This document shows positions 1-64,000 of a stretch of 64,000 nucleotides of DNA, one piece after another. The notes beneath the pieces were generated by a model. It saw only the letters and a list, made by a program, of their open reading frames with translations, was not told the DNA's origin and searched no databases. Origin of the DNA: an uncultured Cytophagales bacterium (lineage in GTDB: Bacteria; Bacteroidota; Bacteroidia; Cytophagales; Thermonemataceae); assembly GCA_937911505.1 (NCBI GenBank), contig CALEMF010000014.1, positions 124,001 through 188,000 of the forward strand, read 5' to 3'. How positions within the stretch are numbered: position 1 is the stretch's first letter; each line of letters starts with the position of its first letter. Position numbers and translations under genes: made by a program.

Positions 1-393
1 TCTTTGGTACGTATCAAAAGCCCTGAAGGTACACTCATTCTGACGGAGAATATGGACTCATCAGGTATTGCGGGCTCGTACATTGGATTGTTATTACTAG
101 GCGCTGTTTTTACTGCTATTGGTATTTTTGCTTCTTCTATTAGTAGAGATCAAATTATTTCTTTTATCACAGCCGTTTTTTTATGCTTTATTCTCTATCT
201 AGGTTTTAGCTCTATCGCCGCTATTGATGATACCACCCCCTTTGCCTACTTTATTGCGCAACTAGGCATCGACTACCACTATAATTCCGTTAGTAAAGGG
301 CTAATTGACTCGAGAAACTTAGTGTATTTCGTCAGCGTAGTAATCGTTATGCTCTCCGCTACTAAATTAGTATTGGATAGTAGAAAATGGTAA
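1..393 (+). CDS. gldF: Gliding-motility ABC transporter permease GldF, C-terminal part
   Basis: The reading frame is already open at base 1, so only the last 130 codons are present. Three hydrophobic segments are visible (around GLLLLGAVFTAIGIFA, FITAVFLCFILYLGF and VYFVSVVIVMLSATKL), as expected for the end of an ABC-2 type permease. The identification rests mainly on the directly overlapping gldG gene: the two form the membrane part of the GldAFG transporter needed for gliding in some Bacteroidota. The stop codon lies inside the start of gldG (ATGGTAA overlap), which suggests translational coupling. The ATPase GldA is not in the window. Confidence 0.8.
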   Translation, partial: SLVRIKSPEGTLILTENMDSSGIAGSYIGLLLLGAVFTAIGIFASSISRDQIISFITAVFLCFILYLGFSSIAAIDDTTPFAYFIAQLGIDYHYNSVSKGLIDSRNLVYFVSVVIVMLSATKLVLDSRKW

Positions 394-2093
394 TTGATAT
401 GAAAAAGAAGAGCTTTTTATACTTTGGACTTAGCCTCGTTGCAGTAATACTACTCAATTTTTTGGCGCAGCAGTTTATCTTCCGTGTAGACCTCACCGAA
501 GACCAGCGCTACACTATCTCTCCTGCTACTAAAAAGCTATTGGGCAATCTAGAAGAAGAAATTTATATTAAGGTTTATCTGAAAGGAGAAGACTTACCTG
601 CTGAATTTAAGCGCTTTCAGAATGCCATTGAAGAAACACTCGATGAATTTCAAATCTATGCAGGACGCAAGCTCATTTATCGCTTCATTGATCCGCTCAA
701 TGCAGAAGAAACCCTCACCCAAGACTCGCTCTTGGTAAGGCTAGCCCAAAGGGGGATTCAACCTACCAACGTGGTGATGAACAAAGATGGGAAGCGTACA
801 GAGAAGTTTATTTTTCCAGTAGCTACCATTACCTACCAAGACAAAGAAATTACCACACTCCTCTTGAAAGGTGACCAAAGGGCCAGCGTAAGTAGTTCTG
901 GTGAAGTCTTGAATCAGTCCATTGAGAATATAGAGTATGAGTTGGCAGCTAGTATTAAACAGTTGGTCAATACAGAAACGAAAAATGTAGGCTTTCTCGT
1001 AGATAAGACCGTCCTCGACAAGCTAGAAGTAGCAGATGCTTGGTTTACCCTAAATCGGTACTACAAAGTATTTCCCGTTTCGCTAAGTGAAAGTCCCAAC
1101 TTACAGGGGCTCGATGCTATCATTATCGCTAAACCTGATACTGCCTTCACAGAAGAAGACAAGTACAAGGTTGATCAGTTTATTATGCAAGGAGGGAAAG
1201 CCCTCTTTTTTATAGACGCTTTGGACATCAGAGAAGACAGCATCCGTACCCAAGGCGTTACACCCGCTATTCCCTATCAGCACAATTTGATAGACCTCTT
1301 CTTTAGGTATGGTGTACGCTTTAACAATAATTACATAGAAGACCTTAATAGCGGTATTATTGACCTCATTGTAGGGTATACAGGGAATGTACCTAAGATG
1401 GAATCCCTTCCTTGGCGCCCTTATCCCATTGTAAATAATTTCTTCGATCATCCTACCGTAAAGAACTTAGATGCGCTTTATACACGTTATGTCAGCACCT
1501 TAGATACCGTAAAAACACCCTCTACTATCCGTAAAATCCCTTTGGTAACTACCTCTCCCTACACAAAGGTAAAGCCTATTTTGGAAGGCATCTCTTACAA
1601 CGATGCCCGTATATATCCTACGCCAGATGATTACAAAGAAGGTGCACTAACCATTGCTTATTTGTTGGAAGGTAAATTTACTTCCTTATATAAGGGACGT
1701 CTTTTACCAGAAGAGGCTAAAGCCAAAAACTTCATTGCACAAAGCGTACCTACTAAACTATTGATTTTTGCAGATGGTGACCTTATTCGTAATGATGTAC
1801 AATGGCGCACAGGTCAGTATGCGCCTCTTGGCTACGATAAAACTACAGGAGTACAGTTTGGGAATAAACGATTTTTACTCAACGTATTAGAATATATGCT
1901 TGATGATGAAGGCATTATTCTGGCACGTAATAAAGAGGTTACGTTACGACCACTCGATAAAGAAAAAGTACGTACCGAACGTACTTGGTGGCAAGTAATT
2001 AATTTATTACTTCCTGTACTCATCATCTTATTAATTGGTATTATTTATTATTGGGTAAGAAGAATAAAATATAAAACACCTTATGAAAAATGA
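387..2093 (+). CDS. gldG: Gliding-motility-associated ABC transporter substrate-binding protein GldG
   Basis: 568 residues with one membrane segment near the N-terminus (about residues 9-28), a large extracytoplasmic region of the ABC_transp_aux/GldG type, and a second membrane segment near the C-terminus (about 541-560) followed by a short basic tail. This two-anchor layout is typical of GldG, a partner of GldF. The start at 387 overlaps gldF by 7 bases; a second ATG at 399, giving MKKKSFLYF, is an equally plausible start. The 3' end overlaps hemE by 11 bases, so the genes are probably co-transcribed. GldG is essential for gliding in Flavobacterium but absent from some gliders, so its role here is inferred. 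Confidence 0.88.
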
Positions 2094-3132
2094 TCTTCTC
2101 ATACGTTGTGCAAAAGGAGAGCAAGTAGAGCGTGTGCCTGTTTGGCTCATGCGCCAAGCGGGGCGTATTCTACCTGAATACCGAGCCGTACGGGCGAAAT
2201 TCCCCAACTTTGTAGAATTTGTGAAGCAGTCAGAAGCTGCTGCAGAGGTAACCGTACAGCCCGTAGATATACTGGGGGTAGATGCGGCTATCATCTTTTC
2301 TGACATCTTGGTGATTCCAGAAGCCATGGGGCTGCCTTATACAATGGTAGAAAAAAAAGGCCCTGTATTTTCTTCTACTATTCAGAATGCAGCAGATGTG
2401 GAACGCCTGCAAATTCCTATCCCTGAAGAAAAATTGGGCTACGTACTGGAGGCGATCCAACTTACCAAGCAAGCCCTTGCCGATCGTGTACCGCTGATCG
2501 GCTTTGCGGGTGCACCTTTTACCATCTTTTGCTATATGGTAGAAGGAAGCGGCTCAAAGACTTTTTCTAAAGCTAAAAAAATGCTTTACCAAGCCCCTGC
2601 GCTAGCGCATCAACTCTTACAGAAAATAACAGATAGTACTATTCACTATCTAAAAGCGCAGATTGGTGCAGGAGCAGATCTTATACAAGTGTTTGACTCT
2701 TGGGCGGGAATCCTTTCGCCTCAGTCTTATGCTACCTTTGCATTACCCTATATTAAGCAAATCTGTGAGGCAATTGATGAAGTCCCTAAAACAGTCTTTG
2801 CAAAAGGGGCCTACTTTGCCAGAGAAGCCTTTGGGAAAATGGCTTGTGATGTAGTAGGGCTTGACTGGACAATGAATCCTCAAGAATCAAGGAAGTTGGT
2901 AGGGACACAAAAAGTACTACAAGGTAACCTTGACCCTTGTGCCTTGTATGCTGACTTTAAAGACATTGAGCAACAGACTGTTCAAATGCTAGAAGCTTTT
3001 GGTGGTCAAAAGCATATTGCTAACTTAGGACATGGCGTATATCCTGATATTCAACCAGACCACGTAAAGTGTTTTGTTGAGACGGTACAGTCATTCGAAA
3101 TAGCAGATAGGTTTCCTGCTTCGACCAATTAA
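2083..3132 (+). CDS. hemE: Uroporphyrinogen decarboxylase
   Basis: 349 residues, the usual HemE length. It converts uroporphyrinogen III to coproporphyrinogen III in cytoplasmic heme synthesis. The family signature [10 protein letters not shown] is near the N-terminus and the second conserved block GFAGAPFT is near the middle. The gene overlaps the end of gldG by 11 bases although the two products are functionally unrelated; no other heme gene is in the window. The start is supported by the short N-terminal extension before the signature, as in other HemE proteins. Confidence 0.95.
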
Positions 3133-3167
3133 AAGGTAATTATTGTATAAATTCATATTTTACATCC

Positions 3168-3902
3168 ATGAGACATCTTATTGTTGATGTAGGCAATACA
3201 CTTTATAAAGCAAGTATTTTTGAGGCGTCTGATCAACAAGTAGCTATTGAAACCACCACTTGGCAATCTGTAATAGACTTTGCCCAAAAGTATGCACCCC
3301 AAAGAGGTATCGTAAGCTCTGTAAGAGAAAAAAACACCCCTCTTATACAGTCTCTTGACTCCCTTCTCTCTTATCCACTCTTATGGCTTGACTATACAAC
3401 TTCCCTTCCTATTACCAACGCTTACGACACACCTCATACATTAGGTATGGATCGCTTGGCTGGGGTTGTAGGAGCAAAAACGCTCTATCCAGAAAATAAT
3501 TGTTTGGTGATTGATGCAGGCACTTGTATTACTTACGATTTTATAGACGCCACTGGTGTATATCAAGGAGGCAGCATCGCCCCAGGTATTCGTATGCGTC
3601 TAGAAGCCATGCATACTTTTACAGCGAATTTACCCCTTCCCGATTGGAACCCGCAGACCTCACGACCCAGTTTAGTAAGTAAAAGTACAGAACAAGCGCT
3701 CATTAGCGGAGCTGCTAACGGCACGATTGCTGAAGCGGAACAAATCATTGCTACTTTTCAAGAACAATATGCTTCTACTCAGGTATTAGTTTGTGGAGGT
3801 GACCGTAATTTTTTTGAAAGTACAATAAAACATCCCATATTTGCAGTTCGTAACTTAGTATCGATAGGCTTAAATCGTATATTGGAACATAATGTCTTTT
3901 AA
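3168..3902 (+). CDS. coaX: Type III pantothenate kinase
   Basis: 244 residues. The first residues contain the phosphate-binding motif DVGNT; later come GMDRLAGVVGA and DAGTCITYD, and then GGSIAPG, all hallmarks of CoaX, the ASKHA-fold pantothenate kinase that starts coenzyme A synthesis. It begins 35 bases after hemE and overlaps the following outer-membrane protein gene by 11 bases, so it probably heads or lies within the envelope operon that runs to 7345. This pairing of coaX with an outer-membrane barrel and lptC is familiar from other Bacteroidota. Confidence 0.95.
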   Translation: MRHLIVDVGNTLYKASIFEASDQQVAIETTTWQSVIDFAQKYAPQRGIVSSVREKNTPLIQSLDSLLSYPLLWLDYTTSLPITNAYDTPHTLGMDRLAGVVGAKTLYPENNCLVIDAGTCITYDFIDATGVYQGGSIAPGIRMRLEAMHTFTANLPLPDWNPQTSRPSLVSKSTEQALISGAANGTIAEAEQIIATFQEQYASTQVLVCGGDRNFFESTIKHPIFAVRNLVSIGLNRILEHNVF

Positions 3903-5157
3903 AAAAACCAGCACCCTCTTTTTTATTTATTGGCTCACTATCCTTACTACACAAGGGCAGAACTCCCCCTTCTCTAGTATAGGAATAGGGAATATTAGAA
4001 GCAATGGTTACATAGCGCAAGATGGGCTAGCAGGAGCTGGTATCGCGCTAAGCAATCCTCTTTACGTAAATAATCTCAATCCAGCTTTACTTACAGCCAA
4101 TAGACAGTTTATTTTTGAAGTAGGTGTTTCTGGACAGTTACAACAACTCAGTGACGATCAATTCACACAGCAAGACTTCGCCGCTAATTTAGGTTACTTT
4201 GGTTTATTATTACCCCTTTCCAAAAAATGGAGTGGACAAATTGGCCTTAAGCCTTACAGCACTGTTGAATACGAAATTAACACTAGTGAGCCTATCCCGG
4301 GGAGTGATTTTAATGCTGACTACACTTATATTGGTAGTGGTGGGCTAAATAGTTTTTTCTTTTCTAATGGGGTCAATGTTGGAAAAAACCTAAACCTAGG
4401 CCTTAAAATCAATTATATTTTTGGGGCGCTTGAAACAGAAAGTATCTCACAAGTACGTACAGGTGGCTTCAACACCAATGTAGTATCTTTTGAAAGACTC
4501 AATGTAGGCGACTTGATCTTTACACCGGCTATTTCTTACACTTATCCGCTCAACGATAAAACCAATCTAAGTGCGGGTATCGTATATGATGTTGGTGTGC
4601 AAGCAAACACTAGGCAGTTTAGATCAGTAGAACGACGTGACCCACTAGGTGGCCCGCTCTCTATTGACACGCTTGTGGTAGATGAAGCAACTTCTATTTT
4701 TCTTCCTCAAAAACTACAAGCAGGGCTAGCCTATGAAAAACGTAACCGTTGGGCCATTGCAGCAGACTTTACCTGGCAACCTTGGCAAGAATATAGAGAG
4801 TCTGACGAAGAAGTAGGTTTACAAAATACGATAGGGGTAGCATTGGGGGGACAATATACGCCCGATTTCGGAGCTGTAAAAGGCTTGTTTAAGCGCGCTA
4901 CTTACAGAGTTGGGGTACGCTATCAACAACTTCCTATAGAAGTGAATGGTAACCAAGTAAATGATGTTGGCATCAATTTTGGCACTTCTCTACCTATAGG
5001 TGTTAATCAACTAGCTACCACCTACTTGCATTTGGGGTTTGCTGTTGGACAAAGGGGAAGTCTCAGCGAGAACGACCTTCAAGAAAGATATATCCAGTTT
5101 TCTTTGGGAGCCTCCTTAAGCGATCTCCTTTGGTTTAGACGTCCAAAAATTAATTAA
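3892..5157 (+). CDS. Outer-membrane beta-barrel protein (FadL/OmpP1-like)
   Basis: 421 residues with a signal peptide (hydrophobic stretch FFIYWLTILTTQGQ), then GAGIALSNPLYVNNLNPA, a pattern seen in FadL/PorV-like barrels of Bacteroidota, followed by many alternating amphipathic strands. The protein ends in LWFRRPKIN and not in a classical terminal Phe. It overlaps coaX by 11 bases and is followed 17 bases later by the TPR gene. Its position before an LptC-like gene suggests a role in outer-membrane transport or biogenesis, but no substrate can be read from the sequence. Confidence 0.75.
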   Translation: MSFKKTSTLFFIYWLTILTTQGQNSPFSSIGIGNIRSNGYIAQDGLAGAGIALSNPLYVNNLNPALLTANRQFIFEVGVSGQLQQLSDDQFTQQDFAANLGYFGLLLPLSKKWSGQIGLKPYSTVEYEINTSEPIPGSDFNADYTYIGSGGLNSFFFSNGVNVGKNLNLGLKINYIFGALETESISQVRTGGFNTNVVSFERLNVGDLIFTPAISYTYPLNDKTNLSAGIVYDVGVQANTRQFRSVERRDPLGGPLSIDTLVVDEATSIFLPQKLQAGLAYEKRNRWAIAADFTWQPWQEYRESDEEVGLQNTIGVALGGQYTPDFGAVKGLFKRATYRVGVRYQQLPIEVNGNQVNDVGINFGTSLPIGVNQLATTYLHLGFAVGQRGSLSENDLQERYIQFSLGASLSDLLWFRRPKIN

Positions 5158-5174
5158 TTCAAATAGTATAAGTA

Positions 5175-6476
5175 ATGAAAGTAAACGTATTTCTATCGAT
5201 ATTAGCGATGATGTTAGGTAGCTTTGCTGCCTACGCACAGGCACAATACAACTGGCCTGATGATCCTAAACAAAGAGCAGAAGCCGAAAAACATAACGTC
5301 CTCTACTACGATGCTATGCAGGCAGGTAATTATGAAGAATCAGCCAAGAGCCTAGGTATTTTACTCACCAAATATCCTAAGCTTTCTGAAGAGGTTTATA
5401 AAGGTGCAGCAAAGGTTTACCCTGAGCTAATCCAAAAGCTTACTGATGAGGAAGCAAAAAAGGCTTATCAAGATACTTTTATGATGAGCTTTGACCAGCG
5501 CATTGAGCACTTTGGGAAAGCTCCCTTCGTAACCAACTACAAGGGCTATTATGCTTACCAATTTTATTCAACACGTCCTGAAAAGCATCAAGAAACGTAC
5601 GACTTGTACATGAAAATCATGGAGTTGAATGGCAATAAAACCTATTTCTATAATGCACAATATGCCATGGCCATTGTAGCCACGATGTATGTAGGAAAGA
5701 AGTTGCCTTTGGAACAAGGTATAAAAGATTACAAGCAGATTTCAGCAATTGCCAAGCACAATGTCTCTAATAATGAGAAAGAGAAGACAGAGTGGACGAA
5801 TACAGAGGAAGAGATTAACAAGATGTTTGCACAGTACTTTAAGCCTGCCCTTACCTGTGATTTCATTAGGGATAACCTTTCTCAGAAATTTAAAGAAACA
5901 AAATCTTTAGAAGAAGCCAAGAAACTACAAAATTTAATGGTGGCGGCTGATTGCTATAAGGAAGACTTGTTTGTACAAGTGATGGAAGTTACCTCTAAGG
6001 AGGAGCCCTCTTACGAGAACATGAAAGCTCTCGGTAAGCTCTATGAAGCCAAAGGTAACAATACTAAGTCTGTTGAATATTATAATAAAGCAGCTAATAT
6101 GGCAAGATCGGGAGTAGAAAAGGGAAAAGCGTACAAAGAGATTATGGAAATCTACGTTCGTACTGGTGCAAAGCAATCTGGTAGAAGTTATGCGCAGAAA
6201 ATGATGCAAGCTGACCCTAGCCAATCAAGTTATGGCTACACAGTAATTGGCAATCTCTACTTAGGAAGTGGTGGTCAGTGTAGTAACGATAACAAGGTAA
6301 AAGCCAAAGCCTACGCCATTGCCGCCTATAATGCTTATCAAAAAGCAGGTAATAGCGCCAAGATGGCTACAGCGAAGCAGTACTTCCCTTCAAACGAAGA
6401 GATCTTCTTTGAGAAACTAAAAGGACAAAGTTATACTTTAGAATGTTGGATTGGCGAAACCGTAACATTCCCGTAA
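5175..6476 (+). CDS. Exported tetratricopeptide-repeat protein
   Basis: 433 residues with a clear signal peptide (cleavage likely after AAYA). The mature part is helical and rich in Lys, Glu and Tyr. TPR-like units are visible around NYEESAKSLGILLTKYP near the N-terminus and ALGKLYEAKGNNTKSVEYYNKA in the second half (quoted in part: KLYEAKGNNTKSVEYY). It is predicted to be periplasmic and to work as a scaffold, probably with the outer-membrane protein encoded immediately upstream. A terminator-like hairpin at 6509-6540 separates it from the LptC-like gene. No enzymatic motif was seen. Confidence 0.75.
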   Translation: MKVNVFLSILAMMLGSFAAYAQAQYNWPDDPKQRAEAEKHNVLYYDAMQAGNYEESAKSLGILLTKYPKLSEEVYKGAAKVYPELIQKLTDEEAKKAYQDTFMMSFDQRIEHFGKAPFVTNYKGYYAYQFYSTRPEKHQETYDLYMKIMELNGNKTYFYNAQYAMAIVATMYVGKKLPLEQGIKDYKQISAIAKHNVSNNEKEKTEWTNTEEEINKMFAQYFKPALTCDFIRDNLSQKFKETKSLEEAKKLQNLMVAADCYKEDLFVQVMEVTSKEEPSYENMKALGKLYEAKGNNTKSVEYYNKAANMARSGVEKGKAYKEIMEIYVRTGAKQSGRSYAQKMMQADPSQSSYGYTVIGNLYLGSGGQCSNDNKVKAKAYAIAAYNAYQKAGNSAKMATAKQYFPSNEEIFFEKLKGQSYTLECWIGETVTFP

Positions 6477-6508
6477 TCGTTATGGCTTATAAAGATTAAA
6501 ATAATAGG

Positions 6509-6540
6509 CGGTCAGTAGTTTACTATTGACCGTTTTATTT
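6509..6540 (+). terminator. Terminator-like hairpin between the TPR gene and lptC
   Basis: Arms CGGTCAGTAG and CTATTGACCG (6509-6518 and 6523-6532, one G-T pair) with loop TTTA, followed by TTTTATTT. It looks like an intrinsic terminator, but only 21 bases separate its end from the ATG of the next gene, so it may act as an attenuator within one operon instead of a complete stop. Confidence 0.75.
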
Positions 6541-6553
6541 ACATGATTTTGTT

Positions 6554-7096
6554 ATGAAAAATCCTTTACATTATTGTCTATACTTTACTATTATTCTCAG
6601 TGTGTGGTCTTGCCAGAATAGCAAGAAAGAGCTAGATGAATTCCAACCTTACCATGGCCCCGTGATAGAAGCGAGAGATATCGAAACAATTTACAGTGAC
6701 TCCGCAAAAGTAAAAATGATTGTAGAAGGCCCGCTGCAAAGACAATATGAAAACCAAGACCTCGATTATCCAGAGGGCGTTATGATTACCTTCTTCAACG
6801 AAAAAGAAGAAAAAGCTTCTGTACTTACCGCCGACAAGGGACACTTCGACAAAGAAAAAAATATCTATACGGCCACAGGAAACGTCATAGTAATAGACTT
6901 GATTGGAAAAAAAGATTTAAAGACGGAAGAGTTGCACTGGTCACCAGTGAAGAAGCAAATTTACACCGAAGAGTATGTTGTCATTACTACACCCAAACAA
7001 ATCTTAAAAGGAAACGGACTAGTAGCTGAGCAAGACTTTTCACAGTATGTGATTACTAAACCTACGGGTATTATCAGTGTAGATGAGGACGAATAA
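6554..7096 (+). CDS. lptC: LPS export periplasmic lipoprotein LptC-like
   Basis: 180 residues with a lipoprotein signal ending in VWSC, so the mature protein probably starts at a lipidated Cys. The remaining part matches LptC/DUF1239: a jellyroll-type sequence with EGPLQRQYEN, an acidic EKEEKASVLTADKGHF block and repeated short strands. LptC normally connects the LptBFG inner-membrane exporter to LptA; none of those genes is in the window. The terminator-like hairpin just upstream may set its expression. A small membrane protein follows after 12 bases. Confidence 0.8.
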   Translation: MKNPLHYCLYFTIILSVWSCQNSKKELDEFQPYHGPVIEARDIETIYSDSAKVKMIVEGPLQRQYENQDLDYPEGVMITFFNEKEEKASVLTADKGHFDKEKNIYTATGNVIVIDLIGKKDLKTEELHWSPVKKQIYTEEYVVITTPKQILKGNGLVAEQDFSQYVITKPTGIISVDEDE

Positions 7097-7108
7097 ATAC
7101 GATTAGCT

Positions 7109-7345
7109 ATGAAATTAATTGACTACTTACTTCTCTCCGTCACCGTTGGGCTGCTTATCATAGGGATTTACGAAATTTTTATTGGTAATTTTCAGCGTAA
7201 TTATTGGCTCTTTATGCTAATGTTGATCGCGCTGTTTACCTACGGCTATCGCAGGCAAAAGCGGGTAGAAGCAGCGGCCATACAGCAAAAGAAGAGTACT
7301 CCTCCGAAAAATAAGCCGAAGCGTAAAAAGAAAAAGCGTAAGTAG
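7109..7345 (+). CDS. Small two-helix membrane protein with a basic tail
   Basis: 78 residues: two hydrophobic segments (about residues 7-25 and 31-46) followed by a Lys/Arg-rich C-terminal tail of about 25 residues. This suggests an inner-membrane protein with a cytoplasmic basic tail. It starts 12 bases after lptC, on the same strand, and is probably co-transcribed. I do not recognise the family. The charged tail could touch nucleic acid or acidic lipids, but that is speculation. Confidence 0.65.
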   Translation: MKLIDYLLLSVTVGLLIIGIYEIFIGNFQRNYWLFMLMLIALFTYGYRRQKRVEAAAIQQKKSTPPKNKPKRKKKKRK

Positions 7346-7406
7346 TATAATATCTAAGATATAGCTATCTTTTTACTATAATAGAGATATTAAAGTCCGT
7401 TCTTCT

Positions 7407-8000
7407 ATGTCAGTTGATAAAGAGTACCAAGCAGTATACAGACTAAAAGAAGCCATAGAGCATCACGCTAAAATATCTGATGCTTGTTGGATTAATATTG
7501 AGAATAACCTGAAAGAAAAGACTTTACGAAAAAATCAGTTTTTCTCAAAAAGTGGACAGTATAATCGAGAGTTTGCCTTTATTACTTCTGGAGTTGGTAG
7601 AATATATATTATTACCAAAGAAGGAAAGGAGTTTACAAAATACTTTTTTCAACAGAATGAATTTTTGATGGCAAGCATTGAGCCTCAAATGCCAAGTCAG
7701 GTCAATGTTCAGGCACTTACCGAAATTAGATATATCTACCTGCCATTTTCAATTTTTGAATCACTACTCAGTAAACACAAGGAGTTATCTCAAATATTAA
7801 ATAGCCTTTTGCTGAGTTACTTTGGGAAAAAACAACAACGAGAGATCAACTTACTGTCCAATAACGCTATTGATAACTTTAAACTTTTCCGAGAAAATTA
7901 CCCTAGCTTAGAAACGCAAGTTTCACATTATCATATTGCCAGTTATTTGGGTATTACCCCCGTTCAACTAAGTAGAATAAGAAAAAAGCTTGCCTATTAA
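7407..8000 (+). CDS. Crp/Fnr-family transcriptional regulator
   Basis: 197 residues. The N-terminal half has the cyclic-nucleotide-binding-like beta barrel of Crp/Fnr proteins (FAFITSGVGRIYIITKEGKE, then FFQQNEFLMAS). The C-terminus has a short helix-turn-helix (HIASYLGITPVQLSRIRKKL). The conserved cAMP-binding residues are not evident, as is usual for the many Bacteroidota members of this group. The cysteine hydrolase gene lies 90 bases downstream on the same strand and is the most likely target. The start at 7407 is the first ATG of the frame after an AT-rich spacer. Confidence 0.85.
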   Translation: MSVDKEYQAVYRLKEAIEHHAKISDACWINIENNLKEKTLRKNQFFSKSGQYNREFAFITSGVGRIYIITKEGKEFTKYFFQQNEFLMASIEPQMPSQVNVQALTEIRYIYLPFSIFESLLSKHKELSQILNSLLLSYFGKKQQREINLLSNNAIDNFKLFRENYPSLETQVSHYHIASYLGITPVQLSRIRKKLAY

Positions 8001-8090
8001 CATTTGTTAATGTAACTGTTGCAGAATTAATAGAGCTTTGTTGAGTAGCCTCTTTAAACGAGGATTTAGAAAATTAAATCTTTACTCATT

Positions 8091-8732
8091 ATGGCAGTTA
8101 AGTTCAAAAGCACTTCGGTTAAATTACAAAATATTGGTAGCAATCTCAGACTGAGTAACGCTAATACAGCTATTATCGTGATCGAGTTTCAAAAGACGTG
8201 GACACAAAAAGGTAATTTTCTTAACCGACTCATTCGTAAACCACTTAAAAAGCGTCAAGTAATTTCCGTAACGAAACGTTTCCTTCATTTGGCTAGGCAA
8301 AAGGACTATACAATCATCCATACACCACTCATATTAGATAAAAGCCAAAAGGAACAATATAAGAAGATGCCACTAATGCCTAAATTAATGGGCGCCTTTA
8401 CAGCTAACACTTGGAAAGCTGAATTTGAAGAAGACATAAAAGAAGATAGCGATCTAGTGGCTGTCGGACGAACTGGTTTCGATGCTTGTGAAGGAAGTAA
8501 TTTACAAGAATTAGTTAAGGGATATGAGTATTTACTAATTGCTGGATTCCTAACAGATCAATGTGTGGAAGCAACTCTGCAAACACTTCAAGCAAAAGGT
8601 TATACCTGCATCATGATTTCAGATAGTACAGCAACCATCTCAAACGGTATACAGCAGAAAATAGAAAAGCGCAACCCTTCTATGCAAACTAACGAGCTGC
8701 TAGCCATTATGAATCAATCAGCTTCTCAGTAG
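8091..8732 (+). CDS. Isochorismatase-like cysteine hydrolase with altered catalytic residues
   Basis: 213 residues of the isochorismatase/nicotinamidase-like fold. The nucleophile Cys is in TDQCVEATLQTL, matching the family TD-x-CV-x-x-T motif. In the first strand the usual catalytic Asp (IDxQ) is Glu (IVIEFQKTW), and the usual catalytic Lys is Arg in the segment VAVGRTGFDACEGSNL. The changes are conservative, so activity may remain. The 3' end overlaps rraA, on the other strand, by 26 bases. The substrate is unknown; the Crp/Fnr-like gene upstream may control it. Confidence 0.8.
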   Translation: MAVKFKSTSVKLQNIGSNLRLSNANTAIIVIEFQKTWTQKGNFLNRLIRKPLKKRQVISVTKRFLHLARQKDYTIIHTPLILDKSQKEQYKKMPLMPKLMGAFTANTWKAEFEEDIKEDSDLVAVGRTGFDACEGSNLQELVKGYEYLLIAGFLTDQCVEATLQTLQAKGYTCIMISDSTATISNGIQQKIEKRNPSMQTNELLAIMNQSASQ

Positions 8733-9192
8733 CCACAATAATCCCATCAGCGTCAGCATATAAGAAGTGACCAGGTGTAAAAAGTGTACCTGCGAAAGTA
8801 ACAGGAATATCTGTCTCTCCTTGATTCTTCTTGATGCTCTTCATAGGGTGTGTTCCCAAGGCTTTGATTCCTACATCTAGCGTATCGATGACAGCGCTAT
8901 CACGAATACAACCATACACCACCAAGCCAGCCCAGCCGTTATTGATGGCCAATGTAGCCAGATTATCCCCTACTAGCGCACACCTCAGCGAGCCGCCGCC
9001 ATCTACAACAAGCACGCGTTGCTCACCTGCTTGCTGTAAATACTGTTTCACTAAAGAATTGTCCTCAAAGCACTTGATGGTAGCAATGGCTCCTCCAAAG
9101 GCTTTTTTCGCTCCAAAGGATTGGAAACCAATGGGCATTACAACATTGATTTTATCGGCATATTGATCACATAAATCAGCAATAGGCGTCAT
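8707..9192 (-). CDS. rraA: RraA-like protein / HMG-aldolase family
   Basis: 161 residues, full length for the RraA family, which includes the E. coli inhibitor of RNase E and class II HMG/CHA aldolases. The motif Asp-x20-Arg-Asp that binds metal and substrate in the aldolases is intact: the Asp of GDNLATLAI is followed after exactly 20 residues by the RD of GCIRDSAV. It is 20 bases downstream of RNase R on the same strand, which makes an RNA-turnover role attractive, but aldolase or oxaloacetate decarboxylase activity is also possible from the motif. Its 3' end overlaps the opposing hydrolase gene. Confidence 0.85.
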   Translation of the reverse strand: MTPIADLCDQYADKINVVMPIGFQSFGAKKAFGGAIATIKCFEDNSLVKQYLQQAGEQRVLVVDGGGSLRCALVGDNLATLAINNGWAGLVVYGCIRDSAVIDTLDVGIKALGTHPMKSIKKNQGETDIPVTFAGTLFTPGHFLYADADGIIVATEKLIDS

Positions 9193-9212
9193 AAAATTAT
9201 AGATTATAAGAT

Positions 9213-11477
9213 TTATCTTTTCTTAGTTCTCTTTGTATTTCTTCTTTCCCTTTTCTTCTGCACAGTCGCCTTTTTCGCTCCATTGACGCTTTTTACTTGT
9301 CTAAAATCTTCTTCAAATACTAAGTCGATTGTGCGACGCGCCAAATTGGTTTCTTTTACACGTACATCTACTTCATCTCCAAAGGCAATCACTTTTCCTG
9401 TTTGTTTTCCGATGACACGATAGTTTTCAGCGTCTAGCTCGAAAAAGTCTGCTTCTATATCGCTCATACGTACCATTCCTTCACACTTAGTTTCTACAAT
9501 CTCCACGTAAATACCAAACTCTGTTAGTCCTGTCACAATACCCTTAAAGGCTTTTTCGTCGGCCAACTTCATAAACTCTACTTGCTTGTACTTGATAGAG
9601 GCACGCTCTGCATCGGCAGCGCGTTTTTCCATTTCAGAGGAATGCTTGCACTTTTCTTCGTAAGTTTCTTTGTCTACACTTTTCTTATCGTCAAGGTAGT
9701 GTTGCAGTAAGCGATGCACCATCATATCTGGATAACGACGTATAGGCGAGGTAAAATGGGTATAATGCTCAAAGGCTAACCCAAAGTGCCCTCGTGCTTC
9801 GGTAGTATACTTGGCCTTCGACATGGTTCGGATCGCCAAGTTCTGTAAAAAGTTCTGCTCCGCCTTTCCATCCATACGTTCTACCATTCTATTGAAGGAG
9901 CCTGACATCTTTTTACCTTTGGTGGTAATTTGATAACCAAACTTTTGCACGAAGGTGGCGAAGGTCTGCAACTTCTCTGGATCAGGCGCATCGTGGATGC
10001 GATATACCATTGTGTACCGAGGATCTGCTTTTCTCTTATTGTAAATAAAGGTCGCCACCCGCTTGTTAGCCAGCAGCATAAATTCTTCAATTAACTTGTG
10101 GGCATCTTTTCTTACCTTAGGTACAACACTGATGGGTGTTCCTTCTTCATCTAGCTGAAAGCGCACCTCCATCGTTTCAAAACTAATGGCTCCTTCTGCA
10201 AAGCGCTTTTCTCTTAGGTGATAGGCGAGCTCATTGAGTAATCGGATTTCCTGTACGAAGTCCCCTTTCCCAGTTTCTATTACCTCTTGTGCCTCCTCAT
10301 AGGCAAAGCGCCTATCGGAATGGATAATAGTCCTACCAAACCACTCTTTTACAATGTTTGCTTCTTCGTCTAGCTCTAAGACCGCCGAGAAGGTGAGTTT
10401 ATCCTCATGTGGACGTAATGAGCATAGTTCGTTAGAAAGCCTTTCTGGAAGCATAGGTACTACCCGGTCTACTAAATATACCGAAGTAGCCCGTTGGTAA
10501 GCCTCTTTCTCAAGGAGTGTTCTGGGCTTCACGTAGTGGGTCACATCTGCGATGTGTATCCCTATTTCCCAGTGTCCGTTGGCTAGTTTCTGTATAGAAA
10601 GAGCATCATCGAAATCTTTTGCATCTACAGGATCAATGGTAAAGGTAGTTACCTTTCGCATATCGCGCCGCTTAGCGACTTCTTCTGGTTTTATTGTAGC
10701 TTGTATACGTTTGGCAGCACTTAATATGTTTTTGGGAAACTGATAAGGTAAATCGAATTCAGCCATGATGGCATGCATCTCTGTTTGGTGTTCGCCTGCT
10801 TTCCCCAATACCTCTGTTACTACACCTTCAGGCTTTCTGTTGTTAGCAGCCCATTGGGTAATTTTCACCAGTACTTTCTCCCCCGTTTGGGCTTCTTTAA
10901 GCTTATTTTTGGGGACGTAAATATCCATGTGGATGCGCTTGCTATCAGGAATGACAAAAGCAAACTGATCAGAGACTTTAACGGTTCCTACAATAATTTC
11001 CCTTTTACGCTTTAGTATTTTTACTACTACTCCTTCGGGATGTACCCCGTGGTGAGGATCAAATACTTCTATTTCTACAGTGTCGCCATCAATCGCTCCG
11101 TTAAGATCTTTGGCGTCGATGCGCACATCATTTTCCAACCCTTCGACTATCCCAAAAGCAAAACGAAAATTTACATGATCGATTGTAGCTACCGCTGTAG
11201 CAGGCGCTTCGTTGCTAGATTTAAACCTTCCTGTTTCAGTGAGGTATACAGCTTCTTCTTGTAAAAGAGCTTCTAAAGCCTCTTCTATTTGACGTTTCGC
11301 TTTTTTATTCTTTAAGTTGAGTTCTCTTAGTAGCGTTCTAGAAGAATACCCTAAACGCTTCTGTTTTTTCATCGCCTTTAGGATGTTGCTCTTTAGTGTG
11401 GTTAGGTCAATAACGTATTCTTTTTTACTTGATTTACGACTCTTCTGAGCCGATTTCTTATTTCGTTTTGATTTCAT
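9213..11477 (-). CDS. rnr: Ribonuclease R
   Basis: 754 residues. In order: a basic N-terminus with a winged-helix-like segment, cold-shock-type OB domains, the RNB catalytic domain containing the metal-binding block DPVDAKDFDDALS, an S1 domain (FKGIVTGLTEFGIYVEI), and a Lys/Arg-rich tail. RNase R is a processive 3'-5' exoribonuclease that degrades structured RNA. rraA follows after 20 bases, so the two are probably one transcript. The two-ATPase ABC gene lies upstream on the same strand, 121 bases away. Confidence 0.95.
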   Translation of the reverse strand: MKSKRNKKSAQKSRKSSKKEYVIDLTTLKSNILKAMKKQKRLGYSSRTLLRELNLKNKKAKRQIEEALEALLQEEAVYLTETGRFKSSNEAPATAVATIDHVNFRFAFGIVEGLENDVRIDAKDLNGAIDGDTVEIEVFDPHHGVHPEGVVVKILKRKREIIVGTVKVSDQFAFVIPDSKRIHMDIYVPKNKLKEAQTGEKVLVKITQWAANNRKPEGVVTEVLGKAGEHQTEMHAIMAEFDLPYQFPKNILSAAKRIQATIKPEEVAKRRDMRKVTTFTIDPVDAKDFDDALSIQKLANGHWEIGIHIADVTHYVKPRTLLEKEAYQRATSVYLVDRVVPMLPERLSNELCSLRPHEDKLTFSAVLELDEEANIVKEWFGRTIIHSDRRFAYEEAQEVIETGKGDFVQEIRLLNELAYHLREKRFAEGAISFETMEVRFQLDEEGTPISVVPKVRKDAHKLIEEFMLLANKRVATFIYNKRKADPRYTMVYRIHDAPDPEKLQTFATFVQKFGYQITTKGKKMSGSFNRMVERMDGKAEQNFLQNLAIRTMSKAKYTTEARGHFGLAFEHYTHFTSPIRRYPDMMVHRLLQHYLDDKKSVDKETYEEKCKHSSEMEKRAADAERASIKYKQVEFMKLADEKAFKGIVTGLTEFGIYVEIVETKCEGMVRMSDIEADFFELDAENYRVIGKQTGKVIAFGDEVDVRVKETNLARRTIDLVFEEDFRQVKSVNGAKKATVQKKRERRNTKRTKKR

Positions 11478-11598
11478 GATTTCATTTTTTTTAGCAAAAG
11501 TGTGCTAGATAATGGTGGGAGGATCAGCTTGCCAATAGGGTATTCTGAGCAGGAGCAGTGGTTCTTGCTTTGTCGCATACACACTTTTTGCAGTATTT

Positions 11599-13449
11599 TT
11601 ACATTTTTGCTTGCATTCTTTTTTCTTTCTCTAATTTACGTCTCAGTTGTGCTTTACGCACATCCTCTAAGTCTCCTTTTGGTATAGCTTTAATAAGATT
11701 TTTGGTATAGGCCTTTTGTGGATAATTATAGATATCTTCTGCGAAGCCCATCTCTTCTATTTTTCCTTTGTTCATCACGATCATACGATCTGCCATGAAT
11801 TTTACTACAGATAGATCGTGAGAAATGAAGATATACGTAAAGTGAAATTTTTCTTTGAGTTCATTTAGTAAGTTTAAGACTTGTGCTTGTACAGATACAT
11901 CTAGTGCTGATACCGATTCATCGCATACCACAAACTTAGGATCTAACGCCAATGCTCTTGCTATGCAAATTCTTTGCCGTTGTCCTCCCGAAAACTCATG
12001 GGGGTATCTATTGAAGTGATCGGCCTGTAGGCTAACCGTTTCTAGCAGCTCTACTACGCGGTTTTTACGCTCTTTATCATTTTTATGTACTTTAAACAAC
12101 CGCATCGGCTCCATAATTGCCTCTCCAATCGCTATACGCGGGTTGAGTGAAGAGTAAGGATCTTGAAAAATAATCTGCATGTCCTTGCGGAGTCGGCGCA
12201 TCTCATTTCCTTTGAGCGTGAGTATATTTTCGCCCTGAAAAGTAACTTCTCCACTGGTAGGTTCTAGTAACCTTAATAATAAGCGTCCTAGTGTAGTTTT
12301 ACCACAACCAGACTCACCTACTAGCCCTAAGGTAACGCCTGGATATACCTTAAATGATACATCATCTACTGCTTTTACGTACTCTCGATGCCTGCTTAGC
12401 CAATTCTTCTTCAATGGGAAGTATTTTTTGAGGTTATTTACTTCCAAAATGGCAGGACGCATCATCAAATCTTTGGTACGGTCTTTTATTTCATCTTCTG
12501 TTTCAAAGTTGAGCAAGAGCGCCTCTCCTACTGATTTATATTTATTGTTTTCCTTTTCTATCAGTTTACCTTCCTCATCTACTTCCATAAAGTCGTTGAC
12601 GGTAGCCAATACTTTCATCTTGAAATCGAGGCGAGGGCGACAAGCAAGGAGCCCTTTGGTGTAAGGATGCTGTGGCTCATTAAAAATATCCCAGACGTCT
12701 CCTTTTTCTACGGTTTCTCCCTTGTACATCACCATTACGTGATCGGAGATTTCTGCCACTACCCCCAAATCATGTGTAATGAATATTACGGAAGTTTCTT
12801 CATCATAACGAAGGTCTTGTACAATATCTAGAATGGCCTCTTGTACCGTTACGTCCAGTGCAGTGGTAGGTTCATCGGCAATCAACAGTGATGGGTTACA
12901 AGAAAGCGCCATGGCAATCATTACCCGCTGCTTTTGTCCACCTGATAACTCGTGTGGATAGGCATTGAATATCTTTTTAACACGAGGGAGCTTTACACGA
13001 TCAAACAGGGCAAGTGTGCGCTTTTTCGCTTCTTCTACACTTACTTGTTGGTGAAGTAAAATAGCTTCCATTACTTGGTTGCCACAAGTATAAACGGGGT
13101 TAAGCGAAGTCATGGGTTCCTGAAAGATCATGGCAATATCATTCCCTCTGAGCTCTTGCATCTCATCCTTTGACAGACTTAATAAATCTACTTTTCCCAT
13201 CTTAGGGGAGTCAAAAATGATCTCTCCTGAAGCAATCTTTCCCACGGGCTCTTGGATTAGCCGCATAATGGATAGAGAAGTAACAGACTTCCCTGAGCCT
13301 GACTCTCCTACGATGCCAATGGTTTCGCCTTTTGCTAAAGAGAAATTAACGTGTTTTACAGCTTGTATAGTGCCTTTTTCGGTGGTAAACTCTACGACTA
13401 GGTCTCTTACTTCCAGCAAGTTATCAGTTACCAAGGAGCTTGTCTCCAT
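11599..13449 (-). CDS. Peptide/nickel-type ABC transporter, two fused ATPase domains
   Basis: 616 residues with two complete nucleotide-binding domains. The first has Walker A GESGSGKS, signature LSGGQKQR and Walker B LLIADEPT; the second has [16 protein letters not shown] and FVVCDES. This is the DppD-DppF fused arrangement (YejF/GsiA type) that powers import of oligopeptides or related solutes. No permease or binding-protein genes are adjacent, so the membrane partners must be encoded elsewhere. It begins 13 bases after the stop of the 134-residue unknown gene, in the lipB run. Confidence 0.93.
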
Positions 13450-13462
13450 AGTTTTTCTTCTA

Positions 13463-13867
13463 TTATTCGTGTAAAATGCCTTTCAAAGATAATTGTTTTA
13501 TTTCAATTAAGTTATCTTCAATGATCGTTTCAGGTAAAAAAATGAATTTTTTATCAAAAATCTGCCTGTCTATATAATAACTTACCCAGTATTCACTACA
13601 TAACTGAAATACAACAGGATCGATCGGTTCAATAAGTGCGTGGCTCTCAGGGGCTACATATTCTATCAAATGACGTAAAGTAGAGGTTTTGCGTTTTTCT
13701 CCTTCTATTTCTCCATAGCCTTGAGAGGTAATTAAGACGTTGTCTAAACCGAAATCATTGGTATTGATGAGGTAGGCATACCATTGTTCCTGATTCAGCT
13801 CGTTGATCTTCTTTACAATCGCTACTTTTACCCCTACTACTTTGGGAAATTCAATGTCTTTTTTCAT
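13463..13867 (-). CDS. Conserved protein of unknown function downstream of lipB
   Basis: 134 residues, soluble, no signal peptide and no catalytic motif that I can identify. I recall similar Bacteroidota proteins being labelled phenylalanyl-tRNA synthetase subunit alpha in databases, but nothing here resembles a tRNA synthetase. The start overlaps the lipB stop in an ATGA (13864-13867), a strong sign of translational coupling. The two-ATPase ABC gene follows after 13 bases. A link to lipoylation is only suggested by position. Confidence 0.7.
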   Translation of the reverse strand: MKKDIEFPKVVGVKVAIVKKINELNQEQWYAYLINTNDFGLDNVLITSQGYGEIEGEKRKTSTLRHLIEYVAPESHALIEPIDPVVFQLCSEYWVSYYIDRQIFDKKFIFLPETIIEDNLIEIKQLSLKGILHE

Positions 13868-14574
13868 ACAGCTACCAATTCTTCTATTTCCATTTCAAAA
13901 AGCTGTGCGATCTGCTTTAGTAATTTGCGCTCTACCACAGCCTGATCGACTGGTGTGCCTAGTTCTTGTGCCATAGAAGTCACACCTTTGTCTTGAATAC
14001 CACAAGGAACAATATAGTCAAAGTATTGAAGGTTTGTATTTACATTGAGCGCAAAACCATGCATGGTGACCCAGCGGCTTGTTTTGACACCCATTGCGCA
14101 TATTTTTCTAGGGTTCTCTCCATTGTCTGTAATCCAAACCCCTGTTAGCCCTTCTATACGTTCTGCTGTAATATTGTATTCTTGAAGGGTTAAAATAACG
14201 GCTTCTTCTAAAAAACGCAAATAGCGGTGAATATCTGTAAAAAAGTTGTCCAAGTCCAAGATAGGGTAACCAACTAGTTGCCCCACTCCGTGATAAGTAA
14301 TATCACCCCCTCTGTTAATCTTATAGAAATCTATTTGGCGTTTCCTCAGCTCTTCTTCACTAAGAAGTAGATGTTCTAGCGTTCCACTTTTTCCTAATGT
14401 ATATACATGTGGATGCTGGCAAAATAGTAAATAGTTCGGTGTAGGATGTGTAGTACCTTGCTTTCTATTTTCAATTTTGAGGTCAATGATACGTTCAAAA
14501 AGTTGTGTTTGATAATCCCAACCTTGTTTATAATCTATATTTTTCAAATGTTGATAATGAACTACTTTATTCAT
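13864..14574 (-). CDS. lipB: Octanoyltransferase (lipoyl synthesis)
   Basis: 236 residues. LipB moves octanoyl groups from acyl carrier protein to lipoyl domains. The family signature is present as RGGDITYHGVGQLVGYPI, the catalytic Lys in CAMGVKTSRWVTMHGFAL, and the catalytic Cys in IVPCGIQDKGVTSM. The C-terminus overlaps the next gene by ATGA. The pyruvate dehydrogenase E1 beta gene at 17845 belongs to a complex that needs lipoylation, but it is not in the same transcript. Confidence 0.95.
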   Translation of the reverse strand: MNKVVHYQHLKNIDYKQGWDYQTQLFERIIDLKIENRKQGTTHPTPNYLLFCQHPHVYTLGKSGTLEHLLLSEEELRKRQIDFYKINRGGDITYHGVGQLVGYPILDLDNFFTDIHRYLRFLEEAVILTLQEYNITAERIEGLTGVWITDNGENPRKICAMGVKTSRWVTMHGFALNVNTNLQYFDYIVPCGIQDKGVTSMAQELGTPVDQAVVERKLLKQIAQLFEMEIEELVAV

Positions 14575-14619
14575 AGATACTAACGCAAGAAGGTTATACT
14601 TTTGGGTAGTGTAGTGAAC

Positions 14620-15627
14620 TCACGATGTACTGACTTTTGCCAGTTCACTTTTGAGATGTCCTATGATAGAAACTGGAAACGGATCTACTTGGTTCAGCTC
14701 CGCTAGATAGAACGACAACCAGTCGAAAAGGTGAATCAAGTAAAGCGACTGTTCTATCAGGGTAGTTCCTTGAGGCACCACCTGTAAAAATTGTGCAGCC
14801 TTTTCTTTAAAAATCGGTTCACAAATATCCATTCGTATCTTTACACGCGCTGTATCGAGTGACGAGCGCAACATAGTAACGACCATATGCTGGTAGTGTG
14901 CCTTTTCTCGTTGCCAACCTACTAGCTCGTTGTGGTTCATCTCAGGGAATACGTGAGTATGGCACAATTGCTTTGCATTCTCATTGATTTGTTGCTGCAA
15001 ACGCATAATGACTGCCGAAAAATGGCTGTCAGCGTAGATGATGGGTAACCTTCCGTGATAGGCTTTGGCCATCGTTCGCGCTTCTTGCTGTATTTTTTCT
15101 CGATGGGTAATGATTTGTTCTACACCTGCTTCTAGGGCTGCCTCAAAAGTATCATCAATCAGTTGATAATGCTTTAATAAATACATAAGCTGTACGAAAG
15201 AGTAGCCTAAGAAGGCCCTAGGACAAGGCGCTTCGTTGGGTATTTGTACTGCATCAAAAGGGGTGTCTTGTGCCAGTGACATCAATGTACCACCAGAAGT
15301 AACACAAGCGACTTTTGCACCCGTTGGTAAGGCTTTCTCTAGTGCAGCCAGTGTTTCTTCTGTACCGCCTGAAAAGGAAGAGGTAATAAAGAGGGTGTGT
15401 TGATTGACATAATTGGGGATATCATAACTTTTAATGACCTGTACAGGTACGCTTAGCCAGGCAGTTGTCCATTCAGCTACCAAGCTTCCACCAATACCAG
15501 AGCCACCCAATCCAGCGATCACCACATTCCTAATTTCGTGGCGAGGAGGTGTTACAGTTTGCTTTTTACCAATAAGAAGTGCTTGCTTAAGTTGCGCTCC
15601 AAACCCTTCAATTAGTTGATACATCAT
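14620..15627 (-). CDS. Bifunctional phosphoglucose/phosphomannose isomerase
   Basis: 335 residues, the size of the bifunctional PGI/PMI family. The SIS-domain phosphate-binding motifs are clear: GLGGSGIGGSL near the N-terminus and SFSGGTEETLAAL after it. EMNHNE carries the catalytic Glu/His region. It interconverts glucose-6-phosphate and fructose-6-phosphate and also mannose-6-phosphate. The gene could start at either of two adjacent ATG codons (MMYQLIEG). It is divergent from yraN, with 64 bases between them. Confidence 0.9.
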   Translation of the reverse strand: MMYQLIEGFGAQLKQALLIGKKQTVTPPRHEIRNVVIAGLGGSGIGGSLVAEWTTAWLSVPVQVIKSYDIPNYVNQHTLFITSSFSGGTEETLAALEKALPTGAKVACVTSGGTLMSLAQDTPFDAVQIPNEAPCPRAFLGYSFVQLMYLLKHYQLIDDTFEAALEAGVEQIITHREKIQQEARTMAKAYHGRLPIIYADSHFSAVIMRLQQQINENAKQLCHTHVFPEMNHNELVGWQREKAHYQHMVVTMLRSSLDTARVKIRMDICEPIFKEKAAQFLQVVPQGTTLIEQSLYLIHLFDWLSFYLAELNQVDPFPVSIIGHLKSELAKVSTS

Positions 15628-15691
15628 AAAAATTCACTATGTTTAATTATTACTGTAAATTAATAGAATTCTTATAAACTCTTGCCATGAA

Positions 15692-16048
15692 ATGGGAAAC
15701 AATCTGGAAAAAGGAAGAGAAGGTGAGCAACTGGCGGCACAATTCCTCAGGGAGAAAGGATACCAGATACTTACCTACAACTACCGCTATAAACGAGGAG
15801 AAATCGATTTAATTGCCTTACAGGGGGTTTTACTTGTATTTGTAGAGGTAAAGCTACGTAAAAATACCACCTTTGGGTACCCAGAAGAGGCTGTTGATGC
15901 CCAAAAGGCAAAACGTATTATACAAACAGCCGAACAGTATATCTTACAACACAACTGGCAAGGTGATATACGCTTCGATATTATCGCTATTGTACAAAGT
16001 GCACCTAGTAAAAAAGAAATAAGTCACTTTGAGGATGTTTTTTACTGA
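15692..16048 (+). CDS. yraN: YraN family (UPF0102) nuclease-like protein
   Basis: 118 residues, typical length. It has the restriction-endonuclease-like core: GREGEQLAAQFL, then RGEIDLIA with the metal-binding Asp, then VFVEVKLRKN with the E-x-K catalytic pair. The family is widely conserved, often near ribosomal or DNA-repair genes; its precise function is not settled. The gene is single, between divergent and convergent neighbours, ending 4 bases before the stop of the opposite gene. Confidence 0.9.
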   Translation: MGNNLEKGREGEQLAAQFLREKGYQILTYNYRYKRGEIDLIALQGVLLVFVEVKLRKNTTFGYPEEAVDAQKAKRIIQTAEQYILQHNWQGDIRFDIIAIVQSAPSKKEISHFEDVFY

Positions 16049-16052
16049 AGGG

Positions 16053-16691
16053 TTATAAGCTTACTTCATTTACTTGGCTTCCTAGTCCATTAGACTCCTC
16101 TAAGGGAATAATAGATACCTTAGAGCGAATAAAGTCATTTTCGCCTACATAAGTGCGTAGAATATCATAAGGAGGTTTTACGTCTCTCAAGAGCGTACCA
16201 TTGCGTCGGTACAGTTCATCATCTTTGTTATTCTGCATTCTTTTAGAGACCAGCTCCGTCAATTTCTGTAGAACGCTTGCCACCACACCATAGGTAGGTT
16301 GAGCTTGCAGGATGGTTTTCAATCCTAAATCAACCGCCTCAGATTTTACTACCTCTTCTACTACTTTCCCTGCTTCTCTGATGTCAGCATCGCTTTCCAT
16401 AAAAAGAATAGAGTACGTTACAAAACTGCCCGGATACTTCGGGCCGTAAATTAGATGTCCTTGTCCATCGAAGGTAATGGTATCACCTTTCCGCATGTTA
16501 GGGAAAGGCATCGTATTAAAACTAATTGCTGGATTCGCCAACCCTGCTTCATCAATGGCCATTGATACGATGTAAGGTTCGCTATAACGCTCAAGGAAAA
16601 AATCTGCTTTCTTTAGGAGTGTAAATTCTGTAATGGTGACAGCAATAGGCTGTTTTTCTTCCTTAAAATCGTAAGTTTTGGTCTTACTCAT
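16053..16691 (-). CDS. Protein of unknown function, beta-rich
   Basis: I do not recognise this family. I place the start at 16691 (MSKTKTYDF), because the longer frame up to 16763 has an unlikely N-terminus; this gives 212 residues. There is no signal peptide or membrane segment. The first ~100 residues look beta-rich (PISFNT-like strands, MRKGDTITFDGQGHLIYGP), which recalls C2-like or other beta sandwiches. A helical part follows (REAGKVVEEVVKSEAVDLGL), and the sequence ends with KVSIIPLEE. It lies between yraN (convergent) and an alpha/beta hydrolase (divergent, 251 bases away). Confidence 0.7.
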   Translation of the reverse strand: MSKTKTYDFKEEKQPIAVTITEFTLLKKADFFLERYSEPYIVSMAIDEAGLANPAISFNTMPFPNMRKGDTITFDGQGHLIYGPKYPGSFVTYSILFMESDADIREAGKVVEEVVKSEAVDLGLKTILQAQPTYGVVASVLQKLTELVSKRMQNNKDDELYRRNGTLLRDVKPPYDILRTYVGENDFIRSKVSIIPLEESNGLGSQVNEVSL

Positions 16692-16942
16692 AGGTTTAGT
16701 GATGGTTAAATAATAAGAAGTTTGCCATGAAGATACTAGAAATATCTGGTAATGCATACTCATTTATCTATAAGTTTTAAGAGGCAGTTAGTATGTATCT
16801 AAAACAATCGTTATGCGTGGTACTTTCTTGGTAATATTGATGTTGAACGTAAAAGAAAAAGATAGGTATTCTAACTTTAGGCTTTGCCTATACTTCTTTG
16901 ATCAGTTATCTACCAAATATATAAGCAATTAAACATACGGAT

Positions 16943-17776
16943 ATGAGCACCACAGTAATTATGACAGCACTGGGAGAGATCGAGTATCGCTCAGTTGGAA
17001 AAGGCACACCAATTCTATTTTTACATGGAGGGCATTCAAACTGTCAAGAAACACTTAGTTATCAAGGGTTTGATCTAGAAAAATACCAATTGATTACTCC
17101 TTCTCGTCCTGGGTATGGGAAAACACCCTTAGGTAATAACAAAACACCACAGCAAGCAGCTAGCTTAATGATCGCCTTACTAGAGCACCTAGCGTTAGAG
17201 AAAATAATAGTATATGGCATCTCAGCGGGTGGCTTGACAGCCATAGCATTAGCAGCGAACCATCCTCGTTATGTAACAAAGCTGATTCTTGCCTCGGCGG
17301 TTTCTAAAAAATGGCTTCAAGCCGATGAGAAGATTTACAAAACTGCGCAATGGATTTTCAATCCCAGCGTAGAAAAGATTACTTGGGGTATGGTCAGAGT
17401 ATTTTCGAATATTTTCCCTACTATGATAGCAAGAAGTTTTTACCCTCAGTTTTCCACAAAACCACTGCATAAGCTGGCGAAGAAAGATGTAAAAACGCTA
17501 ATTACAGCGATGAAATACTACAGTTCGGGAAGTGGTTTTTTGAATGACATCGACCAATCTATAAGCGATTCAGCACTTGCAGCCATCCAATGCCCGACGT
17601 TTATTATCCATAGTAAAAATGATAGTAGTGTTCCATTTGAACATGCCTTACAGGCAAAGGAAATGATTGACGACGCAAAGCTTGTAGCGCTAAACAACGA
17701 ATGGGGACACTTATTTTGGATTGGGAGTGATACCCAAGAAATAATTGTAAAGACAATACAATTTATTGAAGGCTAA
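16943..17776 (+). CDS. Alpha/beta-fold hydrolase
   Basis: 277 residues. The oxyanion-hole motif FLHGG is near residue 26, the nucleophile elbow YGISAGG supplies the Ser (G-x-S-x-G), a late Asp occurs in IIHSKNDSSVPFEHA, and the final His in NNEWGHLFWIG. The catalytic triad is therefore complete. The protein has no signal peptide and is expected to be cytoplasmic. The substrate cannot be told. A short hairpin follows the stop codon. Confidence 0.88.
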   Translation: MSTTVIMTALGEIEYRSVGKGTPILFLHGGHSNCQETLSYQGFDLEKYQLITPSRPGYGKTPLGNNKTPQQAASLMIALLEHLALEKIIVYGISAGGLTAIALAANHPRYVTKLILASAVSKKWLQADEKIYKTAQWIFNPSVEKITWGMVRVFSNIFPTMIARSFYPQFSTKPLHKLAKKDVKTLITAMKYYSSGSGFLNDIDQSISDSALAAIQCPTFIIHSKNDSSVPFEHALQAKEMIDDAKLVALNNEWGHLFWIGSDTQEIIVKTIQFIEG

Positions 17777-17781
17777 AAACT

Positions 17782-17799
17782 AGCACTTTACTAAGTGCT
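17782..17799. terminator. Possible hairpin between convergent genes
   Basis: Perfect inverted repeat AGCACTT-TACT-AAGTGCT in the 68-base spacer between the ends of the alpha/beta hydrolase and pdhB. There is no U-tract directly after it, so it is only a possible 3'-end structure. Confidence 0.35.
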
Positions 17800-17844
17800 C
17801 ACCTTAGTATTTGGGTATTGTTTGTCTCTTTACTATTCCCTCAA

Positions 17845-18822
17845 TTAAATATAAAGAGCTGCTTTAGCCGCCTCTATAGTGCGCGCTACATTGGGCAGCG
17901 TAGCTTCAATAAGCGTCGGTGCATATGCTAAGGGAACATCCATACTATTGATACGATAGACGGGTGCATCAAGGTAATCAAAAGCATGGCGTTGGATGTA
18001 GTAAGCGATCTCTGCAGAGATGGCTGCTAGCGGCCAAGCTTCTTCTACTACCACAAGTCGGTTTGTTTTCTTTACAGAATCAATAATAGCAGGGTAGTCG
18101 ATAGGACGTACACTACGTAAGTCGATTACTTCGGCTGAGATACCTTCTTTATCTAGTTCAGCGGATGCTTGGGTAGCAACCTTCATCATTTTCCCAAAAG
18201 AGACCAGCGTGATATCCTTCCCTTGTTTTACAATCTTCGCTTCCCCTATAGGCAGCGAGTATTCTTCTTCTGGTACTTCTCCTTTGTCACCATACATCAG
18301 CTCTGACTCCATAAAGATGACAGGATCATTATCTCTGATCGAAGTTTTGAGCAAGCCTTTGGCATCGTAGGGATTAGAAGGCACTACTACTTTAAGACCC
18401 GCGGTATTAGCAAACCAATTCTCAAAATTTTGAGAGTGCTGTGCTGCCAACTGACCTGCATTTCCAGTGGGTCCTCTGAATACCATAGGTACTGTGTACT
18501 GTCCTCCAGACATCGCATTCATCTTAGCCGCAGAGTTGATGATCTGGTCAATAGCGACTAGCGAGAAATTGAACGTCATAAACTCAATAATGGGTCGCAA
18601 ACCATTCATAGCTGCTCCTACCCCAATTCCAGCAAAGCCTAGCTCTGCAATAGGTGTATCAATGACTCTTTCTTCCCCAAATTCATCGAGCATCCCTTGA
18701 CTTACTTTATAAGCACCGTTGTAGGCAGCTACTTCTTCTCCCATTAAAAAAATGCTTTTGTCTTGGCGCATCTCTTCTGACATGGCTTCTCTTAAGGCTT
18801 CTCTAAATTGGATGACTCTCAT
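17845..18822 (-). CDS. pdhB: Pyruvate dehydrogenase E1 component, beta subunit
   Basis: 325 residues, the typical length of a bacterial E1 beta. Conserved blocks include the N-terminal REALREAMSEEM, DTPIAELGFAGIGVGAAMNG, and GPTGNAGQLAAQHSQ, found in 2-oxoacid dehydrogenase E1 beta subunits. With E1 alpha it decarboxylates pyruvate using thiamine diphosphate and passes the acetyl group to lipoyl-E2. The alpha subunit, E2 and E3 genes are not adjacent. The branched-chain relative cannot be fully excluded, but the sequence reads as pyruvate type. Confidence 0.9.
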   Translation of the reverse strand: MRVIQFREALREAMSEEMRQDKSIFLMGEEVAAYNGAYKVSQGMLDEFGEERVIDTPIAELGFAGIGVGAAMNGLRPIIEFMTFNFSLVAIDQIINSAAKMNAMSGGQYTVPMVFRGPTGNAGQLAAQHSQNFENWFANTAGLKVVVPSNPYDAKGLLKTSIRDNDPVIFMESELMYGDKGEVPEEEYSLPIGEAKIVKQGKDITLVSFGKMMKVATQASAELDKEGISAEVIDLRSVRPIDYPAIIDSVKKTNRLVVVEEAWPLAAISAEIAYYIQRHAFDYLDAPVYRINSMDVPLAYAPTLIEATLPNVARTIEAAKAALYI

Positions 18823-18925
18823 GTATATTTCTCTTTAGAACAGGTGGTTGAGTTATTCAATGCTAAAAATATATATTTTATAAATGATTCTCAAAATATT
18901 TATATGTAAGCACCCTTAAAAGCCA

Positions 18926-20395
18926 TTAATTTTCTTCTCTCAACTGTAAAATGAGCGCCATTTTTTCTTCAAAAAGGGATTTTTCTAGCCCTACAGGATA
19001 GCTATGTGGATTAGTGAAACGCTTTACTCCTCTATGAAAATAAGCAAGCTGCTGCTGAACACGCGCACGTACATCATGAATGGAGGGTACTTCATACACG
19101 CAAGCACCTTGTTTAAAGATAGGGGCAAGTAAGTCTTCATAAGAGGTGTCAGCCATAATATTTTTTCTACGTGTCATATCCATAGGATCAACGATGGTAT
19201 ACTGTGTAGTTGGTAAAGGGTGTTCTTCTGAATAAATCATATCTGCTACCGCTTCTTCTTGCTGGTAGAAGCGACGCACTTGCTGTATACCTGGGTTCGA
19301 TACCTTGATGGCTTGTTCAGAAAGCTTTACCTTATACTGCCAGCTTTCTCCTTTACGAATAGCAGCGATCTTGTATACACCACCCAGCGCTGGCTGATCG
19401 TATGCAGTAGCTAGCTTCGTACCAATGCCCCAAACAGCGATCTTCGCATCCTGCATTTTTAAACTTTGTACAGTGTACTCGTCTAGATCGTTGCTGGCTA
19501 CAATGGCTGCCTGAGGAAAACCCGCCTCATCCAGTATTTTACGAGCTTCTATGCTCAAATAGGCCAAGTCACCAGAATCTAAGCGTATACCTGCCATTTC
19601 GTAGCCTTTTTCTCTCAGCTTTTTTCCAATACTGATCGCATTTTTCACTCCCTTTATGGTATCGTAAGTATCAACCAAAAACACACAGTTATTAGGAAGT
19701 ACATCTGCGTAAGTCTGGAACGCTTCTATTTCTGTATCAAACGACATCACCCAGCTATGCGCGTGGGTTCCTTTGACAGGAATATCAAAAAGTTTACCAG
19801 CTAGTACATAGGAGGTAGCATGGCAACCACCAATATACGCCGCGCGGCTGGCCGCCAAGCCACCGTCAATTCCTTGCGCCCGACGTAGCCCAAACTCTAA
19901 CACCTGCTCTCCTTTGGCTGCTAATACCATACGAGACGCTTTGGTAGCAATAAGCGTTTGGAAGTTGACCATATTTAAGAGGGGTGTTTCTATGATCTGG
20001 CACTGAATAATAGGCCCACTTACTCTAAAAAGTGGCTCGTGGGGAAAAACTACGGTTCCTTCTGGGATAGCTTCTACTGAACAACTAAACTCCATTGCTC
20101 CCAAGTAGTCGAGAAAGCCTTGCTCAAATAAAGGTTGGCCGTCATTTCCTTTTAGGGTAGATAAATACGCAATATCCGTGTTGGAAAACTTAAAATGGTT
20201 GAGATAATCGATAATATACGCTAGGCCACAAGCGATTGTATACCCGCCTTGAAAAGGGTTTTTTCTGAAGAATAGGTTAAAAACAGCTTCCTGCTCACCT
20301 CTACCCGACTTCCAATAACCATAGGCCATGGTAAGTTGATAGAGATCAGTTAGCAGAGATAAAGAGCTATTATAAAGGCTTTCAGTAATCTTCAT
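18926..20395 (-). CDS. pncB: Nicotinate phosphoribosyltransferase
   Basis: 489 residues, matching the longer PncB form. It starts with SLLTDLYQLTMAYGYW, the conserved nicotinate-PRTase opening, and contains GTHAHSWVMSF with the catalytic His region and GIRLDSGDLAYLS. It converts nicotinate and PRPP to nicotinate mononucleotide in NAD salvage. It is divergent from the sensory protein gene at 20551; the shared spacer is 155 bases. Confidence 0.94.
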   Translation of the reverse strand: MKITESLYNSSLSLLTDLYQLTMAYGYWKSGRGEQEAVFNLFFRKNPFQGGYTIACGLAYIIDYLNHFKFSNTDIAYLSTLKGNDGQPLFEQGFLDYLGAMEFSCSVEAIPEGTVVFPHEPLFRVSGPIIQCQIIETPLLNMVNFQTLIATKASRMVLAAKGEQVLEFGLRRAQGIDGGLAASRAAYIGGCHATSYVLAGKLFDIPVKGTHAHSWVMSFDTEIEAFQTYADVLPNNCVFLVDTYDTIKGVKNAISIGKKLREKGYEMAGIRLDSGDLAYLSIEARKILDEAGFPQAAIVASNDLDEYTVQSLKMQDAKIAVWGIGTKLATAYDQPALGGVYKIAAIRKGESWQYKVKLSEQAIKVSNPGIQQVRRFYQQEEAVADMIYSEEHPLPTTQYTIVDPMDMTRRKNIMADTSYEDLLAPIFKQGACVYEVPSIHDVRARVQQQLAYFHRGVKRFTNPHSYPVGLEKSLFEEKMALILQLREEN

Positions 20396-20495
20396 ATCTG
20401 TAAAAGTTTATAGATTTTAGGATTTTTCTTTATATTGTTTGAAGTATATTAAATGCTTACCTTTCGCCTAAGAAAGGTTTTTTCATAAATTTATT

Positions 20496-20503
20496 TATTT
20501 TTG
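20496..20503 (+). promoter_or_regulatory. Possible -7 box TATTTTTG
   Basis: The spacer between pncB and the sensory gene contains TATTTTTG, which fits the Bacteroidota -7 consensus TAnnTTTG. No TTTG is seen at the expected -33 distance, so the support is weak. Confidence 0.3.
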
Positions 20504-20550
20504 GAGAACTCTCAAGTATTTTATAGTAGTTCTGTTGTGTAGTTTTAAGT

Positions 20551-23178
20551 ATGGCAAAAGAAAAATCTTCTAAGGGAGTCTTTAATGTAGCTACCATTCG
20601 AGGTAGGATTAACGTAGGTATCTTAATTATCGTCGGTGTACTCCTTCTTTGTATAGGTTTTATTATTCATCGCCTCAATCAAATTACTTTACAGCAGGAC
20701 TACATCACAGAAGTAAGTCGCCCTTCTCAGGTCTATTTACTTGCACTTCAAAGCAGCATCACCAAGACCAACAATGCTTTACAAAACTACTTACGTACTG
20801 ACGGAGAAGAGATTATTCATAAAGGAGAGAGAAAGGCACTTTGGAAAAATCAAGTAAGTGTTTATTTAGACTCGCTGGCTTTCTATGAAAATCACTGGCA
20901 AATCATAGACGATAGGGTACTACTAGGAGAGCTTACCAATGACCTACGTACCTTAAATCGCCTACAAAAAGTATTGGAAGACAACGTCATAGATCGTTTG
21001 TATACAACCACCCTAGAGCTAGAGGAGGCTACTCTTCTGGAAGCTAATGAGGGAGACTCTCTGTATGTTGACCCTGAACAAGAGGAGGCGCAGTTTCAAG
21101 GAGATACAACTGATAGCGACTTTGATCTCTTTGAAGGGTTTGATGAAATTAACCGCATAGATTCTCTCGTTGATGTGTCGCCTACTGAAGACCTAGAAGA
21201 TGCTGCCTTTGATGAAAACTTTGATCTTATTACGATTGCACAAGATGAAGTACAAGAGAAAGACCTTGTAAAGGCATATCTTCAAAAAGTAAACGATCAA
21301 ACACGTAAAATTGAGAATACCATTAACCGCCTCTATGAAAATCAAAATTTACAGATCACTATAAAGAAAGAAGATGCTTCCTTTCAAAAACTTTTACTAG
21401 AAGGGGGCTTATTTTTATTGTTTACTTTACTTATTACCATTACGATTTTACTAGGTAGAAGTATTATTGTACGCCTAAAAGGTAGTTTACGTAACGTTCA
21501 CGGCTATTTAAGTGAGCTTGCCCAAGGAAACGTACCACTCGTGAAAAGTAATGTAAAAGATGAGACAGAGATTATCGTAGACGACATTGATACCATTAGC
21601 CGTAACCTCTCTAATATTAAGTACCTCGCCGAACAGATAGGAGAAGGGAAGTTTGAAACAAACATTAATATCTTTAATAACGAAGGAGATATTGGTGCTT
21701 CGCTAAGTAGTATGCGTGATGGGCTTAAAACAGTAGCCAAGCGAGATCGTACTAGAAACTGGACGAACGAAGGTTTTACGCTTTTTGCTGAGATTTTACG
21801 GGATACTTCTAATGTACAAGCCCTCTATGATAAGCTTGTAAAGAACTTGGTAAAATACGTGGAAGCTAACCAAGGGGGTATTTTTATTGCTACACCCACG
21901 CCCGATGAGGATTACCTAGAGCTCAAGTCTTGCTATGCCTACAACAGAAAAAAGTACATACAACAGCAGGTAGAACTAGGGCAAGGACTTGTAGGACAGT
22001 GCTGGCAAGAGGGAAATACCATCTATTTACTTGAGGTGCCCGAAGACTATGTACACATTGGCTCTGGATTAGGAGAAGAGAATCCACGTTCGGTATTGAT
22101 CGTTCCCATTAAAGTAGCCGGTGAAACCTACGGAGTTATTGAACTCGCTTCTTTTAGCCAATTTACACCTATCGAAAAAGAGTTTGTAGAAGGCCTAGGA
22201 GAAGACATTGCTTCTACCATTTCATCTATACGCTCCACTGAACAAACCCAGAACCTGTTGCGTGAATCGAGGGAGATTACCAATCGTATGGTCTCGCAAG
22301 AAGAGCAAATGAGGAGTAGTTTAGAAGAACTTGCCGAAACACAAGAAGAGCTAGAATACAGGAACGCTGAGATGGGCGCGATGATGGAAGCGATCCAAAA
22401 GGCAACAATAGTGATGGAGTTTGACGCAGAAGGTAATTTCACCTTTGTCAATAAGCGTTTCTCTGAGCTTTCCCAGTACAAAAGTGAAGAAGTTGTGGGG
22501 CAACACAGAAGTTTTTTTGCTCCTAAAGATTTAGACCCTGCCGAGTTTAACCTAATGTGGTCGCAGCTTACGGAAGGAATGCACCTAGAGCGTAATGTAA
22601 GGCGGATTCGTAAAGATGGAACAAGCTTTTGGTTGCGGGCACACTACTTCCCTGTTGTGAGCACTTCGGGGAATCTCATCAAAGTTACCTCCATTGCTAC
22701 CGATATTACTGAGAAGATTGCCAAAGAGAATAAGGCCATAGAAGACCAAAAGACAGTCAACTATCGTAGCAATGCTTTCGATAAAGCCTTCATTATTTTT
22801 GAAACAGATCGTAACTTCATTGTCAAAAATCTCAATGGATTTGGCTGTAGTATTTTACAAACCACTAAAGAAAATTACCAAGGCAAACACATCGACGAAG
22901 CGATCATTGGGCGCCTCGACTACAAAATGATCAAGCGTCGTGTACAATCTGGTGGTACAGAAGAAGGGATTGTCCTGCTAAGAGCTGGTGATAAATCATT
23001 TAAGTTTATTAGTATGATGACTGTTGGTGCACGAGATGCCAACTTAGGCACATTAGAAAGCGTCTTTTTTGTTGGTACAGACATTACCAAAGAGAAGCTT
23101 TACGAAAATCAACTTGTAAGTAAAGTAGAGGCACTACAACAAAGCTTGCGTAAGGTGCGTACCACCTTGGTATCGTAA
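20551..23178 (+). CDS. Membrane receptor with HAMP-like, GAF and two PAS domains, no output domain
   Basis: 875 residues. A membrane segment (about 22-43) and a second (about 284-304) enclose an extracytoplasmic region containing a very acidic stretch (about 155-240, Asp/Glu-rich). After the second segment come a HAMP-like helical linker (about 300-390), a GAF domain (about 410-560, ending PIKVAGETYGVIELAS), a coiled coil (560-612), a PAS domain (613-725) and a second PAS (about 742-850). No histidine kinase, GGDEF, EAL, guanylate cyclase or methyl-accepting output domain follows. Upstream is pncB, divergent; downstream is a DUF1015 gene. The ligand is unknown. Confidence 0.82.
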   Translation: MAKEKSSKGVFNVATIRGRINVGILIIVGVLLLCIGFIIHRLNQITLQQDYITEVSRPSQVYLLALQSSITKTNNALQNYLRTDGEEIIHKGERKALWKNQVSVYLDSLAFYENHWQIIDDRVLLGELTNDLRTLNRLQKVLEDNVIDRLYTTTLELEEATLLEANEGDSLYVDPEQEEAQFQGDTTDSDFDLFEGFDEINRIDSLVDVSPTEDLEDAAFDENFDLITIAQDEVQEKDLVKAYLQKVNDQTRKIENTINRLYENQNLQITIKKEDASFQKLLLEGGLFLLFTLLITITILLGRSIIVRLKGSLRNVHGYLSELAQGNVPLVKSNVKDETEIIVDDIDTISRNLSNIKYLAEQIGEGKFETNINIFNNEGDIGASLSSMRDGLKTVAKRDRTRNWTNEGFTLFAEILRDTSNVQALYDKLVKNLVKYVEANQGGIFIATPTPDEDYLELKSCYAYNRKKYIQQQVELGQGLVGQCWQEGNTIYLLEVPEDYVHIGSGLGEENPRSVLIVPIKVAGETYGVIELASFSQFTPIEKEFVEGLGEDIASTISSIRSTEQTQNLLRESREITNRMVSQEEQMRSSLEELAETQEELEYRNAEMGAMMEAIQKATIVMEFDAEGNFTFVNKRFSELSQYKSEEVVGQHRSFFAPKDLDPAEFNLMWSQLTEGMHLERNVRRIRKDGTSFWLRAHYFPVVSTSGNLIKVTSIATDITEKIAKENKAIEDQKTVNYRSNAFDKAFIIFETDRNFIVKNLNGFGCSILQTTKENYQGKHIDEAIIGRLDYKMIKRRVQSGGTEEGIVLLRAGDKSFKFISMMTVGARDANLGTLESVFFVGTDITKEKLYENQLVSKVEALQQSLRKVRTTLVS

Positions 23179-23221
23179 GTCTTTCTGTGTTATTTCTCCA
23201 TAAGCAATTAGGTCTTTTAAG

Positions 23222-23249
23222 TTTAAACATTTAACATTGCGTGTTTAAA
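23222..23249. repeat. Inverted repeat before the DUF1015 gene
   Basis: Perfect 8-base arms TTTAAACA (23222-23229) and TGTTTAAA (23242-23249) around a 12-base centre, 11 bases before the DUF1015 ATG. It may be an operator, an RNA hairpin in the leader, or a weak terminator of the sensory gene; there is no U-tract. Confidence 0.4.
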
Positions 23250-23260
23250 TTACCAACCTG

Positions 23261-24586
23261 ATGGCAGAAATAAGACCCTTTAGAGCTTGGCGTTATAATG
23301 CTTCTCTTTCCAAAAATATAGCGCAGCTTACTTCACCATTGTTTGATGTAGTCTCAACCAGACAAACAGAGGTGCTTTACCAAAACCCTTACAACAGCAT
23401 ACACCTTTCTGTACCTGCTCAGGGCGTGAGTTATGCGGAAATCGCCCAACGCTTACACACTTGGGAGCAAGAAGGTATCTTGCAGCAAGATGCCCTACCC
23501 AGCATTTATGTATATTACCAACATTTTTCCATCGCAGGGAGTACCCGATCGTATTGCCGCAAGGGCTTTATCTGTAATATCAAAGCTTACGACTGGAACG
23601 AACAAGTGCTTCTACGACACGAAAATACAATACCCCGCTCTGTCAATGATCGTACAGCCTTGCTCAAAGCTACCCAAATAAACGCGGCCCCTACACACGG
23701 CCTTTATAGCGACCTTACCTTTACCTTAGAGCACTACATGGACGAAGCCATGAAAAATCCCCTCTACGAAACAGAAGATTACCAAGGTGTGAGGGATGTG
23801 CTGGCTGTGATTCAAGATGCAACCATTATCCAACATTTTATCGACCAGCTCAAAGATAAGCAGATTATCTTGGCGGATGGCCACCATCGGTATACGAGCT
23901 CTTTAGCCTATAGAAAAGAAAAAAGGGAAGCAAATGATCAGCATACAGGTTTTGAGCCTTATAATTATCACTTGATGTATTTAACTAATACAGAAAGCGA
24001 CGACCTGCGTATTTTACCTACCCATCGCCTTATTAACGGACTAGCAGATTTCGATGCCTCTGCTTTACCAGAAGCCCTTAGTAAGTATTTTGAGGTGCAG
24101 CCCATTACCGATCCCTATAACGTACACGAAGTAATTTTAGGTAAAAAGTGGGCTTTTGGTTGTATTACTGCCGAAGCGGCTTTTATAATTCGTTTAAAAG
24201 AGGCAATGATTGAGGAAATGGAATGGTCTTTCCCGCCTGTTATTAAAGCCTTGGACCTCACTGTACTTCATTATTTTGTTATCGAGAAAGTACTAGGTAT
24301 TCCTGGAAAACAACAAAGAAATTCAGAAAAAATCACCTTTTCAAGGAGCCTTTCCGAGTGCCTTGATCAGGTGAAGTCAGGAGCAGCGCAGGCAGCCTTT
24401 ATTACACAAGACATTCCTATTGAAGTCGTAAAACAAGTCTGCAGAAGTGGCTATACACTTCCGCAAAAGTCTACTTATTTTTATCCCAAAGTAGTATGTG
24501 GCTTTGTTTTTAGTAGCGTAGCAGATAAGGCTTTCGAACACCTCGCCGACCAATATTTTACACAACAAATACAGGTAAACCCATAA
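23261..24586 (+). CDS. DUF1015 family protein
   Basis: 441 residues. It matches DUF1015 by its opening EIRPFRAWRYN, the block RSVNDRTALL in the middle of the first half, and ILADGHHRYTSSLAYR, the most typical motif of the family. Members are cytoplasmic and conserved in many bacteria; some lie near serine-biosynthesis genes, but there is no established reaction. The DGHH motif suggests a metal or nucleotide site. An inverted repeat sits just before the start, and the gene is convergent with the DUF4403 gene, with only 3 bases between. Confidence 0.88.
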   Translation: MAEIRPFRAWRYNASLSKNIAQLTSPLFDVVSTRQTEVLYQNPYNSIHLSVPAQGVSYAEIAQRLHTWEQEGILQQDALPSIYVYYQHFSIAGSTRSYCRKGFICNIKAYDWNEQVLLRHENTIPRSVNDRTALLKATQINAAPTHGLYSDLTFTLEHYMDEAMKNPLYETEDYQGVRDVLAVIQDATIIQHFIDQLKDKQIILADGHHRYTSSLAYRKEKREANDQHTGFEPYNYHLMYLTNTESDDLRILPTHRLINGLADFDASALPEALSKYFEVQPITDPYNVHEVILGKKWAFGCITAEAAFIIRLKEAMIEEMEWSFPPVIKALDLTVLHYFVIEKVLGIPGKQQRNSEKITFSRSLSECLDQVKSGAAQAAFITQDIPIEVVKQVCRSGYTLPQKSTYFYPKVVCGFVFSSVADKAFEHLADQYFTQQIQVNP

Positions 24587-24589
24587 ATA

Positions 24590-25975
24590 TTACAGGTCTT
24601 TTATGTTGATAAGCAGCTTGAGCTTTCCTCTAGCTGCCCCTTTAGCTACAATCTGATCAGGTAGGATAAGAATATCCTCTGGTGCAAGCTCATTGAGATC
24701 ACCATTGATAGTAACATATTGATTGACCTTATACCCCTTTAAATATTGGTTGATCTGTTTACTAGCTTCATCGATCTCCGCCTTGATAGGAATCTGAAAG
24801 TTCTCTTGTATCGTTTTATTAAACTTCTGATGCATTAACCAACCAGCAGCTTTTGCCAATACATTTTTTGTTTTCAAGTCGAAATCTACCTCTCTGAGCC
24901 CTACCATCTGGCTTTCCTTATCAAAATAAGGCTGTCCTCTGAGGTATACAATACCATTAAGGCTACCTGTCATGCCTACTTTTACTGCTAGCTGCTCATT
25001 ACTGCCAAATATCTCTAAATCTGTAAGGGTAATATTGTATTTACCATCTTTAAAGCTGTAAGACTCTCCTACGAAAGTTTTACGGAGCATCTCTGTAGCA
25101 TACTGATGGGAAACAGAGGCAGTCAGGTTTACTACAAAATCATCAGGGAGCGTTTTTCGGAGGCGTAAAGGAGGTAAGTCAGCAGGCTTTTTGGTAGCAG
25201 GCTTCTCTCCTACAAAGGTTTCTGTATAGGTAGTAATACCTATCTGCGTCTCTATATATTTTGCGTTACTCTTGATGGGCGTCATCGCTATGTCTACTGG
25301 CTCAATAGTAAGCCAAGTTTTATACTCTTCTGACAGTTCAAAGAGTGTGTAAGCAGAGGTCCAAGCCTCTTCTGCATAAGACTTAATTTCTAGGTATTTA
25401 CTAATTTCTTTATCAAGTATTTTAGAAAGGCTCGCCTGTTGTTCATCAATCACGTCTCCTAGAATGTCATCGAGGGGGATGTCAAACCCACCAAGGCTTA
25501 TTTTCGGCTTTTTAGTCCATTTGAAGCCGTTAGGAGAGGTTTTGGCAATCACTCTCCAGTCTTTGGTCACTGAAAAACGGGTAGCAAATTGTAAATTTAA
25601 GGAGAAATCGGCTGTTTCGTTGAGCGAGAGCAACCCTGAACCTGCTTTTAGATTCGTCCAAATTTTGATGGGTACTACAGAAGTAACCACACTATTTTTA
25701 CCTGCAAGCTCAATTTTACTATTCTTATATACTTTGAGATTTACTTTTTCAATACCGGTCTGAGAGTAATCTTTCAGTTCGTAGAGCGTTCCTTTTACGT
25801 AGCGATTCAAGGTATTTTGTACATCTACGATAGATAATTGAATGGGAACGTTAATCTCTGATTTTACCTTCTCTATAGCAGCCGCCTCATAGTTTTCATT
25901 AGGCTTCTCTGGTTTAATACTTTTACAAGCCGTAATTAATAGAACAAATGTAAGACTTCTCAACAATGATTTCAT
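24590..25975 (-). CDS. DUF4403 family lipoprotein
   Basis: Taken from the ATG at 25975 (MKSLLRSLTFV), this is a 461-residue protein with a lipoprotein signal ending LLITAC. A frame extension to 26023 has no plausible signal. The mature part is long and beta-rich, as in DUF4403 proteins, which are exported and mostly found in Bacteroidota and Proteobacteria; their lipid-binding-like repeats resemble TULIP/BPI architecture only by my impression. It is divergent from the DUF5686 gene, with a 165-base spacer containing a long stem-loop. Confidence 0.82.
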   Translation of the reverse strand: MKSLLRSLTFVLLITACKSIKPEKPNENYEAAAIEKVKSEINVPIQLSIVDVQNTLNRYVKGTLYELKDYSQTGIEKVNLKVYKNSKIELAGKNSVVTSVVPIKIWTNLKAGSGLLSLNETADFSLNLQFATRFSVTKDWRVIAKTSPNGFKWTKKPKISLGGFDIPLDDILGDVIDEQQASLSKILDKEISKYLEIKSYAEEAWTSAYTLFELSEEYKTWLTIEPVDIAMTPIKSNAKYIETQIGITTYTETFVGEKPATKKPADLPPLRLRKTLPDDFVVNLTASVSHQYATEMLRKTFVGESYSFKDGKYNITLTDLEIFGSNEQLAVKVGMTGSLNGIVYLRGQPYFDKESQMVGLREVDFDLKTKNVLAKAAGWLMHQKFNKTIQENFQIPIKAEIDEASKQINQYLKGYKVNQYVTINGDLNELAPEDILILPDQIVAKGAARGKLKLLINIKDL

Positions 25976-26007
25976 TATATTAAGGTTTGTTTTAGATGTA
26001 AGTATAC

Positions 26008-26050
26008 AGGATGTTTTGCACATGCACTTCTTGTGCTTCTATAACATCCT
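26008..26050. repeat. Stem-loop in the DUF4403/DUF5686 divergent spacer
   Basis: Outer arms AGGATGTT (26008-26015) and AACATCCT (26043-26050) are perfect. Inside is a second stem GCACA/TGTGC with a 9-base loop. On the plus strand it is followed by ACTTCTTTTT. It could be an operator or a structured leader for the minus-strand gene. Confidence 0.45.
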
Positions 26051-26114
26051 ACTTCTTTTTAGGAAGAAAGTTATTACAATATTACAGCAAATCGAATTTA
26101 CATTCAAAAATTAC

Positions 26115-26122
26115 TAAATTTG
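26115..26122 (+). promoter_or_regulatory. Possible -7 box TAAATTTG of the DUF5686 gene
   Basis: TAAATTTG fits TAnnTTTG and is 18 bases before the ATG of the DUF5686 gene. No clear TTTG is visible at the -33 distance. Confidence 0.35.
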
Positions 26123-26140
26123 TTCTCCTAGGCGCTACGT

Positions 26141-28672
26141 ATGAGTAGAACTCGCATAAGAAAATATAGCCAGCTACTATTTTTACTCTTGCTTCCTCTT
26201 AGTTCCCTTTATGCCCAGCAAATACAAATAAAGGGTAGAGTGACAGATACAGAGACTGGAGAACCTATTCCATTCGCTAATATCTTTTTCAAAAATCATA
26301 CAAGTGTGGGTACTTCTACAGATGTAGACGGCTACTATACACTACAAACGGAGTGGAACAATGACTCCTTACAGGTTACTTACCTAAGCTATCAAACTGC
26401 CGCCAAATTCCCTAGCCAACAATTACTACAAATTATTGATTTCCAACTTACCCCAGATACGCAAACTTTAGACGAGGTGGTCATTCGTCCTAGTGAAAAT
26501 CCTGCTTTTCGAATTATTCGGGAAGCCGTGAAACATAAGGCCCAAAACGATAAGCGTAGCTTGGAGGCATTTCAATACAATAGCTACAACCGTATTGAAG
26601 GCTACATGAGCAGTACTGAGAAAGGTATTAGTCGGCTAAAAGTGATGAAAGACATGAAAAAGGTGGCGGAAGAAATGCCCGCACTTCAAGACGAAGAGGG
26701 TAAAACGATGATTCCTATTCTTGTCAGTGAAAGTGTATCGGAAGCCTATTTTCTTGGCAAACCACAAAAAGACCGAGAGGTGATCCAAGCGACCAACCTT
26801 GAGGGAATAGGTCTAGAAGATGCACAAGGTCTTGGTCAAATTCTAACAGGAGGGCAGCTCAACGAATATAATTTCTATAAGAATCAAGTCTACATCTTAG
26901 ATAAGTACTTTATATCGCCGATAGCAGATGGCTGGCGCTTTACCTATGACTTTGACCTTACCGATAGCCTCTACATTGGTAATGACTGGTGTTATCAGCT
27001 CAATATAGTACCTCGCAATGACCAAGACTTGGCTTTTGTGGGTACTATTTGGATCACTAGTACCGACTATGCCCTTAAAAAAGTAGACGTGGCCATCTCT
27101 GACAATGCTAATATTAATTTTGTAGAAGGTCTTCGGGTAATGCAGCAGATGGCACGTACTTCGGCAGGGGCTTGGTTGCCGAGCTTAGTAGAGTTTGAGG
27201 TAAAGCTCTCGGAGTTTACGGAATTGATCCCTTCCATTACGGCACGTTGCAAAACGATCAACAGTGATTTTGTCATCAACCAGCCTAAACCTGGCGCATT
27301 CTACGATGTAGTGGCTCCGCCTGATGCCAAAGAGATAAAGGCTACGGATTATTGGCAAGAATACCGTACTGATACTACTGCCTCCATTAACCAGATAGAT
27401 ATCTATGCTTTTATCGATACACTTAAAACCATTCGTTCTGTAAAAAGCTACACAAAGATTATAGAAATACTTTCTACAGGATACTACACTCCTGGTAATG
27501 CAAAAGTAGAGTTTGGTCATTACATAGGCACCTACGCTTGGAACGACATCGAGGGGCATCGTATTGGCCTTGGGATGCGTACCAACTATCGCTTCAGTGA
27601 TAGATGGCGCTTCCAACTACAAGGGGCCTATGGTACGCGCGATGAACGTTTTAAGTATAGTACGGAGTTACAGTACATTATTTCTAATAAGAAGTTTACC
27701 AAAATTGGGGTAAAACGTACTGAAGATGTTGACCCGCTTATACAACTCAACCTTACTGACAATGATCTGCCAGCTTTTTTCATAGCTTCCAATCGTTTCT
27801 TTGATCTTTCCGAACGAAGACCTTTTTTACGAAAAGAAAACGTAGTATGGCTAGAGAGCCAGTTAAAGCCCTCTTTCAAACAAAAAATCACCCTACAACA
27901 ACGAAATCTTATCCCTTTATATAATTTTGCTTACTTCGAGGGTAATAATGAAACGCAGACTTTTTCTGAAATCAATACCTCAGAGATTATCCTACAGTCC
28001 ACCTTCAACAAAGGAGGGCGTCGTGTGAGATTGCGTAATAACGACCAGGTAACACTTGGCGGGGCTACCAAACCCAAAGTGACTCTTACAGGTGTATTTG
28101 GTATTAAGGGTTTTTTAGATGGTCAGTTTAACTATCAAAAGCTTTTTCTTGACATTACCCAACGCAATGCACGTATCTTTAGTGTAGGGCACGCCAACTA
28201 TTCACTTAGGGCAGGCTATATTTTCTCAGAAGTGCCCTATCCACTACTGAAAGTACACCTGGGTAATAATACCCCTGTGTTGATCGAGAAGGCTTTTAAC
28301 CAAATGAATGGCTTCGAGTTCGTAAGTGATCACTACATTGCTCTTAATTATAGTCACTACTTTGATGGGGTTGTATTCAATCGTGTACCCCTCTTAAGAA
28401 AGCTCGATTGGCGGCTTGTAGGTACATTTAACATTCTGTACGGAGGTCTAAGAGAAGAAAACTTTGCGCTGATTCCCGAAGAAGATGCTGTGGGTAATCC
28501 ATTAGAACCTGTTGGACGCCTTCGCTCCGATACACCCTATGCAGAAGTAGGGTATGGTATTGATAATATCTTCAAAATATTTCGGGTAGACTTTTTTCAT
28601 CGCCTTACTTATTTAGATAGCCCACTGGCACAGCCTTTTGGCGTCAAAGTGTCTGCAGAACTCAAGTTTTAG
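26141..28672 (+). CDS. DUF5686 outer-membrane protein with carboxypeptidase-regulatory-like domain
   Basis: 843 residues with a signal peptide (LLFLLLLPLSSLYA, cleavage before QQIQIKG). Next is a CarboxypepD-regulatory-like beta domain (GRVTDTETGEPIPFANIFFK) of about 90 residues, as found at the N-terminus of TonB-dependent and related proteins. The remainder is DUF5686, ending in strand-rich sequence and a final Phe (SAELKF), consistent with an outer-membrane barrel. It has no plug domain or TonB box, so it is not a typical TonB receptor. Substrate unknown; divergent from the DUF4403 lipoprotein. Confidence 0.87.
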   Translation: MSRTRIRKYSQLLFLLLLPLSSLYAQQIQIKGRVTDTETGEPIPFANIFFKNHTSVGTSTDVDGYYTLQTEWNNDSLQVTYLSYQTAAKFPSQQLLQIIDFQLTPDTQTLDEVVIRPSENPAFRIIREAVKHKAQNDKRSLEAFQYNSYNRIEGYMSSTEKGISRLKVMKDMKKVAEEMPALQDEEGKTMIPILVSESVSEAYFLGKPQKDREVIQATNLEGIGLEDAQGLGQILTGGQLNEYNFYKNQVYILDKYFISPIADGWRFTYDFDLTDSLYIGNDWCYQLNIVPRNDQDLAFVGTIWITSTDYALKKVDVAISDNANINFVEGLRVMQQMARTSAGAWLPSLVEFEVKLSEFTELIPSITARCKTINSDFVINQPKPGAFYDVVAPPDAKEIKATDYWQEYRTDTTASINQIDIYAFIDTLKTIRSVKSYTKIIEILSTGYYTPGNAKVEFGHYIGTYAWNDIEGHRIGLGMRTNYRFSDRWRFQLQGAYGTRDERFKYSTELQYIISNKKFTKIGVKRTEDVDPLIQLNLTDNDLPAFFIASNRFFDLSERRPFLRKENVVWLESQLKPSFKQKITLQQRNLIPLYNFAYFEGNNETQTFSEINTSEIILQSTFNKGGRRVRLRNNDQVTLGGATKPKVTLTGVFGIKGFLDGQFNYQKLFLDITQRNARIFSVGHANYSLRAGYIFSEVPYPLLKVHLGNNTPVLIEKAFNQMNGFEFVSDHYIALNYSHYFDGVVFNRVPLLRKLDWRLVGTFNILYGGLREENFALIPEEDAVGNPLEPVGRLRSDTPYAEVGYGIDNIFKIFRVDFFHRLTYLDSPLAQPFGVKVSAELKF

Positions 28673-28677
28673 GTTAA

Positions 28678-29475
28678 TTAACTTAATGCTTGTCTTTGTC
28701 TGACGGCCTCAAATACAATCACGGCAGTAGCTACCGAAACGTTCATAGAGTCTATCTCTCCTTGCATGGGAATGATAATATTTTGATCGGCGGCGGCCAG
28801 CCAAGTCGCTGACAAGCCTGTGGCTTCTGTTCCCATTACGATGGCGGTTGGTTTCCTAAAATCTATCGTAGTGTAAGGTTGAGAAGCAGACAGCGCCGCA
28901 GCATAAGTATGAATGCCCTGTTCTTTAAGGAAGTTAATACAAGTTTCAGTGGTACATACTACTACAGGTTTGGTAAAGATACAACCTATACTAGCCCGGA
29001 TTACATTAGGATTATAAAGGTCGGTTTTTGGATCACACACGATCACAGCGTCTACTTTAGCAGCATCTGCAGTACGCAGAATGGCCCCTAGGTTGCCTGG
29101 CTTCTCTACTGCTTCTAACACTACGAGAAGGGGGCTTTGTGGCAATACAAGCTGTGCTATAGGAGTAAAAACAGGCGCTGCCAAGGCTAGCAACCCTGTA
29201 GCGTTTTTCCGATAAGCTATTTTTTGAAATACCGTTAAAGAAACTTCTATGAATTGTGTTGGCTGCTGTTGCGCCAATAGCCGCGCTATCAGTGCATCAT
29301 CTGCTAACGCTTTACAAAAAAAGAGAGTCATTACTTTGAGATTTGCTTTAAATAGCAAAGTTATTTCTATTTCTCCTTCCACTACTATTAAACCTTGTTT
29401 TCTCCGTTCGGAGGCTTTTTCTTGAAGTTTTACGACATTTTTGATGGTAGTATTTTGCAGAGAAGAAATCATCAA
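28678..29475 (-). CDS. TrmH/SpoU-family RNA 2'-O-methyltransferase
   Basis: 265 residues. The SPOUT motifs are present: EAVEKPGNLGAILRTADAA (motif 1, conserved Asn and Arg), VMGTEATGLSATWL (motif 2) and IPMQGEIDSMNVSVATAV (motif 3, conserved Ser and Asn). An N-terminal RNA-binding part precedes them. It methylates a ribose in rRNA or tRNA with S-adenosylmethionine; the exact target (for example G2251 of 23S rRNA) cannot be decided. Its 3' end is 5 bases from the end of the DUF5686 gene. Confidence 0.92.
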   Translation of the reverse strand: MMISSLQNTTIKNVVKLQEKASERRKQGLIVVEGEIEITLLFKANLKVMTLFFCKALADDALIARLLAQQQPTQFIEVSLTVFQKIAYRKNATGLLALAAPVFTPIAQLVLPQSPLLVVLEAVEKPGNLGAILRTADAAKVDAVIVCDPKTDLYNPNVIRASIGCIFTKPVVVCTTETCINFLKEQGIHTYAAALSASQPYTTIDFRKPTAIVMGTEATGLSATWLAAADQNIIIPMQGEIDSMNVSVATAVIVFEAVRQRQALS

Positions 29476-29571
29476 AGTACAGGGAGTTAATATTTTGTAA
29501 AGCTAAAGGGAGTTTTTAGTTTTTACAACCTATCTGTATACTACTTGAGAACTAAACGAATCATACAAATA

Positions 29572-29602
29572 TTTCTAAATTAGGTTAGATTTTTTATTTT
29601 TG
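29572..29602 (+). promoter_or_regulatory. Candidate Bacteroidota-type promoter for the MarR gene
   Basis: TTTC (one mismatch to TTTG), a 19-base spacer, then TATTTTTG (29595-29602), matching TAnnTTTG. The ATG follows 44 bases later. Confidence 0.5.
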
Positions 29603-29646
29603 TTAAAACGCAATTACTATTACCTATTAATAATACAACTATCCTT

Positions 29647-30108
29647 ATGAATACTGAACACAACCCTCATGAGAAAAATAATGAGTACGAACGACTTATT
29701 CTTAATTTATCTAAAGCACATGCTTGGTTAGAAAATTGTCAAAATAAGGTACTGAAGCAATACGACTTGGCGACCCCACAGTACAATGTATTACGCATTT
29801 TAAGAAAACAAGCGCCAGAGCCCGCCAATGTAGCACTTATTACTAGAAGAATGACGTGTAAAATGTCGAATGCCTCTCGTATTGTAGACCGGCTCGAAAG
29901 AAAGGGCTTTGTAGCACGTATGGCCTCATATAGCGATCGGCGTACTACCCATATATTTATTACCAACGAAGGGTTGGATGTGCTGGGAAAAATAGAGGGT
30001 TGCCAACAACACTTTCAAGTTCAACTTGAGCCCTTTTCAATTGAAGAGGCGCAACAACTCAATCAATTACTAGAAAAGCTTCGCCAGAGCAACTTATCAA
30101 AAATGTAA
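29647..30108 (+). CDS. MarR-family transcriptional regulator
   Basis: 153 residues. The winged helix-turn-helix is visible: TPQYNVLRILRK, then MTCKMSNASRIVDRLERKGF (recognition helix) and the wing SDRRTTHIFIT with the typical DxR. Such proteins are usually dimers that repress nearby or self genes in response to small ligands. Nearest neighbours are the divergent RNA methyltransferase and the convergent UbiA gene, whose ends overlap it by 12 bases. The target cannot be told from the sequence. Confidence 0.9.
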   Translation: MNTEHNPHEKNNEYERLILNLSKAHAWLENCQNKVLKQYDLATPQYNVLRILRKQAPEPANVALITRRMTCKMSNASRIVDRLERKGFVARMASYSDRRTTHIFITNEGLDVLGKIEGCQQHFQVQLEPFSIEEAQQLNQLLEKLRQSNLSKM

Positions 30109-30990
30109 CGCAATACTCAAAACGCCTATTAGCATAATTACCTTACAGAAGGTGCTCAGAAAAGCATAATCTTTTACCCGATCTGCTCTGTACAAACGTA
30201 TAATTAACCAGGCTACTGGGAAAAAGATGATTCCCGCTAGGTAAATGACTACCCAGCGATCTAGAAAAAAAAAGCTAACGGCTAAGTTGGTGATAAAGCT
30301 TACGATGAGAACAAAGAGTAAAAGCTTTGTTTTGCGAATGCCCCACATAATGGGAAGCGTGTAACAGTCAAAAGCTTGATCGCCTTTCATGTCTTCCATA
30401 TCTTTGATAATCTCTCGAATAAGTGTGATGAAAAAGGCAAAGGAGGCATAGATATACAATACACCCTCTTGTGCTTGGTAATACACGGCTATGATGAAAA
30501 GCGTAAGGGCGGCAAGTAGGGCAATACTTAAGTTGCCTAAAAAGGGAAGGCGTTTTAAGCGATTAGAGTACAACCAAAGTAAAAATATAGCCCCTATAAT
30601 CACGATAAATATACGCCAGCCTAAGTAAAGCGCAATGAGCAGCGCGAGTGTATTGATTACAACATTGGCCCCCATCGCGACACGCCTACGAATAGACTTC
30701 CCTATTACTACTCGCTCTGGCTTATTGATAATGTCTATTTTTACATCATAGTAATCATTGATAATATACCCAGCCGCCGCGACCATAACGGTAGCCAGCG
30801 ACAAAAGAAAAAACTGTGTATCTAGAATATCTACTAAATGAAAAGGAGGCTTATCAATAATAAAAAGCTTGATGAGGTATTGCGTAAGTGCAATAAGCAA
30901 TAGGTTTTGAAAACGAATTAACTTTAAAAAACCTCGCAACGAGAAAGCACGCTGAAACTTGACGGATATAGAGGAAAAGATACTTGTCAT
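30097..30990 (-). CDS. UbiA-family prenyltransferase (geranylgeranylglyceryl-phosphate type)
   Basis: 297 residues with about eight to nine membrane segments. Both Asp-rich prenyl-diphosphate sites are present: NDYYDVKIDIINKPERVV and, later, DMEDMKGDQAFDCYT. The first motif resembles the subgroup annotated as geranylgeranylglycerol-phosphate geranylgeranyltransferase in Bacteroidota, the enzyme of archaeal-type ether lipid synthesis. A role in quinone or other prenylated-lipid synthesis cannot be excluded. A TAnnTTTG box lies 13 bases before the start. Confidence 0.82.
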   Translation of the reverse strand: MTSIFSSISVKFQRAFSLRGFLKLIRFQNLLLIALTQYLIKLFIIDKPPFHLVDILDTQFFLLSLATVMVAAAGYIINDYYDVKIDIINKPERVVIGKSIRRRVAMGANVVINTLALLIALYLGWRIFIVIIGAIFLLWLYSNRLKRLPFLGNLSIALLAALTLFIIAVYYQAQEGVLYIYASFAFFITLIREIIKDMEDMKGDQAFDCYTLPIMWGIRKTKLLLFVLIVSFITNLAVSFFFLDRWVVIYLAGIIFFPVAWLIIRLYRADRVKDYAFLSTFCKVIMLIGVLSIALHF

Positions 30991-31003
30991 GTAATTCGTT
31001 TTT

Positions 31004-31034
31004 CAAAAATAATAAGCTGCTTTTATAGAACGAA
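31004..31034 (-). promoter_or_regulatory. Candidate promoter for the UbiA gene
   Basis: On the minus strand TTCG (one mismatch to TTTG), 19 bases, then TATTTTTG (31011-31004). The box is 13 bases from the ATG, which would leave a very short leader. Confidence 0.4.
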
Positions 31035-31213
31035 GGTACTGGATAGAACGATCCCCTCTAACAAACTATTTCTTATGAAAAGAAATACTTGCCTTTATTT
31101 TATCCTATAAGAGGCTTTATCTGACAAAAAATAAATACAAATCCATTTCGATAGTACTATTTCTGTCTTATCTTTATACTCTTAATAATTATTCTATTAA
31201 ATACACATATACC

Positions 31214-31546
31214 ATGCAAGATTTGTTTAAAAAGTTTATTTATACCAGTATTGGTTTAGTATCAATCACTGCCGAAACCCTTAAAAGCACTGTAGATAAG
31301 CTCGTAGAGGAAAGCAAGCTCTCTTCTGAAGAAGGCAAGAAGCTCGTGGATGACTTTATGAAGAATACTGAGGATAAAAAAGACGAGTTTGAGTCACAGT
31401 TAAAAACCTTAGTAGAAAAGATTGTATCAAACTTTAAGTTTGTGACTGAAAGTGACCTCGATGAGGTAATGAAAAGAGTAGAAGCTCTAGAAGATAGAAA
31501 AGAAGCCAAGCCCAAAACAGTAAAGAAAGTGGCACCAAAATCTTAG
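31214..31546 (+). CDS. Phasin-like small protein
   Basis: 110 residues, almost wholly helical and charged, with a hydrophobic first third (LFKKFIYTSIGLVSITAETL) followed by Lys/Glu-rich amphipathic helices and a C-terminal tail KPKTVKKVAPKS. This matches the loose phasin superfamily pattern, proteins that coat polyhydroxyalkanoate granules or act as helical chaperones. No PHA synthase, depolymerase or reductase is in the window. The UbiB-like gene follows in the same direction after 71 bases. Confidence 0.65.
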   Translation: MQDLFKKFIYTSIGLVSITAETLKSTVDKLVEESKLSSEEGKKLVDDFMKNTEDKKDEFESQLKTLVEKIVSNFKFVTESDLDEVMKRVEALEDRKEAKPKTVKKVAPKS

Positions 31547-31586
31547 CTATTACTTCCAATTAATAAATACTGACTGTTTGTATAGG

Positions 31587-31608
31587 GATACCTTCTCGTT
31601 ATGGTATC
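31587..31608 (+). repeat. Hairpin before the UbiB/ABC1 gene
   Basis: Arms GATACC and GGTATC (31587-31592, 31603-31608) with a 10-base loop; two G-T pairs could extend the stem. It is 9 bases before the TTG start, so it may be a leader structure. Confidence 0.35.
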
Positions 31609-31617
31609 TTGGAGTAA

Positions 31618-33330
31618 TTGGTTTTGACCAAAGCTGATCGTATGTTATTCAATCGTACCGTAAAGAATATCAATAGAATTCGCCAAATGATTAACATTTT
31701 GGCTAGGCACGGCTTTGAAGACATCATTACCAATACTCCCCTAAGAAGGCTTGTCTCTACCAAAAGGCAAACGAACTGGCTTCGTCAAGATAAGCCTGTT
31801 TTTGACTATACCCGTTGGGAACGACTGCGAATGGTAATAGAAGAGCTAGGCCCTACCTTTATCAAATTTGCACAGTTGCTGAGTAATCGGCCTGATATTC
31901 TCCCTGCACCACTCATTGTAGAGTTCGAGAAGCTACAAAGCAATGTGCCACCTTTTGATGCCCAAATAGTAAAAGACACTTTTCTAGAAGAAACAAAACT
32001 ACCGGTAGAAGAAGTATTCAGCTTTTTCGATGAGATTCCAATCGGTTCGGCTTCTATTGGGCAAGTACATAGGGCGAGGCTGCACTCGGGCGAGGATGTT
32101 GTGGTAAAAATACAACGCCCTAATATTCAAACTAAGGTAGAAGTAGACCTTAATTTAATCCGAGAGTTTGTAAAGCTCACCGAAAACTTTTTCAAAAATC
32201 TAGGTATTCTTAATCCACTAGATGTAGTAGATACCTTTGAAGAAAGTATGCAGAAAGAGCTCAACTACATCCACGAGTTGAGACATTTAGAACAATTCAG
32301 AAAAATTTATAGCAACTACAAGCAGTTTCAAGTACCTAAGCCTTACAAGGCCTTCTCTACTGCTAGAATTCTTACCACGGAGTTCGTAAGTGGCTGTAAA
32401 ATCACAGATATTGTACAAATGAAAGCCTGGGGCTTGGTACCCGAAAAGGTGGTAGAAAGAGGCTTAGATATTTATCTGACACAAATATTTGAGTATGGCT
32501 TTTTCCATGCGGATCCTCACCCTGGTAATGTATTAGTACAACCCAATGGGCACATCGTTCTGATTGATTTTGGCATGGTAGGTAAGCTGACGCGACAACA
32601 AAAATATGCCTTTGCTGGCATGTTTATCAGCCTAGCGAGAAAAGATGCCAAAGGAATGGCTATCAGCTTGCGTAGGTTGGCTTTCGATAGTGACATAGAG
32701 AGTATGCGCGACCTAGAAGATGACCTCAACATTATGATAGACGATCTGGTCGTTTTAGATGTCGGCGATACAGGTATGCGAGAGTTCACTGCTAATCTCC
32801 AGAGTGTCATTTATAAGTACAGCCTTAAAATACCAGGTACGATCTTCTTAATTCTTCGTTCTCTGGTTATTTTAGAGGGCATTGGACAAGCCTTACACCC
32901 TGCTTTTGATACCCTTAAGGCGGTAAAGCCTTACGGTGCGAAGCAAGTGGCAGAGCAGTTCTCCTTAGAAAATGTTGGCTTTGAGGTTTCCAATACCCTT
33001 TCACAAATTGGTTCTCTGGTGTATAGGTTTCCTAGTGAAGCCAAAACGATTCTTTCTAAGCTTCGAAAAGGCGACCTTCATTTTCATATCGAATTCGATG
33101 GGCTCGATCGCATCCTCTATGAGGTAGACTCCATCGCCAATAGGCGCTCTATCACTTTGATCATATGTGCCTTGCTTATCTTTTCGGGTATCAGCCTAAT
33201 GGTCGATTTCTCTAAGCAGATTCCACACGTATTGGGCGTATCTTATGTAACGGTGATTGGCCTAGGACTTACTTTATTACTTACCATTGTTCTGTTAGTC
33301 ATGACCATACGTAAAGGTCGTAATCTATAG
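31618..33330 (+). CDS. UbiB/ABC1 (AarF) family atypical kinase
   Basis: Up to 570 residues from a TTG at 31618; an ATG at 31642 (562 residues) is an equally good start. Family hallmarks: GPTFIKFAQLLSNRPDILP (the KxGQ region, here KFAQ with Ala for Gly), IGSASIGQVHRARL (Ala-rich loop), VVVKIQRP (Lys), HADPHPGNVLV (catalytic loop) and LIDFGMVG (metal-binding DFG). The C-terminus has two membrane segments (ALLIFSGISLMV and VIGLGLTLLLTIVLLVMTI). Members support quinone or lipid metabolism. It is followed after 4 bases by csaA. Confidence 0.9.
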   Translation: MVLTKADRMLFNRTVKNINRIRQMINILARHGFEDIITNTPLRRLVSTKRQTNWLRQDKPVFDYTRWERLRMVIEELGPTFIKFAQLLSNRPDILPAPLIVEFEKLQSNVPPFDAQIVKDTFLEETKLPVEEVFSFFDEIPIGSASIGQVHRARLHSGEDVVVKIQRPNIQTKVEVDLNLIREFVKLTENFFKNLGILNPLDVVDTFEESMQKELNYIHELRHLEQFRKIYSNYKQFQVPKPYKAFSTARILTTEFVSGCKITDIVQMKAWGLVPEKVVERGLDIYLTQIFEYGFFHADPHPGNVLVQPNGHIVLIDFGMVGKLTRQQKYAFAGMFISLARKDAKGMAISLRRLAFDSDIESMRDLEDDLNIMIDDLVVLDVGDTGMREFTANLQSVIYKYSLKIPGTIFLILRSLVILEGIGQALHPAFDTLKAVKPYGAKQVAEQFSLENVGFEVSNTLSQIGSLVYRFPSEAKTILSKLRKGDLHFHIEFDGLDRILYEVDSIANRRSITLIICALLIFSGISLMVDFSKQIPHVLGVSYVTVIGLGLTLLLTIVLLVMTIRKGRNL

Positions 33331-33334
33331 CTTC

Positions 33335-33664
33335 ATGATTACTTGGGAAGATTTTGAAAAAATAGACATACGCGTAGGGACGATTATCCAAGCCCACCCT
33401 TTTGAGAAAGCGCGAAAGCCCGCCTATCAACTAACCATTGATTTCGGCCCTTTGGGCATTAAAAAATCAAGTGCGCAAATCACAACGCTTTATGCACTTG
33501 AAGCGCTCGAAGGGAAACAAATTCTTGCTGTCGTCAACTTTCCTCCAAAACAAATAGCCAACTTCCAATCAGAATGTTTAGTGCTCGGCATTTACGGAAC
33601 AGATAAAGAGGTGATCCTTATACAACCCGACCGAACTGTAAAGAATGGATGGAAGTTGGGCTAA
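33335..33664 (+). CDS. csaA: CsaA-type tRNA-binding/chaperone protein
   Basis: 109 residues, the usual CsaA size. It has the EMAP-II/tRNA-binding OB fold: DIRVGTIIQAHPFEKARKPA, then GIKKSSAQIT and LAVVNFPPKQIA. Members bind tRNA or act as secretion chaperones in Bacillus. The gene begins 4 bases after the UbiB-like gene and is probably in the same transcript. Confidence 0.92.
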   Translation: MITWEDFEKIDIRVGTIIQAHPFEKARKPAYQLTIDFGPLGIKKSSAQITTLYALEALEGKQILAVVNFPPKQIANFQSECLVLGIYGTDKEVILIQPDRTVKNGWKLG

Positions 33665-33685
33665 TCAAAGAGGCTGCGCTGATGG

Positions 33686-34522
33686 TTACTTCATCTTTTT
33701 CACCTTAGGTTTGTTTTCCTCTTCTTCCATTTCCTCTTCTTCCTCTGTCTGCATGGCTTCGTACAACTCAAAGATGGTATCAGGTACCAATTTATTCTCT
33801 TGAAAGATCGCCAGCTCTGGTTCTAGTACATTAGTATCGATTAAGTCGAACTCAAAAAGCTCATCTATACGACGTTTCAAATGCGCTAGGTTGGCATCTA
33901 ACACATCGCAGGTAACTACTGAGATAAAGGTAACATCATCGTCATAGTCAGAATTATCGAAAATGCCCTCTTCTTCTCTAAGTTGTTCCATTTGTTCATC
34001 ATCTAGATAATAGTCTATGAGTTTAGCAAAAATTTGTTCAATTGTTTTTTGGTGTACCGGGTAGTAATTAGCCATCTGTGCCAACCCTCCTGAAACAGCC
34101 ATCTTTACCTCTAGATGCATTTCATAAAGCATTGCTTCTAATTCACTCAAATAGCCTTGTCCATAGTGACATACATAATACCAAAACTCATCTACAAAAA
34201 AGGTTTCACCCAAAAGTTTATCGAGTGTGGCTTCATCTTCCTGTGTAAATTTCAGAAGATAATCAAATACCTTAGGTTCACCATTAATGTCTCTTAACAA
34301 ATAGAGGGCATGCCTAGGAGCAAAGCCGCCGCCTGCTTCACTGTATTCCTCAGTGTAGAGACGCGTATTGAGAGAAGCATCTTCTAGTATTTTCAATAAG
34401 TCATCGGTAGCAGCCTTGCCCAGCGTTATAATTTCTTGAAGAATCGCTGGATCGATGGTGTAATCTCCTTCATAAAGTGCATAAACCGCCTCATTTTTGA
34501 AGGAAAGGCGTGTATTACTCAT
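33686..34522 (-). CDS. Conserved protein, possibly DUF1186-like
   Basis: Start taken at 34522 (MSNTRLSFKN), giving 278 residues; a longer frame reaches 34558. The protein is acidic and helical, resembling HEAT-like repeats, with blocks such as HALYLLRDINGEPKVFDYLL and EAMLYEMHLEVKMAVSGGLA. The C-terminus is a run of Glu followed by a Lys-rich tail. The first part resembles DUF1186 in my memory, but I am not certain. No enzymatic motif is visible. It is convergent with csaA (21 bases) and divergent from the patatin gene. Confidence 0.6.
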   Translation of the reverse strand: MSNTRLSFKNEAVYALYEGDYTIDPAILQEIITLGKAATDDLLKILEDASLNTRLYTEEYSEAGGGFAPRHALYLLRDINGEPKVFDYLLKFTQEDEATLDKLLGETFFVDEFWYYVCHYGQGYLSELEAMLYEMHLEVKMAVSGGLAQMANYYPVHQKTIEQIFAKLIDYYLDDEQMEQLREEEGIFDNSDYDDDVTFISVVTCDVLDANLAHLKRRIDELFEFDLIDTNVLEPELAIFQENKLVPDTIFELYEAMQTEEEEEMEEEENKPKVKKMK

Positions 34523-34756
34523 TAGTAAAATGTATTTTAAAAAAGTAGAAGTAAGCAAAAATTTTATACGAACAATTTACAAAAAATGTTGATAGATAAT
34601 ACTGGCTTCTTTAAGATTTTTAAGCCTCTCGATTCATTTTTTACAACAGTTCTTTAACCAAATAGTAACACAACTAACGCGAGATGGCTTTTGCTTATAT
34701 CGATAGATTGTAGTAATATGTGTTGCTAAGCAAAAAATGAATTAAAAAATAGTATT

Positions 34757-35788
34757 ATGGCAAAGAAAAGTAAAAAAGATGTAAAGCATATTGCAGTAGC
34801 CCTGCAAGGGGGCGGTTCTCACGGTGCTTTTACTTGGGGAGTTCTCGACAGATTGCTTGATGAAGAAGAGATTGCCTTAGATGGCTTCTGTGGTACCAGC
34901 GCAGGAGCGATGAACGCAACAATCTTAGCGCACGGCTTACAGGTAGGTGGCCGCACCAAAGCAAAAGAACTCCTTTATACTTTTTGGAAGAAGGTATCTG
35001 ACCAAGCCATATTCTCCTTATTACAACCCAGCCTCTTAGATAAGTCTATAGATAATGGGAATATGGACTACTCTTTCGGTTTCTGGTTCTCTGAAATTGT
35101 TTCCATGTATGCTTCTCCGTATCAATTTAATCCAGTAGACTATAATCCACTTAGGGATATTCTTCTAGATATTGTTGACTTTGATAAGCTCAAATCCTGC
35201 GAAGAGACCAAGCTTTTTGTATGTGCTACTAATGTAAGAAGAGGAAGAGCAAAGGTTTTTGATATGGAGCATATTTCTTGTGACGCCGTACTTGCTTCTT
35301 GTTGCTTACCTTTCTTATTTAAGGCTATTACTATTGATGGAGAAGATTACTGGGACGGAGGCTACATGGGCAACCCACCTATTTTCCCTTTAATAGATGG
35401 TACAAGTTCTAGTGACATTCTCATTGTACAAATCAATCCCATTAATATTGATGAAACGCCTAAGGATGCTGTAGGTATTCGTGATCGTGTCAATGAAATT
35501 AGTTTTAACGCCAGCTTGATGCACGAGATGCGTAAAATTGACCTCGTAGATCGACTACTCAAGAAAGGCATGAACTTAGATGATAGATTTAGAGATATGT
35601 ATATCCATAATATTAACCCAGAGGTAGATCTTGCCTACTACAACGTATCGAGTAAGCTCAACGCCACCTGGGATTTCATCACTTACCTACATGACCTAGG
35701 TAGAAAATACGCAGACGAATGGATCGAAGAAAACCTTGCCTATGTAGGTGTAAAATCTACCTGTGATGTACGAGAGACTTTTTTGTAA
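34757..35788 (+). CDS. Patatin-like phospholipase
   Basis: 343 residues. The patatin catalytic elements are all present: oxyanion loop GGGSHGAFTWGVL, nucleophile GTSAGAMNA (G-x-S-x-G) and the Asp in DGGYMGNPP. It likely hydrolyses acyl esters of lipids. The N-terminus (MAKKSKKDVKHIAVALQG) shows no signal peptide, so it would be cytoplasmic or peripheral. The C-terminal third is of the type found in the DUF3734 patatin subgroup. It is a single gene, 234 bases from its divergent neighbour. Confidence 0.9.
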   Translation: MAKKSKKDVKHIAVALQGGGSHGAFTWGVLDRLLDEEEIALDGFCGTSAGAMNATILAHGLQVGGRTKAKELLYTFWKKVSDQAIFSLLQPSLLDKSIDNGNMDYSFGFWFSEIVSMYASPYQFNPVDYNPLRDILLDIVDFDKLKSCEETKLFVCATNVRRGRAKVFDMEHISCDAVLASCCLPFLFKAITIDGEDYWDGGYMGNPPIFPLIDGTSSSDILIVQINPINIDETPKDAVGIRDRVNEISFNASLMHEMRKIDLVDRLLKKGMNLDDRFRDMYIHNINPEVDLAYYNVSSKLNATWDFITYLHDLGRKYADEWIEENLAYVGVKSTCDVRETFL

Positions 35789-35797
35789 GAGCAGTAG

Positions 35798-36373
35798 CTA
35801 TTGGCTATAAGCCTTTAAATGCTCGTAGAGCCGATGCACAGGTAGCCCCATAACGTTGAAGTAAGAGCCTTCGATACGCTCCACACCCACCATACCCATC
35901 CATTCTTGTGCACCATAGCTGCCCGCTTTGTCGAAAGGCGCATAGGTATCTATATAATAATAAATTTCTTCGGTAGTTAAGGTTTTGAAGGTTACATAGG
36001 TCAAGTCGCTAAAAGCTGTTTGCTGTGCTTTTGTATACAGACAAACGCCTGTAATTACTTCGTGTACGCTACCAGATAGCCGTTGTAGCATTTCTACTGC
36101 TTCAGCGCGATCTTTGGGCTTGTTGAGTACGCTACCATTATGTACCACAATGGTATCTGCTGCAATGACCAACTCTTCTTGTATTTCTTCCTCAAAAGCT
36201 ACCGCTTTTTTCTTTGCTAAAAATGTAGGAATTTCATTGGTAGGCATCTCTTCAGGGAAGTGCTCTTCTACATTTTTTGACTTCACCTCAAAAGTAAGTC
36301 CTAAAGCTTGTAGTAGCTGTTGCCTACGTGGCGATTGCGAGGCAAGGATAATGGGTCGGGATATATTGAGCAT
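35798..36373 (-). CDS. maf: Maf-family nucleotide pyrophosphatase
   Basis: 191 residues from the ATG at 36373 (MLNISRPIILASQSPRR); the frame extends further but without support. Maf motifs: ILASQSPRRQQLL at the N-terminus, the catalytic Asp in VIAADTIV, and SYGAQEWMG near the C-terminus. It hydrolyses non-canonical or modified dTTP/UTP-type nucleotides and limits their incorporation. A decayed copy of its first codons is found on the same strand at about 37812-37863, on the far side of the protease gene. Confidence 0.92.
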   Translation of the reverse strand: MLNISRPIILASQSPRRQQLLQALGLTFEVKSKNVEEHFPEEMPTNEIPTFLAKKKAVAFEEEIQEELVIAADTIVVHNGSVLNKPKDRAEAVEMLQRLSGSVHEVITGVCLYTKAQQTAFSDLTYVTFKTLTTEEIYYYIDTYAPFDKAGSYGAQEWMGMVGVERIEGSYFNVMGLPVHRLYEHLKAYSQ

Positions 36374-36670
36374 AAACCAATTTAAGTCGTATTGTACCAC
36401 TTCGCATGCTAATATAATAGGCATTTCCGAAGAAACCACTTGGTGTCAGTTTTTATTTAAGGTGTACAGCACGCAGCATAGGCATTAAAGTCAATACATT
36501 TCAACTACTCAAAATCTTTCAAAAGTACTTAACCTTCTGGTACAGACGAAATGTTCTTTCTAGGACGTTGAACGCCCTGTTTAGAGGCTAAAATATCTTG
36601 TTTAAACAGCTTGATTGCTTTTATAGGCATTAATGTTGTGCCTTTATATATACTCATACACAATACATTT
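36374..36670. other. 297-base spacer between maf and the protease gene
   Basis: No recognised gene. It must contain the promoters of maf (minus) and the protease (plus), but no TAnnTTTG box was found. A 42-codon open frame on the minus strand (36529-36657, MSIYKGTTLM at its start and ISSVPEG at its end) has a protein-like, basic composition, but no evidence of expression. TAGGCATTAA occurs twice (near 36480 and 36624). Confidence 0.4.
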
Positions 36671-37771
36671 ATGAAATCACTCATTACAATACTCTGTTGC
36701 TTGAGTTTCTTATCGATAGAGCTATGCGCACAACAAGACCATAATAGTACGTTTTACAACTTTACTATACAAAAAAAAGTAGCCTGTACTAGTGTAAAAG
36801 ACCAGTATTACTCTTCTACTTGTTGGAGTTTTGCGAGTTTATCTTTTTTAGAAAGTGAATTGATAAAAGCTGGAAAAGCACCCATCGATTTATCAGAAAT
36901 GTACATTGCCCGCTATTCATACCTCGATAAGGTACGTTTGCATTTAGCCTCGAAAGGAACGAACTTTTTTACACCAGGTGGGCAGTACCATGATGTTATG
37001 CGAGTTAGTAGAAAGTATGGCTTGGTGCCCGAATCGGTATACACAGGGCGCGTAGGAGATGAAACTGGCCATGATCATGAGAAGCTAGACACCTTAATGG
37101 AGCGATACGTAAAAAAAATGCTCAAAGCAGGAAAAACAAGCCCTACCGACCGCGATTGGAAGTACATCAACAAACTTTTAGATAAATATTTAGGTGAAGT
37201 ACCCAGCAGTTTTACTTATGAAGGGAAAACATACACGCCCCTCTCCTTTATGAATGATTACTTACAAATCAATCCAGACGATTATATTGAAATCACCTCG
37301 TATACGCATCATCCTTATTATCAAGCATTCATTTTGGAAGATCAATACAATTGGACGCAAGATCTCTACTACAACCTTCCACTAGAAGAATTTATACAAG
37401 TAGTTGATGAGGCCTTAGCCAAAGGCTATACTGTAGGGTGGGATGGCGATGTATCCGAAGAGACCTTCCTTCACGAAAGAGGCATTGCCTATTTGCCTAC
37501 TTCCCAACAAGCAGTCACCACTGCGTTACGTCAAAAAACATATGAAGACAAGTCTTCTAAAATTGATCATTTAATGCATATTGTGGGAATTGCTAATGAT
37601 AAATTTGGCAAACAGTGGTATTGGGTCAAAAACTCTTGGGGTCAATCGTTGAATCCTGAAGGTGGTTATTTGTACATGTCTGCGCCTTACTTGAAATTAA
37701 AGACAGTCGCTTTGATCGTCAATAAAAAAGCACTATCTAAAGACATTCGCGCAAAACTGAAAGTCGATTGA
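36671..37771 (+). CDS. Exported C1-family (bleomycin-hydrolase-like) cysteine protease
   Basis: 366 residues from the ATG at 36671, chosen because it yields a good signal peptide (MKSLITILCCLSFLSIELCA, cleavage before QQ). Catalytic residues in order: Gln45 (oxyanion), Cys51 in SSTCWSFASL, His in HLMHIVGI and Asn in WVKNSWGQ. The CWSFA context and the long middle region are those of peptidase C1B/bleomycin hydrolase more than papain. Bleomycin hydrolases are usually cytosolic; this one would be exported. It is flanked by maf and a maf remnant, both on the other strand. Confidence 0.85.
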   Translation: MKSLITILCCLSFLSIELCAQQDHNSTFYNFTIQKKVACTSVKDQYYSSTCWSFASLSFLESELIKAGKAPIDLSEMYIARYSYLDKVRLHLASKGTNFFTPGGQYHDVMRVSRKYGLVPESVYTGRVGDETGHDHEKLDTLMERYVKKMLKAGKTSPTDRDWKYINKLLDKYLGEVPSSFTYEGKTYTPLSFMNDYLQINPDDYIEITSYTHHPYYQAFILEDQYNWTQDLYYNLPLEEFIQVVDEALAKGYTVGWDGDVSEETFLHERGIAYLPTSQQAVTTALRQKTYEDKSSKIDHLMHIVGIANDKFGKQWYWVKNSWGQSLNPEGGYLYMSAPYLKLKTVALIVNKKALSKDIRAKLKVD

Positions 37772-37811
37772 AAATGAATGGTTTTCAATAGGCTTATGAC
37801 CAGCACATCAA

Positions 37812-37863
37812 GGCTACGAGATAGCTGTGAGGCATAGGTAATAGGTCGAGGGATGTTGGGCAT
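37812..37863 (-). pseudogene. Decayed fragment of the maf start
   Basis: Read on the minus strand from the ATG at 37863, this codes MPNIPRPITYASQLSRS, close to the maf start MLNISRPIILASQSPRR. The 52-base block aligns without gaps to 36322-36373 with 35 identities by my hand count. Similarity fades upstream of the ATG and after about 17-21 codons. The frame runs to a stop near 37687 as a 58-residue sequence lacking the Maf catalytic parts. It is best explained as a remnant of a partial maf duplication. Confidence 0.6.
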
Positions 37864-37949
37864 AGATAATTACAATTTTTACAGATAGTGTAGCTGGATA
37901 TAATATTTCAATTAAACTAAGTTGTATACATTTCTGGTGTTCATATACG

Positions 37950-38780
37950 TTAATTACTCAATCTATAGTAGGGTAATTGTATGGTAGGCTCGAAACCAAG
38001 TTTTTGGGCTAGTTGAAGCGAACCCGTATTCTCTAGTCGGCAAGCCCAAACAGGTGTATAGTTTTTTTGTAAGCAGTAGTCAATAAGGCGGCTGCAAGTG
38101 TACTGTGCCAGTCCTCTTCCACGAAACTTTGGTACAGTTTCCATACCGAGTTCAAGCTTATCATCAATTAAAAACGCTGAAAAAGCGGTACAGGCAAGTG
38201 TATTATCGACATAAGTGCTATAACCCATTCCATTAGCAAGAAAATCGGCTGCACCATTCCAGAATTTTGAAGGAACCACTGCTCCTTCCATAGTAGCATA
38301 CTCTTTTTGGGTGGTTTCTATAACTGCCCCTACGATACCTTCTAGCTTATTTTTAAAGGCTGCATATGCCTTAGGATTAAATTTGAAATTAACTCTCGTA
38401 TGTAGCGCTATAAGGTTTGAGGGAAAAGGGTGCTCATTTTCCGAGGGATGTACTAAGCAATCTGCCAGTAATTTTTTCAATGTACTATGCCAACCATTTG
38501 GGAACGCTTGCATCCACTCGTATGCCTGTCTATTCCCATTTGTATTTAGTGCATATTCCTTGAAAGCCTCATTAAAGTCTTCGTTATCATTTTTACCTAA
38601 TAAAAGGCTCATTCCATAGGGATGAACGATATAGAATGTACTAGGATTTTCTCTGTCATCAACATATACTTTCCCTGATATATGATGCTCAACTACTGCT
38701 CGTGCAAATAAGTGATTGATGGTGACAGGCTCAAGTGCTTCTATAACTTTAGGGTAGTTTGTTTTATCCAGTAAATCCAT
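37950..38780 (-). CDS. GNAT-family N-acetyltransferase
   Basis: 276 residues. The C-terminal third has the acetyl-CoA-binding region: ETVPKFRGRGLAQYTCSRL (the R-G-x-G-L/A loop) followed by NTGSLQLAQKLGFEP. The N-terminal part resembles the long GNAT_acetyltran group, whose substrate is not known. Expected to be cytoplasmic. A methyltransferase gene lies upstream on the same strand after 77 bases; the two may not be functionally linked. Confidence 0.82.
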   Translation of the reverse strand: MDLLDKTNYPKVIEALEPVTINHLFARAVVEHHISGKVYVDDRENPSTFYIVHPYGMSLLLGKNDNEDFNEAFKEYALNTNGNRQAYEWMQAFPNGWHSTLKKLLADCLVHPSENEHPFPSNLIALHTRVNFKFNPKAYAAFKNKLEGIVGAVIETTQKEYATMEGAVVPSKFWNGAADFLANGMGYSTYVDNTLACTAFSAFLIDDKLELGMETVPKFRGRGLAQYTCSRLIDYCLQKNYTPVWACRLENTGSLQLAQKLGFEPTIQLPYYRLSN

Positions 38781-38857
38781 TTGTGCATCAGTTTATGCTG
38801 AATCTTCTTATTTATTCTAAAAGAAAGTATAGGTTTTGAATTTGTACAGTACTTTCA

Positions 38858-39568
38858 TCACGTTCCTAACTTTTGTCCCTTAATACCACTTGCACAGCCA
38901 TAGAAGTATTCAACATACTCAACTTCAAAATTATGTCGTTGGAAAGCCAACCTTATGTGTTTGGCATTACCAAATTTTTGTGTGTAGATTCCCAGCATTT
39001 TATAGTTTTCAGGGCTACCAAAGAAAAGCCATCCTAAAACTGGGATAATCCTTTTTAGATAAAACATATAAAAAAAGCGTAGTAGTTTATTTTCAGGAAC
39101 GGACACATCAATAAGCGAGAACTTTCCATTGGGTTTTAGTATTCTATCTATCTCGTTGGCTAGTGCTTTCAATTGTGTATGATTGAAAGTCTTTAAGCCA
39201 AACCCACAAATTATATAGTCTGCTGTGTGATCCTCGATCGAGTTGTTCAATACATTCTCCTTAAGGATGTTAACGTTATGGTACTTAGCTTTCTTTTTTT
39301 CTGCACGCTTTAGCATTTCTGATGAAAAGTCAAGAGCGATTAGTGTTGAATGCGCGTCACTTTTTTTGAGTATGTGCTTCCAGCATTCTCCCATGCCGCA
39401 CATCAAGTCGACTACTACTTTTCCCTTTTCAATCTCGATAGCTTCTACACATTGTTTTCGCCATCTCTCGCTAAAGCCAAAGGAGGTAATATAATTTACT
39501 TTAGCATAAGAGCTACTCATTTTGTCGAATAGTTTTTCTACAAACTTTAATTCGTAAATTTTTTTCAT
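38858..39568 (-). CDS. Class I SAM-dependent methyltransferase (UbiE-like)
   Basis: 236 residues. The SAM-binding motif I reads VVDLMCGMGECWKHI, followed by LIALDFSSEMLKRAEKK (motif with the acidic ribose-binding residue) and DYIICGFGLKTFNH, all as in UbiE/MenG-like methyltransferases; a later ILKPNGKFSLIDVSVPE also fits. The sequence differs enough from standard quinone methyltransferases that I only assign the class. The substrate is unknown. Confidence 0.82.
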   Translation of the reverse strand: MKKIYELKFVEKLFDKMSSSYAKVNYITSFGFSERWRKQCVEAIEIEKGKVVVDLMCGMGECWKHILKKSDAHSTLIALDFSSEMLKRAEKKKAKYHNVNILKENVLNNSIEDHTADYIICGFGLKTFNHTQLKALANEIDRILKPNGKFSLIDVSVPENKLLRFFYMFYLKRIIPVLGWLFFGSPENYKMLGIYTQKFGNAKHIRLAFQRHNFEVEYVEYFYGCASGIKGQKLGT

Positions 39569-39665
39569 TTATGATTAGTTATTACTAGTTAAGTACCTGA
39601 AGTTTGGTGTTGCAAAATAAGCTATTTTAAAATAGATAGGGTAGTAAAAAGGTATATTCTTCTCT

Positions 39666-40253
39666 CTACTGCTTGTCAAATACATACACTCGCTCAGGCG
39701 TCACACAGTAGTCCATACGCACATCATGATGGTCTGTATCGTTTATTTTTTCAATAGGCGCTTCCAAAGATAAACCTACTTTACGTATTTTAGCCGGGCA
39801 ACGCTGTAAAAAACGGTCGTAGAAACCTTTACCATAACCTACCCGATAACCGTCTAGATCAAAGGCTAATAATGGTAGGAGAATCATCGCTATGTTTTCA
39901 TCAGGGAATGGTACTGCGTTTACTACCTCAGGAATCCCCCAAGTATTTTCTTTGAGGGGTGTATCTGGGTTGAAATAAAAACTTTTCATCTGTAAGGTCG
40001 TAAAATCACTCACAGATACCACTAATTGCAAATGAGGATACGCTTGCCAAACCTTACGAACGATGTACCAAGTATTAAGTTCTTTCAGCTTCTGTATAGG
40101 TAAAAAAAGGTGTAAGCTCTGAAGGTGCTGTACTTGGAAGTACTGGAAGAACTGCTGCGCGACTAATTGACTACGATGTGCATGCACCTCATCGTTCATA
40201 TTTTTTCGCTTTTCCTTGTAAACCTTACGAAGGTAGGCTTTATTAGTGGGCAT
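39666..40253 (-). CDS. 5-formyltetrahydrofolate cyclo-ligase
   Basis: 195 residues from the ATG at 40253 (MPTNKAYLRK); a slightly longer frame begins at 40265. It has the family blocks NKAYLRKVYKEKRK near the start, LLPLLAFDLDGYRVGYGKGFYDRFL (in part, PLLAFDLDGYRVGYGKGFYD) and the ending DYCVTPERVY. It converts 5-formyl-THF to methenyl-THF with ATP. It is divergent from the HupE/UreJ gene with a spacer of 55 bases. Confidence 0.92.
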   Translation of the reverse strand: MPTNKAYLRKVYKEKRKNMNDEVHAHRSQLVAQQFFQYFQVQHLQSLHLFLPIQKLKELNTWYIVRKVWQAYPHLQLVVSVSDFTTLQMKSFYFNPDTPLKENTWGIPEVVNAVPFPDENIAMILLPLLAFDLDGYRVGYGKGFYDRFLQRCPAKIRKVGLSLEAPIEKINDTDHHDVRMDYCVTPERVYVFDKQ

Positions 40254-40308
40254 AGAACAGATCAATCATCAATTATTATACGACCATTTTATAAGCCAAA
40301 GATAAGAA

Positions 40309-40899
40309 ATGGAACAATTTAATGTGTATTTTCAAGTGGGTTTAGCGCATATTACCGATATACGCGGCTACGATCATATCTTATTTATCATCGCACTTTG
40401 TGCTGTCTACTTCCCTAGGAATGCCCGTCCACTCTTATTATTAATTACTGCCTTTACACTCGGACACTCTATCACCCTTGCGTTGGCTACCTTTGATATT
40501 GTACAGATTGATAGTCAACTCATTGAAATGTTGATTCCTGTTACTATTATCATTACAGCTTTGTTCAACTTTCAACGCCCTAGGCGAGGCCTCCAAAAAG
40601 TAAAACAAAAACATTATTTACGTTATTTACTAGCAGCTTTTTTCGGACTTATTCACGGCTTAGGTTTCTCCAATTACCTTAAAACACTCCTGTTACAATC
40701 ACAGTCGATTACTATTCCCTTATTGGCCTTTAATGTGGGACTTGAGGTAGGACAAATATTAGTTGTTTTGGTCTTATTAATATTATGTTTTATTTTTGTT
40801 TATATCTTTAAACTAAAAGAAAGAGACTGGACGATCTTCCTTTCTGGAATTTCTTTTGGTGTAGCCCTTTCAATTTTAATAGAAAAACTTTTAAACTAA
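40309..40899 (+). CDS. HupE/UreJ-family membrane protein
   Basis: 196 residues, six or seven membrane helices. It contains the conserved GLAHITDIRGYDHILFI near the start, FTLGHSITLALA and GLIHGLGFSNYL, with the His and Asp residues thought to bind metal in the HupE/UreJ family (nickel-type transport). No hydrogenase or urease gene is present nearby, so nickel is not certain. The M1 peptidase gene begins 7 bases later and probably shares the transcript. Confidence 0.88.
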   Translation: MEQFNVYFQVGLAHITDIRGYDHILFIIALCAVYFPRNARPLLLLITAFTLGHSITLALATFDIVQIDSQLIEMLIPVTIIITALFNFQRPRRGLQKVKQKHYLRYLLAAFFGLIHGLGFSNYLKTLLLQSQSITIPLLAFNVGLEVGQILVVLVLLILCFIFVYIFKLKERDWTIFLSGISFGVALSILIEKLLN

Positions 40900-40906
40900 C
40901 ACTCCT

Positions 40907-43087
40907 ATGAGGAAGATACTACTCAGTATGGCCTGTCTTTTTTGGCTTCATACTTCTTACGCTCAATATAAAAGTGATAAGTTTGAGCAACTAGGTACTG
41001 AACTACCTACGCCCAATGTATACCGCACCGCTGACGGCTCTCCTGGACACAAATACTGGCAGCAAAAAGCCGATTACGTGATTAAGGTAGCACTCAATGA
41101 CGAAAACCAGTCTATCAAGGCCTCAGAGACCATTACCTATTACAATTACTCGCCGAATACACTCTCCTACCTGTGGCTGCAGCTAGACCAGAACCGCTTC
41201 AAGAAAGAGTCTGATACCTACAGCACACAGGCATTTGATTTCGACGGAAAGCCTAATTTTTCTTATTTCTCATGGCAAGCGGGTGTCAACTCCAAAGGAG
41301 GTTATACCATCAGCAACGTGAAAGATGGCAAGGGAAAATCACTCAACTACACTATTAATAAGACGATGATGCGCATCGAGCTACCTGAACCACTCAAAGC
41401 CAATGGAGGTAGCTTTACCTTCTCGCTTGACTGGGCTTTTAATATCAACGATGCAAACAAGATGGGCGCGCGTGGTGGTTACGAGTACTTCCCTAAGGAT
41501 GACAACTACCTCTATGAAATGGCACAGTGGTTTCCTAGAATGTGTTCATATAATGACGTATATGGCTGGCAAAACAAGCAGTTTCTAGGAAGAGGCGAGT
41601 TTGCTCTTACCTTCGGTGACTATGAAGTAGCGATTACCGCACCTGCTGATCATGTAGTAGCCTCTACCGGTGTGTTACAAAATAGAAAAGAAGTACTTTC
41701 TGCCACAGAGATGGATAGATGGGAAAAGGCGCAAAATGCAACTACCCCACAACTGATCGTAACACAGGAAGAAGCGGTAGCTAAAGAACAAGCCAAAACA
41801 AAACCTAAAAAAACTAAGACTTGGATTTATAAAGCTGAGAACGTACGTGATTTCGCTTGGGCGAGCTCTCGTAAATTTATATGGGATGCGATGCCTGTAG
41901 AAGTAGGAGGTAAAAAAGTATGGGCAATGTCGTATTATCCTAAAGAGGGTAATCCACTTTGGGGAGCAAAATCTACCAATGTAGTAGCGCATACCTTAGA
42001 TGTATATTCTAAGTATACGTTTGATTATCCCTACCCAGTAGCGATCTCTGTACACGGACCTGTATTTGGAATGGAATACCCTATGATTTGCTTTAATGGT
42101 GGTCGCCCTGAGGCAGATGGTACGGTACCTGATAGAACCAAGTATGCCATGATTTCGGTGATTATCCACGAAGTAGGACACAACTACTTCCCTATGATCG
42201 TCAATTCTGATGAGCGCCAGTGGACTTGGATGGACGAAGGTTTGAACTCTTTCTTACAGTACCGTACAGAAGTCGAGCTAGCGGGTAAAAGCTGGACAAG
42301 CGACGTAGCCAATCCTTACCCCTCTCGCAGAGGACCTGCTAAAAATATTGTACGCTATATGCAAAGCGACCCTGAAACGATGGTTCCTATTATGACCAAC
42401 TCTGAGCAAGTATTACAGTTTGGTAATAACGCCTACGGAAAGCCTGCTACTGCCCTAAGTATTTTAAGAGAAACGGTTATGGGTAACGAGCTTTTTGATT
42501 ATGCTTTCAAGTCTTACGCACAGAAGTGGAAGTTTAAGCATCCTGAGCCGGCTGATTTTTTCCGCACCATGGAAGATGCTTCTAGTGTAGATTTAGACTG
42601 GTTCTGGAGAGGCTGGTTCTATACCACTGAGGCTTGCGATATTGCACTCAAGGAGGTAAAAGCCTATCGTTCTACAGAAGCCTCAGGAGATAAAGCTGTT
42701 TTTGCAACCACTTCTCTTGATACCGATGGCTTTAAGAAGTTTTTTGATCTTGTAAAAGAAAGAGCAGGCATAGCACTTTCTGAAGAAGAGGAAAAGATCA
42801 TGCTAGGTAGTGAAGGTAGCTACTTTTACAGTCTGAAGTTTGAGAATAAGGGTGGTCTCGTGATGCCTGTCATCTTAGAAATGAATTTTGCAGATGGTAC
42901 AAAGCGTGTAGACCGTATTCCAGCAGAACTTTGGCGTAAAAGCCCCAAAGAAGTAAATAAGCTTTTTGTTACGGATAAAGAAGTAGTAAGCTTTGTGATA
43001 GATCCTAACGAAGAAACAGCCGATATTGATACTAGTAATAATGCCTTACCACGTGAGGCTGCCAATACAGAATTTGACAAGAAATAA
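40907..43087 (+). CDS. Exported M1-family zinc metallopeptidase
   Basis: 726 residues with a signal peptide (MRKILLSMACLFWLHTSYA). The zinc site HEVGH is at residues 421-425, with the distant Glu ligand in WMDEGLNSF, and the substrate-anchoring loop is GMEYPM, as in M1 aminopeptidases (GAMEN-like). The N-terminal beta domain and helical C-terminal region fit the family. It is expected to act in the periplasm or on the surface. The C-terminus lacks a recognisable type IX secretion tag. A strong terminator follows. Confidence 0.92.
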   Translation: MRKILLSMACLFWLHTSYAQYKSDKFEQLGTELPTPNVYRTADGSPGHKYWQQKADYVIKVALNDENQSIKASETITYYNYSPNTLSYLWLQLDQNRFKKESDTYSTQAFDFDGKPNFSYFSWQAGVNSKGGYTISNVKDGKGKSLNYTINKTMMRIELPEPLKANGGSFTFSLDWAFNINDANKMGARGGYEYFPKDDNYLYEMAQWFPRMCSYNDVYGWQNKQFLGRGEFALTFGDYEVAITAPADHVVASTGVLQNRKEVLSATEMDRWEKAQNATTPQLIVTQEEAVAKEQAKTKPKKTKTWIYKAENVRDFAWASSRKFIWDAMPVEVGGKKVWAMSYYPKEGNPLWGAKSTNVVAHTLDVYSKYTFDYPYPVAISVHGPVFGMEYPMICFNGGRPEADGTVPDRTKYAMISVIIHEVGHNYFPMIVNSDERQWTWMDEGLNSFLQYRTEVELAGKSWTSDVANPYPSRRGPAKNIVRYMQSDPETMVPIMTNSEQVLQFGNNAYGKPATALSILRETVMGNELFDYAFKSYAQKWKFKHPEPADFFRTMEDASSVDLDWFWRGWFYTTEACDIALKEVKAYRSTEASGDKAVFATTSLDTDGFKKFFDLVKERAGIALSEEEEKIMLGSEGSYFYSLKFENKGGLVMPVILEMNFADGTKRVDRIPAELWRKSPKEVNKLFVTDKEVVSFVIDPNEETADIDTSNNALPREAANTEFDKK

Positions 43088-43117
43088 GCTTTAACGTTAG
43101 TTACTTAATTTTATTAG

Positions 43118-43150
43118 AAGGCTTTCCTCTTGAGAGGAAAGCCTTTTTTT
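43118..43150 (+). terminator. Intrinsic terminator after the M1 peptidase gene
   Basis: Twelve-base arms AAGGCTTTCCTC and GAGGAAAGCCTT (43118-43129, 43134-43145) around a TTGA loop, followed by a T-run. It ends at the stop codon of the convergent yicC gene. Confidence 0.92.
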
Positions 43151-44021
43151 ATAAGATATTGAGCAATTGCTCCTTAATTTTCTCTAGTTCATCTTTCATC
43201 TCTACTACATAACGTTGTATCAGAAAATCATTGGCTTTTGAGCCAATGGTATTGATTTCTCTACCTATTTCTTGTGCAATGAAGCCTAGTTTTTTTCCAT
43301 TAGATTTATCAGTATCAAGCATTTCTTCAAAGTAGGCTAGATGGTTAAGTAGGCGTGCTTTCTCTTCGCTAATGTCTAGCTTCTCTATGTAGTAAATCAC
43401 CTCTTGTTCAAAGCGATTCTCATCAAACATCTCGTCGTTTCTAATTTCAGTCAATTTCGTTTGTATGCGTTGTCGTACGTGTGCAGTGCGTTTAGGATCT
43501 TGTTCTTCCACGAGGGCAAGTTTCTCTCTAATCGTCTGTACATATTGACTAAACAGCGCTTTCAGGGCGGCGCCTTCATGTACTCTAAACTCATTGGTAT
43601 GCACTACGGCTTCCAAAAATGTTTTTTTAATGTTTTGCCAAGTTTCAGGCGCCAAAGTTTGCATTTGGGTGCCATTGAGCGCTCCAGAATATTGTACCAC
43701 CAAGCGCATTAAATCTTTTTTATCTGCTCTTAACACTTCTGCCAAATCTGCCAGTTGTTTGTAAGCGCTTGTAAAGGTCTCTGCGTCAATACTCAGTGCT
43801 GAATCATTTTTTTGCTCGTATTCTACAGTAATAGATACCTTACCTCGTTCTAGCTCTTTTTGTACGAGGTGTTTGAGCGTAATCTCTTGGTCGTACAGTT
43901 CCTTAGGAAGGCGAATATTCACTTCAAAGTATTTGGCATTAAGTGTTCTTACCTCTACATTCACCAGTAAGTTTTCGTCTTCATACTGGGCTCTACCGTA
44001 GCCCGTCATAGATTTTAGCAT
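43149..44021 (-). CDS. yicC: YicC/YloC-family endoribonuclease
   Basis: 290 residues, full length. The N-terminus MLKSMTGYGRA is the family signature, and the C-terminal DUF1732-like region includes KKLGFIAQEIGREINTIGSKA, also characteristic. Members have been reported as endoribonucleases affecting small RNA stability. The gene is alone on its strand, divergent from purQ with 158 bases between. Confidence 0.93.
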   Translation of the reverse strand: MLKSMTGYGRAQYEDENLLVNVEVRTLNAKYFEVNIRLPKELYDQEITLKHLVQKELERGKVSITVEYEQKNDSALSIDAETFTSAYKQLADLAEVLRADKKDLMRLVVQYSGALNGTQMQTLAPETWQNIKKTFLEAVVHTNEFRVHEGAALKALFSQYVQTIREKLALVEEQDPKRTAHVRQRIQTKLTEIRNDEMFDENRFEQEVIYYIEKLDISEEKARLLNHLAYFEEMLDTDKSNGKKLGFIAQEIGREINTIGSKANDFLIQRYVVEMKDELEKIKEQLLNIL

Positions 44022-44179
44022 ATAAAAGATTAAGTGATAAGAGTTGAATATAGTATTTCTTTATAAATTATCGAAAAGCATTTTTAAGAAAAACAAACAT
44101 CTTGTAACTTGCTTACATTTTCTTTAAAGACCTTATGGAGTCGTATAAGATATTTTAAAATGATTAAACTCACTCTCAT

Positions 44180-44869
44180 ATGAAGTTTGGCGTATTAGTA
44201 TTTCCAGGTTCCAATTGTGATGATGACATGGTATATACACTTGGGCAGGTATTACAACAACCTGTAGAAAAAGTATGGCACAAGAATACATCCTTAAAAG
44301 GAATTGACTTTGTTATAGTACCAGGTGGCTTTTCCTATGGCGATTATCTCCGCTCAGGAGCCATCGCTCAATTCTCTCCCATTATGGCAGAAGTGGTAAA
44401 ACACGCTAAACAGGGAGGCTACGTATTAGGAATTTGTAACGGCTTTCAGATTTTGACGGAGGCAGGTCTCCTCGAAGGGGTACTACTCAAGAATGATCAT
44501 CAGAAATACGTTTGCAAAAACATTTATTTAAAAGCACAAACCAAGAAAACACTGCTTACCCAAGCACTCTCACTGAAAAAGTCTTATAAGATTCCCATTG
44601 CACACGGCGACGGACGGTATTATGCCGACAAAGATACCCTCAAAAAGCTCAACGATAAGGATCAAGTGCTATTTCGCTACTGTGACGAAGCAGGTAAAAT
44701 TACTAAGGCAGCAAACCCTAACGGCTCTTTGGAAAATATAGCGGGTATTACCAATAAGGCGCGTAATGTATTTGGTATGATGCCTCACCCTGAGCGGGCA
44801 GCCAATGCCTTACTAGGGAATACGGATGGGAAGCTTATCCTTGACTCGCTTCTTACAGTAATGGCCTAG
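44180..44869 (+). CDS. purQ: Phosphoribosylformylglycinamidine synthase, glutaminase subunit
   Basis: 229 residues, the size of a stand-alone PurQ. It has FPGSNCDDD near the start, the nucleophile Cys86 in LGICNGFQILTEAGLLEG and the His/Glu pair in MMPHPERAAN. It supplies ammonia to PurL in purine synthesis. PurL and PurS genes are not present. The stop codon TAG is directly followed, without a gap, by the ATG of recX. Confidence 0.95.
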   Translation: MKFGVLVFPGSNCDDDMVYTLGQVLQQPVEKVWHKNTSLKGIDFVIVPGGFSYGDYLRSGAIAQFSPIMAEVVKHAKQGGYVLGICNGFQILTEAGLLEGVLLKNDHQKYVCKNIYLKAQTKKTLLTQALSLKKSYKIPIAHGDGRYYADKDTLKKLNDKDQVLFRYCDEAGKITKAANPNGSLENIAGITNKARNVFGMMPHPERAANALLGNTDGKLILDSLLTVMA

Positions 44870-45376
44870 ATGACTTGGTACAAGAAAAAGAAAGAAAAGC
44901 AGTATACTTCTGTAGAAAACGCACTCATCAAGATGAGTCAGTTTTGTGCTTATCAAGAGCGTACCCAGCAAGAAGTAAGACAAAAACTACTCGATGAATA
45001 CATCCTTAATGAAGATGAGCGAGAGTTTATTATTGTACGCCTCATTGAGGAAAATTTCTTGAATGAAGAACGCTTTGCTAAGGTTTTTGCAGGCTCAAAG
45101 TTCAGGGTAAAAAAGTGGGGGCGAAGAAAAATCTTGCAGGCACTAAAAATGAAAGGTATTTCTGAGTACTGTATTCGTGCCGGTATGAAAGAAATAGAGG
45201 AGGAGGATTATGTGGCTACACTTATGCGCTTACTCGACAAGAAAATGGCACAGAGCAAAGAAAAAGATACCTACAAACTGAAGCAGGTGCTAGCAAGATA
45301 CGCCATCAATAAAGGCTATGAACAAGACCTAGTGTGGGAACAGATCAAACAGCTTCTAGACGACGCGCACAATTAG
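44870..45376 (+). CDS. recX: Regulatory protein RecX
   Basis: 168 residues with the helical three-repeat RecX pattern: CAYQERTQQEVRQKL near the start, IVRLIEENFLNEERFAKVF in the middle and WGRRKILQALKMKGIS. RecX limits RecA filament extension in most bacteria. recA is not nearby. The start abuts the purQ stop (TAG then ATG); the 3' end overlaps rnhA on the other strand by 4 bases. Confidence 0.9.
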   Translation: MTWYKKKKEKQYTSVENALIKMSQFCAYQERTQQEVRQKLLDEYILNEDEREFIIVRLIEENFLNEERFAKVFAGSKFRVKKWGRRKILQALKMKGISEYCIRAGMKEIEEEDYVATLMRLLDKKMAQSKEKDTYKLKQVLARYAINKGYEQDLVWEQIKQLLDDAHN

Positions 45377-45819
45377 CGCTCGTATCCACTGTCTATAAGC
45401 AGTGCGTCTCCTTTAGCAGCTTGTACCGCCAACGTATCACAACGCTCATTCTCCACATTGCCTGCATGGCCTTTTACCCACACAAACTTCACTTGGTGTT
45501 TTTTGAACACCACTAGAAAACGCCGCCATAGATCTGCATTTTTCGTTTTCTTAAAATCTTTTTTCACCCAACCCCAAAGCCACTTCTTCTCTACAGCATC
45601 TACCACATACTTAGAATCAGAATAAATGGTGACCTCTAAAGGTGCTTTCTGGAGCGCTTCTAAGGCCACGATGACCGCCAGCAGCTCCATGCGATTGTTG
45701 GTAGTAAGCCTATACCCCTGCGCCAACTCTTTACGGTGTTGTTTATACTTCATCACTACTCCGTAACCACCTCTACCGGGGTTGCCTAATGCTGCTCCGT
45801 CTGTATATACGATCACCAT
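45373..45819 (-). CDS. rnhA: Ribonuclease HI
   Basis: 148 residues. The four catalytic acids are in place: Asp in YTDGAALGNPGRGGYG, Glu in NNRMELLAVI, Asp in IYSDSKYVVDAV and a last Asp in ENERCDTLAV; the His of WVKGHAGN is also present. It removes RNA from RNA-DNA hybrids. The gene starts 2 bases after the stop of marC, so the two are probably co-transcribed. Confidence 0.94.
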   Translation of the reverse strand: MVIVYTDGAALGNPGRGGYGVVMKYKQHRKELAQGYRLTTNNRMELLAVIVALEALQKAPLEVTIYSDSKYVVDAVEKKWLWGWVKKDFKKTKNADLWRRFLVVFKKHQVKFVWVKGHAGNVENERCDTLAVQAAKGDALLIDSGYER

Positions 45820-45821
45820 AT

Positions 45822-46418
45822 CTATCCCAGTTTATTGAATCCTATGGCATTTTGGAACAGTTTTATAGCAATTGCTAGCAATACAATACCAAATACCTTA
45901 CGTAAAATATTCGCACCCGCTACACCCAAGCGTTTCTCTATCCAACCAGAAGTTTTCAAAATTACATACACTACTAATAAGTTAATCACCACTCCCACAA
46001 TTACATTTATCATCGCATACTGTGCTCTCAAAGAGATGAGCGTCGTCATCGTACCCGCGCCCGCTATCAACGGAAAAGCAAGCGGTACGATAGAAGAAGT
46101 TTTGGCATCGTAATTATCCCTAAATAATCTAATACCCAATACCATCTCCATTCCAATAAGGAAAATAATAATAGAACCTGCAATAGAAAAAGAAATAACA
46201 TCTAGCCCTAAGAAACTCAGAATAAGCTCTCCATAAAAGAGAAAAAGCCCCATGAGTACACCTGATACAAGCGTAGCTTTACCAGAATGAAGTGAACCAC
46301 CCGCTTTTTTTCTAAGGTCGATGATGATAGGAATAGAGCCCAGAATATCTATTACAGAAAAAAGTACTAAAGAGACCGTAATAAGTTCTTTAAAATTTAA
46401 CTGATCAAAATCCAACAT
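45822..46418 (-). CDS. MarC-family membrane protein
   Basis: 198 residues with six hydrophobic segments. MarC-like features include FSVIDILGSIPIIIDLRKK near the N-terminus and IVPLAFPLIAGAGTMTTLI in the middle. The function of the family is not established, despite the historical link to antibiotic resistance. rnhA follows after 2 bases. Confidence 0.9.
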   Translation of the reverse strand: MLDFDQLNFKELITVSLVLFSVIDILGSIPIIIDLRKKAGGSLHSGKATLVSGVLMGLFLFYGELILSFLGLDVISFSIAGSIIIFLIGMEMVLGIRLFRDNYDAKTSSIVPLAFPLIAGAGTMTTLISLRAQYAMINVIVGVVINLLVVYVILKTSGWIEKRLGVAGANILRKVFGIVLLAIAIKLFQNAIGFNKLG

Positions 46419-46517
46419 AGTATTTCAAAAATTGAGGCACTTATTGCCCAAATGAATAATGAAGGGGCGAATATAGTAAGGATTCTTTATTTTCTATGTG
46501 TTACAGCAATTAAATAA

Positions 46518-47606
46518 CTACAAAAAGAGTTTTTTAAGTTGTGCTACCTCCTCCTCTGTAATGGCGGGAAAATTAGCTATTCGGAAAGTAGTCTCTTTCC
46601 AAGGTCCATAACCATTTCCAAGAAGTAGCTGCGCGGCCAGAGCTTTTTCTTTTACCGCTTGTATGGTATTAGGTGTTCCTTTTACAGCAATTACAGTATC
46701 CGAACGCACTCGCTCGTTTTTAATGAGTAAGTCAAGCTCCAAAATACTATTGAAAAGCTGGTAGTAAAAGTGTGCCCGCTCCTTAGTAATTTTTTCGACC
46801 TCCTCTATAGACGGCATATGCGCCAGTACACATTTTAATAGATAGATACCTAATACATTGGGGGTATGGGTAGTCTGATTCTTCTGCATTTTATCGTACA
46901 TTTGCGCTAAGCTATTGTAATGTGCCCGATCATCTATTTCCATAATACGCGCAATCGCCCTCTCAGAAAGTACTAACACAGCTAACCCTGCAGGTAAGCC
47001 AAAGCACTTTTGTACAGAGGCATACCAAATATCGCCACAATGCCAATCGAAATTGACGCCCGCCATAGAAGAAGTAGCATCTATAGCGATTAGTTGTTGT
47101 GGAAAAGCTTCTTTTACTTTCTGAATCGTTTCGATAGGCATTTGAGAGCCATTAGAAGTCTCGTTTTGTGTAAAGCAAATCAGCTCCTTGTCTTGGATGA
47201 TGAGCTCTCCTCCTCTTCTCTCTGCAAAACCAAAAAACTTTTGTAATTGCTCTAAAGAAATCTCTTCTTGGATGTCTAGTTGGAAGCCCTCTGCATCAGG
47301 CTTGATCTGCTGTGTATAATTGAACCAACGCTCCCCAAAGTTACCACTGTATATATGATAGCTTTTTTGTACTGTAAGTGATTGGGTGATAACTTCCCAA
47401 CACTCTGTAGCCGAGGAGGCAAAAAGGACTGTGTATTCCGATGGAATGCGTAATTTATCCTTTAAAAGCTGAACGGTTTGCGCTACTAGATTCATAAAAT
47501 CTTGGCTACGATGAGGCATACTAAGGATACCCTCTTTATAGGCTTCTGGTAAGCATTGTTCCAAGACAGGATAAACCTTGGCTGGTCCTACGTTGAATGT
47601 CGTCAT
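46518..47606 (-). CDS. Class V aminotransferase (SerC-like)
   Basis: 362 residues. The PLP-binding Lys lies in WYASVQKCFGLPAGLAVL. The start MTTFNVGPAKVYPVL resembles phosphoserine aminotransferases (FxxGPAxLP), and a substrate-recognition HTPN occurs in TTHTPNVLGIYLL. A role in serine synthesis is likely, but class V has several relatives. It is 44 bases upstream of aroQ on the same strand. Confidence 0.82.
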   Translation of the reverse strand: MTTFNVGPAKVYPVLEQCLPEAYKEGILSMPHRSQDFMNLVAQTVQLLKDKLRIPSEYTVLFASSATECWEVITQSLTVQKSYHIYSGNFGERWFNYTQQIKPDAEGFQLDIQEEISLEQLQKFFGFAERRGGELIIQDKELICFTQNETSNGSQMPIETIQKVKEAFPQQLIAIDATSSMAGVNFDWHCGDIWYASVQKCFGLPAGLAVLVLSERAIARIMEIDDRAHYNSLAQMYDKMQKNQTTHTPNVLGIYLLKCVLAHMPSIEEVEKITKERAHFYYQLFNSILELDLLIKNERVRSDTVIAVKGTPNTIQAVKEKALAAQLLLGNGYGPWKETTFRIANFPAITEEEVAQLKKLFL

Positions 47607-47650
47607 GGCGAGTTGAAATTGTATTAAATATATTTTTTAATCGCTCTATA

Positions 47651-48079
47651 CTACACTTTTGGTTTTTCTGTAAGATACTGAATCGCCAATGCGTAGCCTT
47701 CTAGCCCTAAACCTACTATACAACCCACAGCTTGTGTACTGATATAGCTATGATGGCGAAAGGACTCTCTTTTATATATTTGAGAAATATGTACTTCTAT
47801 CACGGGACTCTCAATCGCTGCCAAGGCGTCAGCAATGGCAATAGAGGTGTGTGTATAAGCGCCTGCATTTAATACAATCCCTTTGTATAGATAGCCCACC
47901 TCCTGGAGTTTATCAATAATGGCACCCTCACTGTTCGATTGGAAATAAGAAAGCTTCGTGGTTGGAAAGCGAGTTTTCAACTGTTCAAAGTAAGCCTCAA
48001 AAGACTGTGTACCGTAGATAGTTGTTTCCCTCTTTCCTAATAAATTTAAATTAGGCCCATTGATGACAATAATATCCAT
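47651..48079 (-). CDS. aroQ: Type II 3-dehydroquinate dehydratase
   Basis: 142 residues, the usual dodecameric type II size. Family motifs: IIVINGPNLNLLGKRE at the start, the tyrosine-containing lid ETTIYGTQSF, NAGAYTHTSIAIADAL and EVHISQIYKRESFRHHS. It dehydrates 3-dehydroquinate in the shikimate pathway. The DUF6048 gene ends 11 bases upstream on the same strand. Confidence 0.95.
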   Translation of the reverse strand: MDIIVINGPNLNLLGKRETTIYGTQSFEAYFEQLKTRFPTTKLSYFQSNSEGAIIDKLQEVGYLYKGIVLNAGAYTHTSIAIADALAAIESPVIEVHISQIYKRESFRHHSYISTQAVGCIVGLGLEGYALAIQYLTEKPKV

Positions 48080-48090
48080 CTTACTTTCTT

Positions 48091-48762
48091 TTATTTTTCT
48101 TTTTTAGGTGAAGTACGCTTTTTAAAAGGTAGTTGATAGTAAATATAATAACTAAAGCCGAAGTTACTTCTATTGGGATCTCCATAGGCAGGTACTCTGT
48201 ATACATCGAAGCCTTGTGTACCATTTACAGATGCCCCAAACATATAACGTACTGTATAACCCATGAGTAATTGCTTCCAAGCTCTAAATTTTATACCAAA
48301 ATTCATCTCAAACCAACTCGCAGCAAGCTGGTTATCAAAAGTCACTTCACTATTCCCAAAAAGTGGATCTTCTATAGTGGCGCTTACCTCTTCATTAAAA
48401 GCAGTTCGCGCGTATTTAATACCAAAAAATAAAGACTCATCTCGGAAATCTTTATAGAGAATATTGATTTCGCCTCCTACTCTTACAAACACCCCTTCAT
48501 TCTGATAGTCGAAATCGACTGTCTCGCTTACTTCTGTATTGTTGTAAAAGCCTAGATCTGTTACAAGATGCCAACGCTTCCAAAATATATCTGAAGAAAG
48601 CTCAATTTGCTGAGTAGGATCAAAAAAGGCAAGGCCTGCATTGTAAGCATCTATCCCTACACGAAAACCATTCGGCGTCCACTTACTTTGCCCTGTACTT
48701 ACCATTGGTTGTAATAAAAACCAACTACCTATAATAATAAATATCCAATGCCGCATTATCAC
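48091..48762 (-). CDS. DUF6048 family exported protein
   Basis: 223 residues with an N-terminal signal (HWIFIIIGSWFLLQP) and a beta-strand-rich mature part, likely an outer-membrane or periplasmic protein. It resembles DUF6048, usually found beside DUF6452 in Bacteroidota. The start overlaps the end of the DUF6452 gene by 38 bases, or by 32 if the second Met (48756) is used. No function is known. Confidence 0.7.
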   Translation of the reverse strand: MIMRHWIFIIIGSWFLLQPMVSTGQSKWTPNGFRVGIDAYNAGLAFFDPTQQIELSSDIFWKRWHLVTDLGFYNNTEVSETVDFDYQNEGVFVRVGGEINILYKDFRDESLFFGIKYARTAFNEEVSATIEDPLFGNSEVTFDNQLAASWFEMNFGIKFRAWKQLLMGYTVRYMFGASVNGTQGFDVYRVPAYGDPNRSNFGFSYYIYYQLPFKKRTSPKKEK

Positions 48763-49249
48763 CTGTAATTGTAGAAATTACTACCGAGTCGAAAGAGTTG
48801 AGTGCCTCTTGAGGAGTAATGAGCGTAATACCCACAATGTTGGTTCTTAAACCACACTCAGGATTAATTACCTGTGCATCACGCGCATAAGTGAGTGCTA
48901 AGCGATCTTCTTGCTGGTTACCACCTTCATTATCCCCTGTAGCAATCGTTAGCTCAGTAGTATCACTATTAGAGTTAAAAGGAATTTGATTACTAAAAAC
49001 TCTTCCAGAGTCTCCTTGTAAAAAAACACTATCTGTACCTCCTAGTGCCACGCCTTGTATATAGACGAGCGTATCTGTAAAGAAAACTGAGTCTCTTCCA
49101 AATTGGTCTGGTACAGTAAACCTTTGTTGAAACCGAAGTGTAATATTCTGTGCGACAGCACCTCCACAAATATCTTCTGTTTCTACACAAGCCAACTGCA
49201 TCAAGCATAACCAAATAGTGATTCCCCAAAAGAATACTTTCTTTTTCAT
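48725..49249 (-). CDS. DUF6452 family lipoprotein
   Basis: 174 residues with a lipoprotein signal (KVFFWGITIWLCLMQLAC, ending LAC). The mature part is acidic and beta-rich, with ENITLRFQQ-like strands and no catalytic motif. It fits DUF6452, the usual neighbour of DUF6048. The two genes overlap and were probably co-inherited as a surface pair. The start is 299 bases from the divergent dnaK gene. Confidence 0.7.
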   Translation of the reverse strand: MKKKVFFWGITIWLCLMQLACVETEDICGGAVAQNITLRFQQRFTVPDQFGRDSVFFTDTLVYIQGVALGGTDSVFLQGDSGRVFSNQIPFNSNSDTTELTIATGDNEGGNQQEDRLALTYARDAQVINPECGLRTNIVGITLITPQEALNSFDSVVISTITGDNAALDIYYYR

Positions 49250-49548
49250 CTACTATCTCATTAAAAACAGCTTTAAAGATATGCATTCATCTCTCAGAGA
49301 ACAAACGATCCGACAGCTATTTAAAAGACCCCTCCTAAATCAGGTACTATACTTCTGACACTTTGATGACTCCTCTACCTCTCCACTTAGTCAGATAACT
49401 TATTTATGTCAGGTACAGATCATTAACGATGGACTTCTATCGACTCAAAATGACATTATGACATATATTATTCGTTGGCATATCCCTTGTTTAAAAAGGA
49501 GTAGAGCGAAAGAAATCGATCATCAAACATATACAATTTTAGTTTAAT
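49250..49548. other. 299-base spacer upstream of dnaK
   Basis: No gene seen. It must hold the promoters of dnaK and of the DUF6452/DUF6048 run, but no TAnnTTTG box and no CIRCE-type repeat was found. A sigma-54-like TTGGCA at 49475 does not have the right partner at -12. Confidence 0.4.
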
Positions 49549-51471
49549 ATGAGCAAAATTATAGGAATAGATTTAGGAACAACCAACTCTTGTGTGGCAG
49601 TGATGGAGGGTAATCAACCTACCATCATTGTGAACGACGAGGGTAATAAAACGACCCCTTCCATTGTAGCTTTTTTAGAGAATGGTGAGCGTAAGATTGG
49701 AGACTCTGCGAAACGTCAGGCAATTACCAACCCCACTAATACGATCAACTCTATCAAGCGCTTCATGGGTAAGAAATTCTCTGAAGTGAGTAATAGTTTA
49801 AAACATGTAGCCTATACTGTAGAGAAAGGTGCCAATGATACTCCCCGTGTCAAAATTGGCGACAGACAGTATACTCCTCAAGAGATATCAGCGATGATTC
49901 TTCAAAAAATGAAGCAAACGGCTGAAGAATACTTAGGTACTACTGTTACTGAAGCAGTGGTGACTGTACCTGCTTATTTCAATGACTCAGAGCGCCAAGC
50001 CACTAAAGAAGCAGGCGAAATTGCTGGTTTAAAAGTAAAGCGTATTATCAATGAGCCTACTGCAGCAGCCCTTGCTTTTGGTTTAGACAAAGGTGACCAA
50101 GAAATGACTATCGCCGTATTCGACTTAGGTGGGGGTACATTCGATATCTCTATCTTGGAACTTGGCGATGGCGTTTTTGAAGTAAAGTCAACCAACGGTG
50201 ATATTCATCTTGGTGGTGATGACTTCGATCAACGCATCATCGACTGGTTAGCAGAAGAGTTTATGAAAGATCATCCCAAGGTAGATTTACGTAAAGACCC
50301 TATGGCACTACAACGCCTGAAAGAAGAGGGTGAGAAAGCAAAAATCACGTTATCTAGTTCTTCTGTAGCAGAAATCAACCTACCTTACATTACAGCGATT
50401 GATGGGGTACCACAACACTTTGTGAGAAAACTCACAAAAGCTAAATTTGAGCAATTAGTAGACGACCTCGTACAACGTACTTTAGAACCTTGTCGTAATG
50501 CTTTAGAGCAAGCAAGTTTACAAGTATCAAACATTGATGAAGTAATTCTAGTGGGTGGCTCTACGCGTATCCCTAAGATACAAGAAGAAGTTGAAAAGTT
50601 CTTTGGAAAGAAACCTTCTAAAAGTGTCAATCCTGATGAGGCTGTAGCAGCAGGTGCTGCCATACAAGGAGGTATCTTTACTGGAGAAGTAGCAGAAAGA
50701 GTGCTATTAGATGTTATTCCGCTTTCACTAGGAATAGAAACAATGGGAGGCGTATTTACAAAGTTGATCGAAGCCAACTCGAATATTCCTACACAGGAAT
50801 CTGAGACTTTCTCTACCGCAACTGATAACCAGACTTCTGTGGAAATACACGTCTTACAAGGAGAAAGATCACTAGCCAAAGATAATCGTACCATTGGTCG
50901 CTTCCACCTGGACGGCATTATGCCAGCTCCTAGAGGTGTCCCTAAAATTAAAGTGACCTTTGATGTAGATGCAGACGGTATTTTGAATGTCTCTGCCAAA
51001 GACGAAGCCACAGGGAAAGAGCAGAAAGTACGCATTGAAGCTTCTTCTGGCTTATCAGATGCAGAGATAGAACGTATGAAGAAAGAAGCCGAAGCCAATG
51101 CTGAAGCAGACAAGCAGGAGAAAGAAAAAGTAGATAAAGTAAATCAGGCTGATTCACTCATCTTTACTACTGAAAAGCAGTTGAATGAATATGGAGATAA
51201 ATTAAGCGCTGAAAACAAGACGGCCATTGAAAGTGCGCTTGCTCAACTGAGAGAAGCACACACAAAACAAGACTTGGCTGCCATTGATACAGCAATGCAA
51301 GCGCTTAATGATGCTTGGCAAAAAGCTTCTACAGATGTATACAATGCACAAAATACAGAGCAAACGACTACAGAAGAGTCTACTACTGATGATACCACCA
51401 ATAGTAATAATAATGATGGTAACGACGACGACAAGGACGTAACGGATGTAGACTACGAAGAAGTAAAATAG
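49549..51471 (+). CDS. dnaK: Chaperone DnaK (Hsp70)
   Basis: 640 residues. The N-terminal ATPase has [32 protein letters not shown] and [13 protein letters not shown]; the substrate-binding part begins after [11 protein letters not shown]. The C-terminal lid ends with an Asp/Thr/Asn-rich stretch and the terminal VDYEEVK, as expected for a partner of J-domain proteins. grpE and dnaJ are not adjacent. A strong terminator follows 22 bases after the stop. Confidence 0.98.
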
Positions 51472-51493
51472 GTTTAAATTATTAGAACTACAT

Positions 51494-51529
51494 AGAAACG
51501 CTTACCACTTTTGGTAGGCGTTTCTTTTT
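51494..51529 (+). terminator. Intrinsic terminator after dnaK
   Basis: Fourteen-base arms AGAAACGCTTACCA and TGGTAGGCGTTTCT (one G-T pair) with loop CTTT, then TTTT. Confidence 0.92.
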
Positions 51530-51626
51530 GTAATAGAATTTATCTTAGATTTTTTTTACTTTATTTTGCATCTCCTGGTTTATCCCTAAATTCGCACAAA
51601 TGCTGTATCTAAACCCTTGAAAAGCT

Positions 51627-52856
51627 ATGAAAGATCTACTTCAAAAATTTGAGCATAAAAAGCCCGCGATTACCTTTGAATGGCAAGACCCTGAGACTGA
51701 TGCAGAAGGCTGGGTAGTCATCAACTCCCTAAGAGGAGGCGCTGCGGGCGGAGGTACACGTATGCGCAAAGGATTGGATAAAAGAGAGGTAGAGTCACTG
51801 GCCAAAACGATGGAGATCAAGTTTACTGTATCAGGGCCAGCCATTGGAGGCGCTAAGTCGGGTATTAAATTCGATCCTAACGACCCTAGAAAAGAAGGAG
51901 TGTTGCAGCGTTGGTACAAAGCCGTATTTCCTCTCCTTAAAAATTACTATGGTACAGGGGGCGATTTGAACATAGACGAGATTCATGAAGTAATTCCTAT
52001 TACCGAAGCTTATGGCCTTTGGCACCCACAAGAAGGCATTGTAAATGGTCACTTCGAGCCCACAGAGGCTGCTAAGATAAAAAAGATAGGGCAGCTCCGA
52101 CAGGGAGTTTCTAAAGTAATAGAAGATGCGCGATACATTCCTGAAGGGCAGAAACGCTATACCGTAGCCGATATGATTACCGGTTTTGGTGTAGCCGAAG
52201 CCGTTCGACATTATTACGAATACTGGGGAGGTGATCTGCGAGATAAAAGAGTGATTATCCAAGGCTGGGGAAACGTAGGCGCTACAGCAGCGCTATACTT
52301 GGCCAAAGAAGGAGCTTCTGTCGTAGGCATCATCGACAAGGCAGGTGGTCTATTGAATCCACAAGGGTATCATTTAGAGGAAATCAAACAGCTTTTCACT
52401 AGTCGAAAAGGGAATGCGCTAATAAGCGACCAACTACAACCCTTCGAAACAGTAAATGAGGCAATATGGGGTATAGGTGCTGAGATATTTATTCCGGCTG
52501 CCGCTTCTCGACTAGTAACAAAACAGCAAGCTGATACAATGATTGCCCACGACTTAGAGGTAGTCTCTTGTGGTGCTAATGTCCCCTTTGACGATCCTGA
52601 AATCTTCTACGGCGCCATTGCGCAGTTTGTAGATGAGCGCATTTCACTTATTCCCGATTTTATAGCTAACTGTGGTATGGCACGTGTATTTGCCTACCTT
52701 ATGGCAGAAGAGCATAAACAACTTACAGACGAGGCTATTTTTACAGATACTTCTCGTACCATTGCCCAAGCACTACAAAAAGTGCATCAGGCCAATCCGA
52801 ACAGTATACGTCTTTCAGAAACTGCTTATAAAATTGCCTTAGAGCAGCTTTTATAG
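51627..52856 (+). CDS. Glu/Leu/Phe/Val-type amino-acid dehydrogenase
   Basis: 409 residues. The catalytic Lys lies in AIGGAKSGIKF and the Rossmann dinucleotide site in VIIQGWGNVGATAALYLAKEG. Both are standard for the glutamate/leucine dehydrogenase family, which reversibly deaminates amino acids with NAD(P). The insertion NGHFEPTEAAKIKKIG is typical of some Bacteroidota members. The specificity (glutamate or branched-chain) cannot be read with confidence. The mmcQ gene starts 12 bases later. Confidence 0.9.
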   Translation: MKDLLQKFEHKKPAITFEWQDPETDAEGWVVINSLRGGAAGGGTRMRKGLDKREVESLAKTMEIKFTVSGPAIGGAKSGIKFDPNDPRKEGVLQRWYKAVFPLLKNYYGTGGDLNIDEIHEVIPITEAYGLWHPQEGIVNGHFEPTEAAKIKKIGQLRQGVSKVIEDARYIPEGQKRYTVADMITGFGVAEAVRHYYEYWGGDLRDKRVIIQGWGNVGATAALYLAKEGASVVGIIDKAGGLLNPQGYHLEEIKQLFTSRKGNALISDQLQPFETVNEAIWGIGAEIFIPAAASRLVTKQQADTMIAHDLEVVSCGANVPFDDPEIFYGAIAQFVDERISLIPDFIANCGMARVFAYLMAEEHKQLTDEAIFTDTSRTIAQALQKVHQANPNSIRLSETAYKIALEQLL

Positions 52857-52868
52857 TATATTTCTACT

Positions 52869-53231
52869 ATGATGAACATAGAAGATTTTCGTACTTATTG
52901 CCTTCAAAAAAAAGGAGTTACCGAAGAGCTTCCCTTCGATGAATACACCCTTACCTACAAGGTAGCAGGGAAGATATTTGCCTTGACCTCTTTACGTGGC
53001 GCCTTTTCTATCAACTTGAAGTGTGATCCAGAAGAGGCCTTATTGCTCAGAGAACAATACGAAGCGGTAACAGCAGGCTACCACATGAGTAAAAAACATT
53101 GGAATACCATCAAAGTAGATGGTACAATTCCTTCTTCTCTTATTTTAAGCTGGATTGATGATTCCTATAATTTAGTAGTAGCAAAGCTGCCTAAGTACAA
53201 ACGTACCGACTTAAAGAATGCCTCACACTAA
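52869..53231 (+). CDS. MmcQ/YjbR-family protein
   Basis: 120 residues, typical size. Family features: the opening FRTYCLQKKGVTEELPFDE and the middle FSINLKCDPEEALLLREQ, then KKHWNTIKVDG. The proteins have a double-winged or CyaY-like fold and are often called DNA-binding without proof. Either of two ATGs (52869, 52872) may be the start. It ends in a 4-base overlap with the sirtuin gene. Confidence 0.88.
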   Translation: MMNIEDFRTYCLQKKGVTEELPFDEYTLTYKVAGKIFALTSLRGAFSINLKCDPEEALLLREQYEAVTAGYHMSKKHWNTIKVDGTIPSSLILSWIDDSYNLVVAKLPKYKRTDLKNASH

Positions 53232-53935
53232 ACATGATGCTCATCTACTAATTCTCTTATAAGCTTTGGTAAACCCTCTCCTGCTTTTGCTTCTATAAAC
53301 CTAAGATAAGGGTCGTTTATTCCCATTTCAGGAGCTTTTATATCGATAATATATTTCGCTATACTAGGGTCAACGTAGTTGATCAAACCAGCCGCAGGAT
53401 ACACGAGCAGTGAGGTTCCTACAATTAAGAAAATATCCGCTTGCTGGGTTTCTTCTATAGCACGTTCCATCATAGGAACCATTTCGCCAAACCAAACGAT
53501 ATGTGGGCGTAATTGAGAGCCCTTCTCACAAGTTTCTCCTGGCTTAATCTCCCAGCCATCAATATCGTAGATCAGATTTTCATCTACAGAGCTACGCGCC
53601 TTGAACAGCTCTCCGTGAAGATGTATTACTTTGCTAGAACCCGCTTTTTCGTGAAGGTTATCAACATTTTGTGTAATGACCGTTACGTCAAAGTATTTTT
53701 CGAGCTCCTTTAAAGCGAGGTGTCCCGCATTAGGTTGTGCTGTAATGGCTTGCTTACGGCGTTGGTTGTAGAAATCAAGTACGAGGTTGGGGTTCTTCTC
53801 CCATCCCTCTGGAGAAGCCACTTCCATTACATCGTGTCCCTCCCAGAGTCCACCTGAGTCTCTAAAGGTAGCTATACCACTTTCTGCGCTGATGCCTGCC
53901 CCCGTAAGCACCACCACTTTTTTCCCTTTTTTCAT
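53228..53935 (-). CDS. Sir2-family NAD-dependent deacylase without the usual zinc cysteines
   Basis: 235 residues from the ATG at 53935 (MKKGKKVVVLTG); the longer frame to 54028 has no support. It has GAGISAESGIATFRDSGGLW, TQNVDNLHEKAG and the catalytic His107 in HLHGELF. Tyr56 and Arg59 (FYNQRRKQA) form the Y-x-x-R pair of class III sirtuins that favour succinyl or malonyl groups. In the zinc region only Cys136 remains; E. coli CobB and typical sirtuins have four Cys. It may be a metal-free or structurally altered form. Confidence 0.88.
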   Translation of the reverse strand: MKKGKKVVVLTGAGISAESGIATFRDSGGLWEGHDVMEVASPEGWEKNPNLVLDFYNQRRKQAITAQPNAGHLALKELEKYFDVTVITQNVDNLHEKAGSSKVIHLHGELFKARSSVDENLIYDIDGWEIKPGETCEKGSQLRPHIVWFGEMVPMMERAIEETQQADIFLIVGTSLLVYPAAGLINYVDPSIAKYIIDIKAPEMGINDPYLRFIEAKAGEGLPKLIRELVDEHHV

Positions 53936-54112
53936 TTTTAGCAAGTTTAAGAGCCACATAATATTTCTAGGCATATTACCTATTTTTATTAGTTGTAAAT
54001 GTACAAAAAAATGTTGATACAATGCCATCTGCAGGCAGAGGCTGAAGGAACTCCCCTTTTATTTTTATTGTAGTACTAGCGTATTACACTAAAGGCAATT
54101 GATCTAATCTTT

Positions 54113-54601
54113 ATGGCAGAGCATTTATATATTCCTACAACTAAGGACAGAAAAGGTATTTACGAAGCAATCATTCCTCAAGTTGAAGCACTTATCAACC
54201 AAGAAACAGACTTGATAGCTAATCTAGCCAATACAACGGCTGTTTTAAAAGAAGCCTTTTCTTTCTTTTGGGTTGGTTTTTATTTAGTTAAAGAAGCACA
54301 GTTAGTGCTTGGGCCATTTCAAGGGCCTTTAGCTTGTACACGGATTGCTTTTGGAAAGGGTGTATGCGGTACAAGTTATACACAGCAGAAAACATTGGTT
54401 GTACCTGACGTAGAAGCTTTTCCAGGCCATATTGCTTGTAGTTCACTGACACAATCAGAAATCGTTGTACCCGTCTGGCAAGAGAAAAAGGTGGTAGCTA
54501 TCTTAGATATTGATAGCGATCAAAGAGAAGACTTTGACCAAGTGGATCAGCTATACCTAGAGCAGATCGCTTCTCTGCTAGGTAAAACACAAAAGTGGTA
54601 A
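54113..54601 (+). CDS. msrC: Free methionine-R-sulfoxide reductase (GAF domain)
   Basis: 162 residues, a single GAF domain. The three redox Cys of fRMsr are present: in ACTRIAFGKGVCGTSY (first and second) and GHIACSSLTQSEIVVP (third). It reduces free methionine R-sulfoxide. Residues such as IDSDQREDFDQVDQ complete the family ending. It is divergent from the sirtuin gene and convergent with a small membrane protein gene, 4 bases from its stop. Confidence 0.92.
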   Translation: MAEHLYIPTTKDRKGIYEAIIPQVEALINQETDLIANLANTTAVLKEAFSFFWVGFYLVKEAQLVLGPFQGPLACTRIAFGKGVCGTSYTQQKTLVVPDVEAFPGHIACSSLTQSEIVVPVWQEKKVVAILDIDSDQREDFDQVDQLYLEQIASLLGKTQKW

Positions 54602-54605
54602 TCTT

Positions 54606-54851
54606 TTATTGACTATCTTTAGAATATATCGGGCTTTTAGGCATAACAATATCTCCATGCCATCTGTCCGCTAAGATATCCTCTATAGTACCTCCTGGTG
54701 GAAGATCTATGATAGGGAAGTTGTTGTCACCGGGCATTCCTCCATCATCGTCATTATCAGGTGGATAATTACTACGGCTAATTGTTCTAAGCATTACCCA
54801 AGTAATGAGAGAAAAACACAAAAGACAAAGAAAGAAATATAAGAGCGCCAT
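54606..54851 (-). CDS. Small single-pass membrane protein
   Basis: 81 residues. One N-terminal membrane segment (LLYFFLCLLCFSLITWVML) followed by a hydrophilic part with a DNDDDGG acidic patch and a Pro-rich stretch (FPIIDLPPGG). I do not recognise the family. The short membrane anchor with an acidic tail suggests a small inner-membrane accessory protein. Confidence 0.6.
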   Translation of the reverse strand: MALLYFFLCLLCFSLITWVMLRTISRSNYPPDNDDDGGMPGDNNFPIIDLPPGGTIEDILADRWHGDIVMPKSPIYSKDSQ

Positions 54852-54978
54852 AATAAAAATAAAATGCTGATTTGAATAGGGTCATTAACTTCTAACAAGT
54901 GGTATTTTGGTAAAAATTATGTTTCACCTACCAATTAGTTAAAAAGTACGTATTTTCTCCAAAAAAACCAAGCAAAGT

Positions 54979-55419
54979 CTACTTTTGTTGTGAGGTATTA
55001 TCAAAAAGCCAAGCGCGTGCTTCTACAAGATTATTAAAGTACTTTTGACGAAGCTGCGGATTAGGCGTTAATACCTTTTCATTAATAATTTCTACTGCTT
55101 CTCTACTAAAGTCATTTCTCGATAATACATATGCAATGTAACACGATTCATCTATGATATCAGCGAGTCGAGGGAGCCAAATATCTGCTACCCATTGATG
55201 GTTCTCTTTAGATAAGAAACTGATCGCAGAAGTATCTAATAAAATGAGCTTAGTCTTTCGCTCTTTTACCAAATCCAAGACGGCTAACATGCTTTCTTCG
55301 TGTAAAGATAGTGGGATATACCCCTTCCACCTGAGGCAGATTGACTGAATGATTTCGTCGAAAAAGAGCTTATACCCATTACTTGTTGTTTCAAAATAGT
55401 TTGCTGGAAACATCTTCAA
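54979..55419 (-). CDS. STAS/SpoIIAA-like protein of unknown function
   Basis: 146 residues. The alternating strand-helix pattern, with TKLILLDTSAISFLSKEN in the middle, resembles the STAS/SEC14-like domains of Bacteroidota. No kinase or phosphatase partner gene is adjacent, so a signalling role is only a possibility. A possible promoter (TATATTTG at 55471-55464, minus strand) lies about 45 bases upstream. Confidence 0.55.
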   Translation of the reverse strand: MKMFPANYFETTSNGYKLFFDEIIQSICLRWKGYIPLSLHEESMLAVLDLVKERKTKLILLDTSAISFLSKENHQWVADIWLPRLADIIDESCYIAYVLSRNDFSREAVEIINEKVLTPNPQLRQKYFNNLVEARAWLFDNTSQQK

Positions 55420-55463
55420 AAGTTATATGTATTTTAGTTGTAAGTGGTTATAAAATTACGCAA

Positions 55464-55498
55464 CAAATATAAAATTTGTTACAATGATATTGTTCAAA
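55464..55498 (-). promoter_or_regulatory. Candidate promoter for the STAS-like gene
   Basis: Minus-strand TTTG (55498-55495), a 23-base spacer, then TATATTTG (55471-55464). The -7 box is a perfect TAnnTTTG; the spacer is slightly longer than usual. Confidence 0.5.
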
Positions 55499-55530
55499 AA
55501 CTTACATGAACAGCAATTTAGAAGGGAAAG

Positions 55531-55604
55531 TGGAGGATAACGGATTCGAACCGATGACCTCTTCGCTGCCAGCGAAGCGCTCTAGCCAACTGAGCTAATC
55601 CCCC
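55531..55604 (-). tRNA. tRNA-Ala (anticodon GGC)
   Basis: 74 bases. The acceptor stem is GGGGGAT/ATCCTCC with one G-T pair, and the discriminator base is A; CCA is not encoded. The D arm includes TAGCTCAGTTGG, the anticodon stem CTTCG/CGAAG encloses loop CTGGCAG (anticodon GGC), and the T arm contains GGTTCGAATCC. A near-consensus promoter lies just upstream on the minus strand. Confidence 0.97.
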
Positions 55605-55613
55605 ATGGGGTAA

Positions 55614-55646
55614 CAAATATATTAAAAGGATTCGATATTATCAAAA
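55614..55646 (-). promoter_or_regulatory. Bacteroidota-type promoter of tRNA-Ala
   Basis: Minus strand: TTTTG (55646-55642), a 20-base spacer, then TATATTTG (55621-55614), 9 bases before the tRNA. Both boxes and spacing agree with the primary sigma consensus of Bacteroidota (TTTG, about 19-21 bases, TAnnTTTG). Confidence 0.85.
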
Positions 55647-55785
55647 CACTGATAGCTCCTTTATTGCCACCATCTGACGCCCCTCTCACTAGATATTACT
55701 ATAACCAAAAAACAATTCTTAGGTACACCAGCTTATCTAGGTATCCACATAAATTATTTTTTAAACGATTAATAATCTCAAATTT

Positions 55786-56289
55786 ATGAAAAGATTTTTT
55801 TTACTTTTATTAGGCGTGTGCCTCTTAAACGCAGGTCAAGCACAGAATAATAAGGCTTCTCTAGAGAAAATAAAACAAACGCTTCAATCTTTGAACTATA
55901 AGTTCCAAGAAAAATCCGTAGACAGTGAAGGATTGCTTGAGGTGTCTGTAAAATACGAAGCAGCTACCAATACCAACGACTCTAACATTCCCGTTATAGT
56001 TCGTGTCAACTCTTACAACGATTTAGAGATTCTAGATGTCTCTGTACTTGCCAAGAAGATTTCTCTTGAAAGCAATGCTGCTGGTGCTACGCAATACGAT
56101 GAGTTAGCTAGCTTTTTAGCAGCTAATACTTCTTATAAAATCGGTGCTTTACAGACAGTTCCTAATACAGTTGGAAAAGGAAAAGATGTCAATTTAGTGT
56201 ATGCTGTAAAAATACCTTTTACGGCAGAAAAAGCTATGGTAGAACAACTCATGAAATTAATGGTGCAGGTAGCTACCGATTTTGACTAA
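55786..56289 (+). CDS. Small exported protein of unknown function
   Basis: 167 residues with a signal peptide (MKRFFLLLLGVCLLNAGQA, cleavage before QNNKAS). The mature part is mixed alpha/beta, with LKSL-type helices early and NSYNDLEILDVSVLAKK in the middle. I do not recognise a family. It is a single gene between the tRNA and a bidirectional-looking terminator, so probably has its own promoter. Confidence 0.65.
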   Translation: MKRFFLLLLGVCLLNAGQAQNNKASLEKIKQTLQSLNYKFQEKSVDSEGLLEVSVKYEAATNTNDSNIPVIVRVNSYNDLEILDVSVLAKKISLESNAAGATQYDELASFLAANTSYKIGALQTVPNTVGKGKDVNLVYAVKIPFTAEKAMVEQLMKLMVQVATDFD

Positions 56290-56330
56290 GTTTAATGGCA
56301 TTCAATACGAAGTCTATTTACTTACAAAAC

Positions 56331-56376
56331 AAAGCCTCATTTCTGTTACGACAAAAAATGAGGCTTTTACTTTATA
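56331..56376. terminator. Terminator between convergent genes
   Basis: Perfect 12-base arms AAAGCCTCATTT (56331-56342) and AAATGAGGCTTT (56356-56367) with a 13-base loop. T-rich sequence flanks both sides, so it could stop transcription from both directions. Confidence 0.85.
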
Positions 56377-57061
56377 GAATATCTTGCAGCTCACTAAGGC
56401 AACTTATTTCGTAAGCAGTCGTCTCTTCATGCACTTCTCTTGAAGGGTTAAAGTAGACTGCCTCCATAGCTATGTTGGTTGCACCACGTATGTCGGTTGC
56501 TAAATTATCCCCTATCATAAGGCAATCGACTGGATCAGCAGCTAACTTTTCTAACAAGTACTCAAAAATCCTTTTATCAGGTTTTTTACAAGCAGCATCG
56601 CAGGAAGTCACCACTTCCTCAAAAAAGTGTAAAATACCACTCTCCCGTAGTTTCACCTGTTGTATATCTGAGAAGCCATTGGTAATAATATGCAAAGGAT
56701 ACCTAGGTTGTAAATATTGTAAAATGGCTAGCGCATGAGGAATGAGATAAGGTTTTGCAGGACAACGCTCGCTGTACTGTTGGCTTATCTGTGAAGGTAC
56801 TTGCACCTTAGAAAGCCCCATTCTTTCAAATACTTGCCCAAAACGTATCTCTCTCAACATCTGTTGAGAAATTTCTCCATAGTTATAGCGTTTCCAGAGT
56901 TCTCCGTTTACTTGTAAATAGGTTTCGACAAACTGTGTTGGTGTAACGTCGAAATGGGCTAATCCATATTCAGTAAAAAGCTCTAGAAGTGTCTCTGTAG
57001 CACTTTTGTTAAAATCCCAAAGGGTATGATCTAAATCAAAAATAATATGTTGATACTTCAT
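56372..57061 (-). CDS. YjjG-family HAD nucleotidase
   Basis: 229 residues. HAD motifs: FDLDHTLWDF (I), IITNGFSDIQQ (II), the Lys region KKPDKRIFEYLL (III) and MIGDNLATDIRGA (IV). The long cap and WKRYNYGEISQQ fit YjjG-like pyrimidine nucleotidases, which dephosphorylate non-canonical nucleotides. It overlaps the ArsR-type gene by 4 bases, suggesting co-transcription. Confidence 0.88.
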   Translation of the reverse strand: MKYQHIIFDLDHTLWDFNKSATETLLELFTEYGLAHFDVTPTQFVETYLQVNGELWKRYNYGEISQQMLREIRFGQVFERMGLSKVQVPSQISQQYSERCPAKPYLIPHALAILQYLQPRYPLHIITNGFSDIQQVKLRESGILHFFEEVVTSCDAACKKPDKRIFEYLLEKLAADPVDCLMIGDNLATDIRGATNIAMEAVYFNPSREVHEETTAYEISCLSELQDIL

Positions 57062-57468
57062 AGAAGATTATCGGTAGCGTGGGTAAATTTCTGCCATTTA
57101 CGAGCATCTATTTTACAAACAGCCAACTCACGATTGGAGTGTAAAATACGATACACTTCTTGGTCTTTTTGCAAAGTAACATCTTTTCCTAAATATTGTA
57201 AAAGTCGCTGTACAATATCACTTACTTCTTCTTTAATTTCATAAAAAGTCCATTGGTCTAACTTTTTAGTTTGTAGTAGACCTGCATTTTTAAGATAAAT
57301 TAAATGCCTAGACGTTTTGGTTTGTGTAAAATCTAGCACTAGCTCTAGATCAGAAGTACACATTTGCTGATTTTGGTATAAAAGATGTATAATTCTTGCT
57401 CTAGAGGTATCACTAAAACACTTAAATATGTTGATCCCTACAGGTAGTGAGAAATGTTTAAGTCGCAT
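57058..57468 (-). CDS. ArsR-type helix-turn-helix regulator
   Basis: 136 residues. The winged helix is of the ArsR type: INIFKCFSDTSRARIIHLLY, then TSDLELVLDFTQTKTSRHLI (recognition helix) and YLKNAGLLQTKK. The metal-box position reads MCTSDL: the first Cys of the classical ELCxCDL motif is kept and the second is Ser, so metal sensing is doubtful. It is translationally coupled (4-base overlap) with the HAD phosphatase gene. Confidence 0.85.
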   Translation of the reverse strand: MRLKHFSLPVGINIFKCFSDTSRARIIHLLYQNQQMCTSDLELVLDFTQTKTSRHLIYLKNAGLLQTKKLDQWTFYEIKEEVSDIVQRLLQYLGKDVTLQKDQEVYRILHSNRELAVCKIDARKWQKFTHATDNLL

Positions 57469-57568
57469 AATCCTCGAACTTTTCTTTTCGTAAGGAACAG
57501 TTTTTCAGCAGAGAAGGTTAAATCATTGTTGGAAAATGCTTAAATTGCACTGCACAGATTAATCGTTT

Positions 57569-58222
57569 ATGAAGACATACCTTACTATTCTATCGGTTGT
57601 TGTATTCCTTTGTAATAGCCACTTGCTATTAGCACAGGGTGATGTAGAGCCTATGATTCTAACTGGCTTTTTAATAGATGCTGAGACCGAATCTCCTATG
57701 CCCTATGCTAACGTACTTATCCCTAGAGCAGGCGTAGGTACTTCTGCCAATCACGAAGGACAGTTCAGGATGCGTGTATTTGCAGGTGATAGCTTAGTTA
57801 TTTCTTCTGTAGGCTACAGAACCTCCTTTTACATTATTCCTGAGGATAAAGTAGAGTCTTACACGGTGATTATTCCTGTCAATCAGTCTGTAGAGATGCT
57901 TGCCCCTGTGGAGGTCTTTCCTTACCCTACGGAACAGTCTTTCAAAGAGGCATTCTTAGCACTTAATACAGAAGATGAGCGTACCGCCAACTTGAAAAAG
58001 AATTTAGATGCACGTAATCTTGCCAAGATGGGCTTTGAACTAGGCATGGACGGTTCATTGAACTATCGTAATACGATGAATCAGCAATCAGATGCGCTTC
58101 ATAGTCGTAATTCTGTGCGTAGTACGCAATTCCTCAATCCTTTTGCTTGGGCTAAGTTCATCAAGTCCATCAAAAATGGTGACCTTAAGAAAGGGAAGTA
58201 TAAAGATTACATGAAAGAATAA
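57569..58222 (+). CDS. Exported carboxypeptidase-regulatory-like protein
   Basis: 217 residues with a signal peptide (LTILSVVVFLCNSHLLLA). One CarboxypepD-regulatory-like beta domain follows (GFLIDAETESPMPYANVLIP), then a helical, charged C-terminal part (EAFLALNTEDERTANLKK). Such domains often sit at the N-terminus of TonB-dependent receptors, but here the barrel is missing. Substrate and partner unknown. It ends 1 base before the stop of the amidohydrolase on the other strand. Confidence 0.78.
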   Translation: MKTYLTILSVVVFLCNSHLLLAQGDVEPMILTGFLIDAETESPMPYANVLIPRAGVGTSANHEGQFRMRVFAGDSLVISSVGYRTSFYIIPEDKVESYTVIIPVNQSVEMLAPVEVFPYPTEQSFKEAFLALNTEDERTANLKKNLDARNLAKMGFELGMDGSLNYRNTMNQQSDALHSRNSVRSTQFLNPFAWAKFIKSIKNGDLKKGKYKDYMKE

Positions 58223-58223
58223 C

Positions 58224-59630
58224 CTAGTAGCGTATCAGTCTACCTCGCTTTGCTAAAAGCTTTTTATCTTTATAAACCACCTCTCCGTTTAAAATAACTG
58301 CTTCTATTCCCTTAGAAAATTGATTTGGATTCGCTACAGTAGCTACTGCATCAATTTCTTTAGGATCAAAAATGGTAATATCTGCCTTATTGCCTGTAGC
58401 GATACTTCCTCGATCGTTCAGGGCGGGCCGCATTAAGTTACTAGGGAGTGTAGTAATTTTTGTTAATATTTGTGCCATGGTCAGACCAATCTTCTGACCG
58501 TGTTGAATAAAAGTGGCAAAGCAGCCTGCACCTCTTGGATGATTATTAGCAACGGGCTCTTTTTCAATACCTCCATCAGAGGCAACCATACAGAAGTCTG
58601 TCTTTAAAGCCAAATCAACTGTCTTATCAAGTGGCATCGTGCCTGGTGGTACCGCTACTAGCAGCCCTTGTCTTGTACGATAACGCCGGAAAGAAGCCTC
58701 TGTAAGTTTTTCACCAGTACCCACTACAGCTAAGTCTTTGTAAGTAATCTTGAATCGCTCTTGCCAACCTGGATCAAAACGCTTTGAAGCCAAATAGGTA
58801 GCCCAGTAACTGTAAGGATATACACAGGCCGTAATATCCAGCTTTTCTTCTCTAGCGCGTTCAATCATCGCTAAGGCTTCGGCCATATGATAGGTACCTC
58901 CTGTAGAGTGTAAATGTGCGATGTGTACTCTTACACCTGTATCTTTTGCTAACTGAATGGCCTCTTGTACGCCTTTTAACTCTGTATTTTCTGCTGAATA
59001 CCGTAAGTGTAGAGAAAGCGGGCGATTGTACTTGCAAGCTAGTTTTGCGTACCCTAGCATCTCACTGTAAGGAGTAGGCTGGTACTCGATACTATGGCAA
59101 ACACCTAAGGCGCCCTCATCCAAGCATTTTTCTACTTGTCGGAAGCGACCCGCCAATGTATTTTGCTGAAAACGCACAAGCATCACAAATACGCCTCCTC
59201 CATAATTTACATAATGAGGACGAGCACCAAAATATTGGTGCCATCCTTGGGTATCAGCCATACAACCGTGCATCTGCAGTACTGTGGTGAGTCCATCACC
59301 CAGCTTGTATTTTTCAAAAGTCAGATAAGTTTGTTTAGGGTTACTTGCGTTATCAGCTAGAATATCTATAAAGCCCGGGCTGACCACCTTTCCTGTAGCA
59401 TCTAAAATTTGCTTCCCCGTAATGGCTTCTTTACTAAGTACGATACGATTTTTTTGGGTAATGCCTACATTAACCGACCGAAGACTCCCCTTAGTGAATA
59501 CACTACCATTCTGAATGACTATCTTATAGTCGTCCGCTGGATTGGAGGCTAACAAGGAAGGTTGCAATGAAGTAGCTACCCCCATAACACTCAAGCGCTT
59601 GATCGCCTCCCTGCGAGAAATATGCTCCAT
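58224..59630 (-). CDS. Tat-type amidohydrolase with altered metal site
   Basis: 468 residues. The N-terminus MEHISRREAIKRLSVMGVA has the twin-arginine SRR-x-x-x-K pattern and a hydrophobic stretch, so Tat export is likely. The fold is that of D-aminoacylase/dihydroorotase relatives: PGFID is present, but the following His-x-His is Leu-Ala-Asp. The Cys of GLTTVLQMHGC, His of SLHLRYSA, His of VHIAHLHS and Asp of VASDGGIE are kept. A one-metal enzyme or a changed reaction is possible. Confidence 0.82.
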   Translation of the reverse strand: MEHISRREAIKRLSVMGVATSLQPSLLASNPADDYKIVIQNGSVFTKGSLRSVNVGITQKNRIVLSKEAITGKQILDATGKVVSPGFIDILADNASNPKQTYLTFEKYKLGDGLTTVLQMHGCMADTQGWHQYFGARPHYVNYGGGVFVMLVRFQQNTLAGRFRQVEKCLDEGALGVCHSIEYQPTPYSEMLGYAKLACKYNRPLSLHLRYSAENTELKGVQEAIQLAKDTGVRVHIAHLHSTGGTYHMAEALAMIERAREEKLDITACVYPYSYWATYLASKRFDPGWQERFKITYKDLAVVGTGEKLTEASFRRYRTRQGLLVAVPPGTMPLDKTVDLALKTDFCMVASDGGIEKEPVANNHPRGAGCFATFIQHGQKIGLTMAQILTKITTLPSNLMRPALNDRGSIATGNKADITIFDPKEIDAVATVANPNQFSKGIEAVILNGEVVYKDKKLLAKRGRLIRY

Positions 59631-59773
59631 ATATACTTCCTTTAGATTAAAGAAGTAAATTAATAAATAATTTGAAGAAATAACCTTTAATGAGAGGAAG
59701 CACTTAGTGATTACATAAAGTTTTCAGAGGCTCTTTTTCTCTTAACTCACTTAAAGGCATTAAAATACCCTTC

Positions 59774-61867
59774 TCAACTTAGTACATTGTAAGTAGCCCA
59801 AGCTGCTACATAAGCAAGTACTGTCATATATACAAACTGTAGAATAGGATACTTCCAAGACTTGGTCTCCTTCTGGACGACGGCCAGTGTACTCATACAT
59901 TGCATCGCAAAAGCGTAGAAGATGAGTAAAGAAGCGCCTAGTGCTAATGTATACATAGGCTCCCCCGTAACAGGGTCTTTAGCGCGTGCTAAATGTTGTG
60001 TGACTGTGAGCTCATCTTCTGAGCCAATACTATAAATGGTTGCCATTGTCCCTACAAAAACTTCGCGCGCTGCAAAGGACGTGATAAGCGCTATACCTAT
60101 ACGCCAATCATAGCCTAAAGGTGCTACAACAGGTTCTATCACACGACCTAGGTGTCCTGCATAGGATTGTTCTAATTGTACAGACGCAATTTTATTCGCT
60201 AGTTCATCTGTCGAAAGTGAAGGATTGTCTTTTTTTACTTCATCAGCAATCTGCGTTCTTGAACCATCTGGACTATAATAAGCTAATATCCAAAGCACTA
60301 CAGAAATAAGCACAATGATTTTACCTGCTTCCCAGACAAAGGTTTTCGACTTTTCGTACATCGTCATTCCCACGTTTTTCCATCGCGGTATACGATAGTT
60401 GGGTAACTCCATAATGAAATAGCTTTTACCCTTAGCCTTTACAATAAATTTGAAGACAAATGCTACAATAAGCGCCATTGCTAAACCCAACAAGTATAGC
60501 CCCATAAGCACTAATCCTCTTAAGTCAAAAATACCTGCTATTTGTTGTTTAGGAATTACAAGTCCAATAATTACAGTGTAAATAGGAAGTCGTGCTGAAC
60601 AACTCATAAGAGGGGTCACCATGATGGTAATAAAGCGTTCTTTCCAATTGTCTATATTACGTGCAGACATAATCGCTGGAATAGCACAAGCTATCCCAGA
60701 GATAAGAGGAACTACACTTCTTCCATTTAAGCCAAACTTTTGCATGAGCTTATCCATCAGTAGCATGACTCGCGTCATATAGCCCGTCTCCTCAAGGATA
60801 GCAATGATCCCAAATAAAATGGCTATCTGAGGCACAAATACCACTACTCCCCCTATGCCTGCTAAGATACCGTCTGTAAATAAATCTGTAAGTGGTGTAT
60901 CAGGGAGTTGTTCATTTAGACTCGTGCCAACCCATGCAAACAGTTGTTCTATCCATTGAATAGGGTAATCGGCAATAGTATAAATCGCCTGAAACATCAA
61001 AAATAAGATGGAGAAAAAGATTAAATACCCCCCTACTGGATGGAGAAAAAGTATATCTAACTCTTTATTCAACACTACTTCACTACCATCGCCTTCCTTC
61101 TTTTTAATACTATTAGTAGTAATTTCATTAATGAGTTCGTATCGCTGAACTGTTTCTTTTGATTGTGCAGGTAAGCTCTTAAATCCGTGTTGTAAACTAA
61201 GGCGCTCTAAGCTGTTCTTATTCTCTTCCGATAGAAATGATAGTTTCTCGAAGTGGTGTATTAAGAGTAAAGCCCAGTAAGTATTTTTCAATTTGTATTT
61301 CTCTTGCACCTCTTTCAAGAGAGCAGGCGTTACATCATCAGAAGACCAAAGCGATTGGGTAGGGCGATGGTCTTTGGGTGAGGTGAGTTGTTGCTCTAAG
61401 GTAGCTAATCCTTCCTCCGTGCGGGCGTTAGTAAATACAATGGTTGTATTGAAAGCTTTCTCAAGTACCTCTTTATCAAAGTGAAGCCCTGCTTTTTTAG
61501 CAGCATCGATCAGGTTAAAGACCAATATAGTAGGAATGCCCAAGTCGTGTAATTGGGTAAAAAGAAGCAGATTTCTCTTGAGATTAGAAGCATCTACTAC
61601 TACTACGAGTAAATCAGGGTGCTCAGGATGCTCTTTATCTAAAAGTACTTCCAATACAACCTCTTCTTCTAGAGATTTGGGATATAAGCTATAGGTGCCA
61701 GGAAGGTCTGTAATACTAACTTTTTGCTGGTTAGGTAGGTGACAAGTACCCACTTTTTTCTCTATGGTGACTCCAGGGAAATTACCCACCTTTTGGTTCA
61801 TACCGGTTAGGTAATTAAATATAGAAGTCTTGCCCGCATTAGGGTTTCCCAAAAGCGCTACTTTCAT
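59774..61867 (-). CDS. feoB: Ferrous iron transporter FeoB
   Basis: 697 residues. The N-terminal G-protein has GNPNAGKTS (G1, residues 7-15), the switch VTIEKKVG, DLPGTYSL (G3) and VFNLID (G4). The C-terminal part has the two Gate regions with many membrane segments, including GISGIACAIPAIMSARN-like and a second SFAAREVFVG block. It imports Fe2+ across the inner membrane. feoA lies 38 bases upstream on the same strand. Confidence 0.96.
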   Translation of the reverse strand: MKVALLGNPNAGKTSIFNYLTGMNQKVGNFPGVTIEKKVGTCHLPNQQKVSITDLPGTYSLYPKSLEEEVVLEVLLDKEHPEHPDLLVVVVDASNLKRNLLLFTQLHDLGIPTILVFNLIDAAKKAGLHFDKEVLEKAFNTTIVFTNARTEEGLATLEQQLTSPKDHRPTQSLWSSDDVTPALLKEVQEKYKLKNTYWALLLIHHFEKLSFLSEENKNSLERLSLQHGFKSLPAQSKETVQRYELINEITTNSIKKKEGDGSEVVLNKELDILFLHPVGGYLIFFSILFLMFQAIYTIADYPIQWIEQLFAWVGTSLNEQLPDTPLTDLFTDGILAGIGGVVVFVPQIAILFGIIAILEETGYMTRVMLLMDKLMQKFGLNGRSVVPLISGIACAIPAIMSARNIDNWKERFITIMVTPLMSCSARLPIYTVIIGLVIPKQQIAGIFDLRGLVLMGLYLLGLAMALIVAFVFKFIVKAKGKSYFIMELPNYRIPRWKNVGMTMYEKSKTFVWEAGKIIVLISVVLWILAYYSPDGSRTQIADEVKKDNPSLSTDELANKIASVQLEQSYAGHLGRVIEPVVAPLGYDWRIGIALITSFAAREVFVGTMATIYSIGSEDELTVTQHLARAKDPVTGEPMYTLALGASLLIFYAFAMQCMSTLAVVQKETKSWKYPILQFVYMTVLAYVAAWATYNVLS

Positions 61868-61905
61868 GTGGTCATATCGTTAAGCTTGAGAAATAAAGAG
61901 AGGCC

Positions 61906-62130
61906 TTATTGAACCAAGACAGTATGGGCTTCTCGGCGTCGCAGAGAGAGCTGATAATCTGCTACACGAATACAGATAGGGTCACCAAAAGGCGCTTTTT
62001 GCGTTACTTCTACTTCTGCATTAGGCAGACAGCCCATTTCTAGTAGTTTTAGAGAAATTTCTTCATTTTGAAATTCCTTAATGGTTCCTTTTTCTCCTAC
62101 TTGTAAATCCGCTATGCTTTTTATATACAT
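61906..62130 (-). CDS. feoA: FeoA-type protein
   Basis: 74 residues, an SH3-like fold: ADLQVGEKGTIKEF, LLEMGCLPNAEVEV and DPICIRVADYQLSLRRREA are typical. It assists FeoB. No Fur-like repeat was found upstream; a weak candidate is the minus-strand TAACTTAC at 62167-62160 with TTTTG 20 bases before it. Confidence 0.93.
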   Translation of the reverse strand: MYIKSIADLQVGEKGTIKEFQNEEISLKLLEMGCLPNAEVEVTQKAPFGDPICIRVADYQLSLRRREAHTVLVQ

Positions 62131-62277
62131 CTTTATTTAGACTCGTTTTAAATAGAATGGTAAGTTAGCCTATAAACCTAAATTTTACAAAAGGTGTTTC
62201 TCAAAAAGCAGATATATTTTCGTTCAGTGTTCGTTATTTTACTTACTTTTCTGAAATTAGCCTAAACAAATACTGCC

Positions 62278-62991
62278 TTGAAAGACCTTACACAATTTTA
62301 TAAAGTATTGCAGCAACAGCAATCCACCTTTAGTTCTGTTCTGCCTTTTAGCTTGCGCGATGAGGACATAATGGTAATTGACCTATCTGTGAATAAGGAT
62401 AACCCACTCGCTGAAATTGATTTGCAAGATACTGCTTTACTTACTGGTTTGTTATTTCAACAATTACAAGCCGCTAACGCACGAGCGGCTGTAGGCGGTT
62501 ATTTGGAGCACCGCACTATTTATGCACGTAGTCAAAACTTTGATAATGAGGGAGAGCCTAGGCGTATACATTTAGGCATTGATGTGTGGACAAAAGCTCA
62601 CACTCCTGTTATAGCACCTCTACCCGCTACAATACATAGTTTTCAAAACAATGCTGGTTTTGGTAACTACGGTCCTACCATTATTCTTGAGCATCATATC
62701 GCTCCTTATACTTTTTATACGCTTTATGGTCATTTATCAATGGCTTCGCTCGAAGGAAAAATAGAGGGGACTACCATTGCACAAGGCGAGGCATTTGCCA
62801 CTATAGGCAACTACCCAGAAAATGGCGACTGGCCGCCTCACCTCCATTTTCAGTTAATTACAGACCTTCTGGGGCAAAAGGGTGACTTTATAGGAGTTTG
62901 TGCTGTTTCGCAAGTAGCCTATTACCAGAAGATTTGCCCCGATCCCAATTTGATTCTCGGAATCCCTCAGCTTCCTATAAATTTGCCTTGA
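62278..62991 (+). CDS. M23-family metallopeptidase-like protein without signal peptide
   Basis: 237 residues from a TTG start. The zinc ligands of LytM-type M23 peptidases are all present: HLGID (His and Asp), YGHLS and the HLHF pair. A GFGNYGPTIILEH strand fits the domain. There is no signal peptide or lipoprotein box, which is unusual for a peptidoglycan hydrolase. Similar M23 domains occur in fusions with aminoglycoside phosphotransferases and aminotransferases, so a cytosolic substrate is possible. The first 80 residues are an unassigned N-terminal part. Confidence 0.8.
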   Translation: MKDLTQFYKVLQQQQSTFSSVLPFSLRDEDIMVIDLSVNKDNPLAEIDLQDTALLTGLLFQQLQAANARAAVGGYLEHRTIYARSQNFDNEGEPRRIHLGIDVWTKAHTPVIAPLPATIHSFQNNAGFGNYGPTIILEHHIAPYTFYTLYGHLSMASLEGKIEGTTIAQGEAFATIGNYPENGDWPPHLHFQLITDLLGQKGDFIGVCAVSQVAYYQKICPDPNLILGIPQLPINLP

Positions 62992-63103
62992 GAATTTCAC
63001 TCGTTTTTAAAATATCCGTATATTTAGGCTAAATGTGCCAATAAAATTTGCGCACCTTACTAAGCGCTAGCTGATAATCAACTAAATACAAATATCTAAC
63101 TGT

Positions 63104-64000
63104 ATGGCAGATACTTCCGAATTAAAGCAAAACTTTCTCGATAGCTGTCTTAATGGGCACGTAGAAGACGTGTTGAAATACCTAGAGCGAGGAGTGAATG
63201 TGAACATTACTGATACCCTTGGAAGAACCGCCCTGATGCTTGCTTGCCTACGACCTAGTAATGGTCAAGTAATTACAATTCTCCTACAGAACGACATCAA
63301 CGTGTATGCGTTAGATAAGGAAGGTAACTCGGCCCTTGATTATGCGCGCCAAAATAATAACCTAGAAGCAGAGAAGCTACTTAGGCAAAGTCATCCTGAT
63401 AAGCAAGAGCCCTTGCCTAATGGTGTAAAGAGTTATGATCCTAGTATTGGTCATTACGTACCTAAACAACAAAGTAACGTAGACGAACTGCTTGAGCAAA
63501 GAGCCTTAGAGGCGGTTATTGCTACCTGTGACGAGTTTAAATCTTTAGAAGGAACACATAGGCCTTTTGTATATTTTAAGAAGTCAGAAGCGCTCTTTCA
63601 ATTAGGTAGGCATCAAGAAGCGGTAAAGGTGCTTCATATTACGAAACAAATATTCAACGAGATTTATGGCGACTTCGAATCGAATCGTAGTTGGTCGAAG
63701 GAAGTAAAAGAGCTTTACCTCAAGATTATTTCTATTCAGGCAGATATTGACCGTCATCAAGGAGGGCAAGCCCTTTGGTTGTACAATGAAGCGTATCAAC
63801 TTTCTACGGAACCAGAGCAAAAGTACGAATTCAAGCAGTTAAGAGACGAGATGTATGCACGCATGGTACGCAGTTTTGACTACGATCGGGATAAAAAAGT
63901 AGCCTTGATAGAGGAGAACTTGCCCTTCTTTGAGCCTAATTACATCTTACCACTTCTCATAGACGACTTGGGTAATCTAGAGTTTCCAGAAGGTATTCCT
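63104..64000 (+). CDS. Ankyrin-repeat protein with TPR-like middle, truncated by the window end
   Basis: 299 codons visible, no stop before the window end. Two ankyrin repeats in the first 95 residues: GHVEDVLKYLERGVNVNITD and NDINVYALDKEGNSALDYAR. After a Pro-rich linker come TPR-like helices (EALFQLGRHQEAVKVLH, then QALWLYNEAYQLS). No signal peptide, so likely cytoplasmic. Function unknown. Confidence 0.8.
   Translation, partial: MADTSELKQNFLDSCLNGHVEDVLKYLERGVNVNITDTLGRTALMLACLRPSNGQVITILLQNDINVYALDKEGNSALDYARQNNNLEAEKLLRQSHPDKQEPLPNGVKSYDPSIGHYVPKQQSNVDELLEQRALEAVIATCDEFKSLEGTHRPFVYFKKSEALFQLGRHQEAVKVLHITKQIFNEIYGDFESNRSWSKEVKELYLKIISIQADIDRHQGGQALWLYNEAYQLSTEPEQKYEFKQLRDEMYARMVRSFDYDRDKKVALIEENLPFFEPNYILPLLIDDLGNLEFPEGIP

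Follow-up and report, generated by a model that had tools for sequence, protein, structure and literature searches.

The stretch of 64,000 nucleotides analyzed here, referred to below as the window, carries an intact maf gene, the gene for an exported cysteine protease and a gene for a GNAT acetyltransferase (Table 1). Two further features, designated R and R', form a 53-bp direct repeat that is 68% identical, with 17 mismatches. R is the start of maf itself, and R' lies in the 178-base gap that separates the stop codons of the convergent protease and GNAT genes. The repeat encloses 1.44 kb of DNA with the protease gene, the region upstream of it and a hairpin that resembles a terminator. The enclosure of the protease gene between maf and a maf remnant, as described in the earlier note, is thus borne out. 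The interval between maf and the protease gene also contains three exact copies of the motif ATAGGCATTW within 216 bases (window positions 36417, 36478 and 36623, plus strand); with one mismatch allowed, the motif occurs 26 times in the window and 14 times in shuffles.

Table 1. Features at the maf-protease-GNAT locus (positions in the window)
Feature	Position	Strand	Description
maf, nucleoside-triphosphate pyrophosphatase family	35798..36373	-	Intact; Pfam PF02545, 210 bits; sole Maf gene of the genome
R	36324..36376	-	Functional copy: maf codons 1-17 and the 3 bases that precede the ATG; aligns without gaps to 37814-37866 at 40.7 bits, with sharp ends
Exported C1-family cysteine protease	36671..37771	+	PF03051 / PF00112; catalytic motifs CWSFA, HIV and NSWG; between R and R'
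Hairpin, likely transcription terminator, at protease stop codon	37761..37795	+	Inverted repeat; 9-bp stem in fold
R'	37814..37866	-	Decayed copy: orphan piece of the 5' end of maf; not recognized by the Maf profile
GNAT acetyltransferase	37950..38780	-	PF12746 (GNAT_acetyltran); same strand as maf; stop 84 bases before R'

An ungapped, same-strand alignment of positions 37812-37863 with the maf start at 36322-36373 had been reported previously, and its 35 identities in 52 bases were reproduced, as were the two minus-strand peptides, MPNIPRPITYASQLSRS encoded by the block and MLNISRPIILASQSPRR by the maf start. Nine of the 17 mismatches in this 52-base block fall at third codon positions. In the best segment, R against R', 14 of the 17 mismatches are transitions, against a composition-corrected expected fraction of 0.37 (P = 1.7e-4). 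The match ends sharply on both sides; no gapped extension, upstream or downstream, beat shuffled sequence, and weak collinear pieces outside R and R' were at the level of the shuffles.

A chance resemblance of the maf start to the 178-base gap between the convergent genes has to be weighed. Counted by matches (+1/-1), the best segment has a score of 19, a value that six same-strand pairs in the window equal or exceed. Three of the six are spaced by no more than 2 kb, and one of these three is a genuine pair of ABC-transporter paralogues. For an unplanned search of the whole window, the match count by itself is therefore borderline. Moreover, by plain alignment score the maf start only ties for best among 1436 comparisons of gene starts with the 178-base gap. 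These counts speak for chance; the mismatch pattern and the controls speak against it. Under a generic transition-aware log-odds score, R and R' match at 40.7 bits, whereas in distance-matched controls, for which 828 kb of the same genome were read as regions, no same-strand pair reached 32 bits at spacings of 30-32 kb or 60-62 kb. The earlier note had proposed a comparison with shuffled sequence, and the match withstood it: the dinucleotide-shuffled gap gave a maximum of 27.6 bits against maf in 3000 shuffles (extrapolated P ~3e-8). A control with reversed real DNA gave a maximum of 29.3 bits among 1268 pairs of gaps and gene starts. No third copy was found; at 24 bits or more, R and R' match only each other on both strands of the 828 kb, and the two lie close together. 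The transition excess, the score relative to the controls and shuffles, and the uniqueness of the pair together show that R and R' are homologous, and the chance explanation is largely refuted and very improbable. As a matter of method, it is the mismatch pattern, that is, the excess of transitions, together with distance-matched controls from the same genome, that resolves a match as weak as 35 of 52. A second weak local repeat on the same strand, with a score of 20, was seen within 1 kb elsewhere in the window (3160-3193 and 4091-4124).

The genome gave a single maf match, and R' agrees with the start of this gene at 34 of 51 bases but with any of 58 other maf starts at no more than 24 of 51; for comparison, R and the maf start of the nearest relative agree at 31 of 51. 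Residues I9, L10, S14, P15 and R17 are near-invariant in the maf starts of 50 relatives, with the qualification that the pattern used to find those starts forced S14, P15 and R17, while I9 and L10 were unforced. All five are changed in R' (I9T, L10Y, S14L, P15S and R17S), and variable residues particular to the organism's own Maf are kept (N3, I4, R6, P7 and Q13, that is, N-I-x-R-P and Q). The Maf profile, run on R', gave no match. The closeness to the organism's own maf, the loss of conserved residues and the missing profile signal lead us to regard R' as a 5' fragment of the lineage's own maf, which, as judged from these comparisons, was made after the split from all genera compared and has been released from selection. 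Together with the above-chance score, this agrees with the description of the block as a decayed copy of the maf start. The copy was also said to lack the catalytic part, and indeed R' is maf-like only through codon 17. A functional Maf protein (PF02545) was rejected as an identity for R', as the SxSPRR motif, which here reads ASQLSRS, and the full domain are absent.

Could R' have some other function, as a short open reading frame or as an RNA or terminator element that borrowed the maf start? An ATG is present and the frame that starts in R' is open for 58 codons, but this frame continues into the protease gene in antisense orientation and is not a credible gene. Further, no Rfam family was matched, the fold of the gap is not unusual (z = -1.45), the conserved residues are lost and the site lies between two converging genes. 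We regard a functional R' as extremely improbable; R' is an ordinary, old scrap of a gene that marks a local rearrangement and probably lacks a function of its own. Its age follows from its divergence from R of about 0.47 substitutions per site (K2P, calculated by hand from the mismatch counts).

The segment between the repeats contains the protease gene as its only open reading frame, and no integrase, IS or other mobile gene was seen there; nor was a target site seen or a phage source of the segment found. The protease gene has a GC content of 0.389, the contigs read have 0.38-0.41, and the protease takes its place in a tree among proteins from the same family and order. Horizontal acquisition of the protease was rejected as unsupported by the tree or by GC, there being no foreign signature. 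It had been suggested that a segment carrying the protease entered or duplicated at this site and left the partial maf copy. The decayed copy stands, and entry of the segment is possible; the native-like GC and tree position of the protease lend it no independent support. In its explicit form, this explanation takes the protease gene as a discrete segment inserted at the maf start, by a site-specific or homology-assisted event, so that R' would be the original maf start, left beside a GNAT gene that would once have been the immediate upstream neighbor of maf, in the same orientation. In keeping with such an insertion, the protease gene with its promoter region and terminator hairpin is exactly what R and R' enclose, the GNAT and maf genes are co-oriented, and the GNAT stop codon lies 84 bases before R'. 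The native-looking composition and phylogeny of the protease, the missing recombinase, a flank that at 53 bp is too long for a transposon target duplication, and the failure to find GNAT-maf adjacency in relatives (the GNAT protein having no real relatives in the class) argue against it, and we consider it somewhat doubtful.

The gene order of relatives does not help to decide the matter. The relatives compared were genomes of the family and a set of order-level genomes, all of other genera, and within this sample no synteny of maf, protease or GNAT was found. A maf gene was found in 35 of 39 relatives, as a single gene in each, and none of their maf loci examined had a protease beside maf. 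Because the neighborhoods of maf differ completely, the missing protease is uninformative on insertion. The protease itself is present in 36 of 342 genomes, never within 1.5 kb of maf in the relatives' loci examined.

It is the GNAT gene, and not the protease gene, that is the taxonomically isolated gene of the locus. In 295 genomes of the class we found only weak domain matches to it, and no full-length relative, either in these genomes or in 39 nearer relatives; its best relatives on plasmids are from Bacillaceae, at about 27% identity. The GNAT gene is a candidate for horizontal acquisition, and these matches, together with the position of R' 84 bases from the GNAT stop codon, would fit the arrival of foreign DNA carrying the GNAT gene rather than the protease gene. 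R' would then be the junction, formed through short homology or through a duplication bordering a maf-protease pair that was already in place. However, no repeat was found at the far side of the GNAT gene, and its GC content of 0.394 is native-like; we think this course of events unlikely.

We favor as quite probable, from what the sequence retains, that R' is a duplicate of maf codons 1-17, without function and in decay, that arose by a local rearrangement after the split from every genus compared. Such a rearrangement would have left the maf start, as a 53-base direct repeat, on either side of the 1.44-kb protease-bearing segment. The simplest route would be one short-homology event, in which DNA carrying the maf 5' stretch integrates by a single crossover or by one-sided homology; integration would reconstitute maf on one side of the incoming DNA and leave the 5' scrap stranded on the other. 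Alternatively, a tandem duplication followed by deletion or trimming would give the same end picture, and the sequence does not separate the two routes. We infer the event as such, as well as its direction and its age. Some observations count against a decaying duplicate: despite its age, R' has no indel in its 53 bases, a slight surprise if the DNA is dead; the homology does not continue past the block; and there is no mobile gene, and the protease looks native.

Known systems offer partial parallels. Like gene-fragment pseudogenes truncated by partial duplication, R' is a short piece of a neighboring intact gene, on the same strand, without the catalytic part and with conserved residues lost; it differs in being very short (53 bp), old and sharp-ended, and is otherwise in no way unusual. 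In an E. coli experiment, where a circle sharing short homology integrated by single crossover, partial lacZ duplications of 109-950 bp were the main product (PMC3240628). The resemblance to single-crossover partial duplication, or homology-facilitated illegitimate recombination (PMC3240628; merodiploids, PMC3784515), lies in an incoming or repeated segment that ends up with part of the target gene directly repeated on its two sides. The repeats in those studies, however, are 109-950 bp or larger and fresh, whereas R and R' are 53 bp long and 68% identical, and the event is deduced from sequence. Finally, genomic islets that form when an integrase duplicates its att site at a gene end likewise have this end repeated on both sides of a segment, with the gene restored on one side, but the present locus has no recombinase or mobile gene, and the segment holds one native-looking gene. 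An integrase-borne islet was accordingly rejected, as the protease open reading frame stands alone in the segment with no recombinase gene.

A more general idea, which we hold to be most improbable, is that the maf start took up a single-gene cassette of promoter, exported protease and terminator through a recombination process that rebuilds its target gene, and that similar cassette captures recur in the genome. Other repeats were noted in the course of the analysis. Direct repeats whose core is the palindrome-like ATATACATAATGTGTATAT form a run (G000:C49:77494-81959) that separates unrelated single genes (HTH, beta-lactamase-fold, cNMP-binding and S41 peptidase) and resembles an intergenic repeat family or a cassette-like array. 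A near-identical direct repeat of 82 bases (G000:C14:65495-65576 and 67451-67532) flanks a single open reading frame (65857-67314) and overlaps the end of the preceding gene. Upstream of a minus-strand gene, TGTGGATAA/TTATCCACA repeats are clustered (G000:C46:16250-16690); they are DnaA-box-like, and the site might be the replication origin.

The finding is an ordinary one, with insertion of the protease segment as a possible story behind it. Its significance is small: for a Cytophagales-like lineage that has been sparsely sampled, it puts a single old, local rearrangement on record.
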